Shown here: positions 1 through 47,255 of the stretch, one piece after another
Layout: each line of letters begins with the position of its first letter
Numbering within the stretch: the first letter of the stretch is position 1
DNA from: Phycicoccus avicenniae
Lineage (GTDB): Bacteria; Actinomycetota; Actinomycetes; Actinomycetales; Dermatophilaceae
Assembly (NCBI RefSeq): GCF_018139485.1
Contig: NZ_JAGSNF010000018.1
Span: forward strand, 1-47,255
Direction of reading: 5' to 3'
DNA length: 47,255 nucleotides
The notes under the pieces: model-generated
Told to the model about the DNA's origin: nothing
Seen by the model: only the letters and a program-made list of their open reading frames with translations
Databases searched by the model: none
Position numbers and translations under genes: made by a program

Positions 1-75
1 GCGGGGGCGGGGGGGGGGGGGGGGGGGGGGGGCGCGCCCCCGGGGCCGCCCCCCCCCCCCCCCCCCCCCCCCCCA
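1..75. repeat. Homopolymer G and C tracts at the window edge
   Basis: A run of 24 G (9-32) is followed by a short palindromic GGCGCGCC (31-38) and then a run of 26 C (49-74). The tract interrupts the last codons of hemW. Nothing biological is recognisable in it. A contig-end sequencing or assembly artefact is the simplest reading. Confidence 0.85.
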
Positions 76-1273
76 CGACCGTGTCGGCGAGCAGCCGACC
101 GCGCCGGGTGAGCACGACGCGGCGGTCGCGGACGGCCGCGGCGCCGTCGACGAGGCCCTCGGCGACGAGGCCCGCCACCGCCGTCCGCCCCTCGGGGCCC
201 AGCCGGTCCACCGCCAGCCCCTCGCGCAGCCGCACCCCGAGGAGCACCTCCTCGTCGTGTCGCTGCTCCTCGGTGAGCACCTCGCGCCCCGCGGCCGGTG
301 ACTCCCCCACCGCGAGCCGGGCGGCGTACGCCCGCGGGTGCTTGACGTTCCACCACCGCACCCCGCCGACGTGCGAGTGCGCGCCGGGGCCCACGCCCCA
401 CCAGTCGCCCCCGGACCAGTAGCCCTCGTTGTGGCGGCAGCGACCGGCCGGGGTCCGCGCCCAGTTGCTCACCTCGTACCAGTCGTACCCCGCCGCGACG
501 AGCGACTCGTCGGCCGCCTCGTACTTGTCCGCCTCGTCGTCGCCGTCCGGCAGCGGCAGCTCGCCGCGGCGCACCTGGGCGTCCATCCGGGTTCCGTCCT
601 CGACGACGAGCGCGTACGCGGACACGTGGTCGGGCTCGAGCGCCAGCGCCGCGTCGAGGCTCCTGCGCCAGTCCTCGAGCGTCTCCCCCGGCGTGCCGTA
701 GATGAGGTCGAGGCTCGTCGCCAGCCCGGCGTCGCGGGCCGCGTCCACGGCGGTGGCCACCCGCGCCGGATCGTGGGTCCGGTCGAGGGTCGCGAGGACG
801 TGCGGCACCGCCGACTGCATCCCGATGCTCACCCGGGTGAACCCGCCGTCGGCCAGCGCGCGCAGGTCGGCCGCCGTCACCGAGTCGGGGTTGGCCTCCG
901 TCGTCACCTCCGCGCCGGGGGCGAGCCCGAACCGCGCGCGCACCTCGTCGACGAGCCGCACGAGGTCGGCGGCCGGGAGCAGGGTCGGCGTCCCCCCGCC
1001 GACGAAGACGGTGTCGACGGCAGGTGCCCCGTCGCCCAGGACGCGGGCGGCGAGGTCGAGCTCGCCGACGGCGGTCGCGGCGAAGTCCTCCGTCGAGGCG
1101 CCGGGGCCGAGCTCGGGGAGGGTGTAGGTGTTGAAGTCGCAGTACCCGCAGCGCACGGCGCAGAACGGCACGTGGAGGTAGATGCCGAAGGGCCCGTCAC
1201 CGAGCCGGTCCGTCGCCGATGCGGGGAGCCGGCCGTCGTGCGGGGCGGGGTCGCCGTCGGGCAGTCGGGGCAC
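1..1273 (-). CDS. hemW: Radical SAM heme chaperone / HemN-like protein, 3' end lost at window edge
   Basis: HemW is a radical-SAM protein that binds heme and delivers it to membrane enzymes. It was formerly annotated as oxygen-independent coproporphyrinogen oxidase. From the GTG at 1273 the protein reads MPRLPDGDPAP and then HVPFCAVRCGYCDFNTY, which carries the CxxxCxxC iron-sulfur motif near residues 39-46. Further in are VFVGGGTPTLLP and SIGMQSAVPHVL, both typical of the HemN/HemW family. About 399 residues are believable, down to a GRLLADTVV tail near nt 77. Family members usually end within a few residues of that point, so only the last codons and stop appear to be replaced by the C tract. 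The phosphatase gene diverges 58 bp away. In actinobacteria hemW normally follows lepA; here three other genes lie between them. Confidence 0.9.
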   Translation of the reverse strand, partial: MPRLPDGDPAPHDGRLPASATDRLGDGPFGIYLHVPFCAVRCGYCDFNTYTLPELGPGASTEDFAATAVGELDLAARVLGDGAPAVDTVFVGGGTPTLLPAADLVRLVDEVRARFGLAPGAEVTTEANPDSVTAADLRALADGGFTRVSIGMQSAVPHVLATLDRTHDPARVATAVDAARDAGLATSLDLIYGTPGETLEDWRRSLDAALALEPDHVSAYALVVEDGTRMDAQVRRGELPLPDGDDEADKYEAADESLVAAGYDWYEVSNWARTPAGRCRHNEGYWSGGDWWGVGPGAHSHVGGVRWWNVKHPRAYAARLAVGESPAAGREVLTEEQRHDEEVLLGVRLREGLAVDRLGPEGRTAVAGLVAEGLVDGAAAVRDRRVVLTRRGRLLADTVVGGGGGGGGAAPGARPPPPPPPPPP

Positions 1274-1318
1274 CGCCTCATCGTGTCACCCGCCGCGGGG
1301 CCCGTCCGCGCCCGGACC

Positions 1319-1324
1319 TAGGAT
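1319..1324 (+). promoter_or_regulatory. Putative -10 element (TAGGAT) of a leaderless transcript
   Basis: TAGGAT ends exactly 7 nt before the ATG at 1332, which would place transcription start on the start codon. No convincing -35 hexamer or Shine-Dalgarno sequence is visible. Confidence 0.5.
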
Positions 1325-1331
1325 CGGCCCC

Positions 1332-2117
1332 ATGCCGGAACGCTGGATCCACCTCGACGGTCTCGTCAACATGCGCGACCTCGGCGGGCTGCCGACCCGC
1401 GACGGGGGCACCGTCGTCCCGCGCCGGCTCATCCGGTCCGACAACCTCCAGGACCTCACCCCGCAGGACGTCGACCGGCTCGTCGGCGAGCTCGGGGTCA
1501 CCGACGTCGTCGACCTGCGCACCGAGACCGAGCTCCACCTCGAGGGCGAGGGCCCGCTGCGTCGCGTCGATGCTCTGACGCACCACCACCACTCGCTCCT
1601 GCCACGGCGCGAGCCGCTCACGGCCGACGAGGTCGCCGCCCGCGCGTTGGCCCTGCCGCCGCGCGAGGAGCGCTCACCGCAGGGCGCGCAGTTCTGGACC
1701 GAGCACTACCTCGGCTACCTCGCGAAGCGCCCCGACTCGGTGTCGGCGGCGATGTCCGTCGTCGCCGACGCGGCGGGCGCCGCCGTCGTCCACTGCGCGG
1801 CGGGCAAGGACCGCACCGGCACCGTCGTCGCGATGTGCCTCGACGTCGCGGGTGTCCCCACGGAGGAGATCGTCGCCGACTACGTCCTGTCCGCCGAGCG
1901 GATCGAGGCGATCATCGCCCGCATCGTCACCACGGACAGCCACGGGCCCGCCCTGGCCCGCCAGGCGGTCGCCGACCAGACCCCGCAGGCCGAGACCATG
2001 ACCGCGATCCTCGAGGCCGTCCGGGACGGCTGGGGCGGGGCCGAGGGGTGGCTGCGCGACCAGGGCTGGACGTCCGAGGACGTCGACCGCCTGCGCCGAC
2101 GGCTCACCCGCGCCTGA
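1332..2117 (+). CDS. Tyrosine/serine protein phosphatase (DSP-like, IphP/MptpB type)
   Basis: This 261-residue protein begins MPERWIHLDGLVNMRDLGG. The NxRDLGG stretch near residue 16 is the N-terminal hallmark of the Y_phosphatase3 family, which includes mycobacterial MptpB. The catalytic P-loop reads HCAAGKDRTG, with the nucleophile at Cys155, and matches HCxxGKDRTG. Expected activity is removal of phosphate from phosphotyrosine, phosphoserine or phosphoinositide; the natural substrate cannot be read from sequence. No signal peptide is seen. The ATG is preferred because a TAGGAT hexamer lies 7 nt upstream and the conserved domain starts immediately. A weak hairpin-like stretch follows the stop, before the Nudix gene. 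Confidence 0.9.
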   Translation: MPERWIHLDGLVNMRDLGGLPTRDGGTVVPRRLIRSDNLQDLTPQDVDRLVGELGVTDVVDLRTETELHLEGEGPLRRVDALTHHHHSLLPRREPLTADEVAARALALPPREERSPQGAQFWTEHYLGYLAKRPDSVSAAMSVVADAAGAAVVHCAAGKDRTGTVVAMCLDVAGVPTEEIVADYVLSAERIEAIIARIVTTDSHGPALARQAVADQTPQAETMTAILEAVRDGWGGAEGWLRDQGWTSEDVDRLRRRLTRA

Positions 2118-2260
2118 CGGACCCGAGCCCCCTGCTCGGCGGCACGCCCGGCGCGGCGGGCCCTCGCCCACGGTGGGCGGTGACGACGCCCTGGACCGGG
2201 ACGGTGCCGCCGGTCCGTCCCGGCAGGCTCCCGGCAGGCTCCCGGCGGGTACGGCGCGAC

Positions 2261-2266
2261 TACGGT
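2261..2266 (+). promoter_or_regulatory. Putative -10 element (TACGGT) of a leaderless transcript
   Basis: TACGGT is followed by 6 nt and then the GTG at 2273. A tandem repeat of CCGGCAGGCT lies about 20 bp upstream (about 2220-2241). Confidence 0.45.
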
Positions 2267-2272
2267 GGCGGG

Positions 2273-2857
2273 GTGAGCGCCCAGCCCCTGCCCGGCCAGC
2301 CGGGCTTCGTCCGACCGGACCCCCGGGACCGGCCGCGCATCGCCCGGCGGGCGGTCCGGCTGCTCGTGCGCGACCCTCGGGGCCGGGTCCTGCTCTTCCT
2401 CGACTCCGACCACGGCCTCGAGCCGTCGGTGCACTTCTGGGACACCCCCGGCGGAGGCGTCGACCCGGGCGAGACCGACCGCGAGGCCGCGGTCCGGGAG
2501 CTCGCGGAGGAGACCGGTGTCGTCCTGTCCCCCGACGCCGTCCGCGGGCCCGTCCTCGAGCGGCTCGTCGTCCACGGCTACAGCGACAAGGTCGTGGACC
2601 AGACCGAGGTCTGGTTCGTCGTCGACACCCCCGCCTTCCAGGTCGACCCGTCCGGGTACACCGAGGAGGAGCGCCTCTGCATCGTCGACACCCGGTGGTG
2701 GGACCCCGCCGACCTGGACACCGCCACCGAGGCCGTGTGGCCGGCCGACGTCCCGGCCCTGCTCGCCCTCGCCGCCGACGCCGACCGCTGGAGGGACGGC
2801 CCGGTCCCGGGGTCGTCGGTCGAGGAGTCGACGGTCCCCGACGGCGCGCAGGCCTGA
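2273..2857 (+). CDS. Nudix hydrolase
   Basis: This 194-residue protein carries a full Nudix box, beginning GGGVDPGETDREAAVREL and ending AEETGV. It matches Gx5Ex7REUxEExGU, so it should coordinate magnesium and hydrolyse a nucleoside diphosphate linked to another group. The RVLLF and WDTPGG strands before the box are typical of the fold. The substrate class (NTP clean-up, NADH, ADP-ribose or mRNA cap) cannot be assigned. The GTG start follows a TACGGT hexamer by 6 nt and has no clear Shine-Dalgarno. The protein is probably cytosolic. The gene is followed by a strong hairpin and then the GNAT gene, so it may be transcribed alone. Confidence 0.9.
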   Translation: MSAQPLPGQPGFVRPDPRDRPRIARRAVRLLVRDPRGRVLLFLDSDHGLEPSVHFWDTPGGGVDPGETDREAAVRELAEETGVVLSPDAVRGPVLERLVVHGYSDKVVDQTEVWFVVDTPAFQVDPSGYTEEERLCIVDTRWWDPADLDTATEAVWPADVPALLALAADADRWRDGPVPGSSVEESTVPDGAQA

Positions 2858-2859
2858 GC

Positions 2860-2890
2860 GGCGGCCCACCGGGACAACCCGGTGGCCGCC
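2860..2890 (+). terminator. Hairpin terminator candidate after the Nudix gene
   Basis: A GGCGGCC-rich arm pairs over 13 bp with its inverse (one bulged C) around an ACAA loop, starting 3 nt after the stop codon. No U-tract follows, as is usual for actinobacterial terminators. Confidence 0.55.
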
Positions 2891-2917
2891 GGGCGCCCGA
2901 CCTGCCACCGTGGGCCG

Positions 2918-3733
2918 GTGGACCTTCTCACGACCAGACCCCGGTGGGCCGGGCTCGTCGGCCCCGGCATCTGGACCGACCTCGTCGTCTCCTCCCTCAC
3001 CGGCTCCGAGGTGCACGACGAGGGCGACCACCTCCGGGTCGTCACCCCCGACAACCCCACGTTCCGCTGGGGCAACTACCTCGACGTCCTCGACCCCGAC
3101 CGGGCCGACGACGTCGACCTCTGGCTGCGCCGGTTCGAGCGCGCCTTCCCGCACGCACGCCACCGCACCGTGGGCCTGCCCGGGCCGGTCGCGCCGGCGT
3201 GGACCGAGCGTGGGTTCGAGCCCGACGTCGTCGTCACCCTCCTCGCCGACGGGCCCGTGCGGGAGGTGCCGCTGCCCGAGGGCTACGTCGTCCGCGAGCT
3301 GGGGCGGGAGGCGGCGTGGTCGGACGCCGTCGGCCTCGTCGCGACCCACGACGACGGGTCGGAGTCGGCGCAGGAGCACCGGGTCTTCCTCGAGCGACAG
3401 GCGGACGCGAGGCGCCGCGCCGTCGAGGCCGGGCACGCCTGGTTCGCCCTCGTCACCCACGGGGACACCCCGGTGGCCCACCTCGGGATCGTGCGGTGCG
3501 GTCCGGTGGGGCGCTTCCAGTCCGTCCTCACCCACCCCGACCACCGCGGGCGCGGACTCGCCGGGCACCTCGTCGGACGGGCCGCCGCCTGGGTGCGGGC
3601 CCACGGCGCGCAGGGGCTCGTCATCGTCACCGAGGAGCACAACCCCGCGGGCCGGCTCTACCGCTCCCTCGGCTTCGACGGGACGGAGCTGTCCTACGGG
3701 GTGAGCGTCCCCGACGTCGACCGTCTCGCCTGA
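2918..3733 (+). CDS. GNAT-family N-acetyltransferase
   Basis: This is a 271-residue protein. The last 130 residues hold a GNAT fold: VLTHPDHRGRGLAGHLVGRA contains the acetyl-CoA pyrophosphate loop (R-G-R-G-L-A), and EEHNPAGRLYRSLGF is the usual motif B end. The first 140 residues (WTDLVVSSLTG, FRWGNYLDV) form a separate domain common in actinobacterial homologues but of unknown role. It should transfer an acetyl group from acetyl-CoA to a small molecule or protein; the acceptor is unknown. The GTG at 2918 was chosen because the conserved part begins directly after it. The 3' end overlaps the convergent MFS gene by 40 bp. Confidence 0.82.
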   Translation: MDLLTTRPRWAGLVGPGIWTDLVVSSLTGSEVHDEGDHLRVVTPDNPTFRWGNYLDVLDPDRADDVDLWLRRFERAFPHARHRTVGLPGPVAPAWTERGFEPDVVVTLLADGPVREVPLPEGYVVRELGREAAWSDAVGLVATHDDGSESAQEHRVFLERQADARRRAVEAGHAWFALVTHGDTPVAHLGIVRCGPVGRFQSVLTHPDHRGRGLAGHLVGRAAAWVRAHGAQGLVIVTEEHNPAGRLYRSLGFDGTELSYGVSVPDVDRLA

Positions 3734-4941
3734 GCCCGGCGCCGGGCCAGCAGCCGGGAGACGACGAGGACGCCGCTCCCGAGGACCACGAGACCGGCAC
3801 AGCCGGCGAACACCCCGGTGTAGCCGAACGCCGATCCGCCGCCGACGGCGAGCACCGGGCCGGCGACGATCGCCCCGACCCGGGTCGTGTTCATGAAGAG
3901 CGAGGACGCGAGCCCGGGCCGGCCGACGACGTCCTGGTAGAGCGTGAGGCCGACCCCGGACATCGTCGCGATGTACACGGCGTTGAGCACCTGCCCCCCG
4001 ACGAGGACCACCTGGCTGCCGACCGTGAGCAGGAGCGCGTAGTAGGTGAGCCCGGCGACGCAGCCCACGCCGACGAGCCGCCAGGACCCGAAGCGGCGGG
4101 TGAGCCGGCCGAGCGAGAGGAGCAGCGGGATCTCCAGGGCGGCGCAGGTGCCGAGCGCGATGCCGCTCCACTCGACGTGCAGCCCGAGGACCTCGGTGAC
4201 GTAGAGCGGCATCACCGCGACCGAGGCCGTGACGGCCGCCATGAGCGCGACGAAGGTCCCGAGCAGGGCGAGGACCGCCGGGCGCCGCAGCGTCACCGAC
4301 ATCCGGTCACCCCGGGGCGGCGGGGCGCCCGCGTGCCGGGACCGGGCGTGCCGGACGGTCATGAGCCGGGTGAGGCCCAGACCGACGAGACCGAGCCCCG
4401 CGATCGACCACAGGACGGCGCGGGACCCACCGGCGCCGATGATGAACGCGGCGAGCGGCGGTCCGCCGACCCAGGACAGCGAGAAGATCGCGCGGGTGCG
4501 CATCACCTGGTCCGGGGTGGCCCCGGTGTGCCGCTGGTGGGCGAAGATCAGCCCGATCGCGACACCGGCCGGACCGCCGAGCGCGACTAGCGCGAGGACG
4601 GCCAGCTCGAGGGTCGGCGCGAGCGCCAGGGCGGTGACGAGCGCGATGGTGAACCCGCCGCACCACAGCAGCGGCCGCAGGTAGTCGCCCTTGCGGTCGG
4701 CCCGGGTCGGCACGACGAGCGTCGCGACGAACGCGCTGGAGTTGTACGCCGCGAGCGCCACCCCGATCTGGGTGGCGTCGGCGTCGTAGAGCGCGGCGAG
4801 GATGATCCCGATCGCCGGGGTGAGGAACGCGAACTGCGTGCCCCAGAGCAGCGCCGACAGCGGCAGCAGCAGCCGGGTGGTCGGGAGGTCCTCGACGGGG
4901 TGGTGGGGAGCGACGGTGCTCGGGGCGGCGGGGGCACTCAC
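3694..4941 (-). CDS. MFS transporter, sugar-efflux (SetB-like) type
   Basis: This 415-residue integral membrane protein has about twelve hydrophobic segments, starting with [22 protein letters not shown]. The signature [20 protein letters not shown] in the first half and the overall layout resemble the sugar-efflux (SetA/SetB) branch of the major facilitator superfamily. A proton-driven exporter of sugars or drugs is likely; the substrate is not determinable. The start is a GTG at 4941 whose GTGA overlaps the lepA stop, so translation is probably coupled to lepA. The 3' end runs 40 bp into the convergent GNAT gene. A different MFS subfamily is possible. Confidence 0.82.
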
Positions 4942-6791
4942 TTCTTCGTGGCGTCGGCGCCGCCGTCGGAGGTGAGGGCGGCGATGAACGCCTCCGGCGG
5001 CACCTCGACCGAGCCGATGTTCTTCATCCGCTTCTTGCCGGCCTTCTGCTTCTCGAGCAGCTTGCGCTTGCGGGAGATGTCACCGCCGTAGCACTTGGCG
5101 AGGACGTCCTTGCGGATGGCCCGGATGTTCTCGCGGGCGATGATCCGCGCCCCGACGGCGGCCTGGATGGGCACCTCGAACTGCTGCCTCGGGATGAGCT
5201 CCTTGAGCTTGCCGGCCATCATGACGCCGTAGCCGTAGGCGCGGTCCTTGTGGACGATGGCCGAGAAGGCGTCGACCGGTTCGCCCTGGAGGAGGATGTC
5301 GACCTTGACGAGGTCGGCGGCCTGGTCGCCGTCCGGCTCGTAGTCGAGGGAGGCGTACCCCTTGGTGCGCGACTTCAGCTGGTCGAAGAAGTCGAACACG
5401 ACCTCGGCGAGCGGCAGCGTGTAGCGCATCTCGACGCGGTCCTCGGAGAGGTAGTCCATCCCGAGCAGCGTGCCGCGCTTGCCCTGGCACAGCTCCATGA
5501 TGGCGCCGATGAACTCGCTCGGGGCGAGCACCGTGGTGCGCACCTTCGGCTCGCGGACCTCGGCGACCTTGCCCGTCGGGAACTCGCTGGGGTTCGTCAC
5601 GAGGACCTCGGTCCCGTCCTCCATCGTCACGTCGTAGACGACGTTCGGCTGGGTGGAGATGAGCGCGAGGTCGAACTCGCGCTCGAGCCGCTCACGGACG
5701 ATCTCGAGGTGCAGCAGGCCGAGGAAGCCGCACCGGAAGCCGAAGCCGAGGGCGACGGAGGTCTCGGGTTCGTAGACGAGCGCGGCGTCGTTGAGCTTGA
5801 GCTTGTCGAGGGCCTCGCGCAGGTCCGGGTAGTCCGAGCCGTCGAGCGGGAACAGCCCCGAGAAGACCATCGGCTTGGGGTCGCGGTACCCGCCGAGGGC
5901 GTCGGTGGCCGGCTTGCCCGCGTTCGTCACGGTGTCGCCGACCTTGGACTGGCGGACGTCCTTGACGCCGGTGATGAGGTAGCCGACCTCGCCGACGCCG
6001 AGACCGTCGGAAGGCTTGGGCTCCGGGGAGATGACGCCGATCTCGAGGAGCTCGTGCGTCGCCTTCGTCGACATCATCGCGATCCGCTCGCGCGGGGTGA
6101 GGTGGCCGTCGACGACCCGGACGTACGTGACGACGCCGCGGTAGGTGTCGTACACGGAGTCGAAGATCATCGCCCGGGCGGGGGCGTCGGCGTCGCCGGT
6201 GGGAGCCGGGACCTGGTGGACGATCGCGTCGAGCAACGGCTCGACGCCCTGGCCCGTCTTGCCCGAGACCTGGAAGCAGTCCTCGGGGTCGCAGCCGATG
6301 AGGCCGGCGAGCTCCTCGGCGTACTTCTCGGGCTGGGCCGCGGGGAGGTCGATCTTGTTGAGGACCGGGATGATCGTGAGGTCGTTCTCCATCGCCAGGT
6401 AGAGGTTGGCGAGGGTCTGGGCCTCGATCCCCTGGGCCGCGTCGACGAGGAGGATCGCGCCCTCGCACGCCGCGAGGCTGCGGGAGACCTCGTAGGTGAA
6501 GTCGACGTGGCCGGGGGTGTCGATCATGTTGAGGACGTGGCTGCTGCCGTCGACCTCCCAGGGCATGCGCACCGCCTGGGACTTGATCGTGATGCCCCGC
6601 TCGCGCTCGATGTCCATCCGGTCGAGATACTGCGCCCGCATCGCGCGGTCGTCGACGATGCCGGTGATCTGGAGCATCCGGTCCGCGAGCGTCGACTTGC
6701 CGTGGTCGATGTGGGCGATGATGCAGAAGTTGCGGATCGCCTCCGGCGGCGTCGCGTGCGGCGGCAGCACGGTGCTGGCACGGGGAGACAC
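4938..6791 (-). CDS. lepA: Elongation factor 4 (LepA), back-translocating GTPase
   Basis: LepA/EF4 is a ribosome-associated GTPase that remodels stalled or mistranslocated ribosomes. This 617-residue protein is full length for the family. The G1 motif AHIDHGKST lies near residue 24, DTPGHVDF is G3 and NKIDLP is G4. The LepA-specific C-terminal domain ends with the basic stretch [20 protein letters not shown]. The GTG at 6791 ([12 protein letters not shown]) fits family length; a GAGGA sequence sits about 11 nt upstream. A longer reading from 6845 adds 18 unconserved residues. The MFS gene follows with a 4-nt overlap, and the sugar-import operon diverges upstream. Confidence 0.97.
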
Positions 6792-6900
6792 GGGCGGTCG
6801 AGTCCTCGGGGTCGCGGGGTCAGGGCACTCCTGCCAGTCTCCCACGTCGCGGCGTGCAACCCGAACCGGTGACGGGAGCGGCCCGCGCCGAGGTTCGACA

Positions 6901-6928
6901 GGGTCGGGTCGGATCCGGGTCGGGTCGG
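6901..6928 (+). repeat. 12-bp direct repeats beside the importer promoter
   Basis: GGGTCGGGTCGG occurs at 6901-6912 and again at 6917-6928, a 16-bp period, ending directly against the putative -35 element. The position suits an activator or repressor site, but chance in GC-rich DNA is possible. Confidence 0.4.
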
Positions 6929-6957
6929 TGACCGACGTCCTCGCTCGCGCCTAGAGT
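6929..6957 (+). promoter_or_regulatory. Sigma-A-type promoter of the sugar ABC operon
   Basis: TGACCG (6929-6934), a 17-bp spacer and TAGAGT (6952-6957) give a good housekeeping promoter. They leave a leader of about 65 nt before the GTG at 7028, which has its own GGAGG. Confidence 0.55.
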
Positions 6958-7027
6958 CGTCTCGTCCGTGGTCGAGCAGCGTGCCCGGGCCTTCTCCCAT
7001 GCCAGCACGACAGACCAGGAGGCCCCC

Positions 7028-8326
7028 GTGCCGCTCACCCGTCGCCAGCTCCTGTCCGCCGGCGGAGTCGCCGCCGCCCCCTTCGCGCTCGGCGCCTGCG
7101 CGGGCTTCTCGACGTCCGGCGACGACGCCTCCACCGACGAGGGTGGGATCACCTTCACGACGTGGGGCACCGACGCCGAGCTCGCAGGCTTCCGGGCCGC
7201 GATCGCCTCGTTCCAGGAGGCGGAGGGTGCCACCGTCACCCTCAACGCCGTCCCCTACGAGCAGATGTTCACGACGATCGACGCCCAGATCCAGGCCGGC
7301 AACCCGCCGGACGTCTTCCGGGTGCCGTACTACACCTTCGGCAGCTACGCGGGCCAGGACCAGCTCCTCGACCTGACTCCCCACCTGCCCGAGGGGTTCG
7401 CCGACCGGTTCACCCCGCAGGCGTGGCAGGCGGTCCAGCGCGAGGGGGCCCCCTACGGCGTGCCCCACCACACCGACACGTCGGTGATCCTCTACAACGA
7501 GGACCTCCTGTCGCAGGCCGGCGTCGCTTCGGTCCCGACCTCCATCGAGGACGCCTGGTCCTGGGAGGAGTTCCTCGAGGTCTCCCGCCGGGTCAAGGGC
7601 TCGCTGCCGGACGGTGCGTGGCCGTTCGCCTACAACTGGCAGGGCAACGGGGTCACCCGGTGGCTCAGCTGGCTGTTCGAGGCCGACGGCCGCTTCCTCG
7701 AGGACGACCTCGTGACCGCCGCCATCGACTCCGACGCCGGGGCCCGGGCGGTGCGGTTCACCCAGGGGTTCTTCACCGACGACCTCGTCCCGCCGAACAG
7801 CTCGGTGAAGTCCTCGACCTACGCCGCGGACATCTGGTACTCCCGCACGACGGCGATGAACTTCGCGGGGGCCTTCCTCGTCCCGGACGCCACCTCGACC
7901 CTCGACTTCCCGTGGGGTGCGACCTTCCCGCCGCGGGACGTCCGGTCCGCCGGCGACTTCGGCGGCAACGCCCTCGTCGCGACGAAGGACGTCCGCGACC
8001 CCGGTCTCGTCGCGCGGTTCCTCGACCACGTGACGGAGCGCGAGCAGATGGAGACGTTCTGCGCCGGCGCCTCGCTCCTGCCGACGCGTGCGGACCTCAT
8101 CGAGTCCGGCATCGACTTCGAGGTCCGCCCGGAGCTCGCGCCCGTCTTCCTCCAGCAGGCCGCCGCCGTCCTGCCGCAGGACTCCGGCCAGGTCGCCTCC
8201 CCCTCGATGTCCGCGATCATCACGGTGCTCCAGGACGAGCTCGAGCGGGCGTTCGTCGGTGGACGCGGCGTCGACGCGACCGTCCAGGCGCTCTCGAGCG
8301 GCATCGGCGAGGCGACGGCACGGTGA
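7028..8326 (+). CDS. Extracellular solute-binding lipoprotein of a CUT1 sugar ABC importer
   Basis: This 432-residue protein captures a sugar outside the membrane and hands it to the two permeases downstream. The N-terminus MPLTRRQLLSAGGVAAAP has twin arginines, and a lipobox LGAC (Cys24) follows, so it is probably a Tat-exported lipoprotein. The mature part (ITFTTWGTDAELAGF, PYGVPHHTDTSVILYNEDL) matches family-1 solute-binding proteins for oligosaccharides or glycerol-phosphates. The GTG at 7028 has GGAGG five bases upstream, which decides the start over an upstream in-frame GTG. The stop overlaps the first permease as GTGA. No ATPase gene follows. Confidence 0.92.
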   Translation: MPLTRRQLLSAGGVAAAPFALGACAGFSTSGDDASTDEGGITFTTWGTDAELAGFRAAIASFQEAEGATVTLNAVPYEQMFTTIDAQIQAGNPPDVFRVPYYTFGSYAGQDQLLDLTPHLPEGFADRFTPQAWQAVQREGAPYGVPHHTDTSVILYNEDLLSQAGVASVPTSIEDAWSWEEFLEVSRRVKGSLPDGAWPFAYNWQGNGVTRWLSWLFEADGRFLEDDLVTAAIDSDAGARAVRFTQGFFTDDLVPPNSSVKSSTYAADIWYSRTTAMNFAGAFLVPDATSTLDFPWGATFPPRDVRSAGDFGGNALVATKDVRDPGLVARFLDHVTEREQMETFCAGASLLPTRADLIESGIDFEVRPELAPVFLQQAAAVLPQDSGQVASPSMSAIITVLQDELERAFVGGRGVDATVQALSSGIGEATAR

Positions 8327-9267
8327 CGACGACGGCGCGCACGGGCGCCGCACCGCCCGCGGCGCCCGCTCGCCCCGACGGCGGGGGCCGGCGTCCCGGC
8401 GCCCGGCGCGAGGCCTTGACGGGGTACGGGTTCCTCGCCCCGCTGCTCGTGCTCGTCGGCACCTTCGTCGCGGTGCCCCTCCTCGGGGCGGCCGCGCTGA
8501 GCCTGCAGCGCACGAACGGCTTCGGCGAGGGGACGTGGGTCGGCGCCGAGAACTACCTGCGCCTGGCCTCGGACCCGGTCTTCTGGCGCGCCTGCCTCAA
8601 CACGGTGCTCTTCACTGTCATCGTCACCCCGGCCTCGATGGCCCTCGGCCTGGGCGCCGCGGTGCTCCTTAACTCGGTGCTGCCCGCCCGGGCGCTGTTC
8701 CGCTCGGTCCTCATCCTGCCGATGGCGGTCTCGGGCGTCGCGACGGCGCTCATCGGGGTCCTCGTCTTCGACCAGAACAGCGGCATCGCCGACGGCCTGC
8801 TCCGGGCGCTCGGGCTGCCGACGGTCGACTGGCAGTCCGACGGTGTCGCCGCGTTCGCGTCCGTCGTCCTCGTGACCCTGTGGTGGCGCACCGGCTTCAA
8901 CATGCTCATCTACCTCGCGGGGCTCCAGGGCATCGACGCCGAGCTCATCGAGGCCGCGACCCTCGACGGCGCCGGACCGTGGCAGCGGTTCCGGTACGTC
9001 GTCGTGCCGATGCTCGGGCCGTCGTCCTTCTTCCTCGTCATCATGAACGTCATCTACTCCTTCCAGGTGTTCGACATCGTCTTCGTCCTCACCGGGGGCG
9101 GGCCGCAGAACGCGACGACGGTCCTCGTGACCTACGCCTACGACAACGGCTTCGTCGTCCGGGACCAGGGCTACGCCGCGACCATCGGCGTGGTCCTGCT
9201 CCTCGTGAGCCTGCTCTTCACCGGCCTGCGCTGGCGGACGAGCCGGACCCGGGACCTCGTCGGATGA
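8323..9267 (+). CDS. Sugar ABC transporter permease (MalF/UgpA-like)
   Basis: This 314-residue inner-membrane permease has about six transmembrane segments after a basic, disordered N-terminus of about 30 residues. The EAA loop EAATLDGAGPWQRF, which docks the ATPase, lies near residue 210. The GGGPQNATTVL stretch is typical of MalF-type subunits of carbohydrate importers (CUT1). The GTG start overlaps the binding-protein stop (GTGA), and its own stop overlaps the next start (ATGA), so the three genes form a coupled operon. The partner ATPase must be encoded elsewhere. Confidence 0.93.
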   Translation: MTTTARTGAAPPAAPARPDGGGRRPGARREALTGYGFLAPLLVLVGTFVAVPLLGAAALSLQRTNGFGEGTWVGAENYLRLASDPVFWRACLNTVLFTVIVTPASMALGLGAAVLLNSVLPARALFRSVLILPMAVSGVATALIGVLVFDQNSGIADGLLRALGLPTVDWQSDGVAAFASVVLVTLWWRTGFNMLIYLAGLQGIDAELIEAATLDGAGPWQRFRYVVVPMLGPSSFFLVIMNVIYSFQVFDIVFVLTGGGPQNATTVLVTYAYDNGFVVRDQGYAATIGVVLLLVSLLFTGLRWRTSRTRDLVG

Positions 9268-10136
9268 GAACCGCCACGCCCACGAGGCCCGCCACGCCGG
9301 ACCGGGCGGTGCGGCGGCGCCGTCGCGACCGCTGGATGCCGGTGCGCCTCCTCGGCGCCGTGCTCGTCTCGCTCGCGCTGCTCTTCCCGCTGTACTGGAT
9401 GGTCGTCGTCGCCTTCTCCAGCCGGTCCGAGCTGTTCAGCGGTGAGACCCGCCTGTGGCCGCGGGCGGTGACCCTGGAGAACTTCGAGCGGGTCTTCGAC
9501 GCGTTCCCCGTCGTGACGTGGGTCGGCAACTCAGTCGCGATCGCGCTCGTCGTGTCGCTGCTGTCGGTGACGGTGAGCATGCTCGCCGGCTACGCGTTCG
9601 CCCACCTGCGCTTCCGCGGGTCGACCGCGCTCTTCCTCCTGTGCGTCGCGACCCTCATGATCCCGCTCCAGGTCATCATGGTGCCGCTGTTCCGGCTCGT
9701 GACGTCGATGGGGCTCTTCGGCAGCTACTGGGCGGTCATCCTGCCCACGGCCGCGACGGGGTTCGGCGCCTTCCTCGCCCGCCAGTTCGTCATCGGCATC
9801 CCCCGCGACCTCATCGAGGCCGCCCGCCTCGACGGGGCCGGACACGTGCGGATCTTCCTGCGGATCGTGCTGCCGCTCAGCCGGCCGCTCCTCGCGGTGC
9901 TGTTCTTCATGAGCCTGCTCCAGTCGTGGAACGACTTCGCCTGGCCGCTCGTGGCGCTGCAGGACAACACGCTGTACACCCTGCCGATCGGGCTGCTCTA
10001 CCTCCAGGGCCAGCTCGGCTCGGACTACGGCGGCACGATGGCCTTCGCGCTCCTCAGCGTGCTGCCGATGGTCGTGCTGTTCCTCGTCTTCCAGCGGTAC
10101 TTCGTGCAGGGGTTCGCCCGCACCGGTATCCGCTGA
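9264..10136 (+). CDS. Sugar ABC transporter permease (MalG/UgpE-like)
   Basis: This 290-residue second permease has six predicted transmembrane helices. PLYWMVVVAFSS begins the first periplasmic loop. The EAA loop EAARLDGAGHVRIFLRIVLP lies near residue 190, and LLQSWNDFAWPLV is a family signature. Paired with the preceding gene it forms the membrane channel of a CUT1 importer. The ATG is fixed by a 4-nt ATGA overlap with the preceding gene. This is the last gene of the transport operon; 48 bp separate it from the phosphotransferase gene, which may be co-transcribed. Confidence 0.93.
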   Translation: MRTATPTRPATPDRAVRRRRRDRWMPVRLLGAVLVSLALLFPLYWMVVVAFSSRSELFSGETRLWPRAVTLENFERVFDAFPVVTWVGNSVAIALVVSLLSVTVSMLAGYAFAHLRFRGSTALFLLCVATLMIPLQVIMVPLFRLVTSMGLFGSYWAVILPTAATGFGAFLARQFVIGIPRDLIEAARLDGAGHVRIFLRIVLPLSRPLLAVLFFMSLLQSWNDFAWPLVALQDNTLYTLPIGLLYLQGQLGSDYGGTMAFALLSVLPMVVLFLVFQRYFVQGFARTGIR

Positions 10137-10184
10137 CCCGATGTCCCGGTGCGGCGGCTCGGCCCGCCTGGCACGGTGGGGCTC

Positions 10185-11219
10185 GTGTCCACGGCATCTG
10201 GCGTCCCCGAGGTCGACTACCTCGCGACGAGCGTGCGACCCCGCTTCGAGAGCCTGCCGAGCCCGGTCCGGGAGTCCGTCGCTCGGATCGCCGGCTCTCC
10301 GGTGCGACGCGCCGCTCCCCCGGCGTCGTCCGGGTTCGGCGGGGCGTATGCCGGCCTTCTCGACCTCGAGGACGGTGGCCGGGTCTTCGCGAAGGCGGCG
10401 CCGCCGACGATGCCCTTCGTCCTCGACGCGACCCGGCGCGAGGCGCAGCTGCTGCCCCTGCTCACGGGGCTCGACTGCGCGACGCGCCTCGTCGGCTTCG
10501 AGGTCGTGCACGGGGCCGCGGGGCCCGGCCCGTGGCACGTCCTCGTGCTCGAGGCCGTGGACGGTGTGCAGCCCGGCCGACCGTGGACCGCGGCCGACGC
10601 CGACGCCGCCCACGGCGTCTGTCTCGAGGTCGCCCGGGCGACGCTCTCGGCCGCGCCGAAGGCCGGGCTCGCACACCTCTCGGACCTGCTCGCCGGCGAC
10701 CCGACGCCCGTGGCCACCGTCGACTCCCTCGTCGTCGGTGACCGCCACTGGCCCCTGGGTCACGGCGTTCCGGACGCGACGGCCGCAGCGGACCTCGCGC
10801 GCCTCGCCCGGGGAATCGCGGACGCGGTGCGCGGTGACGCCCTCCTCCACTGCGACCTGCGCCCGGACAACCTCGTGCGGGAACCGGACGGCCGGATCCG
10901 GGCCGTGGACTGGAACCACCTGTGCCTCGGGGCGCCGTGGGTCGACCTCGTCACGCTGTGGCCTCTCATGCACCACCAGGGCGTCGACGTCCGGCGGTTC
11001 GCGACCTCACCCCTCCTCGACGGCGTGCCGCACGACGCGGTCGACACCCTGCTCGCGTGGTTCGTCGGCTTCATGCTCGCCGACCTCGACGAGCCGCCTC
11101 CGTTCGGCTGCACGCCGGCATTGCGGTCCCACGCGCTCTTCTTCTCCGACACCGCGCTCCGCCTGCTCGCCCACCGCCGCGGGTGGACGCTCGGCGGGGG
11201 TGCACCGCCACGCCGGTGA
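10185..11219 (+). CDS. Aminoglycoside-phosphotransferase-like kinase (APH fold)
   Basis: This 344-residue protein has the APH/choline-kinase fold. The catalytic loop HCDLRPDNLV (near residue 223) holds the Asp base and the metal-binding Asn, and IRAVDWNHLCLGAPWVDL supplies the second metal-binding Asp. FAKAAPP near residue 68 would hold the ATP-contacting Lys. It should phosphorylate a hydroxyl group on a small molecule. Close resemblance to a resistance enzyme is not evident, so an antibiotic substrate should not be assumed. It lies 48 bp behind a sugar permease on the same strand, so a sugar or aminosugar substrate is possible. The GTG at 10185 is the most plausible start. Confidence 0.8.
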   Translation: MSTASGVPEVDYLATSVRPRFESLPSPVRESVARIAGSPVRRAAPPASSGFGGAYAGLLDLEDGGRVFAKAAPPTMPFVLDATRREAQLLPLLTGLDCATRLVGFEVVHGAAGPGPWHVLVLEAVDGVQPGRPWTAADADAAHGVCLEVARATLSAAPKAGLAHLSDLLAGDPTPVATVDSLVVGDRHWPLGHGVPDATAAADLARLARGIADAVRGDALLHCDLRPDNLVREPDGRIRAVDWNHLCLGAPWVDLVTLWPLMHHQGVDVRRFATSPLLDGVPHDAVDTLLAWFVGFMLADLDEPPPFGCTPALRSHALFFSDTALRLLAHRRGWTLGGGAPPRR

Positions 11220-11302
11220 CACCCGGTCGAGTGACCCGCGCTCGGGGCCTCGCGCGGGACCACCTCCACCCCGGACTCCGGCGGCGAGCGGCCGGGGCTC
11301 AG

Positions 11303-11308
11303 TAGGGT
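11303..11308 (+). promoter_or_regulatory. Putative -10 element (TAGGGT) of a leaderless transcript
   Basis: TAGGGT lies 6 nt before the ATG at 11315. No -35 match is seen. Confidence 0.5.
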
Positions 11309-11314
11309 CGGGGG

Positions 11315-11860
11315 ATGAACTGGCAGCGCGCCCTCCGTCCGCTCGTGCGCACCGCGGTCCGTGAGGCGATGAAGGCGGCGCGGACCTCCACCGACCGCTC
11401 GCGACCCCGCCGACCCGGGCCGTCCCCGCAGGCCCCCGCGCCGACGACCGGCGACGCCTACCCCGGCGACTTCACGGGACCACTGGACCCGGTGTACGCC
11501 CCCGAGCCGGACGGCGAGCCCGACCCCGGGGAGATCGTGTGGACGTGGGTGCCGTACGAGGAGGACCACGGCCGGGGCAAGGACCGTCCTGTCCTGCTCG
11601 TAGGCCACGACGGCCCGTGGCTGCTCGCGCTGCAGCTGACGAGCAAGGACCACGACCGCGACGAGGAGCAGGAGCGCCGCGCCGGCCGCCGGTGGGTCGA
11701 CATCGGGAGCGGGCCCTGGGACTCCCGCGGCCGGCCGAGCGAGGTGCGGGTCAACCGGGTCGTGCGGGTGGCCCCTGCTGCGGTGCGGCGCGAGGGCGCC
11801 GTCCTGGACCGGGCCCGCTTCGAGGAGGTCGCCGCGGCGGTGCGGGCTGCCACCGGCTGA
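11315..11860 (+). CDS. PemK/MazF-like family protein without adjacent antitoxin
   Basis: This is a 181-residue protein. Residues 1-65 are basic and Pro-rich, without a signal peptide. From about residue 70 (DPGEIVWTWVPYEEDHGRGKDRPVLLVG) it follows the PemK/MazF beta-barrel pattern: a GEIVW opening and the GKDRPVLLV strand with the conserved Arg-Pro. In MazF-type toxins this fold cleaves mRNA or tRNA. This longer actinobacterial branch is widespread as a single gene, and its activity is unproven. No small antitoxin gene lies on either side: the neighbours are the phosphotransferase and the convergent rpsT. The ATG follows a TAGGGT hexamer by 6 nt, consistent with a leaderless mRNA. Confidence 0.75.
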   Translation: MNWQRALRPLVRTAVREAMKAARTSTDRSRPRRPGPSPQAPAPTTGDAYPGDFTGPLDPVYAPEPDGEPDPGEIVWTWVPYEEDHGRGKDRPVLLVGHDGPWLLALQLTSKDHDRDEEQERRAGRRWVDIGSGPWDSRGRPSEVRVNRVVRVAPAAVRREGAVLDRARFEEVAAAVRAATG

Positions 11861-11872
11861 CCGGCCGACACG

Positions 11873-11912
11873 CGCGAGGGCCCGCCACCGTGGTCGGTGG
11901 CGGGCCCTCGCG
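11873..11912. terminator. Bidirectional terminator between mazF-like gene and rpsT
   Basis: A perfect 17-bp inverted repeat (arm CGCGAGGGCCCGCCACC) encloses a 6-nt loop, centred between two convergent genes. It starts 12 nt after one stop codon and ends 11 nt before the other. Confidence 0.85.
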
Positions 11913-11923
11913 GTGGGCGCGGC

Positions 11924-12184
11924 TCAGAGCCGAGCGGCGCGCTTGGCCATCGCGGACTTCTTGTTCGCGGCCTGGTTCTTGTGGATGACGCCCTTGCTCA
12001 CGGCCTTGTCGAGCGTGACCGACGCGGCGGAGAGCGCCGTGCGGGCCTCCTCGGCGTTGCCGGCGTCCGCGGCCTGGCGGAAGCGCCGGATCGCGGTCTT
12101 GAACTCGGACTTGACGGCGCGGTTGCGCTCCGTCGCGACCCGGTTGGTCTTGATGCGCTTGAGCTGGGACTTGATGTTCGCCAC
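11924..12184 (-). CDS. rpsT: Small ribosomal subunit protein bS20
   Basis: bS20 binds 16S rRNA early in 30S assembly. The 86-residue product is typical in length and highly basic. It begins [21 protein letters not shown] and ends [12 protein letters not shown], closely matching actinobacterial S20. The GTG at 12184 has GAAGG about ten bases upstream. The gene follows holA on the same strand with a 179-bp gap, and a strong shared terminator lies downstream. In many bacteria rpsT is autoregulated; no such element can be pointed to here. Confidence 0.97.
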
Positions 12185-12363
12185 TGGTTCGTTGCCTTCG
12201 GTCGATGATCGGGTTGCCGTAGAGGGCGGCAGTCGCGGGTCGGGACCGGGCGTGGGGCACCCGTGGTTGACCTGCGCTGAATGGTGCTCGTGCGCGCGCG
12301 ACCACACGCGCACGCAGTCGACAAAGTACCAGCGGCCGGCGAGGCCACCAAAACGCGCCCCGC

Positions 12364-13365
12364 TCAGGCGTCCCGGCCCCGCTCGTGCTGCCCGGTGATG
12401 ACGAGGAGGACGTGCTCGACCGCGTACACGGGGTCCCGACCCCCGCCCTTGACCTCGGCGTCGGCCGCGGCGATGGCCTGCAGGCTCGTGGCGAGCCCGT
12501 CGGCGCTCCACCCCGACAGGGTGCGGCGCGCCTTGTCGACCTGCCACGGGGCCATCCCGACGTCGCGGGCCACGTCGGCCGAGCGGCCGCGTCCCGCCGA
12601 GCCCACCTTGACGAGCTGGCGCACCTGCTGTGCGAGGACGGCGACGATCGGCACCGGGTCGACGCCGACCCCGATGGCGTGCCGCAGCAGTCGGAGCGCC
12701 TCGGCCGCGTCGCCGGCCATCGCGGCGTCGGCGACGCGGAAGCCCGTCGCCTCGACCTTGCCCCCGTGGTACGTGAGGACGACCTTCTCGTCGATGACGC
12801 CGGTCGTGTCCTCGACGAGCTGGCGACAGGCCGCGGCCAGCTCACGGACGTCCTTGCCGACCGCCTCGACGAGCGCGTGGACCGCCTCGCCGGTCGCCTT
12901 GCGCCGGGCCCGGCGGAACTCCGCCGTCGCGAACTCGGTCTTGTCCCGGTCGGTCTTGATGGCGGGGGCGTCGAGCACCCGGGCCCTCGCCCCGCGCAGC
13001 CCGTCGAGGACCTTCTTCCCGCGCTGCCCGCTCTTGTGCAGCACCACGAGGGTGAGGTCCGGCTCGGGGCCCCCGGCGAGCAGGTTCAGCAGGTCGGTCT
13101 GGAGGTCGTCGGGCGCCTCGTCGAGGTCGTGGACGACGATGCACTTGGCGCCGCCGAACAGGGAGGGACTGGCGTGCAGGCCGAGCTGTCCGGCCTCGTA
13201 GGCCCCCGCGTGGAGGGTGATGACCTCGAGGTCCGGGTGCGCGACCCGGAGGTCGTCCAGGGTCGCGGCGAGCGCCCGCTCGGCGAGCACCCCCTCCGGC
13301 CCGCTGACGAGGACGTACGGCGGGACCCCGCTGGCGACGGCGACGACCTCGGTCATGGCGGCCAT
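12364..13365 (-). CDS. holA: DNA polymerase III subunit delta
   Basis: The delta subunit opens the sliding clamp within the clamp-loader complex. This 333-residue protein has the expected length and layout: N-terminal AAA+-like domain ([17 protein letters not shown]), the clamp-binding region [21 protein letters not shown] and the C-terminal collar domain ([29 protein letters not shown]). The ATG at 13365 was chosen because GGAGGT lies 6 nt upstream; a second ATG at 13356 is possible. The holA-rpsT order is the usual actinobacterial arrangement. The upstream MFS gene is 56 bp away on the same strand, where comEC is often found. Confidence 0.93.
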
Positions 13366-13421
13366 CGTGCCACCTCCGGCCGACAGCACGCCCCGCTCCC
13401 CCGGCCGGGCCGACGTCCGGC

Positions 13422-14663
13422 TCAGCGCGTGGTCGCGGCCCGGCCACCGCCCCAGGTGATCGGCTCACGCGGCGGCCGGCGCTCGAGGTCGGTCCGGAAG
13501 CCGCGCCGGGCGAGCAGGACGAGCAGCCCCGCGACCACGAGCAGCCCGCCCGCGACGAGCCACGTGGGACGGAAGCCGACGTCGCCGGCCATCGCCCCGA
13601 GGAGCAGCGGCCCCGCCGCCCCACCGACGAACGCACCCGCCTGGATGACGCCCGACGAGCGTGCGGGGCTGTCCCGGCCGATCCGGGCGACCGCGTAGAG
13701 GAGCAGCCCCGGCCAGCCCCAGCCGATCGCGAAGGCGAGGAACCCGAAGACGAGCAGCGACCACGGCGTCCCGAGCGCCACGGCCGCCATGCACACCGAC
13801 CCGGCGAGCATCTGGGCGGCCACGACCGGCAGGTTGGCCCCCTGCCGGCGGTCCGCCCGCCACCCGGACACCACCCGCACGGTGATCGACCCGGCGGAGC
13901 CGACCGCCATGAGCAGGCCCATCGCCGTCGCGGTCAGCCCGGACTCGTAGCCCCACGAGGCGAGGAAGGCCCCGAGGAAGTTCGCGGCCGCGCTCGCACA
14001 CGTGATCGCGAGCCCGCAGAGCAGGAGCGGACGCCACGGAGGCTCGTCGGGGCTCGTCGCGCGGGCCGGACGGGCCGCGCCCTCGAGCGGGGGTCGGACG
14101 ACCGCGGAGAGCGCCACCGCCGCCCCGACGAGCGCGCTCGCGACGAAGGTGCTGCGCCAGCCGAACCAGCTGCCGAGGGTGGGTACGGCGAGGCCGCCGG
14201 CCATGATCGCGACCTGGACGGCGGACTGCTTGACGCCGAAGCCGAGCCCGCGGCGTCCGGGCGGCAGGGCGCGGGCCATCGAGGCGTTCGCGGCGGTCTG
14301 GCAGGCGGCGTTGCCCAGCCCGAGCCCGACCATGCACAGCACGAGCGAGAGCGGCCCGGAGACGAGGGTCGCCATGACGAGGCCGCCCGCGAGGAGGATC
14401 GACCCCGCGAGGGTGATCCCCACCCGACGCCCGGCGCGGTCCAGGAGCACCCCGGCGAGGACCGACCCGGTGGCGGCCGCCGCGAAGAACGCGCTGACCG
14501 CGGCCCCGAGTTGGCCGAGGCCGATGCCGAGGTCGTCACGGACCCACACCGCCTGGGCGCCGAGGAGGAAGGGCGGCAGCGCCCCGAGGGCGGTGAGCCC
14601 GGAGGCCGCGCCCATGAGCCGGAGGCTGCGCCCGCCAAGGACGGGGAGGGCGGGGACTCGCAC
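13422..14663 (-). CDS. MFS transporter
   Basis: This 413-residue protein has about twelve transmembrane segments. The loop after segment 2 holds LLDRAGRRVGITLAGS, matching the MFS motif A (GxLaDRxGRR). GWGWPGLLLYAVARIGRDSPARSSGVIQAG in the second half is typical of the NNP/cyanate-type or uncharacterised MFS branch. Substrate and direction are unknown. The GTG at 14663 starts 9 nt after the TAG stop of the DASS transporter gene, and that stop forms part of a TAGCCT hexamer spaced 6 nt from the GTG. No Shine-Dalgarno is visible, so either coupling or a leaderless internal promoter would explain translation. Confidence 0.85.
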   Translation of the reverse strand: MRVPALPVLGGRSLRLMGAASGLTALGALPPFLLGAQAVWVRDDLGIGLGQLGAAVSAFFAAAATGSVLAGVLLDRAGRRVGITLAGSILLAGGLVMATLVSGPLSLVLCMVGLGLGNAACQTAANASMARALPPGRRGLGFGVKQSAVQVAIMAGGLAVPTLGSWFGWRSTFVASALVGAAVALSAVVRPPLEGAARPARATSPDEPPWRPLLLCGLAITCASAAANFLGAFLASWGYESGLTATAMGLLMAVGSAGSITVRVVSGWRADRRQGANLPVVAAQMLAGSVCMAAVALGTPWSLLVFGFLAFAIGWGWPGLLLYAVARIGRDSPARSSGVIQAGAFVGGAAGPLLLGAMAGDVGFRPTWLVAGGLLVVAGLLVLLARRGFRTDLERRPPREPITWGGGRAATTR

Positions 14664-14669
14664 CGGCCC

Positions 14670-14675
14670 AGGCTA
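14670..14675 (-). promoter_or_regulatory. Putative -10 (TAGCCT) overlapping the upstream stop codon
   Basis: The hexamer begins with the TAG stop of the DASS gene and ends 6 nt before the GTG of the MFS gene, so one TAG may serve both roles. Confidence 0.4.
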
Positions 14676-16274
14676 GATGACCAGCCCCAGCGCGACCGGC
14701 CCGAGGACCACCGTGAAGAGGGTTATGAGCAGCACGCCGACGACGTTGAGCAGCGCACCGCCGCGCGCCATCTCGCTGATCTTCACGGCCCCGGAGCCGA
14801 AGACGATGGCGTTCGGCGGGGTGCCGACCGGCAGCATGAAGGCACAGGTGGCCGCCAGCGCCGCCGGGATGAGGAGGGTGATCGGGTCGACGCCGATGCC
14901 GACGGCCACGCCTCCGAGGACGGGGATGAAGGTCGCTGCGGTCGCGGTGTTCGACGTGACCTCGGTCAGGAGGAGGACGAGCGCGACGACGGCGAGGAGG
15001 ATGAGCACGATCGGCAGCGCCCCGAGGCCGCTGACCTGCGCACCGAACCACTCGTCGAGGCCCGTCTCGGCGACGGCACCGGCGAGGCTCAGGCCACCGC
15101 CGAAGAGCAGGAGGACACCCCACGGGAGGCCCTTCTCGGCGTCCTGCCACTCGAGGGTCATCCGGTGGTCCTTGTCGGCGGGGATGAGGAACATGACGAG
15201 ACCGGCGGCGATGGCGATGACCGTGTCGTCGAGCTCGCCGAGCCACGGCATCGCGTCACCGACCGGGCCGATGTTCGACAGGAGGCCGGGCACGATCCAC
15301 AGGAACGCCGCGCCGAGGAAGACCATGAGGACGACCCGCTCCCCCCGGCTCACGGGCCCGAGGCCACGGATCTCCTCCTCGATGAGCTCGTCACCGCCGG
15401 GGATGGAGTCCAGGTCGAAACGGAACATCACCCGGGTGATGAGGACCCAGGCGATGCCGACGAAGACGACGACGATCGGGACCCCGAGCATCATCCACTG
15501 CGCGAAGCCGATCTCCTGGTCGAGCTCGCTGCTCACGTAGCCCGCGACGATGGCGTTCGGCGGGCTGCCGAGAAGGGTGCCGAGGCCCCCGATGGACGCC
15601 GACCACGCGACGGCGAGCAGCAGGGCGACGCCGAAGAGCCGGATGCCCTTGTCACTGACGATGTCGCTGATCGTCTCGTCGCCCTCGAGGCGCTCGCTGA
15701 GGCCCTCGTGCTCCCGGTCGCCGGTCTTGTCGCTGTTCTCGATGACGAGGGTGAGGACCGACAGGGCGATCGGCAGCATCATGAGCGTCGTCGCGGTGTT
15801 CGAGACCCACATCGACAGGAACGCCGTGGCGATCATCATGCCGAGGACGATCCGTCGCGGCTGGGTCCCGACGCGGCGCAGGGTGAGCAGCGCGATGCGG
15901 CGGTGGAGGTTCCACTTCTGCATGGCGATGGCGATGAGGAAGCCACCGAGGAAGAGGAAGACGATGGGGTCGGCGTACGGCGCGGTCGCCGCGTCGACGT
16001 CGAGCTCGGTGAGCCACGGCAGGGCCACGATGGGGATGAGCGCGGTCGCCGAGAGCGGGATCGCCTCGGACATCCACCACACCGCCATGAGCACGGCGAC
16101 GGCGGCGACGACGCGCCCGTCCTGGGAGAGCTCGGCACCGCCGAGGGCGAGATAGACGACCCCCGCGAGGACGACGCCGAGCAGGCGCAGCCCCCAGACG
16201 GTCCTGGCCGGACGACCGGTGGGGGCGTCCTCCGTCCCGGACTCGGTCCGGGTGTTGCGAGCGGCGTTGCTCAT
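14673..16274 (-). CDS. DASS-family sodium/anion symporter (SLC13-like)
   Basis: This 533-residue membrane protein has 11-13 hydrophobic segments. It belongs to the divalent anion:sodium symporters, which import dicarboxylates, citrate, sulfate or phosphate. Both conserved substrate/sodium clamshell motifs are present: SNTATTLMMLPIALSV in the first repeat and SNTATAATFIPVL in the second, with GSPPNAI and GTPPNAIVFGSG as the paired hairpin loops. A hydrophilic insert rich in Glu/Asp (SDKTGDREHEGLSERLEGDE) lies between the halves. The ATG at 16274 has GGAAGG six bases upstream. The stop is TAG, unusual among these genes, and leads directly into the MFS gene. The exact anion is not determinable. 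Confidence 0.9.
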   Translation of the reverse strand: MSNAARNTRTESGTEDAPTGRPARTVWGLRLLGVVLAGVVYLALGGAELSQDGRVVAAVAVLMAVWWMSEAIPLSATALIPIVALPWLTELDVDAATAPYADPIVFLFLGGFLIAIAMQKWNLHRRIALLTLRRVGTQPRRIVLGMMIATAFLSMWVSNTATTLMMLPIALSVLTLVIENSDKTGDREHEGLSERLEGDETISDIVSDKGIRLFGVALLLAVAWSASIGGLGTLLGSPPNAIVAGYVSSELDQEIGFAQWMMLGVPIVVVFVGIAWVLITRVMFRFDLDSIPGGDELIEEEIRGLGPVSRGERVVLMVFLGAAFLWIVPGLLSNIGPVGDAMPWLGELDDTVIAIAAGLVMFLIPADKDHRMTLEWQDAEKGLPWGVLLLFGGGLSLAGAVAETGLDEWFGAQVSGLGALPIVLILLAVVALVLLLTEVTSNTATAATFIPVLGGVAVGIGVDPITLLIPAALAATCAFMLPVGTPPNAIVFGSGAVKISEMARGGALLNVVGVLLITLFTVVLGPVALGLVI

Positions 16275-16373
16275 GGGGGTCCTTCCGCGGGGGAGTCGAC
16301 TGGGCTGGACACTACTGCCGCAGACGGGCCCGTGGCGCGACAGGGACGGGGGGATGCGGTGGCGGGGCTCGCG

Positions 16374-16379
16374 TAGCCT
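16374..16379 (+). promoter_or_regulatory. Putative -10 element (TAGCCT) of a leaderless transcript
   Basis: TAGCCT ends 6 nt before the GTG at 16386. Confidence 0.5.
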
Positions 16380-16385
16380 CCCGGG

Positions 16386-16946
16386 GTGCTCGTGGACCCC
16401 CCGCCGGACCTCTCCCGCCATCGACGGATCGTGCTGTTCGGGGTGACGGGGTCCGGGAAGTCGACGGTCGCCGTTCGGCTCGCCGCGGCCGGTGGGATGC
16501 CCTACGTCGCGGTCGACGACCTCTACTGGCGGCCCGGCTGGGTGCAGCTGGGCAAGCCCGAGCAGGTCGAGGCGGTCCAGCCGCACGCCGAGGGTCCGGC
16601 CTGGGTCATGGACGGGCTGTGGTCGGCGTCCCGCGACGTCGTGCTCCCCCGCGCCGACCTCGTCGTCGCGCTGGACTTCCCGCGACGGGTGAGCCTCGGC
16701 CGGCTCCTCACGCGCACGGTGCGCCGGGTGCGGACCCACGAGGAGGTCTGCGGCGGCAACACCGAGTCGTGGCGCCAGGCCCTCTCGCGGGACTCGATCG
16801 TCGCGTGGCACTGGCGGTCCTTCGAGCGCAAGCACCGCGAGGTCGACCGGCTCGTCTCCGACCCCGACGCCCCGCCGGTCGTCCGGTTCACCGACCCCCG
16901 GGCCCTCGACGCCTGGCTCCGCGCGCTCGAGGACCGGGCCGCCTGA
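16386..16946 (+). CDS. Small P-loop kinase (adenylate-kinase / FlaR-like topology-modulation type)
   Basis: This 186-residue cytosolic protein has a clear Walker A motif, FGVTGSGKST (near residue 18). The following acidic aromatic stretch VDDLYWRPGW resembles the substrate-binding region of AAA_17/AAA_18 kinases often called topology modulation proteins or adenylate-kinase-related proteins. LVVALDFPRRVSLGRLLTRTVRRVR carries the Walker B strand and Arg-rich lid. The phosphate acceptor is unknown. The GTG start follows a TAGCCT hexamer by 6 nt. The gene converges on the helicase gene with only 4 bp between stops. Confidence 0.75.
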   Translation: MLVDPPPDLSRHRRIVLFGVTGSGKSTVAVRLAAAGGMPYVAVDDLYWRPGWVQLGKPEQVEAVQPHAEGPAWVMDGLWSASRDVVLPRADLVVALDFPRRVSLGRLLTRTVRRVRTHEEVCGGNTESWRQALSRDSIVAWHWRSFERKHREVDRLVSDPDAPPVVRFTDPRALDAWLRALEDRAA

Positions 16947-16950
16947 CCGC

Positions 16951-19209
16951 TCAGTCGAACGTCAGCGTGCCGCCGTCGCCGGGCTCGAGACCGAGCCCCT
17001 CGAGCCGGGCCGCGACCGCGTCGAGCGGGCGCTCCATCGACTCGGCGAGCTTCTCGAGCGAGAGGCCGAGCGAGACCCCGTCGCGCAGCTCCTCGTCGTC
17101 CTGGGCGCTCCAGGCGTGGCCGTGGGTGACGGCGGTCCGCGACGACTCCGGGGGCGGCGGCGGGTGGGCGACGGGACGGTCGGCGGGGGCCGGCGTCGCC
17201 TCGACCATCGCCGTCCCGGCCACCGCGCCGGTGAGCCCCCGCAGCGTCGGCTCGGCGACGGGCAGCGGCGGCGGGGCGGTCTCGTCGAGGCGGCGGAGCG
17301 CGCCGAGGACCATCTCGCGGTCGGCGGTCGGCCAGAACGGCGGCAGCGACCGCTGCAGGAAGCCGGCGTAGCGCGCGGTCATCATCCGCGAGTCGAGGAA
17401 CGCGACGACGCCGCGGTCGTCGGACCGCCGGATGAGCCGGCCCGCCCCCTGGGCCAGCCGCAGCGCGGCGTGCGTCGCCGAGACCGCCATGAACCCGTTG
17501 CCGCCCATCCGGGCGATGGCCTGCGAGCGCGCGGAGGCGAGCGGGTCGTCCGGCCGCGGGAAGGGGATGCGGTCGACGAGGACGAGCTGGCAGGACGAGC
17601 CGGGCACGTCGACGCCCTGCCAGAGCGACATCGTCCCGAAGAGGCAGGTCGTCGGCTCCCGGGCGAAGTCCCGCACGAGGGTGGCGATCTGGTCCTCGCC
17701 CTGGCAGAGCACCGTGACGCCGCTGCCCTCGAGCCGCTCGCGCATCACCTCGGTGGCCTCGCGGGCGGCGCGCATCGAGGAGAAGAGCCCGAGGGTGCGT
17801 CCGCCGGCCGCGCGGACGAGGGCCTCGATCTCGTCGAGGGTCTCCGGCGCCGTCCCGTCGCGCCCCGGCGGGGGCAGGTGCTTCGCGACGTACGCGATCC
17901 CCTGCTTCGGGTACTCGAAGGGGCTGCCGACGTCGAGGCCGCGCCACGGCGGCGCCTCCTCCCCCCGCAGGCCCACGGTGCCGGCGACGGCATCGAAGGT
18001 CCCCCCGAGCTCGAGGGTGGCGGAGGTGACGACGACGGTCCGCTCGTCGAAGACCTTGTCGCGCACGAGCATCGCGACGCTCATCGGTGCCACCCGCAGC
18101 ACCGGTCCCCGGCGGGGGTCCTGCGAGAGCCACACGACGTCGAGCTCGCGCTCCTCGAGCATCCGGGCGGCGGTGTCGAAGAGGTCGTCGACGGCGGCCC
18201 GGGCCACCTGGCGCGAGCCGTCCGGCTCCTCCCCCTGCTGGGGCTTGAGCTCGCTCTGGGCGGCCCGGGCGACGTCCCGGATCCGGCCGAGGGCCATCGC
18301 GAGGGCGTCCGGCAGGGCCGTGAGCCTCCCCTCCGGGACGCCCTCGAGCGCCGACTCGAGGATGACGGCGGCGTCCTCGAGCGCCTCGGCGGCGTCGGCC
18401 TGCCTGCCGGCCCGCTTCGCGGCGGCGCGGCACGCTCCGGCGGTGAGCTCGTCGGTGATCGTCGAGGTGACCCGGTCGACGAGCTCGTGGCCCTCGTCGA
18501 CGACGAGGACGTCGTGCTCGGGCAGCATCTGCCGTCCCTCGAAGGCGTCGATCGCCATGAACGAGTGGTTCGTCACGACGACGTCGACGTCCCGGGCGGC
18601 CTCGCGCGAGCGCTCGACGAAGCACTCGGCGACCATCGGGCAGCGCGAGCCCAGGCACTCCTCGGCACTGACGGACACCTGGCGCCACGCGCGCTCGGAG
18701 ACACCGGGGACGAGCTCGTCGCGGTCGCCGGACTCGGTCCGCCCGGCCCATTCGCGCAGGCGGACGACCTCCTGGCCGAGTCGTGAGCTCTCCCGGTCGA
18801 CGTCGCCGACGGACAGGAGGGTGTCGGCGTCGTCGTCGGGGAAGCCGCCCTCGAGCTTGTGGAGGCAGACGTAGTTGCGGCGCCCCTTGACGAGGGCGTA
18901 CGTCGGCCGGCGACCCAGGACCGGCTGGAGGGCGTCCGCGAGCCGGGGCATGTCGCGGTCGACGATCTGCGCCTGGAGGGCGAGGGTGGCCGTCGCGACG
19001 ACGGCCGTGCGGCCGGTGTCGACGGCGTGCTGGACCGCCGGGACGAGGTAGGCCAGCGACTTGCCGGTGCCCGTGCCGGCCTGGACGAGCAGGTGCTCCC
19101 GGGTGTCGACGGCCTTCGCGACGGCCCGGGCCATCTCGACCTGCCCGGGCCGTTCGGTGCCGCCGACGCCCGCGACCGCGGCGTGGAGCAGGTCGTCGAG
19201 GTCGGGCAC
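16951..19209 (-). CDS. DinG/XPD-family ATP-dependent DNA helicase with C-terminal HTH-like tail
   Basis: This 752-residue superfamily-2 helicase moves 5'-3' by family precedent and probably clears recombination or damage structures. Walker A is GTGTGKS (near residue 44) and the DEAH-type box reads DEGHE. Four cysteines (YVC, ECLGSRC, AEC) fit an iron-sulfur domain. Motif VI reads QGAGRLIRR. After the helicase core a Pro-rich linker leads to a final 45-residue helical unit (WSAQDDEELRDGVSLGLS then LEKLAESM), which resembles a SANT/HTH DNA-binding tail. The GTG at 19209 lies 9 nt after the TAG stop of the GNAT gene. That TAG also begins a TAGGCT hexamer spaced 6 nt from the GTG. Confidence 0.9.
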   Translation of the reverse strand: MPDLDDLLHAAVAGVGGTERPGQVEMARAVAKAVDTREHLLVQAGTGTGKSLAYLVPAVQHAVDTGRTAVVATATLALQAQIVDRDMPRLADALQPVLGRRPTYALVKGRRNYVCLHKLEGGFPDDDADTLLSVGDVDRESSRLGQEVVRLREWAGRTESGDRDELVPGVSERAWRQVSVSAEECLGSRCPMVAECFVERSREAARDVDVVVTNHSFMAIDAFEGRQMLPEHDVLVVDEGHELVDRVTSTITDELTAGACRAAAKRAGRQADAAEALEDAAVILESALEGVPEGRLTALPDALAMALGRIRDVARAAQSELKPQQGEEPDGSRQVARAAVDDLFDTAARMLEERELDVVWLSQDPRRGPVLRVAPMSVAMLVRDKVFDERTVVVTSATLELGGTFDAVAGTVGLRGEEAPPWRGLDVGSPFEYPKQGIAYVAKHLPPPGRDGTAPETLDEIEALVRAAGGRTLGLFSSMRAAREATEVMRERLEGSGVTVLCQGEDQIATLVRDFAREPTTCLFGTMSLWQGVDVPGSSCQLVLVDRIPFPRPDDPLASARSQAIARMGGNGFMAVSATHAALRLAQGAGRLIRRSDDRGVVAFLDSRMMTARYAGFLQRSLPPFWPTADREMVLGALRRLDETAPPPLPVAEPTLRGLTGAVAGTAMVEATPAPADRPVAHPPPPPESSRTAVTHGHAWSAQDDEELRDGVSLGLSLEKLAESMERPLDAVAARLEGLGLEPGDGGTLTFD

Positions 19210-19215
19210 CCGGAC

Positions 19216-19221
19216 AGCCTA
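19216..19221 (-). promoter_or_regulatory. Putative -10 (TAGGCT) overlapping the upstream stop codon
   Basis: The hexamer starts with the TAG stop of the double-GNAT gene and ends 6 nt before the helicase GTG. This is the same geometry as at 14670-14675. Confidence 0.4.
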
Positions 19222-20286
19222 GAGGTGGCGGATCATCGTGATGTCGTCGCGGTCGTCCCCCGGGGCGACCCGGATGCCGCCCCGGACGCGGCCCGCCTCG
19301 GTGTACCCGAGCGCGGCGTAGAAGCCCTCGGTGCCGGTCCCGCCGCGCACGCCGAGGTCGGCGATCTCGACGCCGTCGGCGCGGGCCGTCCGGTGCATCG
19401 CGGCCATGAGGAGGCGGCCGAGGTTGCGGCCCCGCCGGGCGGGGTCGGTCATGACCCGGTACGCGGTCCGCCGGTGCGCGAGGAGGGGCGAGCCGGTCGC
19501 GGCCCACCAGCCGGCGGCGACGACGCCACCCCAGGGGTCCCGGAGCAGCACGGCCACCTGGAGCCCCGCGGCCATCCCCTCCTCGTGGCGGGCCAGGGCG
19601 GCGGCGACGTCCGCGCGGGGCGCCCCCGGGGTGAAGCCCACCGCTCCCCCGGCCTCCGTCACGGCGCACCACAGGTCGAGGACCGCCGCACGGGTGTCGG
19701 CGTCGAACGGCTCGCGGCGGACGTCGGGGCGGGGGGCGAGGAGGACGACGGCCGCGGGCACCTCGGCCGGGTCGTTCGCCCGCGCCCTGGCCACGACGTC
19801 CGCCGGCACCCCCGCGAGGTCCGCACCGTCGACGGCTCCGACGAGCGCGAGGCCCGCGGACTCGGCGGTGCGGATCGAGGCCCGGTGGTCGGGTCGGGCC
19901 GTCGCCGTCAGCGGCAGGTCCGGCCCGTGCTCGACGGCGTCGGCGACGACGGCGCGCGCCACCTCCCGGCCGAGCCCCTCGCCGTGTGCCTCGAGGTCGA
20001 GCCGGTAGTAGAGGTTGAGGTTCGTCCGCTCGGCGCCGAGGACGACACCGGCGACCCCGAGTGCGCGACCGTCCTCCCGCGACTCGACGACCCCGTAGCC
20101 GAAGCCGTGCTCCTCGTGGTGGGCGAGGACCCGCTCGAGGAACTCCTCGGCCTGCGCCTCGGTGCTCACCCACCACGGGGCGAAGGGGTACTGCTCGGGA
20201 TCGGTGTGCAGCCGGACCCACAGGTCCCGGTCGGCCGGGGTGGCCGGGCGCACCCGCGTCCGACGGGTCGTGATGTCCTCGCTCAC
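19219..20286 (-). CDS. Tandem GNAT-domain acetyltransferase
   Basis: This 355-residue protein holds two GNAT-like halves. The first (RTRVRPATPADRDLWVRLH, then LEAHGEGLGREVARAVV) resembles RimJ/RimL-type enzymes with a G-x-G-x-G-like loop. The second (YRVMTDPARRGRNLGRLLMAAMHRTA, near residue 285) has the clearer acetyl-CoA loop, followed by GTEGFYAALGYTEAG. Both halves could have arisen by duplication; one may be catalytic and one structural. The acceptor is unknown. The GTG at 20286 lies 6 nt after a TAGGCT hexamer. The TAG stop feeds directly into the helicase gene. hflX is upstream on the same strand, 61 bp away. Confidence 0.8.
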   Translation of the reverse strand: MSEDITTRRTRVRPATPADRDLWVRLHTDPEQYPFAPWWVSTEAQAEEFLERVLAHHEEHGFGYGVVESREDGRALGVAGVVLGAERTNLNLYYRLDLEAHGEGLGREVARAVVADAVEHGPDLPLTATARPDHRASIRTAESAGLALVGAVDGADLAGVPADVVARARANDPAEVPAAVVLLAPRPDVRREPFDADTRAAVLDLWCAVTEAGGAVGFTPGAPRADVAAALARHEEGMAAGLQVAVLLRDPWGGVVAAGWWAATGSPLLAHRRTAYRVMTDPARRGRNLGRLLMAAMHRTARADGVEIADLGVRGGTGTEGFYAALGYTEAGRVRGGIRVAPGDDRDDITMIRHL

Positions 20287-20292
20287 CGCGCC

Positions 20293-20298
20293 AGCCTA
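20293..20298 (-). promoter_or_regulatory. Putative -10 element (TAGGCT) of a leaderless transcript
   Basis: TAGGCT ends 6 nt before the GTG of the double-GNAT gene, within a 61-bp gap after hflX. Confidence 0.5.
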
Positions 20299-20347
20299 TT
20301 GCAAGGTGTTCGCAACAGAGCGCGTGGTGCGGGCGGCGGCTACGCGG

Positions 20348-21808
20348 TCAGACCGCAAAGGCGGAGAGGTCCTCGGCGAGCTCGGCGTCGACCCGGGCGG
20401 TGAGCCGGGTGCCGTCGGCGACGTGCTCGCTCGCGAGCACCTCCCCCACCTCGTGGACCCGGCTCACGAGGTCGCCCCGGTCGTACGGGACGAGCACCTC
20501 GACGTCGATGTCCGGCTGCGGCAGCTCGTCGGCGACGAGAGCGCGCAGCGCGTCCATGCCGGCGCCGGTCCGCGCGGAGACGACGATGCAGTGCTTCTCG
20601 TGGCGCAGGAGGCGGTCGAGCGTCTCGGGGTCGGCGATGTCGGCCTTGTTGACGACGATCACCTCCTTGACGTCGTGGGCCTCGACGTCGGCGAGGACCG
20701 ACCGCACGGCGCTGATCTGTCCCTCGGGGTCGGGGTGGCTGCCGTCGACGACGTGGAGGAGCAGGTCGGCGTCGGCGACCTCCTCGAGCGTGGAGCGGAA
20801 CGCCTCGACGAGCTGGTGCGGCAGCTGCCGGACGAACCCGACGGTGTCGGCCAGCGTGTAGAGGCGTCCGTCCGGCGTCTCGGCGCGGCGCACCGTGGGG
20901 TCGAGGGTCGCGAACAGCTGGTTCTCGACGAGGACGCCGGCGTTCGTCAGCCGGTTGAGCAGGCTGGACTTGCCGGCGTTCGTGTAGCCGGCGATGGCGA
21001 CGCTCGGCACCCGGTTGGCCCGGCGCCCGCCGCGCTTGGTGTCGCGGACGGTCTTCATCCCCTTGATCTCGCGCCGCAGCTTCGCGATCCGGGAGTTGAT
21101 CCGGCGCCGGTCGAGCTCGATCTTCGTCTCACCCGGTCCGCGCGACCCCATGCCCTGGCCGCCGGCGGCCTGACCACCGGCCTGCCGGGACATCGACTCA
21201 CCCCAGCCGCGCAGCCGTGGGAGGAGGTACTGCAGCTGGGCGAGCTCGACCTGGGCCTTGCCCTCCTTGCTCTTCGCGTGCTGGGCGAAGATGTCGAGGA
21301 TGAGGGCGGTGCGGTCGACGACCTTGACCTTGACGACGTCCTCGAGGGCACGCCGCTGGCTCGGGGCGAGCTCGGTGTCGCAGATGACGGTGTCGGCGCC
21401 CTCCTCGACGACGATGTCGCGCAGCTCCGCCGCCTTGCCCTTGCCGAGGTAGGTGGCCGGGTCGGGGTTGCTCCGTCGCTGCATGACGCCGGCGAGGACG
21501 TCGGAGCCGGCGGTCTCGGCGAGGGCGGCGAGCTCGCGGAGCGAGTTCTCGGCATCCGTGAGCGAGCCCTCGGACCACACCGCGGCGAGGACGACGCGCT
21601 CGAGCCGCAGCTGGCGGTACTCGACCTCGGTGACGTCCTCGAGCTCGGTGGAGAGCCCGGTGACGCGGCGCAGCGCCGCCCGCTCCTCGCGGTCGTACTG
21701 GTCACCGTCGTAGGTGAGCCGGTCGTCGTCCAGGACGAACCCGGCGTCGTCGGAGCCGTCGGCGAGCGCGTGGGCCCGCCCGGAGAGGATGTCTCGTGCA
21801 GCAGTCAT
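20348..21808 (-). CDS. hflX: GTPase HflX (ribosome-splitting factor)
   Basis: HflX binds the 50S subunit and splits stalled or heat-stressed ribosomes. This 486-residue protein has the N-terminal HflX domain (ATYLGKGKAAELRD, QVELAQLQYLLPRLRG). A Gly-rich loop GGQAAGGQGMGSRGPGE and a helical linker follow. The GTPase domain carries G1 GYTNAGKSSLL (near residue 272), G3 DTVGF and G4 NKAD. The ATG at 21808 has GAGGAG six bases upstream. In actinobacteria hflX usually follows dapF; here about 7.6 kb of accessory genes lie between dapF and hflX. Confidence 0.96.
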   Translation of the reverse strand: MTAARDILSGRAHALADGSDDAGFVLDDDRLTYDGDQYDREERAALRRVTGLSTELEDVTEVEYRQLRLERVVLAAVWSEGSLTDAENSLRELAALAETAGSDVLAGVMQRRSNPDPATYLGKGKAAELRDIVVEEGADTVICDTELAPSQRRALEDVVKVKVVDRTALILDIFAQHAKSKEGKAQVELAQLQYLLPRLRGWGESMSRQAGGQAAGGQGMGSRGPGETKIELDRRRINSRIAKLRREIKGMKTVRDTKRGGRRANRVPSVAIAGYTNAGKSSLLNRLTNAGVLVENQLFATLDPTVRRAETPDGRLYTLADTVGFVRQLPHQLVEAFRSTLEEVADADLLLHVVDGSHPDPEGQISAVRSVLADVEAHDVKEVIVVNKADIADPETLDRLLRHEKHCIVVSARTGAGMDALRALVADELPQPDIDVEVLVPYDRGDLVSRVHEVGEVLASEHVADGTRLTARVDAELAEDLSAFAV

Positions 21809-21881
21809 GTTCTCCTCATCGTCCCCGATGGAACGCCTGCGGGCGAGTCGTTTCTTCCGTGGGGGCTAGCCTTCGGTCCCG

Positions 21882-22493
21882 ATGAGCGAGCACGAGCACT
21901 ACTTCACCGCGGAGCCGGCGAGCGCGGCCGACCGGCGTCCACTGCGGGTCCGCCTCGCCGGTCGCGACGTCGAGGTCGAGGTCGCTGGGGGGGTGTTCTC
22001 GCCCGGCGGCCTCGACAAGGGGACCGCGGTCCTCCTCGACGCGGTACCCGATCCCCCGGCGTCCGGGACGTTCCTCGACCTCGGCTGCGGCTGGGGTCCG
22101 GTCGCGCTCACCCTCGGCCTGCTCGCGCCGGAGGCGACGGTGTACGCGCTCGACGTCAACGAGCGCGCCCTCGACCTGTGCCGCCGGAACGCCGCTGCCC
22201 TCGGGCTGGGCGGGGTGGTCGCCACGACCGCGGCCGGCATCCCCGAGGGCGTCCGGTTCGACCGCATCTGGTCCAACCCACCGATCCGGGTCGGCAAGGC
22301 GGTCCTCCACGACCTGCTGCGGACGTGGCTGCCCCGGCTGGCGCCGGACGGGGTCGCCTCGCTCGTCGTCCAGAAGAACCTGGGCTCGGACTCCCTGCAG
22401 CGGTGGGTCGAGGCGGAGGTCGGGATGCGGTGCGAGCGGGTCACCTCGAGCAAGGGCTTCCGGGTGCTCGAGGTGACCCGACCGGTCAGTTGA
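21882..22493 (+). CDS. Class I SAM-dependent methyltransferase, RsmC-like
   Basis: This 203-residue protein matches the C-terminal catalytic half of RsmC/RlmG enzymes, which methylate guanine N2 in rRNA. GGVFSPGGLDKGTAVLL is the family entry motif, DLGCGWGP is SAM motif I, ALDVNERAL is motif II and SNPPIRVGK is the NPP[Y/F]-type motif IV. It lacks the N-terminal half of Escherichia coli RsmC, as is usual for short actinobacterial homologues, so the rRNA position is uncertain. A TAGCCT hexamer lies 9 nt upstream of the ATG. The 3' end overlaps the convergent gene at 22486 by 8 bp. Confidence 0.87.
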   Translation: MSEHEHYFTAEPASAADRRPLRVRLAGRDVEVEVAGGVFSPGGLDKGTAVLLDAVPDPPASGTFLDLGCGWGPVALTLGLLAPEATVYALDVNERALDLCRRNAAALGLGGVVATTAAGIPEGVRFDRIWSNPPIRVGKAVLHDLLRTWLPRLAPDGVASLVVQKNLGSDSLQRWVEAEVGMRCERVTSSKGFRVLEVTRPVS

Positions 22494-24126
22494 ACGTCAT
22501 CGAGAGTGTGGCCGACGCGACGGGATCGCCCGATGTGGAGCCGGACGCGGTGACGGTCCGTGTCTGCGGGGAGTTGCCCGGCGGCGAGTAGGTCACGGTC
22601 CCGGACTGGGCCACGCCGACCCCCAGCGTGATGCTCGACGTGGACACGCTGCCCGACGAGGTCGTGAACGTCACGGTGACCGAGCTCCCGAGGAGCGAGT
22701 TGCCGAGGTCGTCCACGGACCGTCGGGCGATCGCGAAGGAGACGGTTCCGCCACGAGGGGCGGACGTCGATGCCGTCGCCGAGTTCGGGGTGCACGTCGC
22801 AGTGCCGGAGCAGGCGGTGAAGGACAGCTGGCCCTGGGCCTTCGGGGCGACCGTCACGTTCGTGCTCCCGGACCGACCGTCGGCGGTCAGGCTGACCGAG
22901 ACCGTCTGCGCCCCGGCGCGGACCGCGGTCACCTGGATCGTCGCGACGCCGTCGGTGAACGTCGCCGTCCCGGGTGCGCTCGGCGCGGAGCCGTTGGGCG
23001 ACGTCGCGAGCCCGGTGACGGAGATCGCGCGGCTCCCGGTCACGTCGGCGCCCGTCGTGAGGGTGAGTGTGAACGGGGTGCCGGCCGTGGGGGTCGTCGT
23101 CGAGGGCGTGACGACCAGCGAGGCGTTGCGCACCGAGACGGGGACGGCTGCGGTCGTCGTCGAGTTGCCGGCGACGTCGGTGACGACGGCACGCAGGGAC
23201 CAGTCGCCGTCGGCGAGTCCGGCGGTGGCCCAGGTGGTCGACCACGTCCCGCCCGGGGCGGCGACCGGCCCACCGAGCGGCACGAACGACCCCGCGCCCT
23301 GACGCACCTGGACCTGCACGCCCGCCACCCCGGAGCCGCCGGCGTCCGCCGCGGTCCCCGAGACGGTGACCGTCCCACCGACGACCGCACCGGCGGCCGG
23401 GCCGGTGAGGGCACCGGTGGGGCTCGTGCCGTCGATCCGGACCTCGAGGGTCCGCGGGACCTCGAGGTTGCCGGCGGTGTCGACCGAGAGGTAGCGCACC
23501 GTCGTCGACGTGGACACGGCGAACGGGCCGGTGTAGGCGGTCGAGGCCGTCGTCGGGGCGCTCCCGTCCGTCGTGTAGTGGGTGCTCGCGACCCCCGAGG
23601 CGTCGGACGCGGAGAGGGTGACCGTCACGGGGGTCCGGTGCCAGCCGGCGGCGTTCGGGGTGGGCGAGGTCGTCGCGGTCGTCACCGGGGGCGTCGTGTC
23701 ACCGTTCGCGACGACGGCGGTGACGGTGCGGGGCGTCGGCGACTCCCACGCCGTCCCGGCCAGCTGCGCGTGGACGGTGTAGGTGTTCGTCGTGCCGGCG
23801 ACGGGTGCGGGGTCGGTGCACGTGGCGCCCGTCCCGCTCGGGGCGCAGACGAGCGTCGCCGCCTGCGGCGCGGTCCGGACGGCGCGGTACGCCGTCGGGG
23901 TGGGCCCGGTCGCGGGCGGGGTCACCTCGACGACGACCGCCGACGGGCTCGACGACGCCACGGTGGCGCCGGGGGTGCCGAGGGTGGCGACGACGGCGGC
24001 GCCGGTCGCCCCGTCGGAGAGCACCGAGAAGAAGGCCCAGGCCGGGGCGGCGAGGGCGAGCACCGTCGCCGCGGCGGCGAGGAGACCACCGAGCAGACGA
24101 GCGAGCGGGCGCTGGGATGTGGTCAC
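22486..24126 (-). CDS. Exported multi-domain Ig-like repeat protein (last gene of TasA-like operon)
   Basis: This 546-residue Thr/Ser/Gly/Ala-rich exported protein has no known function. A signal helix (LLGGLLAAAATVLALAAPAWA) is followed by an aromatic FFS motif, as in the other cluster members. Then come about five beta-sandwich units: a fibronectin-III-like unit (residues 65-140), a chitobiase-C-like unit with HYTTDGSAPTTAS (150-240), an Ig-like unit ending VVTDVAGNST and two bacterial Ig-like units to the end. The final part has one CSGTATC pair. There is no LPXTG or membrane anchor, so it is secreted or held by partners. The GTG at 24126 overlaps the preceding stop as GTGA, implying coupled translation. 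A fibre, adhesin or wall-associated scaffold is an inference. Confidence 0.75.
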   Translation of the reverse strand: MTTSQRPLARLLGGLLAAAATVLALAAPAWAFFSVLSDGATGAAVVATLGTPGATVASSSPSAVVVEVTPPATGPTPTAYRAVRTAPQAATLVCAPSGTGATCTDPAPVAGTTNTYTVHAQLAGTAWESPTPRTVTAVVANGDTTPPVTTATTSPTPNAAGWHRTPVTVTLSASDASGVASTHYTTDGSAPTTASTAYTGPFAVSTSTTVRYLSVDTAGNLEVPRTLEVRIDGTSPTGALTGPAAGAVVGGTVTVSGTAADAGGSGVAGVQVQVRQGAGSFVPLGGPVAAPGGTWSTTWATAGLADGDWSLRAVVTDVAGNSTTTAAVPVSVRNASLVVTPSTTTPTAGTPFTLTLTTGADVTGSRAISVTGLATSPNGSAPSAPGTATFTDGVATIQVTAVRAGAQTVSVSLTADGRSGSTNVTVAPKAQGQLSFTACSGTATCTPNSATASTSAPRGGTVSFAIARRSVDDLGNSLLGSSVTVTFTTSSGSVSTSSITLGVGVAQSGTVTYSPPGNSPQTRTVTASGSTSGDPVASATLSMTFN

Positions 24127-24650
24127 GAGGTCCTCCCGTCGAGCACCACGGGGACGGTGAGCGAAGCCCCCTGGCACCCGGACGGCGCACCTGCCCCGAG
24201 GGCCACGGCGTCCGGGAGCGTCAGCGTGACGGTGCCTCCGGCCGGGACGGACGAAGAGGTCGCGGCGTCCACCGTCACCGGGGGTGCCGTGCACGCCCCG
24301 ACGGCACCGGAGACCGCCACCGGGCGCGAGCCGTCGAGGCGCACGGCGGTGACGAGCACCGACGTCGGGTTCGGGTTGGTCACCGTGAGGACGAGAGGGG
24401 CCGAACCTCCGGGCACCAGCGCCGCGCCGGACGCGACGGAGGCGGTCGTCGTGAGGGCGACGGGGGCGCCGACCGTGCCGTCGCCGCTCCCGGCGCCGGT
24501 CGTCGACCACCAGGCGAAGGCGGAGCCCCCGGCGAGGACGGAGCCGACGGTGACGACGGCAGCGACGACGAGGCCGCGCGAGCCGCACCGGGAGGGTCGC
24601 CCGTCCTTCCGCGGGCGCGGCGCGCGACGGGGGGAGGCGATGAGGGTCAC
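24123..24650 (-). CDS. Exported protein with TasA-like N-terminus and two-Cys C-terminal module
   Basis: This is a 175-residue protein. A basic N-terminus (RRAPRPRKDGRPSR) precedes a hydrophobic helix ending GGSAFAWWSTTGAGSG. The AWWST pattern resembles SipW-dependent signal peptides (TasA/camelysin type). The mature part contains PLVLTVTNPNPTSVLVTAV, then GACTAPPVTV, then PSGCQGASLTVPV. This module also occurs in the first and second genes of the operon, with two conserved cysteines that could pair. The GTG at 24650 overlaps the preceding stop by 4 nt (GTGA), and its own stop overlaps the next start the same way. The role is unknown; an extracellular fibre subunit or accessory is plausible. 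Confidence 0.72.
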   Translation of the reverse strand: MTLIASPRRAPRPRKDGRPSRCGSRGLVVAAVVTVGSVLAGGSAFAWWSTTGAGSGDGTVGAPVALTTTASVASGAALVPGGSAPLVLTVTNPNPTSVLVTAVRLDGSRPVAVSGAVGACTAPPVTVDAATSSSVPAGGTVTLTLPDAVALGAGAPSGCQGASLTVPVVLDGRTS

Positions 24651-25780
24651 TGGTTCGTCGCCGATCCCGTGAGGGCCAGGGAGACCGTCACGCCCTTGCA
24701 GGCGTCCTGGTTCCCCGCGCGGTTGAGCATGGCGACCGTGGGCAGGGCCGACGGGGGGACGCCGAGCGTCGTGAGGCGCGTCCCCTCGGTCCGGGCGGGC
24801 ACCGTCACCGGGTAGGAGCCGGCGTACTGGCGCACGGTGAACTCCGAGGCGCCGCACCGCGGGTCGGAGGTACCGGTCACGGTGACCCCGAGGTTCGTGA
24901 CCGGGAGCGGCTGGTTGTTCGGGTTGGTCACGGCGAGCTCGACCGGACGGGGCGCGATGCCCGGCCCGAGGGCACCGCTCACCGTCGCCGCGAGGGAGAA
25001 CGCCTTCGCGCTCTGGTTCGTGTCGACGACGAGCTCCGGGGCCACCTGCGAGCGGATCACCGGACTCGCGGCGGTCCCGGTGGCCGTCACGGTGACCGGG
25101 GTCGTGGACCCGGGCGTGGCCGCGGAGGTCCGGACAGTGAGCGTCACCGCGACGGGCGAGGTCGTGCCCGCCGGGATGCTCGCGGGGCTCACCGTCGCGC
25201 TGACGCCGGCCGGGAGGGGGCCGCTCGTCGCGAGCGACACCGGTCCCGTGTACCCGCCGAGCCGGGAGACCGACAGCGCGTACGTGGCGGTCGATCCGGG
25301 GGCGACAGTGACGGTGCCCGGGGTGGCGCCGACGGTGAGGGACGGCGACGCCGGCGCGGAGACGACGACCGTGAGGTCGAGCGTGCGCTTCGTCGGGCCG
25401 CTCGCGGCGGTGAGGGTGAACGTCTGCGTCCCGACGGCGGCCGCGGCCGTCGTCGAGAGGGTGAGGGTGCTCGTCCCCGTGCTGGGTCCCACCGCCACCC
25501 TCGCGGGGCTGAGCGAGAGCGTCGTCCCCGAGGGGGCCTTGCCCGTCGAGAGCGACACCTGGCCGGTGAACCCCGACACCGGGGCGAGCGAGATGCGGTA
25601 CGTGACGCTCTGCCCGCGCTGGACGGTCTGGCTCGCGGGTTGCGACGTCACCGTGAAGTCACGGGCGGGCGCGGCCGCCAGGGCGCCGTCGACGCCCGGG
25701 AGCCGGCCGACGAGGGCGACCACGACGAGGGCAGCGAGCATCACCAGGGCGGCTGCCCGGGTCATGACGAGTGCCTTCAT
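24647..25780 (-). CDS. Exported protein: two Ig-like repeats plus two-Cys C-terminal module
   Basis: This 377-residue exported protein has a conventional Sec signal ending DGALAAAPA. Two tandem beta-sandwich repeats follow: FTVTSQPASQTVQRGQSVTY (about 40-140) and LTVGATPGTVTVAPGSTATY (about 150-250). Both belong to the V-x-x-G-x-[ST]-x-x-Y class common in surface proteins. The last 120 residues (PVELAVTNPNNQPLPVTNL, RCGASEFTV, AGNQDACKGVTVSL) are homologous to the modules of the flanking small genes. No wall-sorting signal is present. The ATG at 25780 is preferred, though the ATG five codons later is possible. The stop overlaps the next gene (GTGA). Function unknown. Confidence 0.74.
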   Translation of the reverse strand: MKALVMTRAAALVMLAALVVVALVGRLPGVDGALAAAPARDFTVTSQPASQTVQRGQSVTYRISLAPVSGFTGQVSLSTGKAPSGTTLSLSPARVAVGPSTGTSTLTLSTTAAAAVGTQTFTLTAASGPTKRTLDLTVVVSAPASPSLTVGATPGTVTVAPGSTATYALSVSRLGGYTGPVSLATSGPLPAGVSATVSPASIPAGTTSPVAVTLTVRTSAATPGSTTPVTVTATGTAASPVIRSQVAPELVVDTNQSAKAFSLAATVSGALGPGIAPRPVELAVTNPNNQPLPVTNLGVTVTGTSDPRCGASEFTVRQYAGSYPVTVPARTEGTRLTTLGVPPSALPTVAMLNRAGNQDACKGVTVSLALTGSATNQ

Positions 25781-25874
25781 CGGTGGTCCCCTGCGGTCGG
25801 CCGGCTTCCCGGCGCGTGGACGGTGGTGCCGGACGGGTCCGGCGAGGACGCCGGGCGCGGGGCCCGGCGCCGGG

Positions 25875-26375
25875 TCACTGCGCGCTGTAGGCGAAGTCGA
25901 CCGTCGCGCCCTTGCAGCCGTCCTGGTTCGTCGTCTTGTTGTTGAACTTGATCGAGTCGCCGGCGGTGGACTGCGACCCGCCGCTCGCGAGGTCGACCGG
26001 GGCCCAGGTCATCGTGAAGGCACCGTTCGCCGGGAGCGGGCTGCCGTTGTACGTGTAGTCGGTCGGGTCGCAGGCACCGACGGCACCGGGGGCCTGGGTG
26101 ACGCTGGCGACACCGGTGACCGACGTGACGTAGGCGGCGTTCTCGGCGTTGTTCGTGACCTTCACGACGAGCGACTGCGCCGCGTCGCCCGGGTACATGT
26201 TGATGACCGAGCTCGTCTGCTCGAGCGTGAGGTTGGCGGCGCCGGCCGAGGTGGTGGCGGACCCGGTCCCGGACCCGGTGCTGGTCCAGTAGGCGTACGC
26301 GGCGGTGCCGGTACCGAGGACGACGACGGCGGCGACGCCGGTGACGGCGACCTGCTTCTTGGTGAACGTGCGCAT
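25875..26375 (-). CDS. TasA/camelysin-like exported protein (first gene of operon)
   Basis: This is a 166-residue protein. MRTFTKKQVAVTGVAAVVVLG leads into GTAAYAYWTSTGSGTGSATT, an N-terminus like SipW-processed exported proteins. SAGAANLTLEQ then sits where TasA and camelysin have AAGTLDL. The mature domain has LVVKVTNNAENAAYVTSV, GACDPTDYTY and NQDGCKGATVDF, the two-Cys module shared with the next two genes. Amyloid-fibre subunits of Bacillus biofilms belong to the broad group, but fibre formation here is inference. The ATG at 26375 is chosen over an upstream in-frame start because it opens directly on the signal helix; GGGGAAAGGG lies about 10 nt before it. The next gene starts 94 bp downstream. 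No signal peptidase gene lies nearby. Confidence 0.78.
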   Translation of the reverse strand: MRTFTKKQVAVTGVAAVVVLGTGTAAYAYWTSTGSGTGSATTSAGAANLTLEQTSSVINMYPGDAAQSLVVKVTNNAENAAYVTSVTGVASVTQAPGAVGACDPTDYTYNGSPLPANGAFTMTWAPVDLASGGSQSTAGDSIKFNNKTTNQDGCKGATVDFAYSAQ

Positions 26376-26591
26376 GGCGATATTGCCCTTTCCCCTGCAT
26401 GAGAAGACCGCCAAGGACGTTTTTTCGGCGGTTCGGGGAGAAGAGTGCGGCCCGCTGACCTGCGCCGACATCAGCCGTACGGTCGAGGAGCGACTCCGTT
26501 CAGGGATCTCTCAACGCCGAACGTCCGAGGCTCCCGTCGGGCGTGTGGCCGATTGATTCCACGGGCGTGGAGTGCCGGCTGCGGTGGCCGC
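26376..26591 (-). other. Leader region of the exported-protein operon
   Basis: No gene is visible here. On the minus strand an imperfect hairpin (ACCGCC and GGCGGT, 26432-26427 with 26412-26407) encloses an unusual A6 run, 31 nt before the first start codon. This local A/T-richness is rare in the window. The hairpin may be a leader structure; it does not match a riboswitch I recognise. No convincing -10/-35 pair was found. Confidence 0.35.
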
Positions 26592-28472
26592 TCACTCGGG
26601 GCGGACGACCATCGCCGAGCCGCCGCCGCGCCGGGTCGGTTCTGCCGCAGCCGAGTACCGGTCGGGCCCGAGGACGGCGATGCCGGTCGCCGCTCCGATC
26701 TCGTCGGTGCTCGACAGCCGATGGCCGAGCGCGGTGAGACCGGCGCCCAAGGGACCGCCGGCGACGGCCGGCTCGGCCGACTCGCTCGAGCCGTTGCGGC
26801 TGGAGAGCCGGGGCGCGGCGATCGCGTCCCCGACGTCGAGGCCGCGGTCGTAGTGGCCGAGGAGGACCTGGGCCACCGTCGTGATGATCGTCGAGCCACC
26901 GGGGCTGCCGGCCACGAGCTCGAGGCCGCCGTCGCCGACGACGACGGTCGGGGCCATCGACGAGCGGGGTCGCTTGCCCGGACCGGGCAGGTTCGGGTGC
27001 GGGACGCCCTCGGTGATCGGCTCGAACTCGAAGTCGGTGAGCTCGTTGTTGAGCAGGAACCCCCACCCGGGGACGGTGATGCCCGAGCCGCCCGTCTGCT
27101 CGATCGTCGAGGTGTACGACACCGCGTTGCCCCACCGGTCGACGACCGACAGGTGGGTGGTCGACATCCCCTCGTGCGGCAGCACCCCGGCGGGGCTCCC
27201 GCCGTCGCAGTCCGCGTAGTCGCCGTCGGGGCTGCCGAACGGGACGGGGCGCGGGAGGGTCGAGCGGGCGTCGAAGAGGCAGCTGCGCTCGTCGGCGAAG
27301 CCCTGGGAGACGAGCTCCTCGGCCGGGACGCCGGGCACGTCGCCGATGTACCGGTTGCGGTCGGCGAAGGCCGTCGCGGACGCCTCGGAGAAGCGGTGGA
27401 GGTACTGGACGTCGTCGACGTCGGACATCGGCTCGCCGGTCCGCTCGTCGTACGCCTCGACGAGGTTGAGGATCTCGGCGACGGTGATGCCGCCGCTGCT
27501 CGGCACCGGCATCCCGTAGACGTCACGGCCTCGGAACCGCGAGTGGACGGGCTCCTTGTCGAGCGCCTCGTAGGTCGCGAGGTCGGCGCGCGTCATCCGC
27601 CCGTGGAACACCTCCGCCCCGGCCACGGTCGTCGGGTCCTGCACCTCGGCGACGACGGCACGCCCCAGGCGGCCCTCGTACAGCGACTCGACGCCGCGGG
27701 TGCGCAGCTCGCGGTAGGCGCGGGCGAGGTCGGGGTTGCGGAACACGGTGCCGACCTCGGGCGGGGCACCGCCGGGGAGGAAGACGTCCGCGGTCTCGGG
27801 GAAGAGCGAGAACCGCTCGGCGTTCGCGGCGGTCTGGTCGTGGAAGGTCGCGTCGACGACGAAGCCGCGCCGGGCCAGCCGTTCGGCCGGCTTGAGGAGC
27901 GTCGACAGGCGCTGGGTCCCCCAGCGCTCCGCCGCCCGCTCCCAGGTGGCGGGCGTGCCGGGCACCCCCACGGACAGCCCGGAGCCGACGACGTCGCGGA
28001 AGGGCAGCGGCTCCCCGTCCGCGTCGAGGAAGACGTCCTCGCCGTAGCTCATCGGCGCCGTCTCGCGGCCGTCGATCGTCTCGACGGTGCCGCTCGCCGC
28101 GTCGTAGTGCACGAAGAACCCGCCGCCGCCGATGCCCGTCGAGTACGGCTCGGTGACCCCGAGGGCGGCGGTCGTCGCGATCGCCGCGTCGGTCGCGTTG
28201 CCCCCGGCGGCGAGGACGTCGATGCCGACCTGGCTCGCGACGGCGTCGACGCTCGAGACGGCACCGCCGGACCCGGTCATCACCGCCACCTTCGGCAGGT
28301 CGTGCCCGACGGGGGGCGGTCCTCCCCGCCCCGCCGGGGGCCCGCCCCGGCCGTCCGGCGGCCCCGCGACGGCGGGCGTGCCGAGGGCCAGGCCGCCGGC
28401 GACGGCGCTCGCGAGTGCGACGACGAGCACCCGGCCTCGGCGGGACGGACGGGGGGCGGGACGGGTCTCCAT
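26592..28472 (-). CDS. ggt: Gamma-glutamyltransferase (glutathione hydrolase), exported
   Basis: This 626-residue precursor cleaves gamma-glutamyl bonds of glutathione and related peptides outside the membrane. The signal peptide (RRGRVLVVALASAVAGGLALG) is followed by a Gly/Pro/Arg-rich linker (PPDGRGGPPAGRGGPP). The large-subunit part has VLAAGGNATDAAIA and EPYSTGIGGGGFFVHYD. Autocleavage should occur before Thr438 in MSTTHLSVVD, the family nucleophile. The small subunit contains GSGITVPGWGFLLNNELTDF and GSPGGSTIIT, the oxyanion GG motif. The ATG at 28472 lies 6 nt after TAGTTT. The gene is divergent from the oxidoreductase at 28552. The symbol follows homology only. Confidence 0.93.
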   Translation of the reverse strand: METRPAPRPSRRGRVLVVALASAVAGGLALGTPAVAGPPDGRGGPPAGRGGPPPVGHDLPKVAVMTGSGGAVSSVDAVASQVGIDVLAAGGNATDAAIATTAALGVTEPYSTGIGGGGFFVHYDAASGTVETIDGRETAPMSYGEDVFLDADGEPLPFRDVVGSGLSVGVPGTPATWERAAERWGTQRLSTLLKPAERLARRGFVVDATFHDQTAANAERFSLFPETADVFLPGGAPPEVGTVFRNPDLARAYRELRTRGVESLYEGRLGRAVVAEVQDPTTVAGAEVFHGRMTRADLATYEALDKEPVHSRFRGRDVYGMPVPSSGGITVAEILNLVEAYDERTGEPMSDVDDVQYLHRFSEASATAFADRNRYIGDVPGVPAEELVSQGFADERSCLFDARSTLPRPVPFGSPDGDYADCDGGSPAGVLPHEGMSTTHLSVVDRWGNAVSYTSTIEQTGGSGITVPGWGFLLNNELTDFEFEPITEGVPHPNLPGPGKRPRSSMAPTVVVGDGGLELVAGSPGGSTIITTVAQVLLGHYDRGLDVGDAIAAPRLSSRNGSSESAEPAVAGGPLGAGLTALGHRLSSTDEIGAATGIAVLGPDRYSAAAEPTRRGGGSAMVVRPE

Positions 28473-28478
28473 CCCGGA

Positions 28479-28484
28479 AAACTA
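28479..28484 (-). promoter_or_regulatory. Putative -10 element (TAGTTT) of a leaderless transcript
   Basis: TAGTTT ends 6 nt before the ggt ATG, within a 79-bp divergent gap. Confidence 0.5.
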
Positions 28485-28551
28485 GGCCCGGCCGGCGAAC
28501 GCCGCCACCGGAGCGGGACGACCTGTCGGTCGCCCGTGCCACGATCGGTCG

Positions 28552-29430
28552 ATGAGCCCCCGTCTCGGTGTCGTCCTCGTCCCCAGCCTCCCGCCCGAGG
28601 CGTTGCGTCCGCTCGCCGTCGCGGCCGACGAGCACCTCGACGACCTGTGGCTGTGGGAGGACTGCTTCAAGGAGTCGGCGATGGCCGCCGCCGGCGCCGC
28701 GCTCGCCTGGACCGAGCGCGTCCGGGTCGGGGTCGGGCTCGTGCCGGTGCCGCTGCGGACCGTCCCGCTGCTCGCGATGGAGCTGGCCACCCTGCACCGG
28801 ATGTTCCCGGGGCGGCTCGCTCCGGGCGTCGGACACGGGGTGCAGGGCTGGATGGGCCAGGTCGGGGTGCGCCCCCGCTCCCCCATGACGCTGCTCGACG
28901 AGTCGGTCACCGCGCTACGGGCCCTCCTCGACGGCGAGGAGGTGAGCACGTCCGGCGAGTACGTCCGGCTGGACCGGGTGCGCCTCGACTGGCCGCCCTC
29001 CCCCGGGACACCGCTGCTCGTCGGCGGCTCCGGGCCGCGGACGCTGCGCTTCGCGGGTCGGCGGGGCGACGGGGTGCTGCTCGCGTCGGCGCTCAGCGAG
29101 GCCGAGGTGGCCGAGCAGGTGGGCTGGGCGCGCGAGGGGTGGGCCGAGGCCGGCCACGAGGGGTCACCCCCGGTCACGACGAACCTCGTCGTCGCGACGG
29201 GCCCGGACGCCCACGAGCGGGTCCGCCGCGACCTGGCGCGGTGGGGCGTGGACGACGGGGCGCCGGGCCGTGCGGCCGCCGGCGGCGCGGAGGAGGTCGC
29301 CGACACCCTCGGCCGCCTCGCCGACCTCGGCGTCACCGAGGTCGCGGTCCAGCCGGCCGCGGACGAGCCCGACGTCGACGGGCTCGTCCGGTTCGTCGGC
29401 ACCGACGTCCGGGCGGCCCTCGGCGGCTGA
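28552..29430 (+). CDS. LLM-class (luciferase-like) flavin or F420-dependent oxidoreductase
   Basis: This 292-residue TIM-barrel enzyme has the pattern of bacterial luciferase-like monooxygenases. It opens RLGVVLVPSLPPEALRPLA and has RVRVGVGLVPVPLRTVPLLAMELATL. FPGRLAPGVGHG then follows, corresponding to the family GRxxxGxGxG motif. TPLLVGGSGPRTLRFAGRRGDGVLL forms the cofactor phosphate region. Many actinobacterial members use F420, while others use FMN; the choice and the substrate cannot be fixed from sequence. There is no signal peptide. The ATG at 28552 lies 6 nt after CACGAT. The gene is divergent from ggt and convergent with dapF (19 bp between stops). Confidence 0.88.
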   Translation: MSPRLGVVLVPSLPPEALRPLAVAADEHLDDLWLWEDCFKESAMAAAGAALAWTERVRVGVGLVPVPLRTVPLLAMELATLHRMFPGRLAPGVGHGVQGWMGQVGVRPRSPMTLLDESVTALRALLDGEEVSTSGEYVRLDRVRLDWPPSPGTPLLVGGSGPRTLRFAGRRGDGVLLASALSEAEVAEQVGWAREGWAEAGHEGSPPVTTNLVVATGPDAHERVRRDLARWGVDDGAPGRAAAGGAEEVADTLGRLADLGVTEVAVQPAADEPDVDGLVRFVGTDVRAALGG

Positions 29431-29449
29431 CTCCTCGCGGGCCCTGTCG

Positions 29450-30328
29450 TCAGTCCGGGAGCGTCGCAAGATCGACCATGCCGTCGGCGACGAGGACGGC
29501 GGGGCCGGCGAGCTCGACGCCGCGGTCCGGCAGCAGCCGCACCCGCAGCCGTCCCCCGGGGACGTCGACGACCCACGTCGAGCCGGTGTCGAGGGCCCCG
29601 GCCCAGAAGCTCGTCGCCACCGCGGCGGCGCAGGCGCCGGTCCCACACGAGCGGGTCTCGCCGACGCCGCGCTCGTGGACCCGCAACGCGATGTGCCCGG
29701 GCCCGATGGGGCGCACGACCTCGACGTTCGTGCCGTGGGCCGGCACCGGGTTGACGACCGGGACGCGGGTGAGGTCGAGGTCGTCGAGGTCCAGCCCCTC
29801 CGGGAGGGCGACGACCGTGTGCGGGTTGCCCATGTCGACCGACAGCGCCGAGAAGGGATCGTCCGCCCCGACGTGGACGAGCGCGTCGAAGCCGTCCCGG
29901 TCGGCGGTCCCGGGGTCCGCGAGCGCCCAGGGGCCGAGGTCGACGGCCCAGCCGTCGCCGTCGGACCGCACCTCGACGGGTCCCCGCCGGGTGGCGACGA
30001 CGACGGCGTCGCCGGCGGCCAGGCCCTCACGGCGCAGGTACTCGGCGAAGACCCGCGTGCCGTTGCCGCACATCTCGGCGAGCGAGCCGTCGGCGTTGCG
30101 GTAGTCCATGAACCACTCCGCCCGGTCGGCCGTCTCCCGGACGTCCGCCTCGTCGGCGGCGGCGGTCCGCACGACCCGGATCACCCCGTCGCCCCCGACG
30201 CCGGCGCGCCGGTCGGCGAGGGCGGCGGCGCGGGCCGGGCTGAGCCCCACCGTGCCGTCGAGGTCGGGGACGAGGACGAAGTCGTTCTCGGTCCCGTGCC
30301 CCTTGGTGAACGCGAGTCGGTCAGCCAT
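29450..30328 (-). CDS. dapF: Diaminopimelate epimerase
   Basis: DapF converts LL- to meso-diaminopimelate, giving lysine precursor and the peptidoglycan cross-linking residue. This 292-residue protein has both catalytic cysteines: MCGNGTRVFAEYL (near residue 90) and the C-terminal SCGTGACAAAVA. KGHGTENDFVLV near the N-terminus is the usual substrate-binding opening, and VDMGNPHTVV is conserved. The ATG at 30328 overlaps the miaA stop by 8 nt, so the two genes are probably translationally coupled. The miaA-dapF order is standard in actinobacteria, where hflX normally comes next. Confidence 0.97.
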   Translation of the reverse strand: MADRLAFTKGHGTENDFVLVPDLDGTVGLSPARAAALADRRAGVGGDGVIRVVRTAAADEADVRETADRAEWFMDYRNADGSLAEMCGNGTRVFAEYLRREGLAAGDAVVVATRRGPVEVRSDGDGWAVDLGPWALADPGTADRDGFDALVHVGADDPFSALSVDMGNPHTVVALPEGLDLDDLDLTRVPVVNPVPAHGTNVEVVRPIGPGHIALRVHERGVGETRSCGTGACAAAVATSFWAGALDTGSTWVVDVPGGRLRVRLLPDRGVELAGPAVLVADGMVDLATLPD

Positions 30329-31313
30329 GCGACCCATCGTCCCACTCCCCGCGGCGCAACCGGACCGCCGCCGCCTCAACGCGCTCGCGGGCCCGGTCGG
30401 CCAGGTCCGGCTCGAGCGCGTCGAGCCAGAGAACCCGCGGGTCGGCGCCGAACCAGGACTCCTGACGTCGGACGAGCCGGCGGGTGCGCAGCGCGATGTC
30501 GGCCTCCGCCTCCTCTGGGGTCGACGTGCCGTCGAGGACGGCGAGCATCTGGGCGTACCCGACCGCGCGGCTCGCGGTCCGGCCCTCGCGGAGCCCCTCG
30601 CCCTCGAGCCTCCGGACCTCCTCGAGCAGCCCGTCCGCCACCATCCGGCGGGTGCGGCCCGCGATCCGCTCGTCGAGGGTCGCCCGGTCGACCCGGAGCC
30701 CGAGGACGAGCGTCGGTCGCAGGTGCTCGCGGGCCGGCATCGTCGCGCTGAAGGGGCGTCCGGTGAGCGTGACGACCTCCAGGGCGCGCACGATCCGCCG
30801 CCCGTTGGACGGCTCGATGGCGCCCGCCGCGACCGGATCCACCCGTTCCAGCTCGGCGCGCAGGACCTCGACGCCCTCACCCTCGAGCCGCTGCTGGAGC
30901 GCGGCCCGGACGTCGGGGTCCGTCGGCGGGATCTCGAGCCGGTCGAGCGCGGCCCGGACGTACAGCCCGGAGCCACCGACGACGAGCGGGACGGCGCCGC
31001 GGGCGAGGACGGCGTCGACGTCGGCCCGGGCATGCCGCTGGTAGGCGGCGACGCTCGCCTCCTGCGTGACGTCGAGGACGTCGAGCTGGTGGTGCGGGAC
31101 CCCCCGCCGGTCCGCGACGGACAGCTTGGCCGTGCCGAGGTCCATCCCGCGGTACAGCTGCGAGGCGTCGGCCCCGACGACCTCCCCACCGATGCGCCGT
31201 GCGAGGTCGACGGCGAGGTCGGACTTGCCGGTGGCGGTCGGGCCGACGATCGCGACGACGAGACCCGAGCCCGGCACCCCGTCGCCGTCAGGCCCTTCCT
31301 CGAGCGCGTGCAC
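30321..31313 (-). CDS. miaA: tRNA dimethylallyltransferase
   Basis: MiaA adds an isopentenyl group to A37 of tRNAs reading UNN codons, the substrate later methylthiolated by MiaB, which is encoded about 1.1 kb upstream. The protein (about 330 residues) has the P-loop VAIVGPTATGKSDLAV and GADASQLYRGMDLGTAK. Further in are HHQLDVLDV and GGSGLYVRAALD, then NGRRIVRALEV, all family hallmarks. Two starts are possible: GTG at 31313 (just after the def stop) or GTG at 31277, which opens almost directly on the P-loop. I use the first, with moderate confidence. Its stop overlaps the dapF start by 8 nt. Confidence 0.92.
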   Translation of the reverse strand: MHALEEGPDGDGVPGSGLVVAIVGPTATGKSDLAVDLARRIGGEVVGADASQLYRGMDLGTAKLSVADRRGVPHHQLDVLDVTQEASVAAYQRHARADVDAVLARGAVPLVVGGSGLYVRAALDRLEIPPTDPDVRAALQQRLEGEGVEVLRAELERVDPVAAGAIEPSNGRRIVRALEVVTLTGRPFSATMPAREHLRPTLVLGLRVDRATLDERIAGRTRRMVADGLLEEVRRLEGEGLREGRTASRAVGYAQMLAVLDGTSTPEEAEADIALRTRRLVRRQESWFGADPRVLWLDALEPDLADRARERVEAAAVRLRRGEWDDGSHG

Positions 31314-31317
31314 GGGC

Positions 31318-31938
31318 TCAGTCGACGCGCTGGGCGTCCAGGTCCTCGTCGACCTCGTCCTCGTCGTCGTGCCCGAACGGGTCACGGTCCGCGCCGGGCT
31401 GCCACGTGTGGCCGGGGACCCCCCAGCCCTGGTTCTTCACGGCCTTCTTCGCCTTGCGGGCCCAGGAGCCGGAGAGCCGGTCGACGTAGAGGAAGCCGTT
31501 GAGGTGGTCGTACTCGTGCTGGAGCATCCGGGCGAACCAGCCGGTGGCCTCGTACCGGATCTCGCGCCCGTCGAGGTCCTGCCCGGTGAGCGTGGCGCGC
31601 TCCCCGCGGCGCAGGGGGAAGGACTCCCCCGGCACGGACAGGCAGCCCTCGGACTCCTCGGAGGGGTCGGGGTCCCCGACGACCGGCTTGGCCGCGGTGA
31701 GGAAGGGGTTGATGACCACACCGCGTGGCGGGATGCCGTCGTCGTTCCCGAGCTGCCAGGTGAAGATCCGCAGCCCGACCCCGATCTGGGGGGCGGCGAG
31801 GCCGACGCCCCGGGCGGCGTCCATCGTCTCGTACATGTCCGCGACGAGGTCGCGGACCTCGTCGTCGATGACCTCGACCGCGGTGGCGCGACGATGCAGG
31901 ACGGGGTCCCCGGTGATGACGATGGGTCGGACGGTCAT
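31318..31938 (-). CDS. def: Peptide deformylase
   Basis: This enzyme removes the formyl group from new N-terminal methionines using a bound metal. The 206-residue protein contains all three family motifs: GVGLAAPQIG, EGCLSVPG (metal-binding Cys) and MLQHEYDHLNG (HExxH with the second and third ligands). The C-terminal 35 residues (DPFGHDDEDEVDEDLDAQRVD) form an acidic tail longer than in Escherichia coli Def, as in some actinobacterial forms. The ATG at 31938 opens directly on MTVRPIVITGDPVLH. The gene precedes miaA on the same strand with a 4-bp gap. Placement next to miaA is less usual. Confidence 0.95.
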   Translation of the reverse strand: MTVRPIVITGDPVLHRRATAVEVIDDEVRDLVADMYETMDAARGVGLAAPQIGVGLRIFTWQLGNDDGIPPRGVVINPFLTAAKPVVGDPDPSEESEGCLSVPGESFPLRRGERATLTGQDLDGREIRYEATGWFARMLQHEYDHLNGFLYVDRLSGSWARKAKKAVKNQGWGVPGHTWQPGADRDPFGHDDEDEVDEDLDAQRVD

Positions 31939-32158
31939 GGCGTCGATTCTTCCAGAGACCCGGGCCCGCTCCTGCCCCGTCCCGGCGGCCTCGCCGCGCC
32001 CCCGAGGCGAAGCGCCGCGGTCACGTCGTCCGTTCGGCCCCTTGCGTCACGGTGTTCGGCCAGAAGCCGCGCGGCGCGGCGCGGTTCACGCCCTCGGGGA
32101 CCGCTGCGTCCCTACTCTGTGGGACACCCCATCCGGCCTCTCACGGAAGGACGTCACC

Positions 32159-32362
32159 GTGTCGCACTGGCACTCGGGACTCCCGAAGCTCGACATCAAG
32201 CCGTTCGATCCGACCCCGCTGTACGACGCCGTCCGCGTCACGGCGGCCGAGAACCGGGCCGAGGAGGCCGCCCGCCGGGGACGCCGGCGGCCGTACGTCA
32301 TCAGTGGGGTCGTCTTCGCCGTCGCGGTCGCCCTCGGCGCGGCGTTCGCGATGATGGTCTGA
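32159..32362 (+). CDS. Small single-pass membrane protein, function unknown
   Basis: This 67-residue protein has a hydrophilic N-terminal two-thirds (MSHWHSGLPKLDIKPFDPTP, then AAENRAEEAARRGRRRP). One transmembrane helix follows (YVISGVVFAVAVALGAAFAMM), ending at the C-terminus. The positive patch before the helix predicts a cytoplasmic N-terminus with the helix as a tail anchor. The GTG at 32159 has GGAAGG eight bases upstream, which supports real translation. It is not recognised as a named family. It lies alone between def (divergent) and miaB (convergent). The 220 bp upstream contain no other gene. Confidence 0.65.
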   Translation: MSHWHSGLPKLDIKPFDPTPLYDAVRVTAAENRAEEAARRGRRRPYVISGVVFAVAVALGAAFAMMV

Positions 32363-32395
32363 CGCCCGACGTCACCGACGCCGGGACCCGAGGCG

Positions 32396-32446
32396 ACCGG
32401 CGCCCCCGTCAGAGCGAGCAAACCGGCGCCCCCGTCAGAGCGAGCA
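32396..32446. repeat. 25-bp tandem duplication spanning the miaB stop
   Basis: Two identical 25-bp units (32396-32420 and 32422-32446, 26-bp period). The second contains the last codons and TGA of miaB; the first is a non-coding copy just downstream. Confidence 0.9.
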
Positions 32447-33952
32447 GGCCGGCGCCGCGGTCGCGACCGTGGCCGGCGCGCCGACCGACGGCATCCCGAG
32501 CGAGACCGCCGGCTTGCCCGGCACCGCCCCACCCTGGAGCGCCTCCCACGCGTCGCCGCCGCGGGTGCGGCGCACCGAGTACGCCCCGCCCTGCACGCCA
32601 CTGTCCGCGACGAGGTGGTGCGGCGCCCCGTACGTGATGGCGGCCGTGACGACGTCGCCGGGCCGCGGACGCTCGGCGCCCTCGGGGACCGCGACGTGGA
32701 CGAGCCGGTTGTCCCGGGCCCGACCGCTGATGCGCGCGGTCTCGCCGTCCTTGCGGCCCTCGCCCGGCGCGACGAGCACCTCGACCTCACGGCCCTCGAC
32801 GCCGCGGTTGCCCGCCCACGACACCTCCTCCTGGAGGGCGATGAGCCGGTCGAACCGCTCCTGGACGACCGCCTTGGGGACCTGGTCGTCCATCGTCGCC
32901 GCCGGGGTACCGGGCCGGATCGAGTACTGGAAGGTGAAGGCGCTGGAGAAGCGCGAGGCCTCGACGACCCGCAGGGTCTCGGCGAAGTCCTCCTCGGTCT
33001 CGCCGGGGAAGCCGACGATGAGGTCGGTCGTTATCGCGGCGTCGGGCATCGCGGCCCGGACGCGGTCGAGGATCCCGAGGAACCGCTCGCTGCGGTAGCT
33101 GCGCCGCATGGCCTTCAGGACACGGTCGGAGCCGGACTGCAGCGGCATGTGCAGGCTCGGCATGACGTTGGGCGTCTCGGCCATCGCGTCGATGACGTCG
33201 TCGGTGAAGGCCGCCGGGTGCGGGCTCGTGAACCGGACCCGCTCGAGGCCCTCGATCTCCCCGCAGGCGCGCAGGAGCTTGCCGAAGGCCTGCCGGTCGC
33301 CGAACTCGACGCCGTAGGTGTTGACGTTCTGCCCGAGGAGGGTGACCTCGACGACGCCCTGCGCGACGAGGGCCTCGACCTCGGCGAGGACGTCGCCGGG
33401 ACGGCGGTCCTGCTCCTTGCCCCGCAGGCTCGGCACGATGCAGAACGTGCACGTGTTGTTGCACCCGACGGAGATCGACACCCAGCCGGAGAAGGCGGAG
33501 TCCCGGCGCGTGGGCAGCGTCGACGGGAACGTCTCGAGCGACTCGAGGATCTCGACCTCGGCCCGCTGGTTGTGCCGCGCCCGGTCGAGCAGCGCGGGCA
33601 GGCTGCCGATGTTGTGCGTGCCGAAGACGACGTCGACCCACGGGGCGCGCTGCACGATCGTCTCGCGGTCCTTCTGCGCCATGCAGCCGCCGACGGCGAT
33701 CTGCAGGTCGGGGTTGCGCTGCTTCGCGGGTCGCAGCTGGCCGAGGTTGCCGTAGAGCTTGTTGTCGGCGTTCTCACGGACGGCGCACGTGTTGAAGACG
33801 ACGACGTCGGCGACGTCCGGACGCTGCGGTGCGGGCACGCTCGCGAGGTCGACGTAGCCCGCGGTCTCGAGCAGCCCGGCGAGCCGCTCGGAGTCGTGCA
33901 CGTTCATCTGGCACCCGTGGGTGCGCACGTCGTAGGTCTTGGCGTCAGTCAT
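32435..33952 (-). CDS. miaB: tRNA-2-methylthio-N6-dimethylallyladenosine synthase
   Basis: MiaB is a radical-SAM methylthiotransferase that completes the ms2i6A37 modification begun by MiaA. This 505-residue protein has the UPF0004 domain with three cysteines ([23 protein letters not shown]). The radical-SAM motif [12 protein letters not shown] (CxxxCxxC, near residue 155) follows, and a C-terminal TRAM domain ([15 protein letters not shown]) is present. The protein extends about 50 residues past TRAM with an Ala/Gly-rich tail. The ATG at 33952 begins [17 protein letters not shown]. The last codons lie inside a tandem 25-bp duplication. The DrrB-like permease gene is 92 bp upstream. Confidence 0.96.
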
Positions 33953-34044
33953 GGCGCCCCCAGGGTACGAGCGCTCACCCCGCCCGCGGAAACCCGGCGT
34001 CCCGAGCGGCGAGGACAGGGTTCCCGGCCCGCGGGTGACGGACG

Positions 34045-34854
34045 TCAGCGCGACGTCGTGCGCTGGTACTGCCGCACCGACAGCGGGACGAAGACCGCCA
34101 TGACGGCGACCGACCACAGGAGGCTGTAGAGCACCGGGTGCTGGAGGGACCACACGTCCGGCGGCGGGAAGTTCGGGTTCGTGTTGCCGAACAGCTCGCG
34201 GGCCGCCTGCGTGACGCTGGAGACCGGGTTCCAGTAGGCGAAGTTCTTCAGCACGGTCGGCAGGGTCTCGGGGTTGACGAAGGTGTTCGCGATGAACGTC
34301 AGCGGGAAGATGACGATGAAGCTCGCGTTGTTGACGACCTCCGGGGTGCGCACGATGAGCCCGACGTAGGCCATGATCCACGAGATCGCATAGGCGAAGA
34401 CGAGCAGCACGAGGGCGCCGGCGAGGGCGTCGAGCGGGTTGCTGCGGATCCGCCAGCCGACGAGCAGCCCGGTCAGTCCCATGACGACGAGGCTGATGAC
34501 GTTGTTGACGACGTCGGACATCGTGCGCCCGATGAGCATCGCCGACGGGGACATCGGCAGCGTGCGGAACCGGTCGATGAACCCCTTCTGCAGGTCCTCG
34601 GCCAGGCTGAAGCCGGTGAAGGTGCTGCCGAAGACGACGGTCTGGGCGAAGATCCCCGCGATGAGGAACTCCTTGTAGTCGACGCCGGTGTTCTGCTCAC
34701 CGATCGCGCCCGCGAAGATGTAGGCGAAGAGCAGGACGAACATGATCGGCGACAGCGTCGTGAAGACGAGCAGGTCGGGGACCCGCTTGATCTTGATGAG
34801 GTTGCGGCGGGTGACGGTCACCGCGTCCGCGACGGTGTGCGACAGGGCGCTCAC
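34045..34854 (-). CDS. ABC-2 type permease, DrrB-like
   Basis: This 269-residue permease has six predicted transmembrane helices and belongs to the ABC-2 exporters (daunorubicin-resistance DrrB group). [20 protein letters not shown] and [30 protein letters not shown] are characteristic. [17 protein letters not shown] is the coupling region. It should form a homodimeric export channel with the ATPase encoded upstream. The cargo could be a lipid, drug or polyketide and cannot be deduced. The GTG start overlaps the ATPase stop by 4 nt (GTGA), so the two are produced together. Confidence 0.92.
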
Positions 34855-35855
34855 GACGCCACCTCCTCGGTCGAGGGCTGCTGGTCCTCGGTGTCGTCGA
34901 TCTCCTCCGCCGAGCGTCCCGTGAGGGTGAGGAAGACGTCGTCGAGCGTGGGACGGCGCAGGGCGAGGTCGGACACGGTGACCCCGGCGTCGTCGAGCCG
35001 GCGGACGGCCTCCACGAGGACGGAGGCACCGCCGGAGACCGGCACGGTGACGCGCCGGGTGCGGTCGTCGACCCCGACCTCGCCGATCCCGATGCCGCCC
35101 AGCACCTCGTGTGCGCGGCCCAGGTCCGCCGCGTCGGCGACGACGACCTCGACCCGCTCACCGCCGACCTGGTCCTTCAGCTCGTCCGCGGTGCCCTCGG
35201 CGATGACCCGCCCGTGGTCGATGACGGCGATCCGGTCGGCGAGCTGGTCGGCCTCCTCGAGGTACTGCGTCGTGAGGAGGAGGGTCGTCCCCTCGCGCAC
35301 CAGCTCGTCGATGACCTTCCACATGCCGAGGCGGGAGCGCGGGTCGAGGCCGGTCGTCGGCTCGTCGAGGAAGAGGATCGGCGGGCGGGCGACGAGGGCG
35401 CCGGCGAGGTCGAGCCGCCGCCGCATGCCCCCGGAGTAGCCCTTGACCTGACGGTCGCCGGCGTCGGCGAGGTCGAACTGGGCGAGCAGCTCGCGGGCGC
35501 GCTCACGAGCCGCCTTCGCCCCCAGGTGGTAGAGGCGGCCGACCATGTCGAGGTTCTCGAAGCCGGTGAGGTACTCGTCGACGGCGGCGTACTGCCCACT
35601 GACGCCGATCGTCCGCTTGACACCCGCCGGGTCGGCGACGACGTCGGTGCCGTTGACGCTCGCCCGGCCGCCGTCGGGGACGAGCAACGTCGTGAGGACC
35701 TTGATCGTCGTCGTCTTGCCCGCCCCGTTCGGGCCGAGGAGCCCGACGACGGTGCCCTCGGCGACCCGCAGGTCGAGGCCGTCGAGCGCCCGGACCTCAC
35801 CGTCCCCGGACCCGTAGACCTTGACGAGGCCCTCGGCCTCCACCGCGTCCGTCAT
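34851..35855 (-). CDS. ABC exporter ATPase, DrrA-like
   Basis: This 334-residue ATPase powers the adjacent DrrB-like permease. Walker A reads GLLGPNGAGKTTTIKVL (near residue 40), the signature is YSGGMRRRLDLA and Walker B is ILFLDEPTTGLD. The H-loop region reads LLLTTQYLEEADQLADRIAVIDHG. The final 90 residues (ERVEVVVADAADLG to LRRPTLDDVFLTLTGR) match the DrrA C-terminal domain. The ATG at 35855 opens on MTDAVEAEGLVKVYG. A 116-bp gap separates it from the transglutaminase gene. Natural cargo is unknown; a drug-resistance role should not be assumed. Confidence 0.94.
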   Translation of the reverse strand: MTDAVEAEGLVKVYGSGDGEVRALDGLDLRVAEGTVVGLLGPNGAGKTTTIKVLTTLLVPDGGRASVNGTDVVADPAGVKRTIGVSGQYAAVDEYLTGFENLDMVGRLYHLGAKAARERARELLAQFDLADAGDRQVKGYSGGMRRRLDLAGALVARPPILFLDEPTTGLDPRSRLGMWKVIDELVREGTTLLLTTQYLEEADQLADRIAVIDHGRVIAEGTADELKDQVGGERVEVVVADAADLGRAHEVLGGIGIGEVGVDDRTRRVTVPVSGGASVLVEAVRRLDDAGVTVSDLALRRPTLDDVFLTLTGRSAEEIDDTEDQQPSTEEVAS

Positions 35856-35971
35856 CACCCGTTCCCTTCGTGCGTCCTGTCCTGGCACATCGTAGGGATG
35901 CCCACCGACGGCCCCCACCGGGTTTCCGGCGGGGGCGGTGACGGGGACGTGAACGTCCGGTGTCGCTCCGG

Positions 35972-36811
35972 TCAGGCGAGCCGGGTCGTGCTGACGACGA
36001 CCTCCTGCTGAGCGCTGGCCCCGCCCGAGTAGACGCCCTTGAACGGCGGCACGTCCTCGTAGTCCCGACCCCGGGCCACGACGACGTGCTCGACGTCGAC
36101 GGCGACCCCGTTCGTCGGGTCGGCCGGCACCCACGCGTCGTCCCAGAACTCCACCCAGGCGTGGCTCTCGCCGATCGCGGTCTCGCCCACCTCGAGGTCC
36201 CGCCGCGGCACGAGGTACCCGGACACGTACCTCGCCGGCACCCCGAGCGAGCGCAGCGCGCCGATCGTGATGTGGGCGAAGTCCTGGCAGACCCCGGCCC
36301 GGTCCGCCCACGCCTCCTCACCGCTGCTGTGCACCCCGGTGGATCCCGGCTTGTACGTCATCTCCTCACGCACGACCCGACACAGCTCCTCCGCCGCCGC
36401 CCGCGGCGTCGGCCGCGACCGCGCCGCCTCCGCGAGCGCGGCGACACCCTCCCCGGGCCGGGTCAGGGTGGCGAGCATGAGCCACTCGTAGAGCCGGTCC
36501 TGGACGGACGGGTCGCGCACGGCCGACCAGTCCGAGGCGGCCCCCGGCTGCTCGACCGGGGTCTTCTCCACGGTGGAGATCGCCTCGATGTCGAGCCGGG
36601 TGTGCTCGGCGAGGCTCTCCATCGCCATGACGTGGGTGCCCCAGTGGTCGCGGTAGACGTTGCTCCAGGTCATCGGACGGATCCGGATGCGGTTCTCGAG
36701 CGTGGTCTGCCCGGCCTCGTTGAGCGGGGTCATCCGCAGCTCGTTGTGCGCAGAGCGGACCGGGCCGTCGTAGGCGAGGGCGGTCGTGTGGACGATGCGG
36801 TAGCGGCGCAC
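35972..36811 (-). CDS. Transglutaminase-like cysteine peptidase of the ATP-grasp cassette
   Basis: This 279-residue cytosolic protein has an N-terminal BTG-type beta domain (RYRIVHTTALAYDGPVRSAHNELRMTP). A transglutaminase core follows with a complete triad: Cys175 in RAGVCQDFAHI, His217 in SHAWVEFW and Asp231 in PADPTNG. Such enzymes hydrolyse or rearrange amide bonds. In this conserved cassette it is predicted to act on peptide tags made by the ATP-grasp partner. The GTG at 36811 starts 2 nt after the alpha-E stop, so the genes form one transcription unit. No experimental substrate is known to me for this type. Confidence 0.92.
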   Translation of the reverse strand: MRRYRIVHTTALAYDGPVRSAHNELRMTPLNEAGQTTLENRIRIRPMTWSNVYRDHWGTHVMAMESLAEHTRLDIEAISTVEKTPVEQPGAASDWSAVRDPSVQDRLYEWLMLATLTRPGEGVAALAEAARSRPTPRAAAEELCRVVREEMTYKPGSTGVHSSGEEAWADRAGVCQDFAHITIGALRSLGVPARYVSGYLVPRRDLEVGETAIGESHAWVEFWDDAWVPADPTNGVAVDVEHVVVARGRDYEDVPPFKGVYSGGASAQQEVVVSTTRLA

Positions 36812-36813
36812 GG

Positions 36814-37740
36814 TCAGATCCTGTCCTTGGTCCAGGTCGGCAGCGGTCCGGACTGGAAGTACCGGGTGGCGATGGCCGACGACGCGGCGGTGACGGCCGA
36901 CTGGACCCGGAGCATCTGGGCCGGCAGGTCGGCGATGACGTCGGCGGTGGCGCGGTACTCGAGCGAGGTGCGGATCCGGCCGAGCTGGCGCCGCGCCTCG
37001 TCCGAGACCCCGATCCGCTCCTCCTGCGGCGGCGCGATCGCCTGGAGGCGCTGCTCGGCCTCGGTGAGCGAGAAGACGACCGAGCGGGGGAACTCGCGGT
37101 CCAGGACGAGGAAGGCCGCAGCGCGGTCGTCGCTCAGCAGGCCGCGCTGGCTGCGCATGAACGCCTGCTGGGCGCCGCAGCTGGCGAGGACGACCGACCA
37201 GGGCGCTCCCCCGCCGGGCAGCCCGCCGGTCGCGACGAGCCGCGCCGTCATGTCCGCCCGTTCCAGGCTGCGGCCGAGGACGAGGAAGTCCCACGCCTCG
37301 TCGTGCGACATCGTGGAGTCCGCGATGCCCGAGACGAGGGCCGCCCGTTCGCGCACCCACGACAGGTGCCGGTCGGTGACGATGCCGCGGCCGAAGCCGT
37401 GCCACCGGTGCCACGTCGTGTTGATCCCCTCCCACAGCTCCGTCGAGAGCGTCTCGCGGGCCCGGCGGGCGTTCTCCCGGGCGGAGAACCACGCGCCGGT
37501 GATCGAGCTGGGGTGGGAGCGCTCGAAGACGAGCGAGGCGCCGACGTCGTCGAAGGTCGTCGGGCCCTCGCTCGGCATCCCCATGATGACCGACAGGACC
37601 ATCCGGGACGCCTGGTCCTCGTCGGCGGCCGGGTCCTCGAGCAGCTGCAGGCGCAGGACGTCGACGATCCGGGCGGTGCCGTCGGCGCGCTCGGTGTAGC
37701 GGCCGATCCAGAAGAGCGACTCGGCGATGCGGCTCAGCAC
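36814..37740 (-). CDS. Alpha-E domain protein (DUF403)
   Basis: This 308-residue all-helical protein opens with MLSRIAESLFWIGRYTERAD, the hallmark of the alpha-E family. A second signature (FLVLGRSLERADMTARLV) sits mid-protein, so the fold may be an internal duplication of the W-x-G-R-x-x-E-R-A-D pattern. It has no recognised active site. It always accompanies a circularly permuted ATP-grasp enzyme and a transglutaminase, and may bind the peptide or protein acceptor. The GTG start at 37740 overlaps the ATP-grasp stop by 7 nt, and the transglutaminase follows 2 nt after its stop. Confidence 0.93.
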   Translation of the reverse strand: MLSRIAESLFWIGRYTERADGTARIVDVLRLQLLEDPAADEDQASRMVLSVIMGMPSEGPTTFDDVGASLVFERSHPSSITGAWFSARENARRARETLSTELWEGINTTWHRWHGFGRGIVTDRHLSWVRERAALVSGIADSTMSHDEAWDFLVLGRSLERADMTARLVATGGLPGGGAPWSVVLASCGAQQAFMRSQRGLLSDDRAAAFLVLDREFPRSVVFSLTEAEQRLQAIAPPQEERIGVSDEARRQLGRIRTSLEYRATADVIADLPAQMLRVQSAVTAASSAIATRYFQSGPLPTWTKDRI

Positions 37741-39398
37741 GACGCGTCACCCCCGCTCGCGGCGTCCGGACCGGCCGGCGGACCGGCCGGTGGGCCGGCC
37801 CGCCGTGCCTGCTGCTGCTGTTGCTGCTGGGCTCGCATGCTGTCCTCGAGGGAGGCGGTCGGCGCGCTCATGACGACGACCTCGCGGTTGTCGGCGGGGC
37901 CGGCCGTCGGCGGGAGGGCGGCACGGCGGTCCGAGAGCACCCAGGTGTCCTTCGAGCCACCGCCCTGGCTGGAGTTCACGACGAGCTCGCCCTCGGGCAG
38001 TGCCACGCGGGTCAGGCCTCCGGGAAGCACCCGGACGCCCTCGCCGTCGTTGACGGCGAAGGGGCGCAGGTCGACGTGCCGCGGCGCGAGCGAGCCGTCG
38101 ATGAACGTCGGCACCGTGGAGAGCTGGACGACCGGCTGGGCGATCCAGCCGCGCGGGTCGGCCTCGAGGGTGCGGCGCAGGGTGTCCAGGGTCGCCCCGT
38201 CGGCCTTCGGCCCGACGACGAGCCCCTTGCCGCCCGAGCCGTCGACCGGCTTGACGACCATCTCGTCGAGGTGGTCGAGGACGTGCTGGAGGGCGTCACC
38301 GCCGTCGGCGCACCGGTAGGTGTCGACGTTGGGCAGGATCGGGTCCTCGTCGAGGTAGAAGCGGATGAGGTCGGGCAGGTAGCTGTAGATGAGCTTGTCG
38401 TCGGCGACACCGTTGCCGACGGCGTTGGCGACGGTGACGCGGCCGGCCCGCATCGCCGAGACGAGGCCGGCGACGCCGAGCACCGAGTCGCCGCGGAAGT
38501 GGACCGGGTCGATGAAGTCGTCGTCGACGCGGCGGTAGATGACGTCGACCGGCTTGTCGCCCGTCGTCGTGCGCATCCGCACCTGGCCGCCGACGCACAC
38601 GAGGTCGCGGCCCTCGACGAGCTCGACGCCCATCATCCGGGCGAGGAGGGCGTGCTCGAAGTAGGCGGAGTTGAAGACGCCCGGGGTGAGGACGACGACG
38701 GTCGGGTCGCTCGCGCCGTCGGGAGCGGCGGCGCGCAGCGCGGCGAGGAGCATCCGCGGGTAGTCGTGGACGGGGCGGATGCGCATCGTCGCGAACGCCT
38801 CGGGGAAGACGTTCGCCATCGCCCGGCGGTTCGCGATGACGTAGCTGACGCCGGACGGGACGCGGACGTTGTCCTCGAGGACGCGGAAGGTGCCCTGCTC
38901 GTCGCGGATGAGGTCGACGCCGGCGACGTGGACCCGCACGCCGTTCGGCGGCCGGATGCCCATGACGGCCCGGTGGTAGTGGCTCGAGCTCGCGATGAGC
39001 CGCCACGGGACGATGCCCTCGTGGACGGCACGCGGGATCTCGCCCTCGCGGCTGTAGATGTCGTCGAGGAAGGTCTCGAGCGCCGTCACCCGCTGCGCGA
39101 CACCGGACTCGACGGTCTGCCACTCGTGGGCGCTGATGACCCGCGGGACGGCGTCGAGCGGGAACGGGCGCTCCTCGCCGGCGTAGTCGAAGGTGACGCC
39201 CTGGTCGAGGTAGGAGCGGGCGAGGATGTCGGCCCGCTCCTTGAGGGTCGCTCCCTGGATCGAGCTCAGGGTGTGGAAGACCGCCTTGTACGGGGTCCGC
39301 GGCTCGTGGGGTGCACCGAGCATCTCGTCCCACGCCGCACCGAGGCGGTATCCGTCGAACAGGCTCTCCGGGTTCTCGGTCGTCATCGGGTCGCTCAC
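37734..39398 (-). CDS. Circularly permuted ATP-grasp amidoligase (type 2)
   Basis: This 554-residue enzyme belongs to the circularly permuted ATP-grasp family, predicted to join amino acids or a peptide to a carboxylate using ATP. Visible blocks include DGYRLGAAWDEML, WRLIASSSHYHRAVMGI and FRVLEDNVRVPSGVSYVIANR. Later blocks are MVVKPVDGSGGKGLVVGP (the ATP-binding Lys and Gly loop) and RHVDLRPFAVND. The C-terminus departs from the family: seven consecutive glutamines then AGPPAGPPAGP. Its stop overlaps the alpha-E gene by 7 nt. The GTG at 39398 is preferred over the ATG at 39386 because a full promoter places transcription start on it. Confidence 0.92.
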   Translation of the reverse strand: MSDPMTTENPESLFDGYRLGAAWDEMLGAPHEPRTPYKAVFHTLSSIQGATLKERADILARSYLDQGVTFDYAGEERPFPLDAVPRVISAHEWQTVESGVAQRVTALETFLDDIYSREGEIPRAVHEGIVPWRLIASSSHYHRAVMGIRPPNGVRVHVAGVDLIRDEQGTFRVLEDNVRVPSGVSYVIANRRAMANVFPEAFATMRIRPVHDYPRMLLAALRAAAPDGASDPTVVVLTPGVFNSAYFEHALLARMMGVELVEGRDLVCVGGQVRMRTTTGDKPVDVIYRRVDDDFIDPVHFRGDSVLGVAGLVSAMRAGRVTVANAVGNGVADDKLIYSYLPDLIRFYLDEDPILPNVDTYRCADGGDALQHVLDHLDEMVVKPVDGSGGKGLVVGPKADGATLDTLRRTLEADPRGWIAQPVVQLSTVPTFIDGSLAPRHVDLRPFAVNDGEGVRVLPGGLTRVALPEGELVVNSSQGGGSKDTWVLSDRRAALPPTAGPADNREVVVMSAPTASLEDSMRAQQQQQQQARRAGPPAGPPAGPDAASGGDASC

Positions 39399-39405
39399 CC
39401 GTCCG

Positions 39406-39434
39406 AACCTATGGGTAATCGGTGAACGCGTCAT
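39406..39434 (-). promoter_or_regulatory. Promoter of the ATP-grasp cassette, probably leaderless
   Basis: On the minus strand ATGACG (39434-39429), a 17-bp spacer and TAGGTT (39411-39406) are followed by 7 nt and the GTG at 39398. This is the most complete of the leaderless-type promoters in the window. Confidence 0.6.
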
Positions 39435-39538
39435 CACCTGAGCGTCTCCGGCGTGTTTCCGGGGCGTCTCCGGGAGGACCCCGACGGCGGACCGGCCGAG
39501 CGCCTGCGAGGCTGGGAGCCGACGAGAGGGAGAACACG

Positions 39539-39949
39539 GTGCGCACGCTGCTCAACATCATCTGGCTGGTCTTCGGCGGGTTGTGGCTGGCCCTCGGGTA
39601 CGCCCTGGCCGGGGTGCTGCTGTGCGTGCTCGTCGTGACGATCCCGCTGGGCGTCGCGTCCTTCCGCATGGCGTCGTACGCGCTGTGGCCCTTCGGCCGG
39701 GCGGTCGTCGAGCGTCCGGGCACCGGCGCGGGCTCGGTCGTGCTCAACGTCGTGTGGATCCTCGTCGCCGGGTGGTGGCTCGCCCTCGGGCACGTGACGA
39801 CCGCGGTGGCGCAGGCGGTGACGATCATCGGCATCCCGCTCGCGGTCGCCAACCTCAAGATGCTGCCGGTCTCACTCGTGCCGTACGGCAAGGACATCGT
39901 GGCGAGCGACTCCCTGCCGCCGGGGGCCCGCCCGCTGCACGCGCTCTGA
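39539..39949 (+). CDS. YccF-family membrane protein (DUF307)
   Basis: This 136-residue inner-membrane protein consists of two repeats of a hydrophobic unit. The first is MRTLLNIIWLVFGGLWLALGY and VVTIPLGVASFRMASYALWPFG; the second is SVVLNVVWILVAGWWLALGH and ITIIGIPLAVANLKMLPVSLVPYG. The I-P-L-G-x-A and PFG/PYG endings define the YccF domain. The function is unknown; small conductance or trafficking roles have been suggested for relatives. The GTG at 39539 has GAGAGGGAG five bases upstream. The gene is divergent from the ATP-grasp cassette and convergent with recX (19 bp between stops). Confidence 0.88.
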   Translation: MRTLLNIIWLVFGGLWLALGYALAGVLLCVLVVTIPLGVASFRMASYALWPFGRAVVERPGTGAGSVVLNVVWILVAGWWLALGHVTTAVAQAVTIIGIPLAVANLKMLPVSLVPYGKDIVASDSLPPGARPLHAL

Positions 39950-39968
39950 GCGGGCGGTCCGGGCCCGG

Positions 39969-40751
39969 TCAGTCCGGCCGGTGCTCGGGCGCCTCGCGGA
40001 CGGCCTCGCGCACCACACGCATCGCCACCTCGGCGTCGTAGCCCTTCCGAGCGAGCATCCCGGCGAGCCGACGGGTCTGGACGTGCGCCTCCAGCCCGTG
40101 CATCGAGCGCATCTTCCTCGCGACGAGCCCTCGGGCGCGTTCCTCCTCGGCGTGCGGGTCGACCTCGTCGAGCGCGGCGGCCGCCGTCTCGTCGTCGACG
40201 CCCTTGCGCCGCAGCTCCTGGCGCAGCGCACGTCGGGCGAGACCACGTCCGGCCTGCTGGGAGCGGACGAGCATCCCGGCATAGGCCTCGTCGTCGACGA
40301 GACCGACCTCCTCCATCCGGTCGAGGACGGCGGTCGCGACCTCGTCGGGGCAGTCCTTGCGCCGCAGGGTCTGTGCCAGCTGGGACCGGCTGCGGGGCGC
40401 GGCCGTGAGCTGCCGCAGGACGATCTGGCGGGCCCAGTCGTGCGGGTCCGGCTCCTCGCCCCGACTCCGCGGGTCGGCCTCGGGGTCGGGCGGGACGTCC
40501 CGCCGGCCCCGGCCGCTCCCCCGGCGTGAGCCTCGGCGGCCGGAGCGGGGGCCCCGGCCGTCACCGACGTCGCGGGGGTCACCCGAGTCGTCGGTGAGGA
40601 CGGCCCGCAGGTCGTCGAGGCCTGCGCGCCGGTCCGTGGCCGGCGGCCCGTCCTCGCCGACGATGGAGGATGGTCCCACCGCGAAGTCCTCGGAGCCGGT
40701 CGGCCCCATCGCCCACGGGGGCGGTGGGGCCGATCCGTCACTGAACGCCAT
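39969..40751 (-). CDS. recX: RecX regulatory protein with long N-terminal extension
   Basis: RecX binds RecA filaments and limits RecA activity. The conserved part is residues 105-260: WARQIVLRQLTAAPRSRSQLAQTL, EEVGLVDDEAYAGML and GLARRALRQELRRKGVDDE are its repeated helical units. The first 104 residues are Pro/Gly/Asp/Arg-rich and predicted disordered (GPRSGRRGSRRGSGRGRRD is strongly basic), far longer than in most RecX proteins (about 150-170 aa in total). The ATG at 40751 begins 12 nt after the recA stop, so the genes are co-transcribed and RecX levels follow SOS induction of recA. Confidence 0.93.
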   Translation of the reverse strand: MAFSDGSAPPPPWAMGPTGSEDFAVGPSSIVGEDGPPATDRRAGLDDLRAVLTDDSGDPRDVGDGRGPRSGRRGSRRGSGRGRRDVPPDPEADPRSRGEEPDPHDWARQIVLRQLTAAPRSRSQLAQTLRRKDCPDEVATAVLDRMEEVGLVDDEAYAGMLVRSQQAGRGLARRALRQELRRKGVDDETAAAALDEVDPHAEEERARGLVARKMRSMHGLEAHVQTRRLAGMLARKGYDAEVAMRVVREAVREAPEHRPD

Positions 40752-40763
40752 CCGGCGTCACCC

Positions 40764-41861
40764 TCAGAAGTCGACGGGGACGTCCGCCGACTGCTCGGGC
40801 TCGGGCCGGACCCCGATGCCCAGCTTCTCCTTGATCTTGCGCTCGATCTCGTCGGCGAGCTCGGGGTTGTCCTTGAGGAAGGTGCGGGCGTTCTCCTTGC
40901 CCTGACCGAGCTGGTCGCCCTCGTAGGTGTACCAGGCACCCGCCTTGCGGACGAAGCCCTGCTCGACGCCCATGTCGATGAGCCCGCCCTCGCGGGAGAT
41001 GCCCTGCCCGTAGAGGATGTCGAACTCGGCCTGCTTGAACGGCGGAGAGACCTTGTTCTTCACGACCTTGCACCGGGTGCGGTTGCCGACCGGGTCGCTG
41101 CCGTCCTTGAGGGTCTCGATGCGGCGCACGTCGAGCCGGACCGAGGCGTAGAACTTCAGCGCCTTGCCACCGGTCGTGGTCTCCGGCGAGCCGAACATCA
41201 CGCCGATCTTCTCGCGGAGCTGGTTGATGAAGATCGCCGTCGTGCCGGTGGTGTTGAGCGCACCGGTGATCTTGCGCAGCGCCTGCGACATCAGGCGCGC
41301 CTGGAGGCCGACGTGGCTGTCGCCCATCTCGCCCTCGATCTCGGCGCGCGGCACGAGGGCCGCGACGGAGTCGATGACGATGATGTCGAGGGCGCCGGAG
41401 CGGATGAGCATGTCGGCGATCTCGAGCGCCTGCTCCCCCGTGTCGGGCTGGGAGACGAGCAGGGCGTCGATGTCGACCCCGAGCTTCTTCGCGTACTCCG
41501 GGTCCAGCGCGTGCTCGGCGTCGACGAAGGCGGCGATGCCGCCGTTCTTCTGGGCGTTGGCGACCGCGTGCAGGGCGACGGTCGTCTTACCGGAGGACTC
41601 CGGCCCGTAGATCTCGACGACCCGGCCGCGGGGCAGCCCGCCGATGCCGAGCGCGACGTCGAGGGAGATCGACCCGGTCGGGATGACCTCGATCGGCGGG
41701 CGCACGTCGTCGCCGAGGCGCATGACCGCACCCTTGCCGTGCTGCTTCTCGATCTGGGCCATCACCGAGTCGATGGCCTTCTGCCGCTCGCTCGTGCCGC
41801 CGCCGTTCTTCGGGGCCGGCGGGGTCAGGACGGCACCGCGTGCGCCGTTGGGTCCAGCCAT
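40764..41861 (-). CDS. recA: DNA recombinase RecA
   Basis: RecA forms filaments on single-stranded DNA, drives strand exchange and triggers LexA self-cleavage. This 365-residue protein is full length. It has [19 protein letters not shown], Walker [20 protein letters not shown] and Walker [14 protein letters not shown]1/L2 loop sequences [19 protein letters not shown] and [20 protein letters not shown] are intact, so no intein is present. The acidic tail ends QSADVPVDF. The ATG at 41861 follows AAGGAACAGGTGTGAC. A LexA box lies 177 bp upstream and a second promoter about 86 bp upstream. recX follows. Confidence 0.98.
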
Positions 41862-41946
41862 GTCACACCTGTTCCTTCGTATCGTCATCGAGCGCGTCCA
41901 CCGGCGACCAGCTCTCGCCGTCGGCCTCCTCGCGAGGTCTGGTCAG

Positions 41947-41975
41947 ACGCTAGGGGGAGGCACCGACAACGGTCA
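41947..41975 (-). promoter_or_regulatory. Second recA promoter (constitutive candidate)
   Basis: On the minus strand TGACCG (41975-41970), a 17-bp spacer and TAGCGT (41952-41947) lie downstream of the LexA box. The spacing and hexamers parallel the sugar-importer promoter at 6929-6957. Confidence 0.5.
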
Positions 41976-42029
41976 CCGGTCGCCGTGGAACCTGTGGACG
42001 AGTGCCACCGGCGCCTCCACCTGGGGACG

Positions 42030-42051
42030 AGCGTAGGCGAACACGTGTTCG
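42030..42051 (-). promoter_or_regulatory. LexA (SOS) box upstream of recA
   Basis: CGAACACGTGTTCG (42038-42051) is a perfect 14-bp palindrome matching the actinobacterial LexA consensus TCGAAC-n4-GTTCGA at 15 of 16 positions on the minus strand. A TACGCT hexamer (42035-42030) lies 2 nt beyond it, so LexA binding would cover that promoter. The 361-bp gap around it (41862-42222) holds no gene. Confidence 0.85.
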
Positions 42052-42147
42052 AGATGGGGAGGTGGGGTCGGCGACACGCCGCGTGTCGTCGGCTGGCCTG
42101 CTTACGCGTCGCTCGGTGCGACCTCGCTCGCCGGCTGCACCCTGCGG

Positions 42148-42223
42148 CACCGACCCGGCGGGCTCACACCGACCCGGCGACCTCGCGCCGAGCCGGCGAT
42201 CTCGCGCCGAGCCGGCGACGGCT
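42148..42223. repeat. Four tandem 19-bp imperfect repeats
   Basis: Units at 42148, 42167, 42186 and 42205 follow the pattern CRCCGASCCGGCGRNCTCG. The array ends on the last base of the stop codon of the ABC permease gene at 42223. Confidence 0.85.
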
Positions 42224-43041
42224 CAGGTGAGCAGCAGCGTCGAGATCCGGCGCGACGTCGCCCAGACCCCGGCCACCCCGACGACGAGGAGGTAGGCGAC
42301 GTGGCCCAGCAGCCCCCACCCCACCTCGCCGAGGAGCAGCCCACGCTCGAGCGCCACCCCGTGGTAGAGCGGCGTCGCCCGCACGAGCCACTGGAGCGCC
42401 TCGGGGTAGGTCGAGAGCGGGAAGAAGGTGGCGGAGAAGAGGAACATCGGCTGCACGGCGAGGTTGACGTAGTCCGCGTGCTGCCACGAGCGCATGAACG
42501 TCGTCGCGACCATCCCGACCGCCCCGAACGCCAGCCCGACGAGGGTCGCCGCCGGCACCGCGAGCAGGGCCCACCAGGACTGGACGAGCCCGGCGGCGAC
42601 GGCGACGACGAGGAACATCGTCGAGTAGAGCCCGCCCCGCAGCAGCGACCAGCCGATCTCCCCGACCGCGACGTCGCGCGGCGAGACCGGGGTCGCGAGC
42701 ATCGCGTCGTAGACCTTCGCGTGCTTGAGCTTGTAGAAGAAGTTGTACGTGCTGTCGGCGACGGCGCCGTTCATCGCCGACGCCGCGAGGAGGGCGGGGG
42801 CGATGAACGCCGCGTACGTCACGACCGAGCCCTCGTCGGTCGTCACCGTGCGGATCAGGGCACCGAGCCCCACCCCGATCGAGAAGAGGTAGAAGACCGG
42901 CTCGACGAACCCGCTGAGCAGGAGCAGCCACATCCGGCGGAACGCCGTGACGTTGCGCAGCAGGACGAAGCGGGCCAGGCCCAGGGTGAACGGCGGCGGC
43001 ACGGACCGGGCGGCCCTCGCGAGGGTGTCCGGCCCGCTCAC
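42223..43041 (-). CDS. ABC-2 type permease (second of pair)
   Basis: This 272-residue membrane protein has six predicted helices. It has LLLSGFVEPVFYLFSIGVGLG and an amphipathic coupling region KHAKVYDAMLATPVSPRDVAVGE. FLFSATFFPLSTYPEALQWLVRATPLYHGVALER near the end is the ABC-2 (NodJ-like) signature. It is homologous to the permease encoded just upstream, so the exporter is probably a heterodimer. The GTG at 43041 overlaps the previous stop by 4 nt (GTGA). The 3' end abuts a 4x19-bp tandem repeat. Cargo is unknown. Confidence 0.9.
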   Translation of the reverse strand: MSGPDTLARAARSVPPPFTLGLARFVLLRNVTAFRRMWLLLLSGFVEPVFYLFSIGVGLGALIRTVTTDEGSVVTYAAFIAPALLAASAMNGAVADSTYNFFYKLKHAKVYDAMLATPVSPRDVAVGEIGWSLLRGGLYSTMFLVVAVAAGLVQSWWALLAVPAATLVGLAFGAVGMVATTFMRSWQHADYVNLAVQPMFLFSATFFPLSTYPEALQWLVRATPLYHGVALERGLLLGEVGWGLLGHVAYLLVVGVAGVWATSRRISTLLLT

Positions 43042-43883
43042 GGCAGCAGCCTCCGGGCGAACCCGCTCCGGGCGAGGACCCAGCCGACGCCCACGTAGAC
43101 GAGCAGCACCGCGAGGTGCCCGGCCGTCGCCCACCCCGGCGCCACGCCCTCGGCGGCGTCCCGGGAGAGTACGACGCCGTGCCAGAGCGGGGTCACCCAC
43201 GCGACCGGCTGCATCCATCCGGGCAGCTGCTCGATCGGGAAGAAGGTCCCCGAGAAGAGCATGAGCGGGGTCATGACGAAGCGGAAGACGATGCTGAAGC
43301 CGCTGTCGGTGTCCAGCCGGGCCGCGAACGCGAACATCGGCACCGCGAAGGCCATCCCGGTGAGGACGGCGACCGGCACGGCGAGGACGACCCACGGCGA
43401 CCCGAACGCCCCGAAGGGTGCGGCGACGAGGACGAAGACGCCCGAGGCGAACGTCAGCTGCCCGGCGACGACGAGGAGGTGGCCGAGGAGGACCTCGTGG
43501 ACCCGCAGCGGCGTCGAGAGCATCGCCGAGTACATCTGGTTCCACTTGATGTACCCCATGACGGCGTACGTCGACTCGCCGAACGCCGTCATCATCGCCT
43601 GCATCGCGATGATGCCCGGGACGACGAAGCGCAGGTAGGGCACGCCGTCGACACCTCCGGCGCGCTCGTCGACGAGCGTCCCGAGGCCGAGGCCCATGGC
43701 GAGGAGGAAGAACAGCGGCGACAGGAACCTGCCGACGACCGACCCCTTCCACGTGCGGCGGGCGACGAGCAGGTGGTGCGCGGCCACGGATCCCACGCGC
43801 TCGGTCGCCGTCGTCGGCCGCCGCGGACCGGCGCCCAGCCGTCCGCTCGGGGTCGCCGTCGTCAGCGGCTCGGTCGTCGCCAT
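43038..43883 (-). CDS. ABC-2 type permease (first of pair)
   Basis: This 281-residue permease has a hydrophilic N-terminal 30 residues (TTEPLTTATPSGRLGAGPRR) and then six helices. VVPGIIAMQAMMTAFGESTYAVMGYIKWNQMYSAMLSTPLRVHEVL is the coupling region. LMLFSGTFFPIEQLPGWMQPVAWVTPLWHGVVLSRD is the NodJ-type signature shared with the next gene. Members of this group export polysaccharide precursors, lipo-oligosaccharides or drugs. The ATG at 43883 overlaps the ATPase stop (TGATG), giving tight coupling. Confidence 0.9.
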   Translation of the reverse strand: MATTEPLTTATPSGRLGAGPRRPTTATERVGSVAAHHLLVARRTWKGSVVGRFLSPLFFLLAMGLGLGTLVDERAGGVDGVPYLRFVVPGIIAMQAMMTAFGESTYAVMGYIKWNQMYSAMLSTPLRVHEVLLGHLLVVAGQLTFASGVFVLVAAPFGAFGSPWVVLAVPVAVLTGMAFAVPMFAFAARLDTDSGFSIVFRFVMTPLMLFSGTFFPIEQLPGWMQPVAWVTPLWHGVVLSRDAAEGVAPGWATAGHLAVLLVYVGVGWVLARSGFARRLLP

Positions 43884-44812
43884 CAGTCGACGAGCGTGCG
43901 GCCGGTGAGGTGGAGGAAGACGTCCTCGAGCGTCGAGCGCCGCACGAGCGAGGACAGGGGGTGCACGCCGCGGCGGCCGAGCTCGGCGAGCGCGCCGTCC
44001 CCGTCCGCGGTGTAGACGAGGAGCCGGTCCGGCAGCACCTCGACGCGCTCCCCGACCCCGTCCACGGCCGGCAGGTGCTGCTCCTGCTCGTCGACGGCGA
44101 AGCGCAGCTCGACGACCTCGCGGGTCGAGTACGCCTCGATGAGCGCCCGCGGGCTGCCCTCGGCGACGATCCGGCCGTGGTCCATGACGACGAGGCGGTC
44201 GCACAGCTGCTCGGCCTCGTCCATGTAGTGCGTGGTGACGATGAGCGTGACGCCGTCGCGCTTGAGCCGGAACAGCCGGTCCCACAGGACGTGCCGGGCC
44301 TGGGGGTCCAGACCCGTCGTCGGCTCGTCGAGGAGGAGGACCTCCGGGTCGTTCATGAGCGAGCGCGCGATCGTGAGGCGCCGCTTCATCCCGCCGGACA
44401 GCGGCTCGACCCGGTCGTGGCGGCGGTCGGTGAGCTGGGCGAAGTCGAGGAGCTCGTCGGCCCGCCGGCGCACCTCGGCCCGGCTGAGCCCGAAGAACCG
44501 GCCGTACACCCAGAGGTTCTCCTCGACGGAGAGCTCCTCGTCGAGGATGTCCTTCTGCGGGCAGACCCCGAGCCGGGCCCGGATCGCCGGCCCGTCGTGC
44601 GCCGGGTCCATCCCGAGGATGCGCAGCTCGCCGCCGGTCACCGGCGAGACGCAGCCGACCATGCGCATCGTCGAGGACTTCCCCGCCCCGTTGGGCCCGA
44701 GGAAGCCGAACGCCTCACCGCGTCGCACCTCGACGTCGATGCCGTCGACGGCGGTGAAGTCGCCGAACGTCTTCGTCAACCCCCGTGCGCTGAGCAGCAC
44801 CTCGTCCGTCAC
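43883..44812 (-). CDS. ABC exporter ATPase (NodI/CcmA-like)
   Basis: This 309-residue ATPase drives the two permeases encoded after it. Walker A is FGFLGPNGAGKSSTMRMV, the signature is LSGGMKRRLTIA and Walker B is LLLDEPTTGLDPQARH. The H-loop region reads IVTTHYMDEAEQLCDRLVVMDHG. The C-terminal part (LSSLVRRSTLEDVFLHLTGR) is the usual exporter regulatory end. The GTG at 44812 is preferred over the ATG at 44851 because TAGCGT lies 7 nt upstream and the domain begins at once (MTDEVLLSARGLTKTFGDF). Its stop overlaps the first permease start. Confidence 0.92.
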   Translation of the reverse strand: MTDEVLLSARGLTKTFGDFTAVDGIDVEVRRGEAFGFLGPNGAGKSSTMRMVGCVSPVTGGELRILGMDPAHDGPAIRARLGVCPQKDILDEELSVEENLWVYGRFFGLSRAEVRRRADELLDFAQLTDRRHDRVEPLSGGMKRRLTIARSLMNDPEVLLLDEPTTGLDPQARHVLWDRLFRLKRDGVTLIVTTHYMDEAEQLCDRLVVMDHGRIVAEGSPRALIEAYSTREVVELRFAVDEQEQHLPAVDGVGERVEVLPDRLLVYTADGDGALAELGRRGVHPLSSLVRRSTLEDVFLHLTGRTLVD

Positions 44813-44819
44813 GTCCCGC

Positions 44820-44825
44820 ACGCTA
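44820..44825 (-). promoter_or_regulatory. Putative -10 element (TAGCGT) of a leaderless transcript
   Basis: TAGCGT ends 7 nt before the GTG of the ABC ATPase gene. If real, the in-frame ATG at 44851 lies upstream of the transcript and cannot be used. Confidence 0.5.
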
Positions 44826-44834
44826 GCCGACCGT

Positions 44835-44848
44835 CCCGACACGTCCGG
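44835..44848. promoter_or_regulatory. Palindromic element, copy 1, in the exporter/wall-enzyme divergent region
   Basis: CCCGACACGTCCGG differs at one base from the perfect inverted repeat at 44970-44983. It lies just upstream of the ATPase -10 element. Confidence 0.3.
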
Positions 44849-44969
44849 CATCTCCCCACCCGGGCGCACGTCATCGCAGGTCAGGGGCCTGACAACGGGC
44901 GTCGGACGTTCGGGGACAGTCAAGGACTTCCGGACACCCCGGATCTCGTGGAGGTTCTTCACGACCCCG

Positions 44970-44983
44970 CCGGACACGTCCGG
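44970..44983. promoter_or_regulatory. Palindromic element, copy 2, upstream of the M15-like gene
   Basis: CCGGACACGTCCGG is a 6-bp inverted repeat around AC, 23 bp before the ATG at 45007. A further palindrome (GTCAGG-GG-CCTGAC, 44880-44893) lies between the two copies. The 194-bp region holds no gene. Confidence 0.35.
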
Positions 44984-45006
44984 TCCACCACCACCCGGGA
45001 GACCCG

Positions 45007-45846
45007 ATGCAGACCAGCCGACGCCGCGTCGTCGCCGCAGCCCTCCTCGCACCCGCCGCCGGCCTCGCGACCGGTGGCGGGACCCAGGTCGCCCGGGCGG
45101 CGGCCGACACCGTCGACATGGAGGCCCTCGTCCTCGCGGCGCAGATCGACCCGCGCCGCGCCGGGACCGACCTGACCCCCGGGGCGGGCGCGAGCGTCCG
45201 ACTCGTCGAGCGGGCGCTGCGGGCCGAGGGGCGGCTCGAGCGGGTGTACGTCGACGGGCACTTCGGGACCAAGACGGTGGGCGCCTACGCCGCCTGGCAG
45301 CGCTCGCTCGGGTACTCGGGCCTCGCCGCGAACGGCCTGCCCGGCTCGACGTCGCTGACCCGTCTCGGCGAGGGACGGTGGAGCGTCGTCCGGCCCCTCT
45401 CCCCCGGCGGGAAGGTCGCCTGGCGGGGCGTGACCGTGAACACCCGGACCCGCGCCATGTGCCTGGAGGCCGAGCGCCGGGCCGGTCGGACCTTCCTCGT
45501 CGAGCAGGGCTCGTACAACGTCGGGGGCGACCCGACGTCCGCGGGGACGCACGACGGCGGCGGCGCCCTCGACCTCGACGCCGAGGCGCTGAGCGACGGC
45601 CAGCGCACGGTCGCCGTCCGCTCGCTGCGCGAGGTGGGCTTCGCTGCCTGGCTGCGCTCCCCCGCACAGGGCGACTGGCCCTGGCACATCCATGCCGTCG
45701 CGATGAGCGACACCGACCTGTCGAGCGCCGCGCAGCACCAGGTCGGTGACTACGTGCTCGGCCGCAACGGGCTCGCGAACCGCGGACCCGACGACGGCCC
45801 GAGGATCCCGATCCACACGTGGGAGGAGTACCGGCGAGCCCGATGA
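45007..45846 (+). CDS. Secreted M15-like zinc D-Ala-D-Ala carboxypeptidase with peptidoglycan-binding domain
   Basis: This 279-residue exported protein begins MQTSRRRVVAAALLAPAAGL, a signal with consecutive arginines (Tat-like). Residues about 60-115 form a peptidoglycan-binding domain (VDGHFGTKTVGAYAAWQRSLGYSG). The catalytic half has TSAGTHDGGGALDL with His182 and Asp189, and WPWHIHAV with His227 and His229. This arrangement fits the VanY/M15-like zinc ligands (H-x6-D and H-x-H). It probably trims stem peptides of the wall. The ATG at 45007 has GGGAG seven bases upstream. The I36-M23 gene follows 64 bp later on the same strand. Confidence 0.82.
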   Translation: MQTSRRRVVAAALLAPAAGLATGGGTQVARAAADTVDMEALVLAAQIDPRRAGTDLTPGAGASVRLVERALRAEGRLERVYVDGHFGTKTVGAYAAWQRSLGYSGLAANGLPGSTSLTRLGEGRWSVVRPLSPGGKVAWRGVTVNTRTRAMCLEAERRAGRTFLVEQGSYNVGGDPTSAGTHDGGGALDLDAEALSDGQRTVAVRSLREVGFAAWLRSPAQGDWPWHIHAVAMSDTDLSSAAQHQVGDYVLGRNGLANRGPDDGPRIPIHTWEEYRRAR

Positions 45847-45910
45847 CCGACGACCGCACCCCGGGGCGACCGCCCCACACCACCGCACGACCGGAGAGGA
45901 ACACATCCCG

Positions 45911-46780
45911 ATGAGACGCACCAAGAGGACGGCCCTGGCCGCGGCGGCACTGCTCGCCGCGACGACCGGGGTCATCGCCACCAGCGCACCCGCGCAGGCC
46001 GCCGCCCGTGACGGCGTCTGCCAGAGCGGCGAGTTCTGCTACTACTACAACTCGAACCACGAGGGGTCCGTCAGCGACTTCACCGGGTCGATCGCCGACT
46101 ACGGCACCACCCAGCCCTCCTGCTACGACTACAAGGGCCCCGGCGCCGGCAAGGGCCTGTGCATCAAGAACGACGCCGCCTCCGTGTGGAACCGCACCGG
46201 CAAGAAGGTCCGCGTCTACTACAACACCGGCTACGACGGCAGCCGCGCCTACCAGGACTTCGCCGCCGGCGCCAAGAAGAACCTCAACGCCACGATGAAG
46301 AACAACAACGCCTCCCACAAGATCGGCGTCAGCGGCGGCACCGGGTCGCAGTTCCTCGTGCCGTTCCCCTGCAACGAGACGTGGGCCGGGCAGACCCGCT
46401 CGAACCACAGCCCGGTCAACTCGGTCGACTTCAACCACTACCCCGACGACTACGGCTACAAGGTCTACGCCTCGGCCGCCGGCACCGTGAGCCGGGTCGG
46501 CAACACGGGCAGCACGTCCTACGGCCGGTACGTCTACATCGACCACGGCAACGGCTGGCAGACGCGCTACGCCCACCTCAGCTCGCAGAACGTCTCCGTG
46601 GGCCAGCAGGTCGGCGTCCGGACGCTCATCGGCCGGGTCGGCAGCACCGGCGGGTCCTCGGGTCCGCACCTGCACTACGAACAGCGCCTCAACGGCAACG
46701 ACGTGAAGGTGACGTTCAAGAGCGGCAACGCCGTGTACTTCGGGACGAAGAACTTCGCCCGGACCACCGGCTGCCCGTGA
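45911..46780 (+). CDS. Secreted I36-inhibitor-domain / M23 metallopeptidase fusion
   Basis: This 289-residue exported protein has a signal peptide cut near AQA (residue 30). Residues 31-140 match the peptidase-inhibitor I36 (beta-gamma-crystallin-like) fold, with cysteine pairs in DGVCQSGEFCYYYN and PSCYDY...GLCIKND. Residues 155-289 form an M23 endopeptidase of the lysostaphin type. Zinc ligands are His166 and Asp173 (H-x6-D in HSPVNSVD) and His255 in PHLHYE; His253 is also conserved. It should cut peptidoglycan cross-bridges. The I36 module may bind wall or restrain the enzyme; that is inference. GGAGAGGA lies 11 nt before the ATG. Confidence 0.9.
   Translation: MRRTKRTALAAAALLAATTGVIATSAPAQAAARDGVCQSGEFCYYYNSNHEGSVSDFTGSIADYGTTQPSCYDYKGPGAGKGLCIKNDAASVWNRTGKKVRVYYNTGYDGSRAYQDFAAGAKKNLNATMKNNNASHKIGVSGGTGSQFLVPFPCNETWAGQTRSNHSPVNSVDFNHYPDDYGYKVYASAAGTVSRVGNTGSTSYGRYVYIDHGNGWQTRYAHLSSQNVSVGQQVGVRTLIGRVGSTGGSSGPHLHYEQRLNGNDVKVTFKSGNAVYFGTKNFARTTGCP
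45990..46285 (+). repeat. Direct repeat copy 1 (296 bp, 100% identical to copy 2)
   Basis: Every base from 45990 to 46285 is identical to 46960-47255 (offset 970). The repeat starts at the signal-peptide cleavage region and covers the I36 domain. Confidence 0.98.
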
Positions 46781-46792
46781 CGTCACCGGGGT

Positions 46793-46828
46793 GGGCGGGT
46801 GCCGAGGGGGCCCGCCCCCCCCCCCCCC
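46793..46828 (+). terminator. Hairpin followed by a C14 tract
   Basis: GGGCGGG (46793-46799) and CCCGCCC (46811-46817) can pair around an 11-nt loop, 13 nt after the M23 stop. The C run spans 46815-46828. It could act as a terminator, but the run length may also reflect sequencing difficulty. Confidence 0.4.
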
Positions 46829-46892
46829 ACGCCGTGGTCCGCGTCGGACCGCGACCGACCTCCCCTCCCGTCCCGACCAGGAAGCCAAGGCC

Positions 46893-47255
46893 ATGAAGAA
46901 GCTCGCGACCCTCGTCGCCGCGTCCGCCGTCCTCGCGGTGTCCGTCGTCACCGCCCCGGCCGCGCAGGCCGCCGCCCGTGACGGCGTCTGCCAGAGCGGC
47001 GAGTTCTGCTACTACTACAACTCGAACCACGAGGGGTCCGTCAGCGACTTCACCGGGTCGATCGCCGACTACGGCACCACCCAGCCCTCCTGCTACGACT
47101 ACAAGGGCCCCGGCGCCGGCAAGGGCCTGTGCATCAAGAACGACGCCGCCTCCGTGTGGAACCGCACCGGCAAGAAGGTCCGCGTCTACTACAACACCGG
47201 CTACGACGGCAGCCGCGCCTACCAGGACTTCGCCGCCGGCGCCAAGAAGAACCTC
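46893..47255 (+). CDS. Secreted I36-inhibitor-domain protein, 3' end beyond window
   Basis: 121 codons are visible. The signal peptide MKKLATLVAASAVLAVSVVTA is unrelated to that of the preceding gene. From PAAQAAARDG onward, however, the protein is identical, residue for residue and base for base, to the I36 domain upstream, ending ...AGAKKNL at the window edge. Whether an M23 domain follows is unknown. GGAAGCCAAGG upstream of the ATG at 46893 may be the ribosome-binding site. The exact identity implies a very recent duplication or gene conversion, or an assembly join. Confidence 0.85.
   Translation, partial: MKKLATLVAASAVLAVSVVTAPAAQAAARDGVCQSGEFCYYYNSNHEGSVSDFTGSIADYGTTQPSCYDYKGPGAGKGLCIKNDAASVWNRTGKKVRVYYNTGYDGSRAYQDFAAGAKKNL
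46960..47255 (+). repeat. Direct repeat copy 2 (296 bp, truncated by window end)
   Basis: Identical to 45990-46285. The window stops while the two copies still match, so the true repeat may be longer. Confidence 0.98.

Follow-up and report, generated by a model that had tools for sequence, protein, structure and literature searches.

The four-gene operon on the minus strand of the 47,255-nt stretch of Phycicoccus avicenniae DNA analyzed here (the window) probably encodes an extracellular donor-strand fiber of the TasA type, a reading we hold with moderate confidence, in which gene 2 would be the base, gene 1 the shaft, gene 3 the adapter and gene 4 the tip or initiator. The preliminary description had proposed that small subunits and a scaffold make up a surface fiber or a matrix. 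This is the reading we favor from the shared module, the conservation of the gene set and the TasA-like fold, and fiber formation itself is what we infer.

The coordinates given earlier for the four genes, all on the minus strand, are correct. Gene 1 (25875 to 26375) encodes a signal peptide, an N-terminal YW strand and a two-cysteine module. Gene 2 (24647 to 25780) encodes an N-terminal hydrophobic stretch, two Ig-like domains and a C-terminal two-cysteine module, and has no YW strand. Gene 3 (24123 to 24650) combines a signal peptide, a WW strand and the module, and gene 4 (22486 to 24126) a signal peptide, an FF strand and Ig/Fn3-like repeats without the module. The genes had been described as tied together by three overlaps or short gaps. 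There are two 4-nt GTGA overlaps, between genes 2 and 3 and between genes 3 and 4, and a 94-nt gap separates genes 1 and 2, so the overlaps are not three. A conserved RNA hairpin in this gap was considered and rejected, with z values of -0.42 for the window and +1.27, +1.10, +1.02 and -4.32 for four stretches, among which L023 and L046 represent one organism. A search of the window for Rfam elements at the gathering score gave 0 matches.

The two-cysteine module is common to genes 1–3. A profile search with the module, as suggested initially, was carried out with profile A1, whose 13 rows were built solely from gene 1 relatives. It recovered gene 1 (E 1.0e-50), the C-terminus of gene 2 (E 5.5e-16; 24668 to 25018, minus strand) and gene 3 (E 7.0e-13), and these are the only three A1 matches in the 3.54 Mb of the organism's own genome (E<=0.001). 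The claim of a common C-terminal module is thus upheld above chance, a profile made from gene 1 proteins alone being able to find genes 2 and 3. The V-T-N-[PN]-N pattern does not hold for gene 1, where the actual residues are V-T-N-N-A. Two other profiles, A2 and A3, contain the window plus 74 of the 80 loci and the window plus 46 of 60 gene 2 proteins, respectively. As for the expectation of superposable folds, confident models of genes 1 and 2 have a similar order of module strands, based on the strand listings of those two models.

The proteins could not be matched initially to a named system, and the proposed fiber indeed belongs to no named family among those searched, although its TasA-like kind is already known and TasA is the nearest by fold. 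No family model in the Pfam and NCBIfam scans of the window proteins and of gene 1 relatives supports the TasA-type assignment. Among 75 gene 1 relatives the matches are scattered, with no family found in >7 members and best E-values of 0.00036 (Pfam) and 0.0015 (NCBIfam), and sequence searches of the PDB gave no useful lead. WxL-interacting proteins were considered and dropped, with Foldseek ranks of 13, 21 and 32 at E about 0.1 and WxLIP_PGBD matched by 1/75 relatives at 0.0018.

The gene set is conserved and ordered across relatives. Relatives were collected with two peptide patterns, one containing the YW start and one the second cysteine, the best 80 of 178 loci were kept, and genes in these loci were called by a home-made script. 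In the gene-neighborhood comparison proposed earlier, two or three modules are found in 67 of these best 80 of 178 loci, a single module in the other 13, and all 99 of 99 extra modules share the strand of gene 1 and lie downstream of it. Gene 3 is absent from many clusters.

The strand and the module are distributed differently among the gene classes. The front ends of genes 1 and 3 had been described as none and a basic N-terminus, respectively; this is partly a misreading, since both proteins begin with a signal peptide and continue with an aromatic strand. The sequence across this junction is AYA-YWTSTGSGTG in gene 1 and AFA-WWSTTGAGSG in gene 3, and gene 4 has a version of the strand, AWA-FFSVLSDGATG. 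The candidate donor strand of gene 1, YWTSTGSGTGSA (26256 to 26291, minus strand), would be the first 12 mature residues after the predicted cleavage. That of gene 3, WWSTTGAGSGDG (24477 to 24512, minus strand), is placed putatively at the residue where the match starts, and that of gene 4, FFSVLSDGATGA (23998 to 24033, minus strand), was read from the sequence, its motif class being known from gene 4-type relatives. YW directly follows A-x-A in gene 1 of the window and in 79/80 loci (best 80 of 178), conservation of the YW start and of the second cysteine being partly built in because the scan patterns contained both. An A-[YF]-[WF] start resembling the TasA donor strand characterizes the gene 1 and gene 3 positions and is missing from the gene 2 position.

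Because 79 gene 1 sequences went into the strand profile, its count for gene 1 holds by construction. Sixty gene 2 proteins were initially chosen by eye, and counts of the strand in this set (0/60 and 1/60) are partly circular because the list from which they were picked also displayed a YW flag. The test was therefore redone with labels based on position only, and the profile then matched the first extra module (gene 2 position) in 1/32 cases, the second extra module (gene 3 position) in 25/32 and an only extra module in 3/35. A looser strand motif occurs in 43/56 long proteins, a "gene 4" set in which off-target neighbors and two diverged gene 2 proteins (L057, L080) were retained, vs. 28/407 other genes, which retain a few true relatives (e.g. 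L080_7792 and L087_6852); the strict profile matched only 12/56 of the long proteins. Gene 4-type proteins mostly have the strand motif and lack the module core.

The predicted fold of gene 1 appears to resemble that of TasA. The AlphaFold2 model assigns no structure to the first 20 residues of the mature protein, where block pLDDT values are 68 and 76, and the rest is at least 95; the candidate donor strand is conserved in sequence, and unstructured and of lower confidence in the monomer model. The top PDB match of this model in Foldseek is the TasA fiber, 8aur_A (probability 1.00, TMq 0.59), which places the model with the TasA-type jelly-roll fold, but at a modest E of 0.019. The remaining 49 among the matches listed have TMq <=0.40. 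A profile-profile alignment with 22 actinobacterial camelysins, taken from 22/30 loci, is collinear over 129 columns and places YW on YF. Its score is 23.5 vs. 5.4–12.1 in 20 column shuffles, while hhalign gives P 0.0077 and an HH probability of only 5%, which is weak. PF12389 matched 1/75 gene 1 relatives at 0.057, and TIGR04090 matched 1/13 at 0.013.

These observations bear on a reading without any polymer, according to which the operon would encode separate exported surface proteins from a duplicated module, such as binding or adhesion proteins. The domain matches of binding and Ig-like type, which are weak, agree with it; however, it leaves unexplained the conserved and ordered gene set, the position-specific distribution of strand and module and the TasA fiber as top fold match, and we consider it unlikely.

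The TasA-like fold could also be read as that of an ordinary SipW/TasA operon served by a signal peptidase from elsewhere in the genome. A peptidase of the SipW type is indeed encoded in the organism's own genome, scoring 84.4 bits against a cut-off of 51.85, but it sits in a separate cluster beside a TIGR04089 protein. No dedicated SipW peptidase was found by gene calls in the window cluster, none of the window proteins scores over cut-off with a SipW-family model, and a linked gene matching the peptidase profile occurs in just 3/80 loci (L048, L052 and L093; best 80 of 178). Co-occurrence with SipW was rejected, peptidases over cut-off being present in 5/17 genomes with a strong gene 1 vs. 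40/169 others in the family. An operon of this ordinary type is, in our judgment, very improbable. SipW-dependent alternate-signal proteins (TIGR04088, TIGR04089) have a similar A-[YFW]-[WF] start past the signal peptide, whereas the window proteins match neither the SipW-substrate NCBIfam models nor PF12389 at E<=1 and have no linked peptidase. The genome carries one such alternate-signal protein elsewhere (L150).

In the favored TasA-type fiber, gene 1 would be exported and its signal peptide removed, and the freed strand, Y-W-x-x-x-G-x-G-x-G, would enter the groove of an adjacent gene 1 module to build the shaft, each module probably being stapled by its two conserved cysteines. Gene 4 is assigned as putatively donor-only because it has the strand and lacks the module. 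It would start assembly at the free end, as proposed for TapA with TasA, and display its Ig/Fn3 repeats there. Gene 3, with both strand and module, may link gene 4 to the shaft. Gene 2 is assigned as putatively acceptor-only because it has the module and lacks the strand, and would sit at the cell surface and receive the strand of the last gene 1 subunit.

The matches of gene 4 to CHB_HEX_C_1 (9.9e-15), Big_7 (1.3e-9) and OmpL47-type domains (2.1e-14) agree with its initial description as a multi-Ig protein. The model of gene 2 is confident, and its Foldseek search gave tandem-Ig proteins in the 50 matches listed, which led no further. Anchoring of gene 2 is uneven across relatives: a C-terminal LPXTG is present in 3/60, an N-terminal LAxTG-TM segment in 9/60 and neither of these in 48/60, eight of which lack a hydrophobic stretch according to the script. 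The same fiber could be of reversed polarity, with donor-only gene 4 at the cell surface, as thought for TapA, a strand donor that others have considered a cell-wall anchor, and with gene 2 capping the far end or linking elsewhere. Many of these 48 gene 2 proteins show an AxA-like site of the kind that marks a cleaved signal peptide, which would suit this arrangement. The LPXTG and membrane-like N-termini on gene 2 argue against it, as does the gene 4-type set of 57 long proteins, with LPXTG in 0/57 and a hydrophobic C-terminus in 2/57, both resembling unrelated neighbors (L099_7717 and L106_6876). Reversed polarity seems to us quite improbable. A shaft subunit with LPXTG, as in sortase pili, was not found, and a C-terminal membrane segment is present in 0/80 gene 1 relatives (best 80 of 178).

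It is possible, if somewhat doubtful, that the gene set as a whole separates a donor-only tip, a donor-plus-acceptor shaft and adapter and an acceptor-only base held at the surface, in a widespread unnamed donor-strand pilus of Actinobacteria (and Chloroflexi by MAG label) that works without chaperone, usher, sortase polymerization and SipW.

Compared with TasA of Bacillus subtilis (tapA-sipW-tasA) and the camelysins (PF12389), the system is similar in the predicted fold of gene 1, in the aromatic N-terminal strand immediately past the signal peptide, in PG and N motifs in register in the profile alignment and in having a strand-donor partner, TapA there and, as proposed, gene 4 here. It differs in that the mature gene 1 protein, of about 138 residues, contains two conserved cysteines, that SipW is not linked and PF12389 is unmatched, and that several module paralogues, one without the strand, occur together with a long Ig-repeat partner. 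Chaperone-usher pili (type 1, P) are also donor-strand chains whose end subunits miss one half of the joint, and the proposed fiber would work similarly. However, its division into donor-only, donor-plus-acceptor and acceptor-only parts predicts the opposite polarity, and no chaperone or usher was seen by eye among the window genes. Donor-strand fibers beyond the chaperone-usher class are known from few cases. With strand and groove on separate genes, initiation, termination and polarity become testable gene by gene, and if the proposal is true, many Actinobacteria possess a previously unnamed surface fiber. Its polarity would then be settled for this fiber class, the same question being open for the archaeal thread Saci_0406/Saci_0405, a donor-strand chain without chaperone-usher and with a cap-like partner gene, whose polarity is stated as unknown in the cited sections of PMC9715654. 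This thread and, as cited by others, the archaeal bundling pili resemble the proposed fiber as chaperone-usher-free donor-strand chains with a cap-like partner, so far as those sections describe them, the likeness being one of organization.

The four-gene operon runs on the minus strand from 26375 down to 22486 in the gene calls, with a gap of 94 nt between gene 1 (25875-26375) and gene 2 (24647-25780) and overlaps of 4 bases each between gene 2 and gene 3 (24123-24650) and between gene 3 and gene 4 (22486-24126). A 13-sequence profile of gene 1 has exactly three matches at E ≤ 0.001 in the genome, to gene 1 itself (1.0e-50), the C-terminus of gene 2 (5.5e-16) and gene 3 (7.0e-13). The four genes and their common two-cysteine module, as given in the preliminary description, are right, with small details off. 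None of genes 1-3 matches a Pfam or NCBIfam family at its cut-off, and only weak, scattered matches were found when 75 gene 1 relatives were scanned for families. The mature gene 1 proteins of 79 loci and the window (n = 80; L095 is left out, as no start was found) have exactly two Cys each and begin with YW (72), FW (7) or YF (1), and G6, P34, N47, C74, Q123 and C126 are invariant in a 75-row alignment; since the patterns of the relative scan were biased toward YW and the second Cys, gene 1 conservation there is partly selection. A gene 2 module with a single remaining Cys was observed at a relative's locus, L053 (6632-7054).

The relative scan, made by named records, gave 178 relatives, the best 80 of which were used in the analyses. 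They include members of Kribbella, Amycolatopsis, Arthrobacter, Nocardioides, Terrabacter, Phycicoccus, Microbacteriaceae and Solirubrobacterales, as well as six MAGs labelled Chloroflexi. Two modules are present at 35 of these 80 loci, three at 32 and one at 13, where the contig is in some cases short. The 99 extra modules are, without exception, downstream of gene 1 and on the same strand, at 499 to 4969 bp. Among 186 family genomes, 23 are matched by the 13-sequence profile and 17 by the single gene 1 sequence; across the phylum, a wider gene 1 profile matches 12 of 396 genomes at E ≤ 1e-8.

The predicted model of gene 1 (mean pLDDT 92.8, pTM 0.79) has block means of ≥95 except over residues 1-20, where the blocks average 68 and 76 and no strand is assigned. 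The TasA fibre (8aur_A) ranks first in Foldseek (E 0.019, probability 1.00, TMq 0.59); among the matches listed, the other 49 have TMq ≤ 0.40 and none reaches E ≤ 0.001. An hhalign comparison of gene 1 with 22 actinobacterial camelysins covers 129 columns, from mature residue 1 to the end, and places YW over YF. The score of 23.5 lies above the 5.4-12.1 of 20 column shuffles, yet P is 0.0077 and the HH probability 5%. The gene 2 model (pLDDT 93.6, pTM 0.54) comprises a pair of Ig-like domains plus the module, whose strand order, compared without superposition, is similar to that of gene 1, with a short helix preceding the second Cys.

The aromatic N-terminal segment, a putative donor strand, is distributed differently from the module. 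With module labels assigned by position only and a cut-off of E ≤ 0.01, the strand profile is matched in 1/32 genes at the gene 2 position (first extra module), 25/32 at the gene 3 position (second extra module) and 3/35 where a single extra module is present. In hand-made sets the counts are 0/60 for gene 2, 29/39 for gene 3-type, 12/56 for the long proteins of the gene 4 type and 2/407 for other genes, and a looser motif, required to follow a hydrophobic stretch, is found in 78/80 gene 1, 1/60 gene 2, 26/39 gene 3-type, 43/56 long and 28/407 other proteins. Module-profile matches in the long proteins cover mainly the N-terminal part of the profile, the exceptions being two diverged gene 2 proteins that the set includes and the longer but weak matches of L044 and L038.

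An LPXTG-TM-Arg ending is present in three of 60 gene 2 proteins (L050, L064, L066). In nine others (L049, L094, L102, L106, L108, L110, L112, L113, L116) an LAxTG-membrane-Arg segment stands at the N-terminus, like a misplaced sorting signal; L114 resembles this variant, and at such loci a long protein is usually located between gene 1 and gene 2. The remaining class comprises 48 proteins, with no hydrophobic stretch found by script in 8. Among the others of this class, some resemble membrane anchors (L052, L058, L093, L101), whereas an AxA-like site of the sort seen in cleaved signal peptides is present in many (e.g. L038, L042, L045). Since many gene 2 N-termini resemble cleavable signal peptides, our confidence is slightly lowered. 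A C-terminal membrane-like stretch was found in 0/80 gene 1, 0/39 gene 3-type and 2/57 gene 4-set proteins, the two being apparently unrelated neighbours; LPXTG is absent from all 57.

One SipW-type peptidase (TIGR02228) over the cut-off was found in the genome. It lies in a separate cluster (L150, contig G000:C2, 6426-8585, minus strand), beside a TIGR04089 alternate-signal protein; the cluster also encodes two more exported proteins, which match no family over the cut-off. Of the 17 family genomes in which gene 1 is strongly matched, 5 have such a peptidase, versus 40 of the other 169, so co-occurrence with gene 1 is absent. A peptidase-profile gene is linked to gene 1 at three of the best 80 of 178 loci (L048, L052, L093). 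In L048, which is from a Nocardioides MAG, gene 1 is directly preceded (upstream of 4874) by two peptidase-like genes and a gene for an A-F-A-F-W-T-D protein, so that the two fibre-like systems are neighbours there. The A-x-A junction of gene 1 would suit ordinary signal peptidase I.

The operon is flanked by genes that we take, from their sequence features, to be ggt (26592-28472) on one side and, on the other, a methyltransferase gene (21882-22493); the latter is convergent, and its 3' end shares 8 nt with the end of gene 4. No gene 1 match at E ≤ 0.001 was found in the 11 other genus genomes with either the 13-sequence profile or the single sequence. In all 11, hflX lies on one side of the methyltransferase gene; the next matching window gene on the other side is ggt in six and dapF in five. 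Methyltransferase and ggt are ~710 bp apart in L186 and ~110 bp or less apart in five genomes (L185, L188, L189, L190, L193), versus the operon at 22486-26375 in the window. Given these empty sites, the operon is most simply read as a clean gain specific to this lineage. At L195 (1-1417), hflX of one genus member is matched in three pieces, perhaps through frameshifts or assembly errors.

The reading as a surface-fibre or matrix system is supported. In TasA, the N-terminal strand of each subunit complements the sheet of the one that follows, and the first strand may come from TapA (PMC9674648, PMC10151520). Applying this mechanism to the division of strand and module, gene 4 would be donor only, genes 1 and 3 donor and acceptor, and gene 2 acceptor only, giving a chain of gene 2, repeated gene 1, gene 3 and gene 4. 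If gene 2 sits at the cell surface, the donor strands would be directed toward the cell. The other polarity remains a rival, since TapA has been considered an anchor (PMC9674648). Gene 2 at the surface would give a polarity opposite to the one that the thread paper (PMC9715654) describes for type 1 and P pili; in that paper the polarity of the archaeal thread is stated to be unknown.

Among the matches listed for TasA, SipW, camelysin and donor strand in the open PMC literature, none presents an actinobacterial system of this kind in its title or abstract; this is weak evidence, with bioRxiv and most subscription journals outside its scope. The operon resembles the TasA fibre in its predicted fold and its N-terminal strand, and would share its way of working. 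Unlike TasA, it has neither the family-model match nor the SipW association, and for this reason it is filed not as a member of the TasA family but as a variant of the TasA-like fibre kind outside that family.
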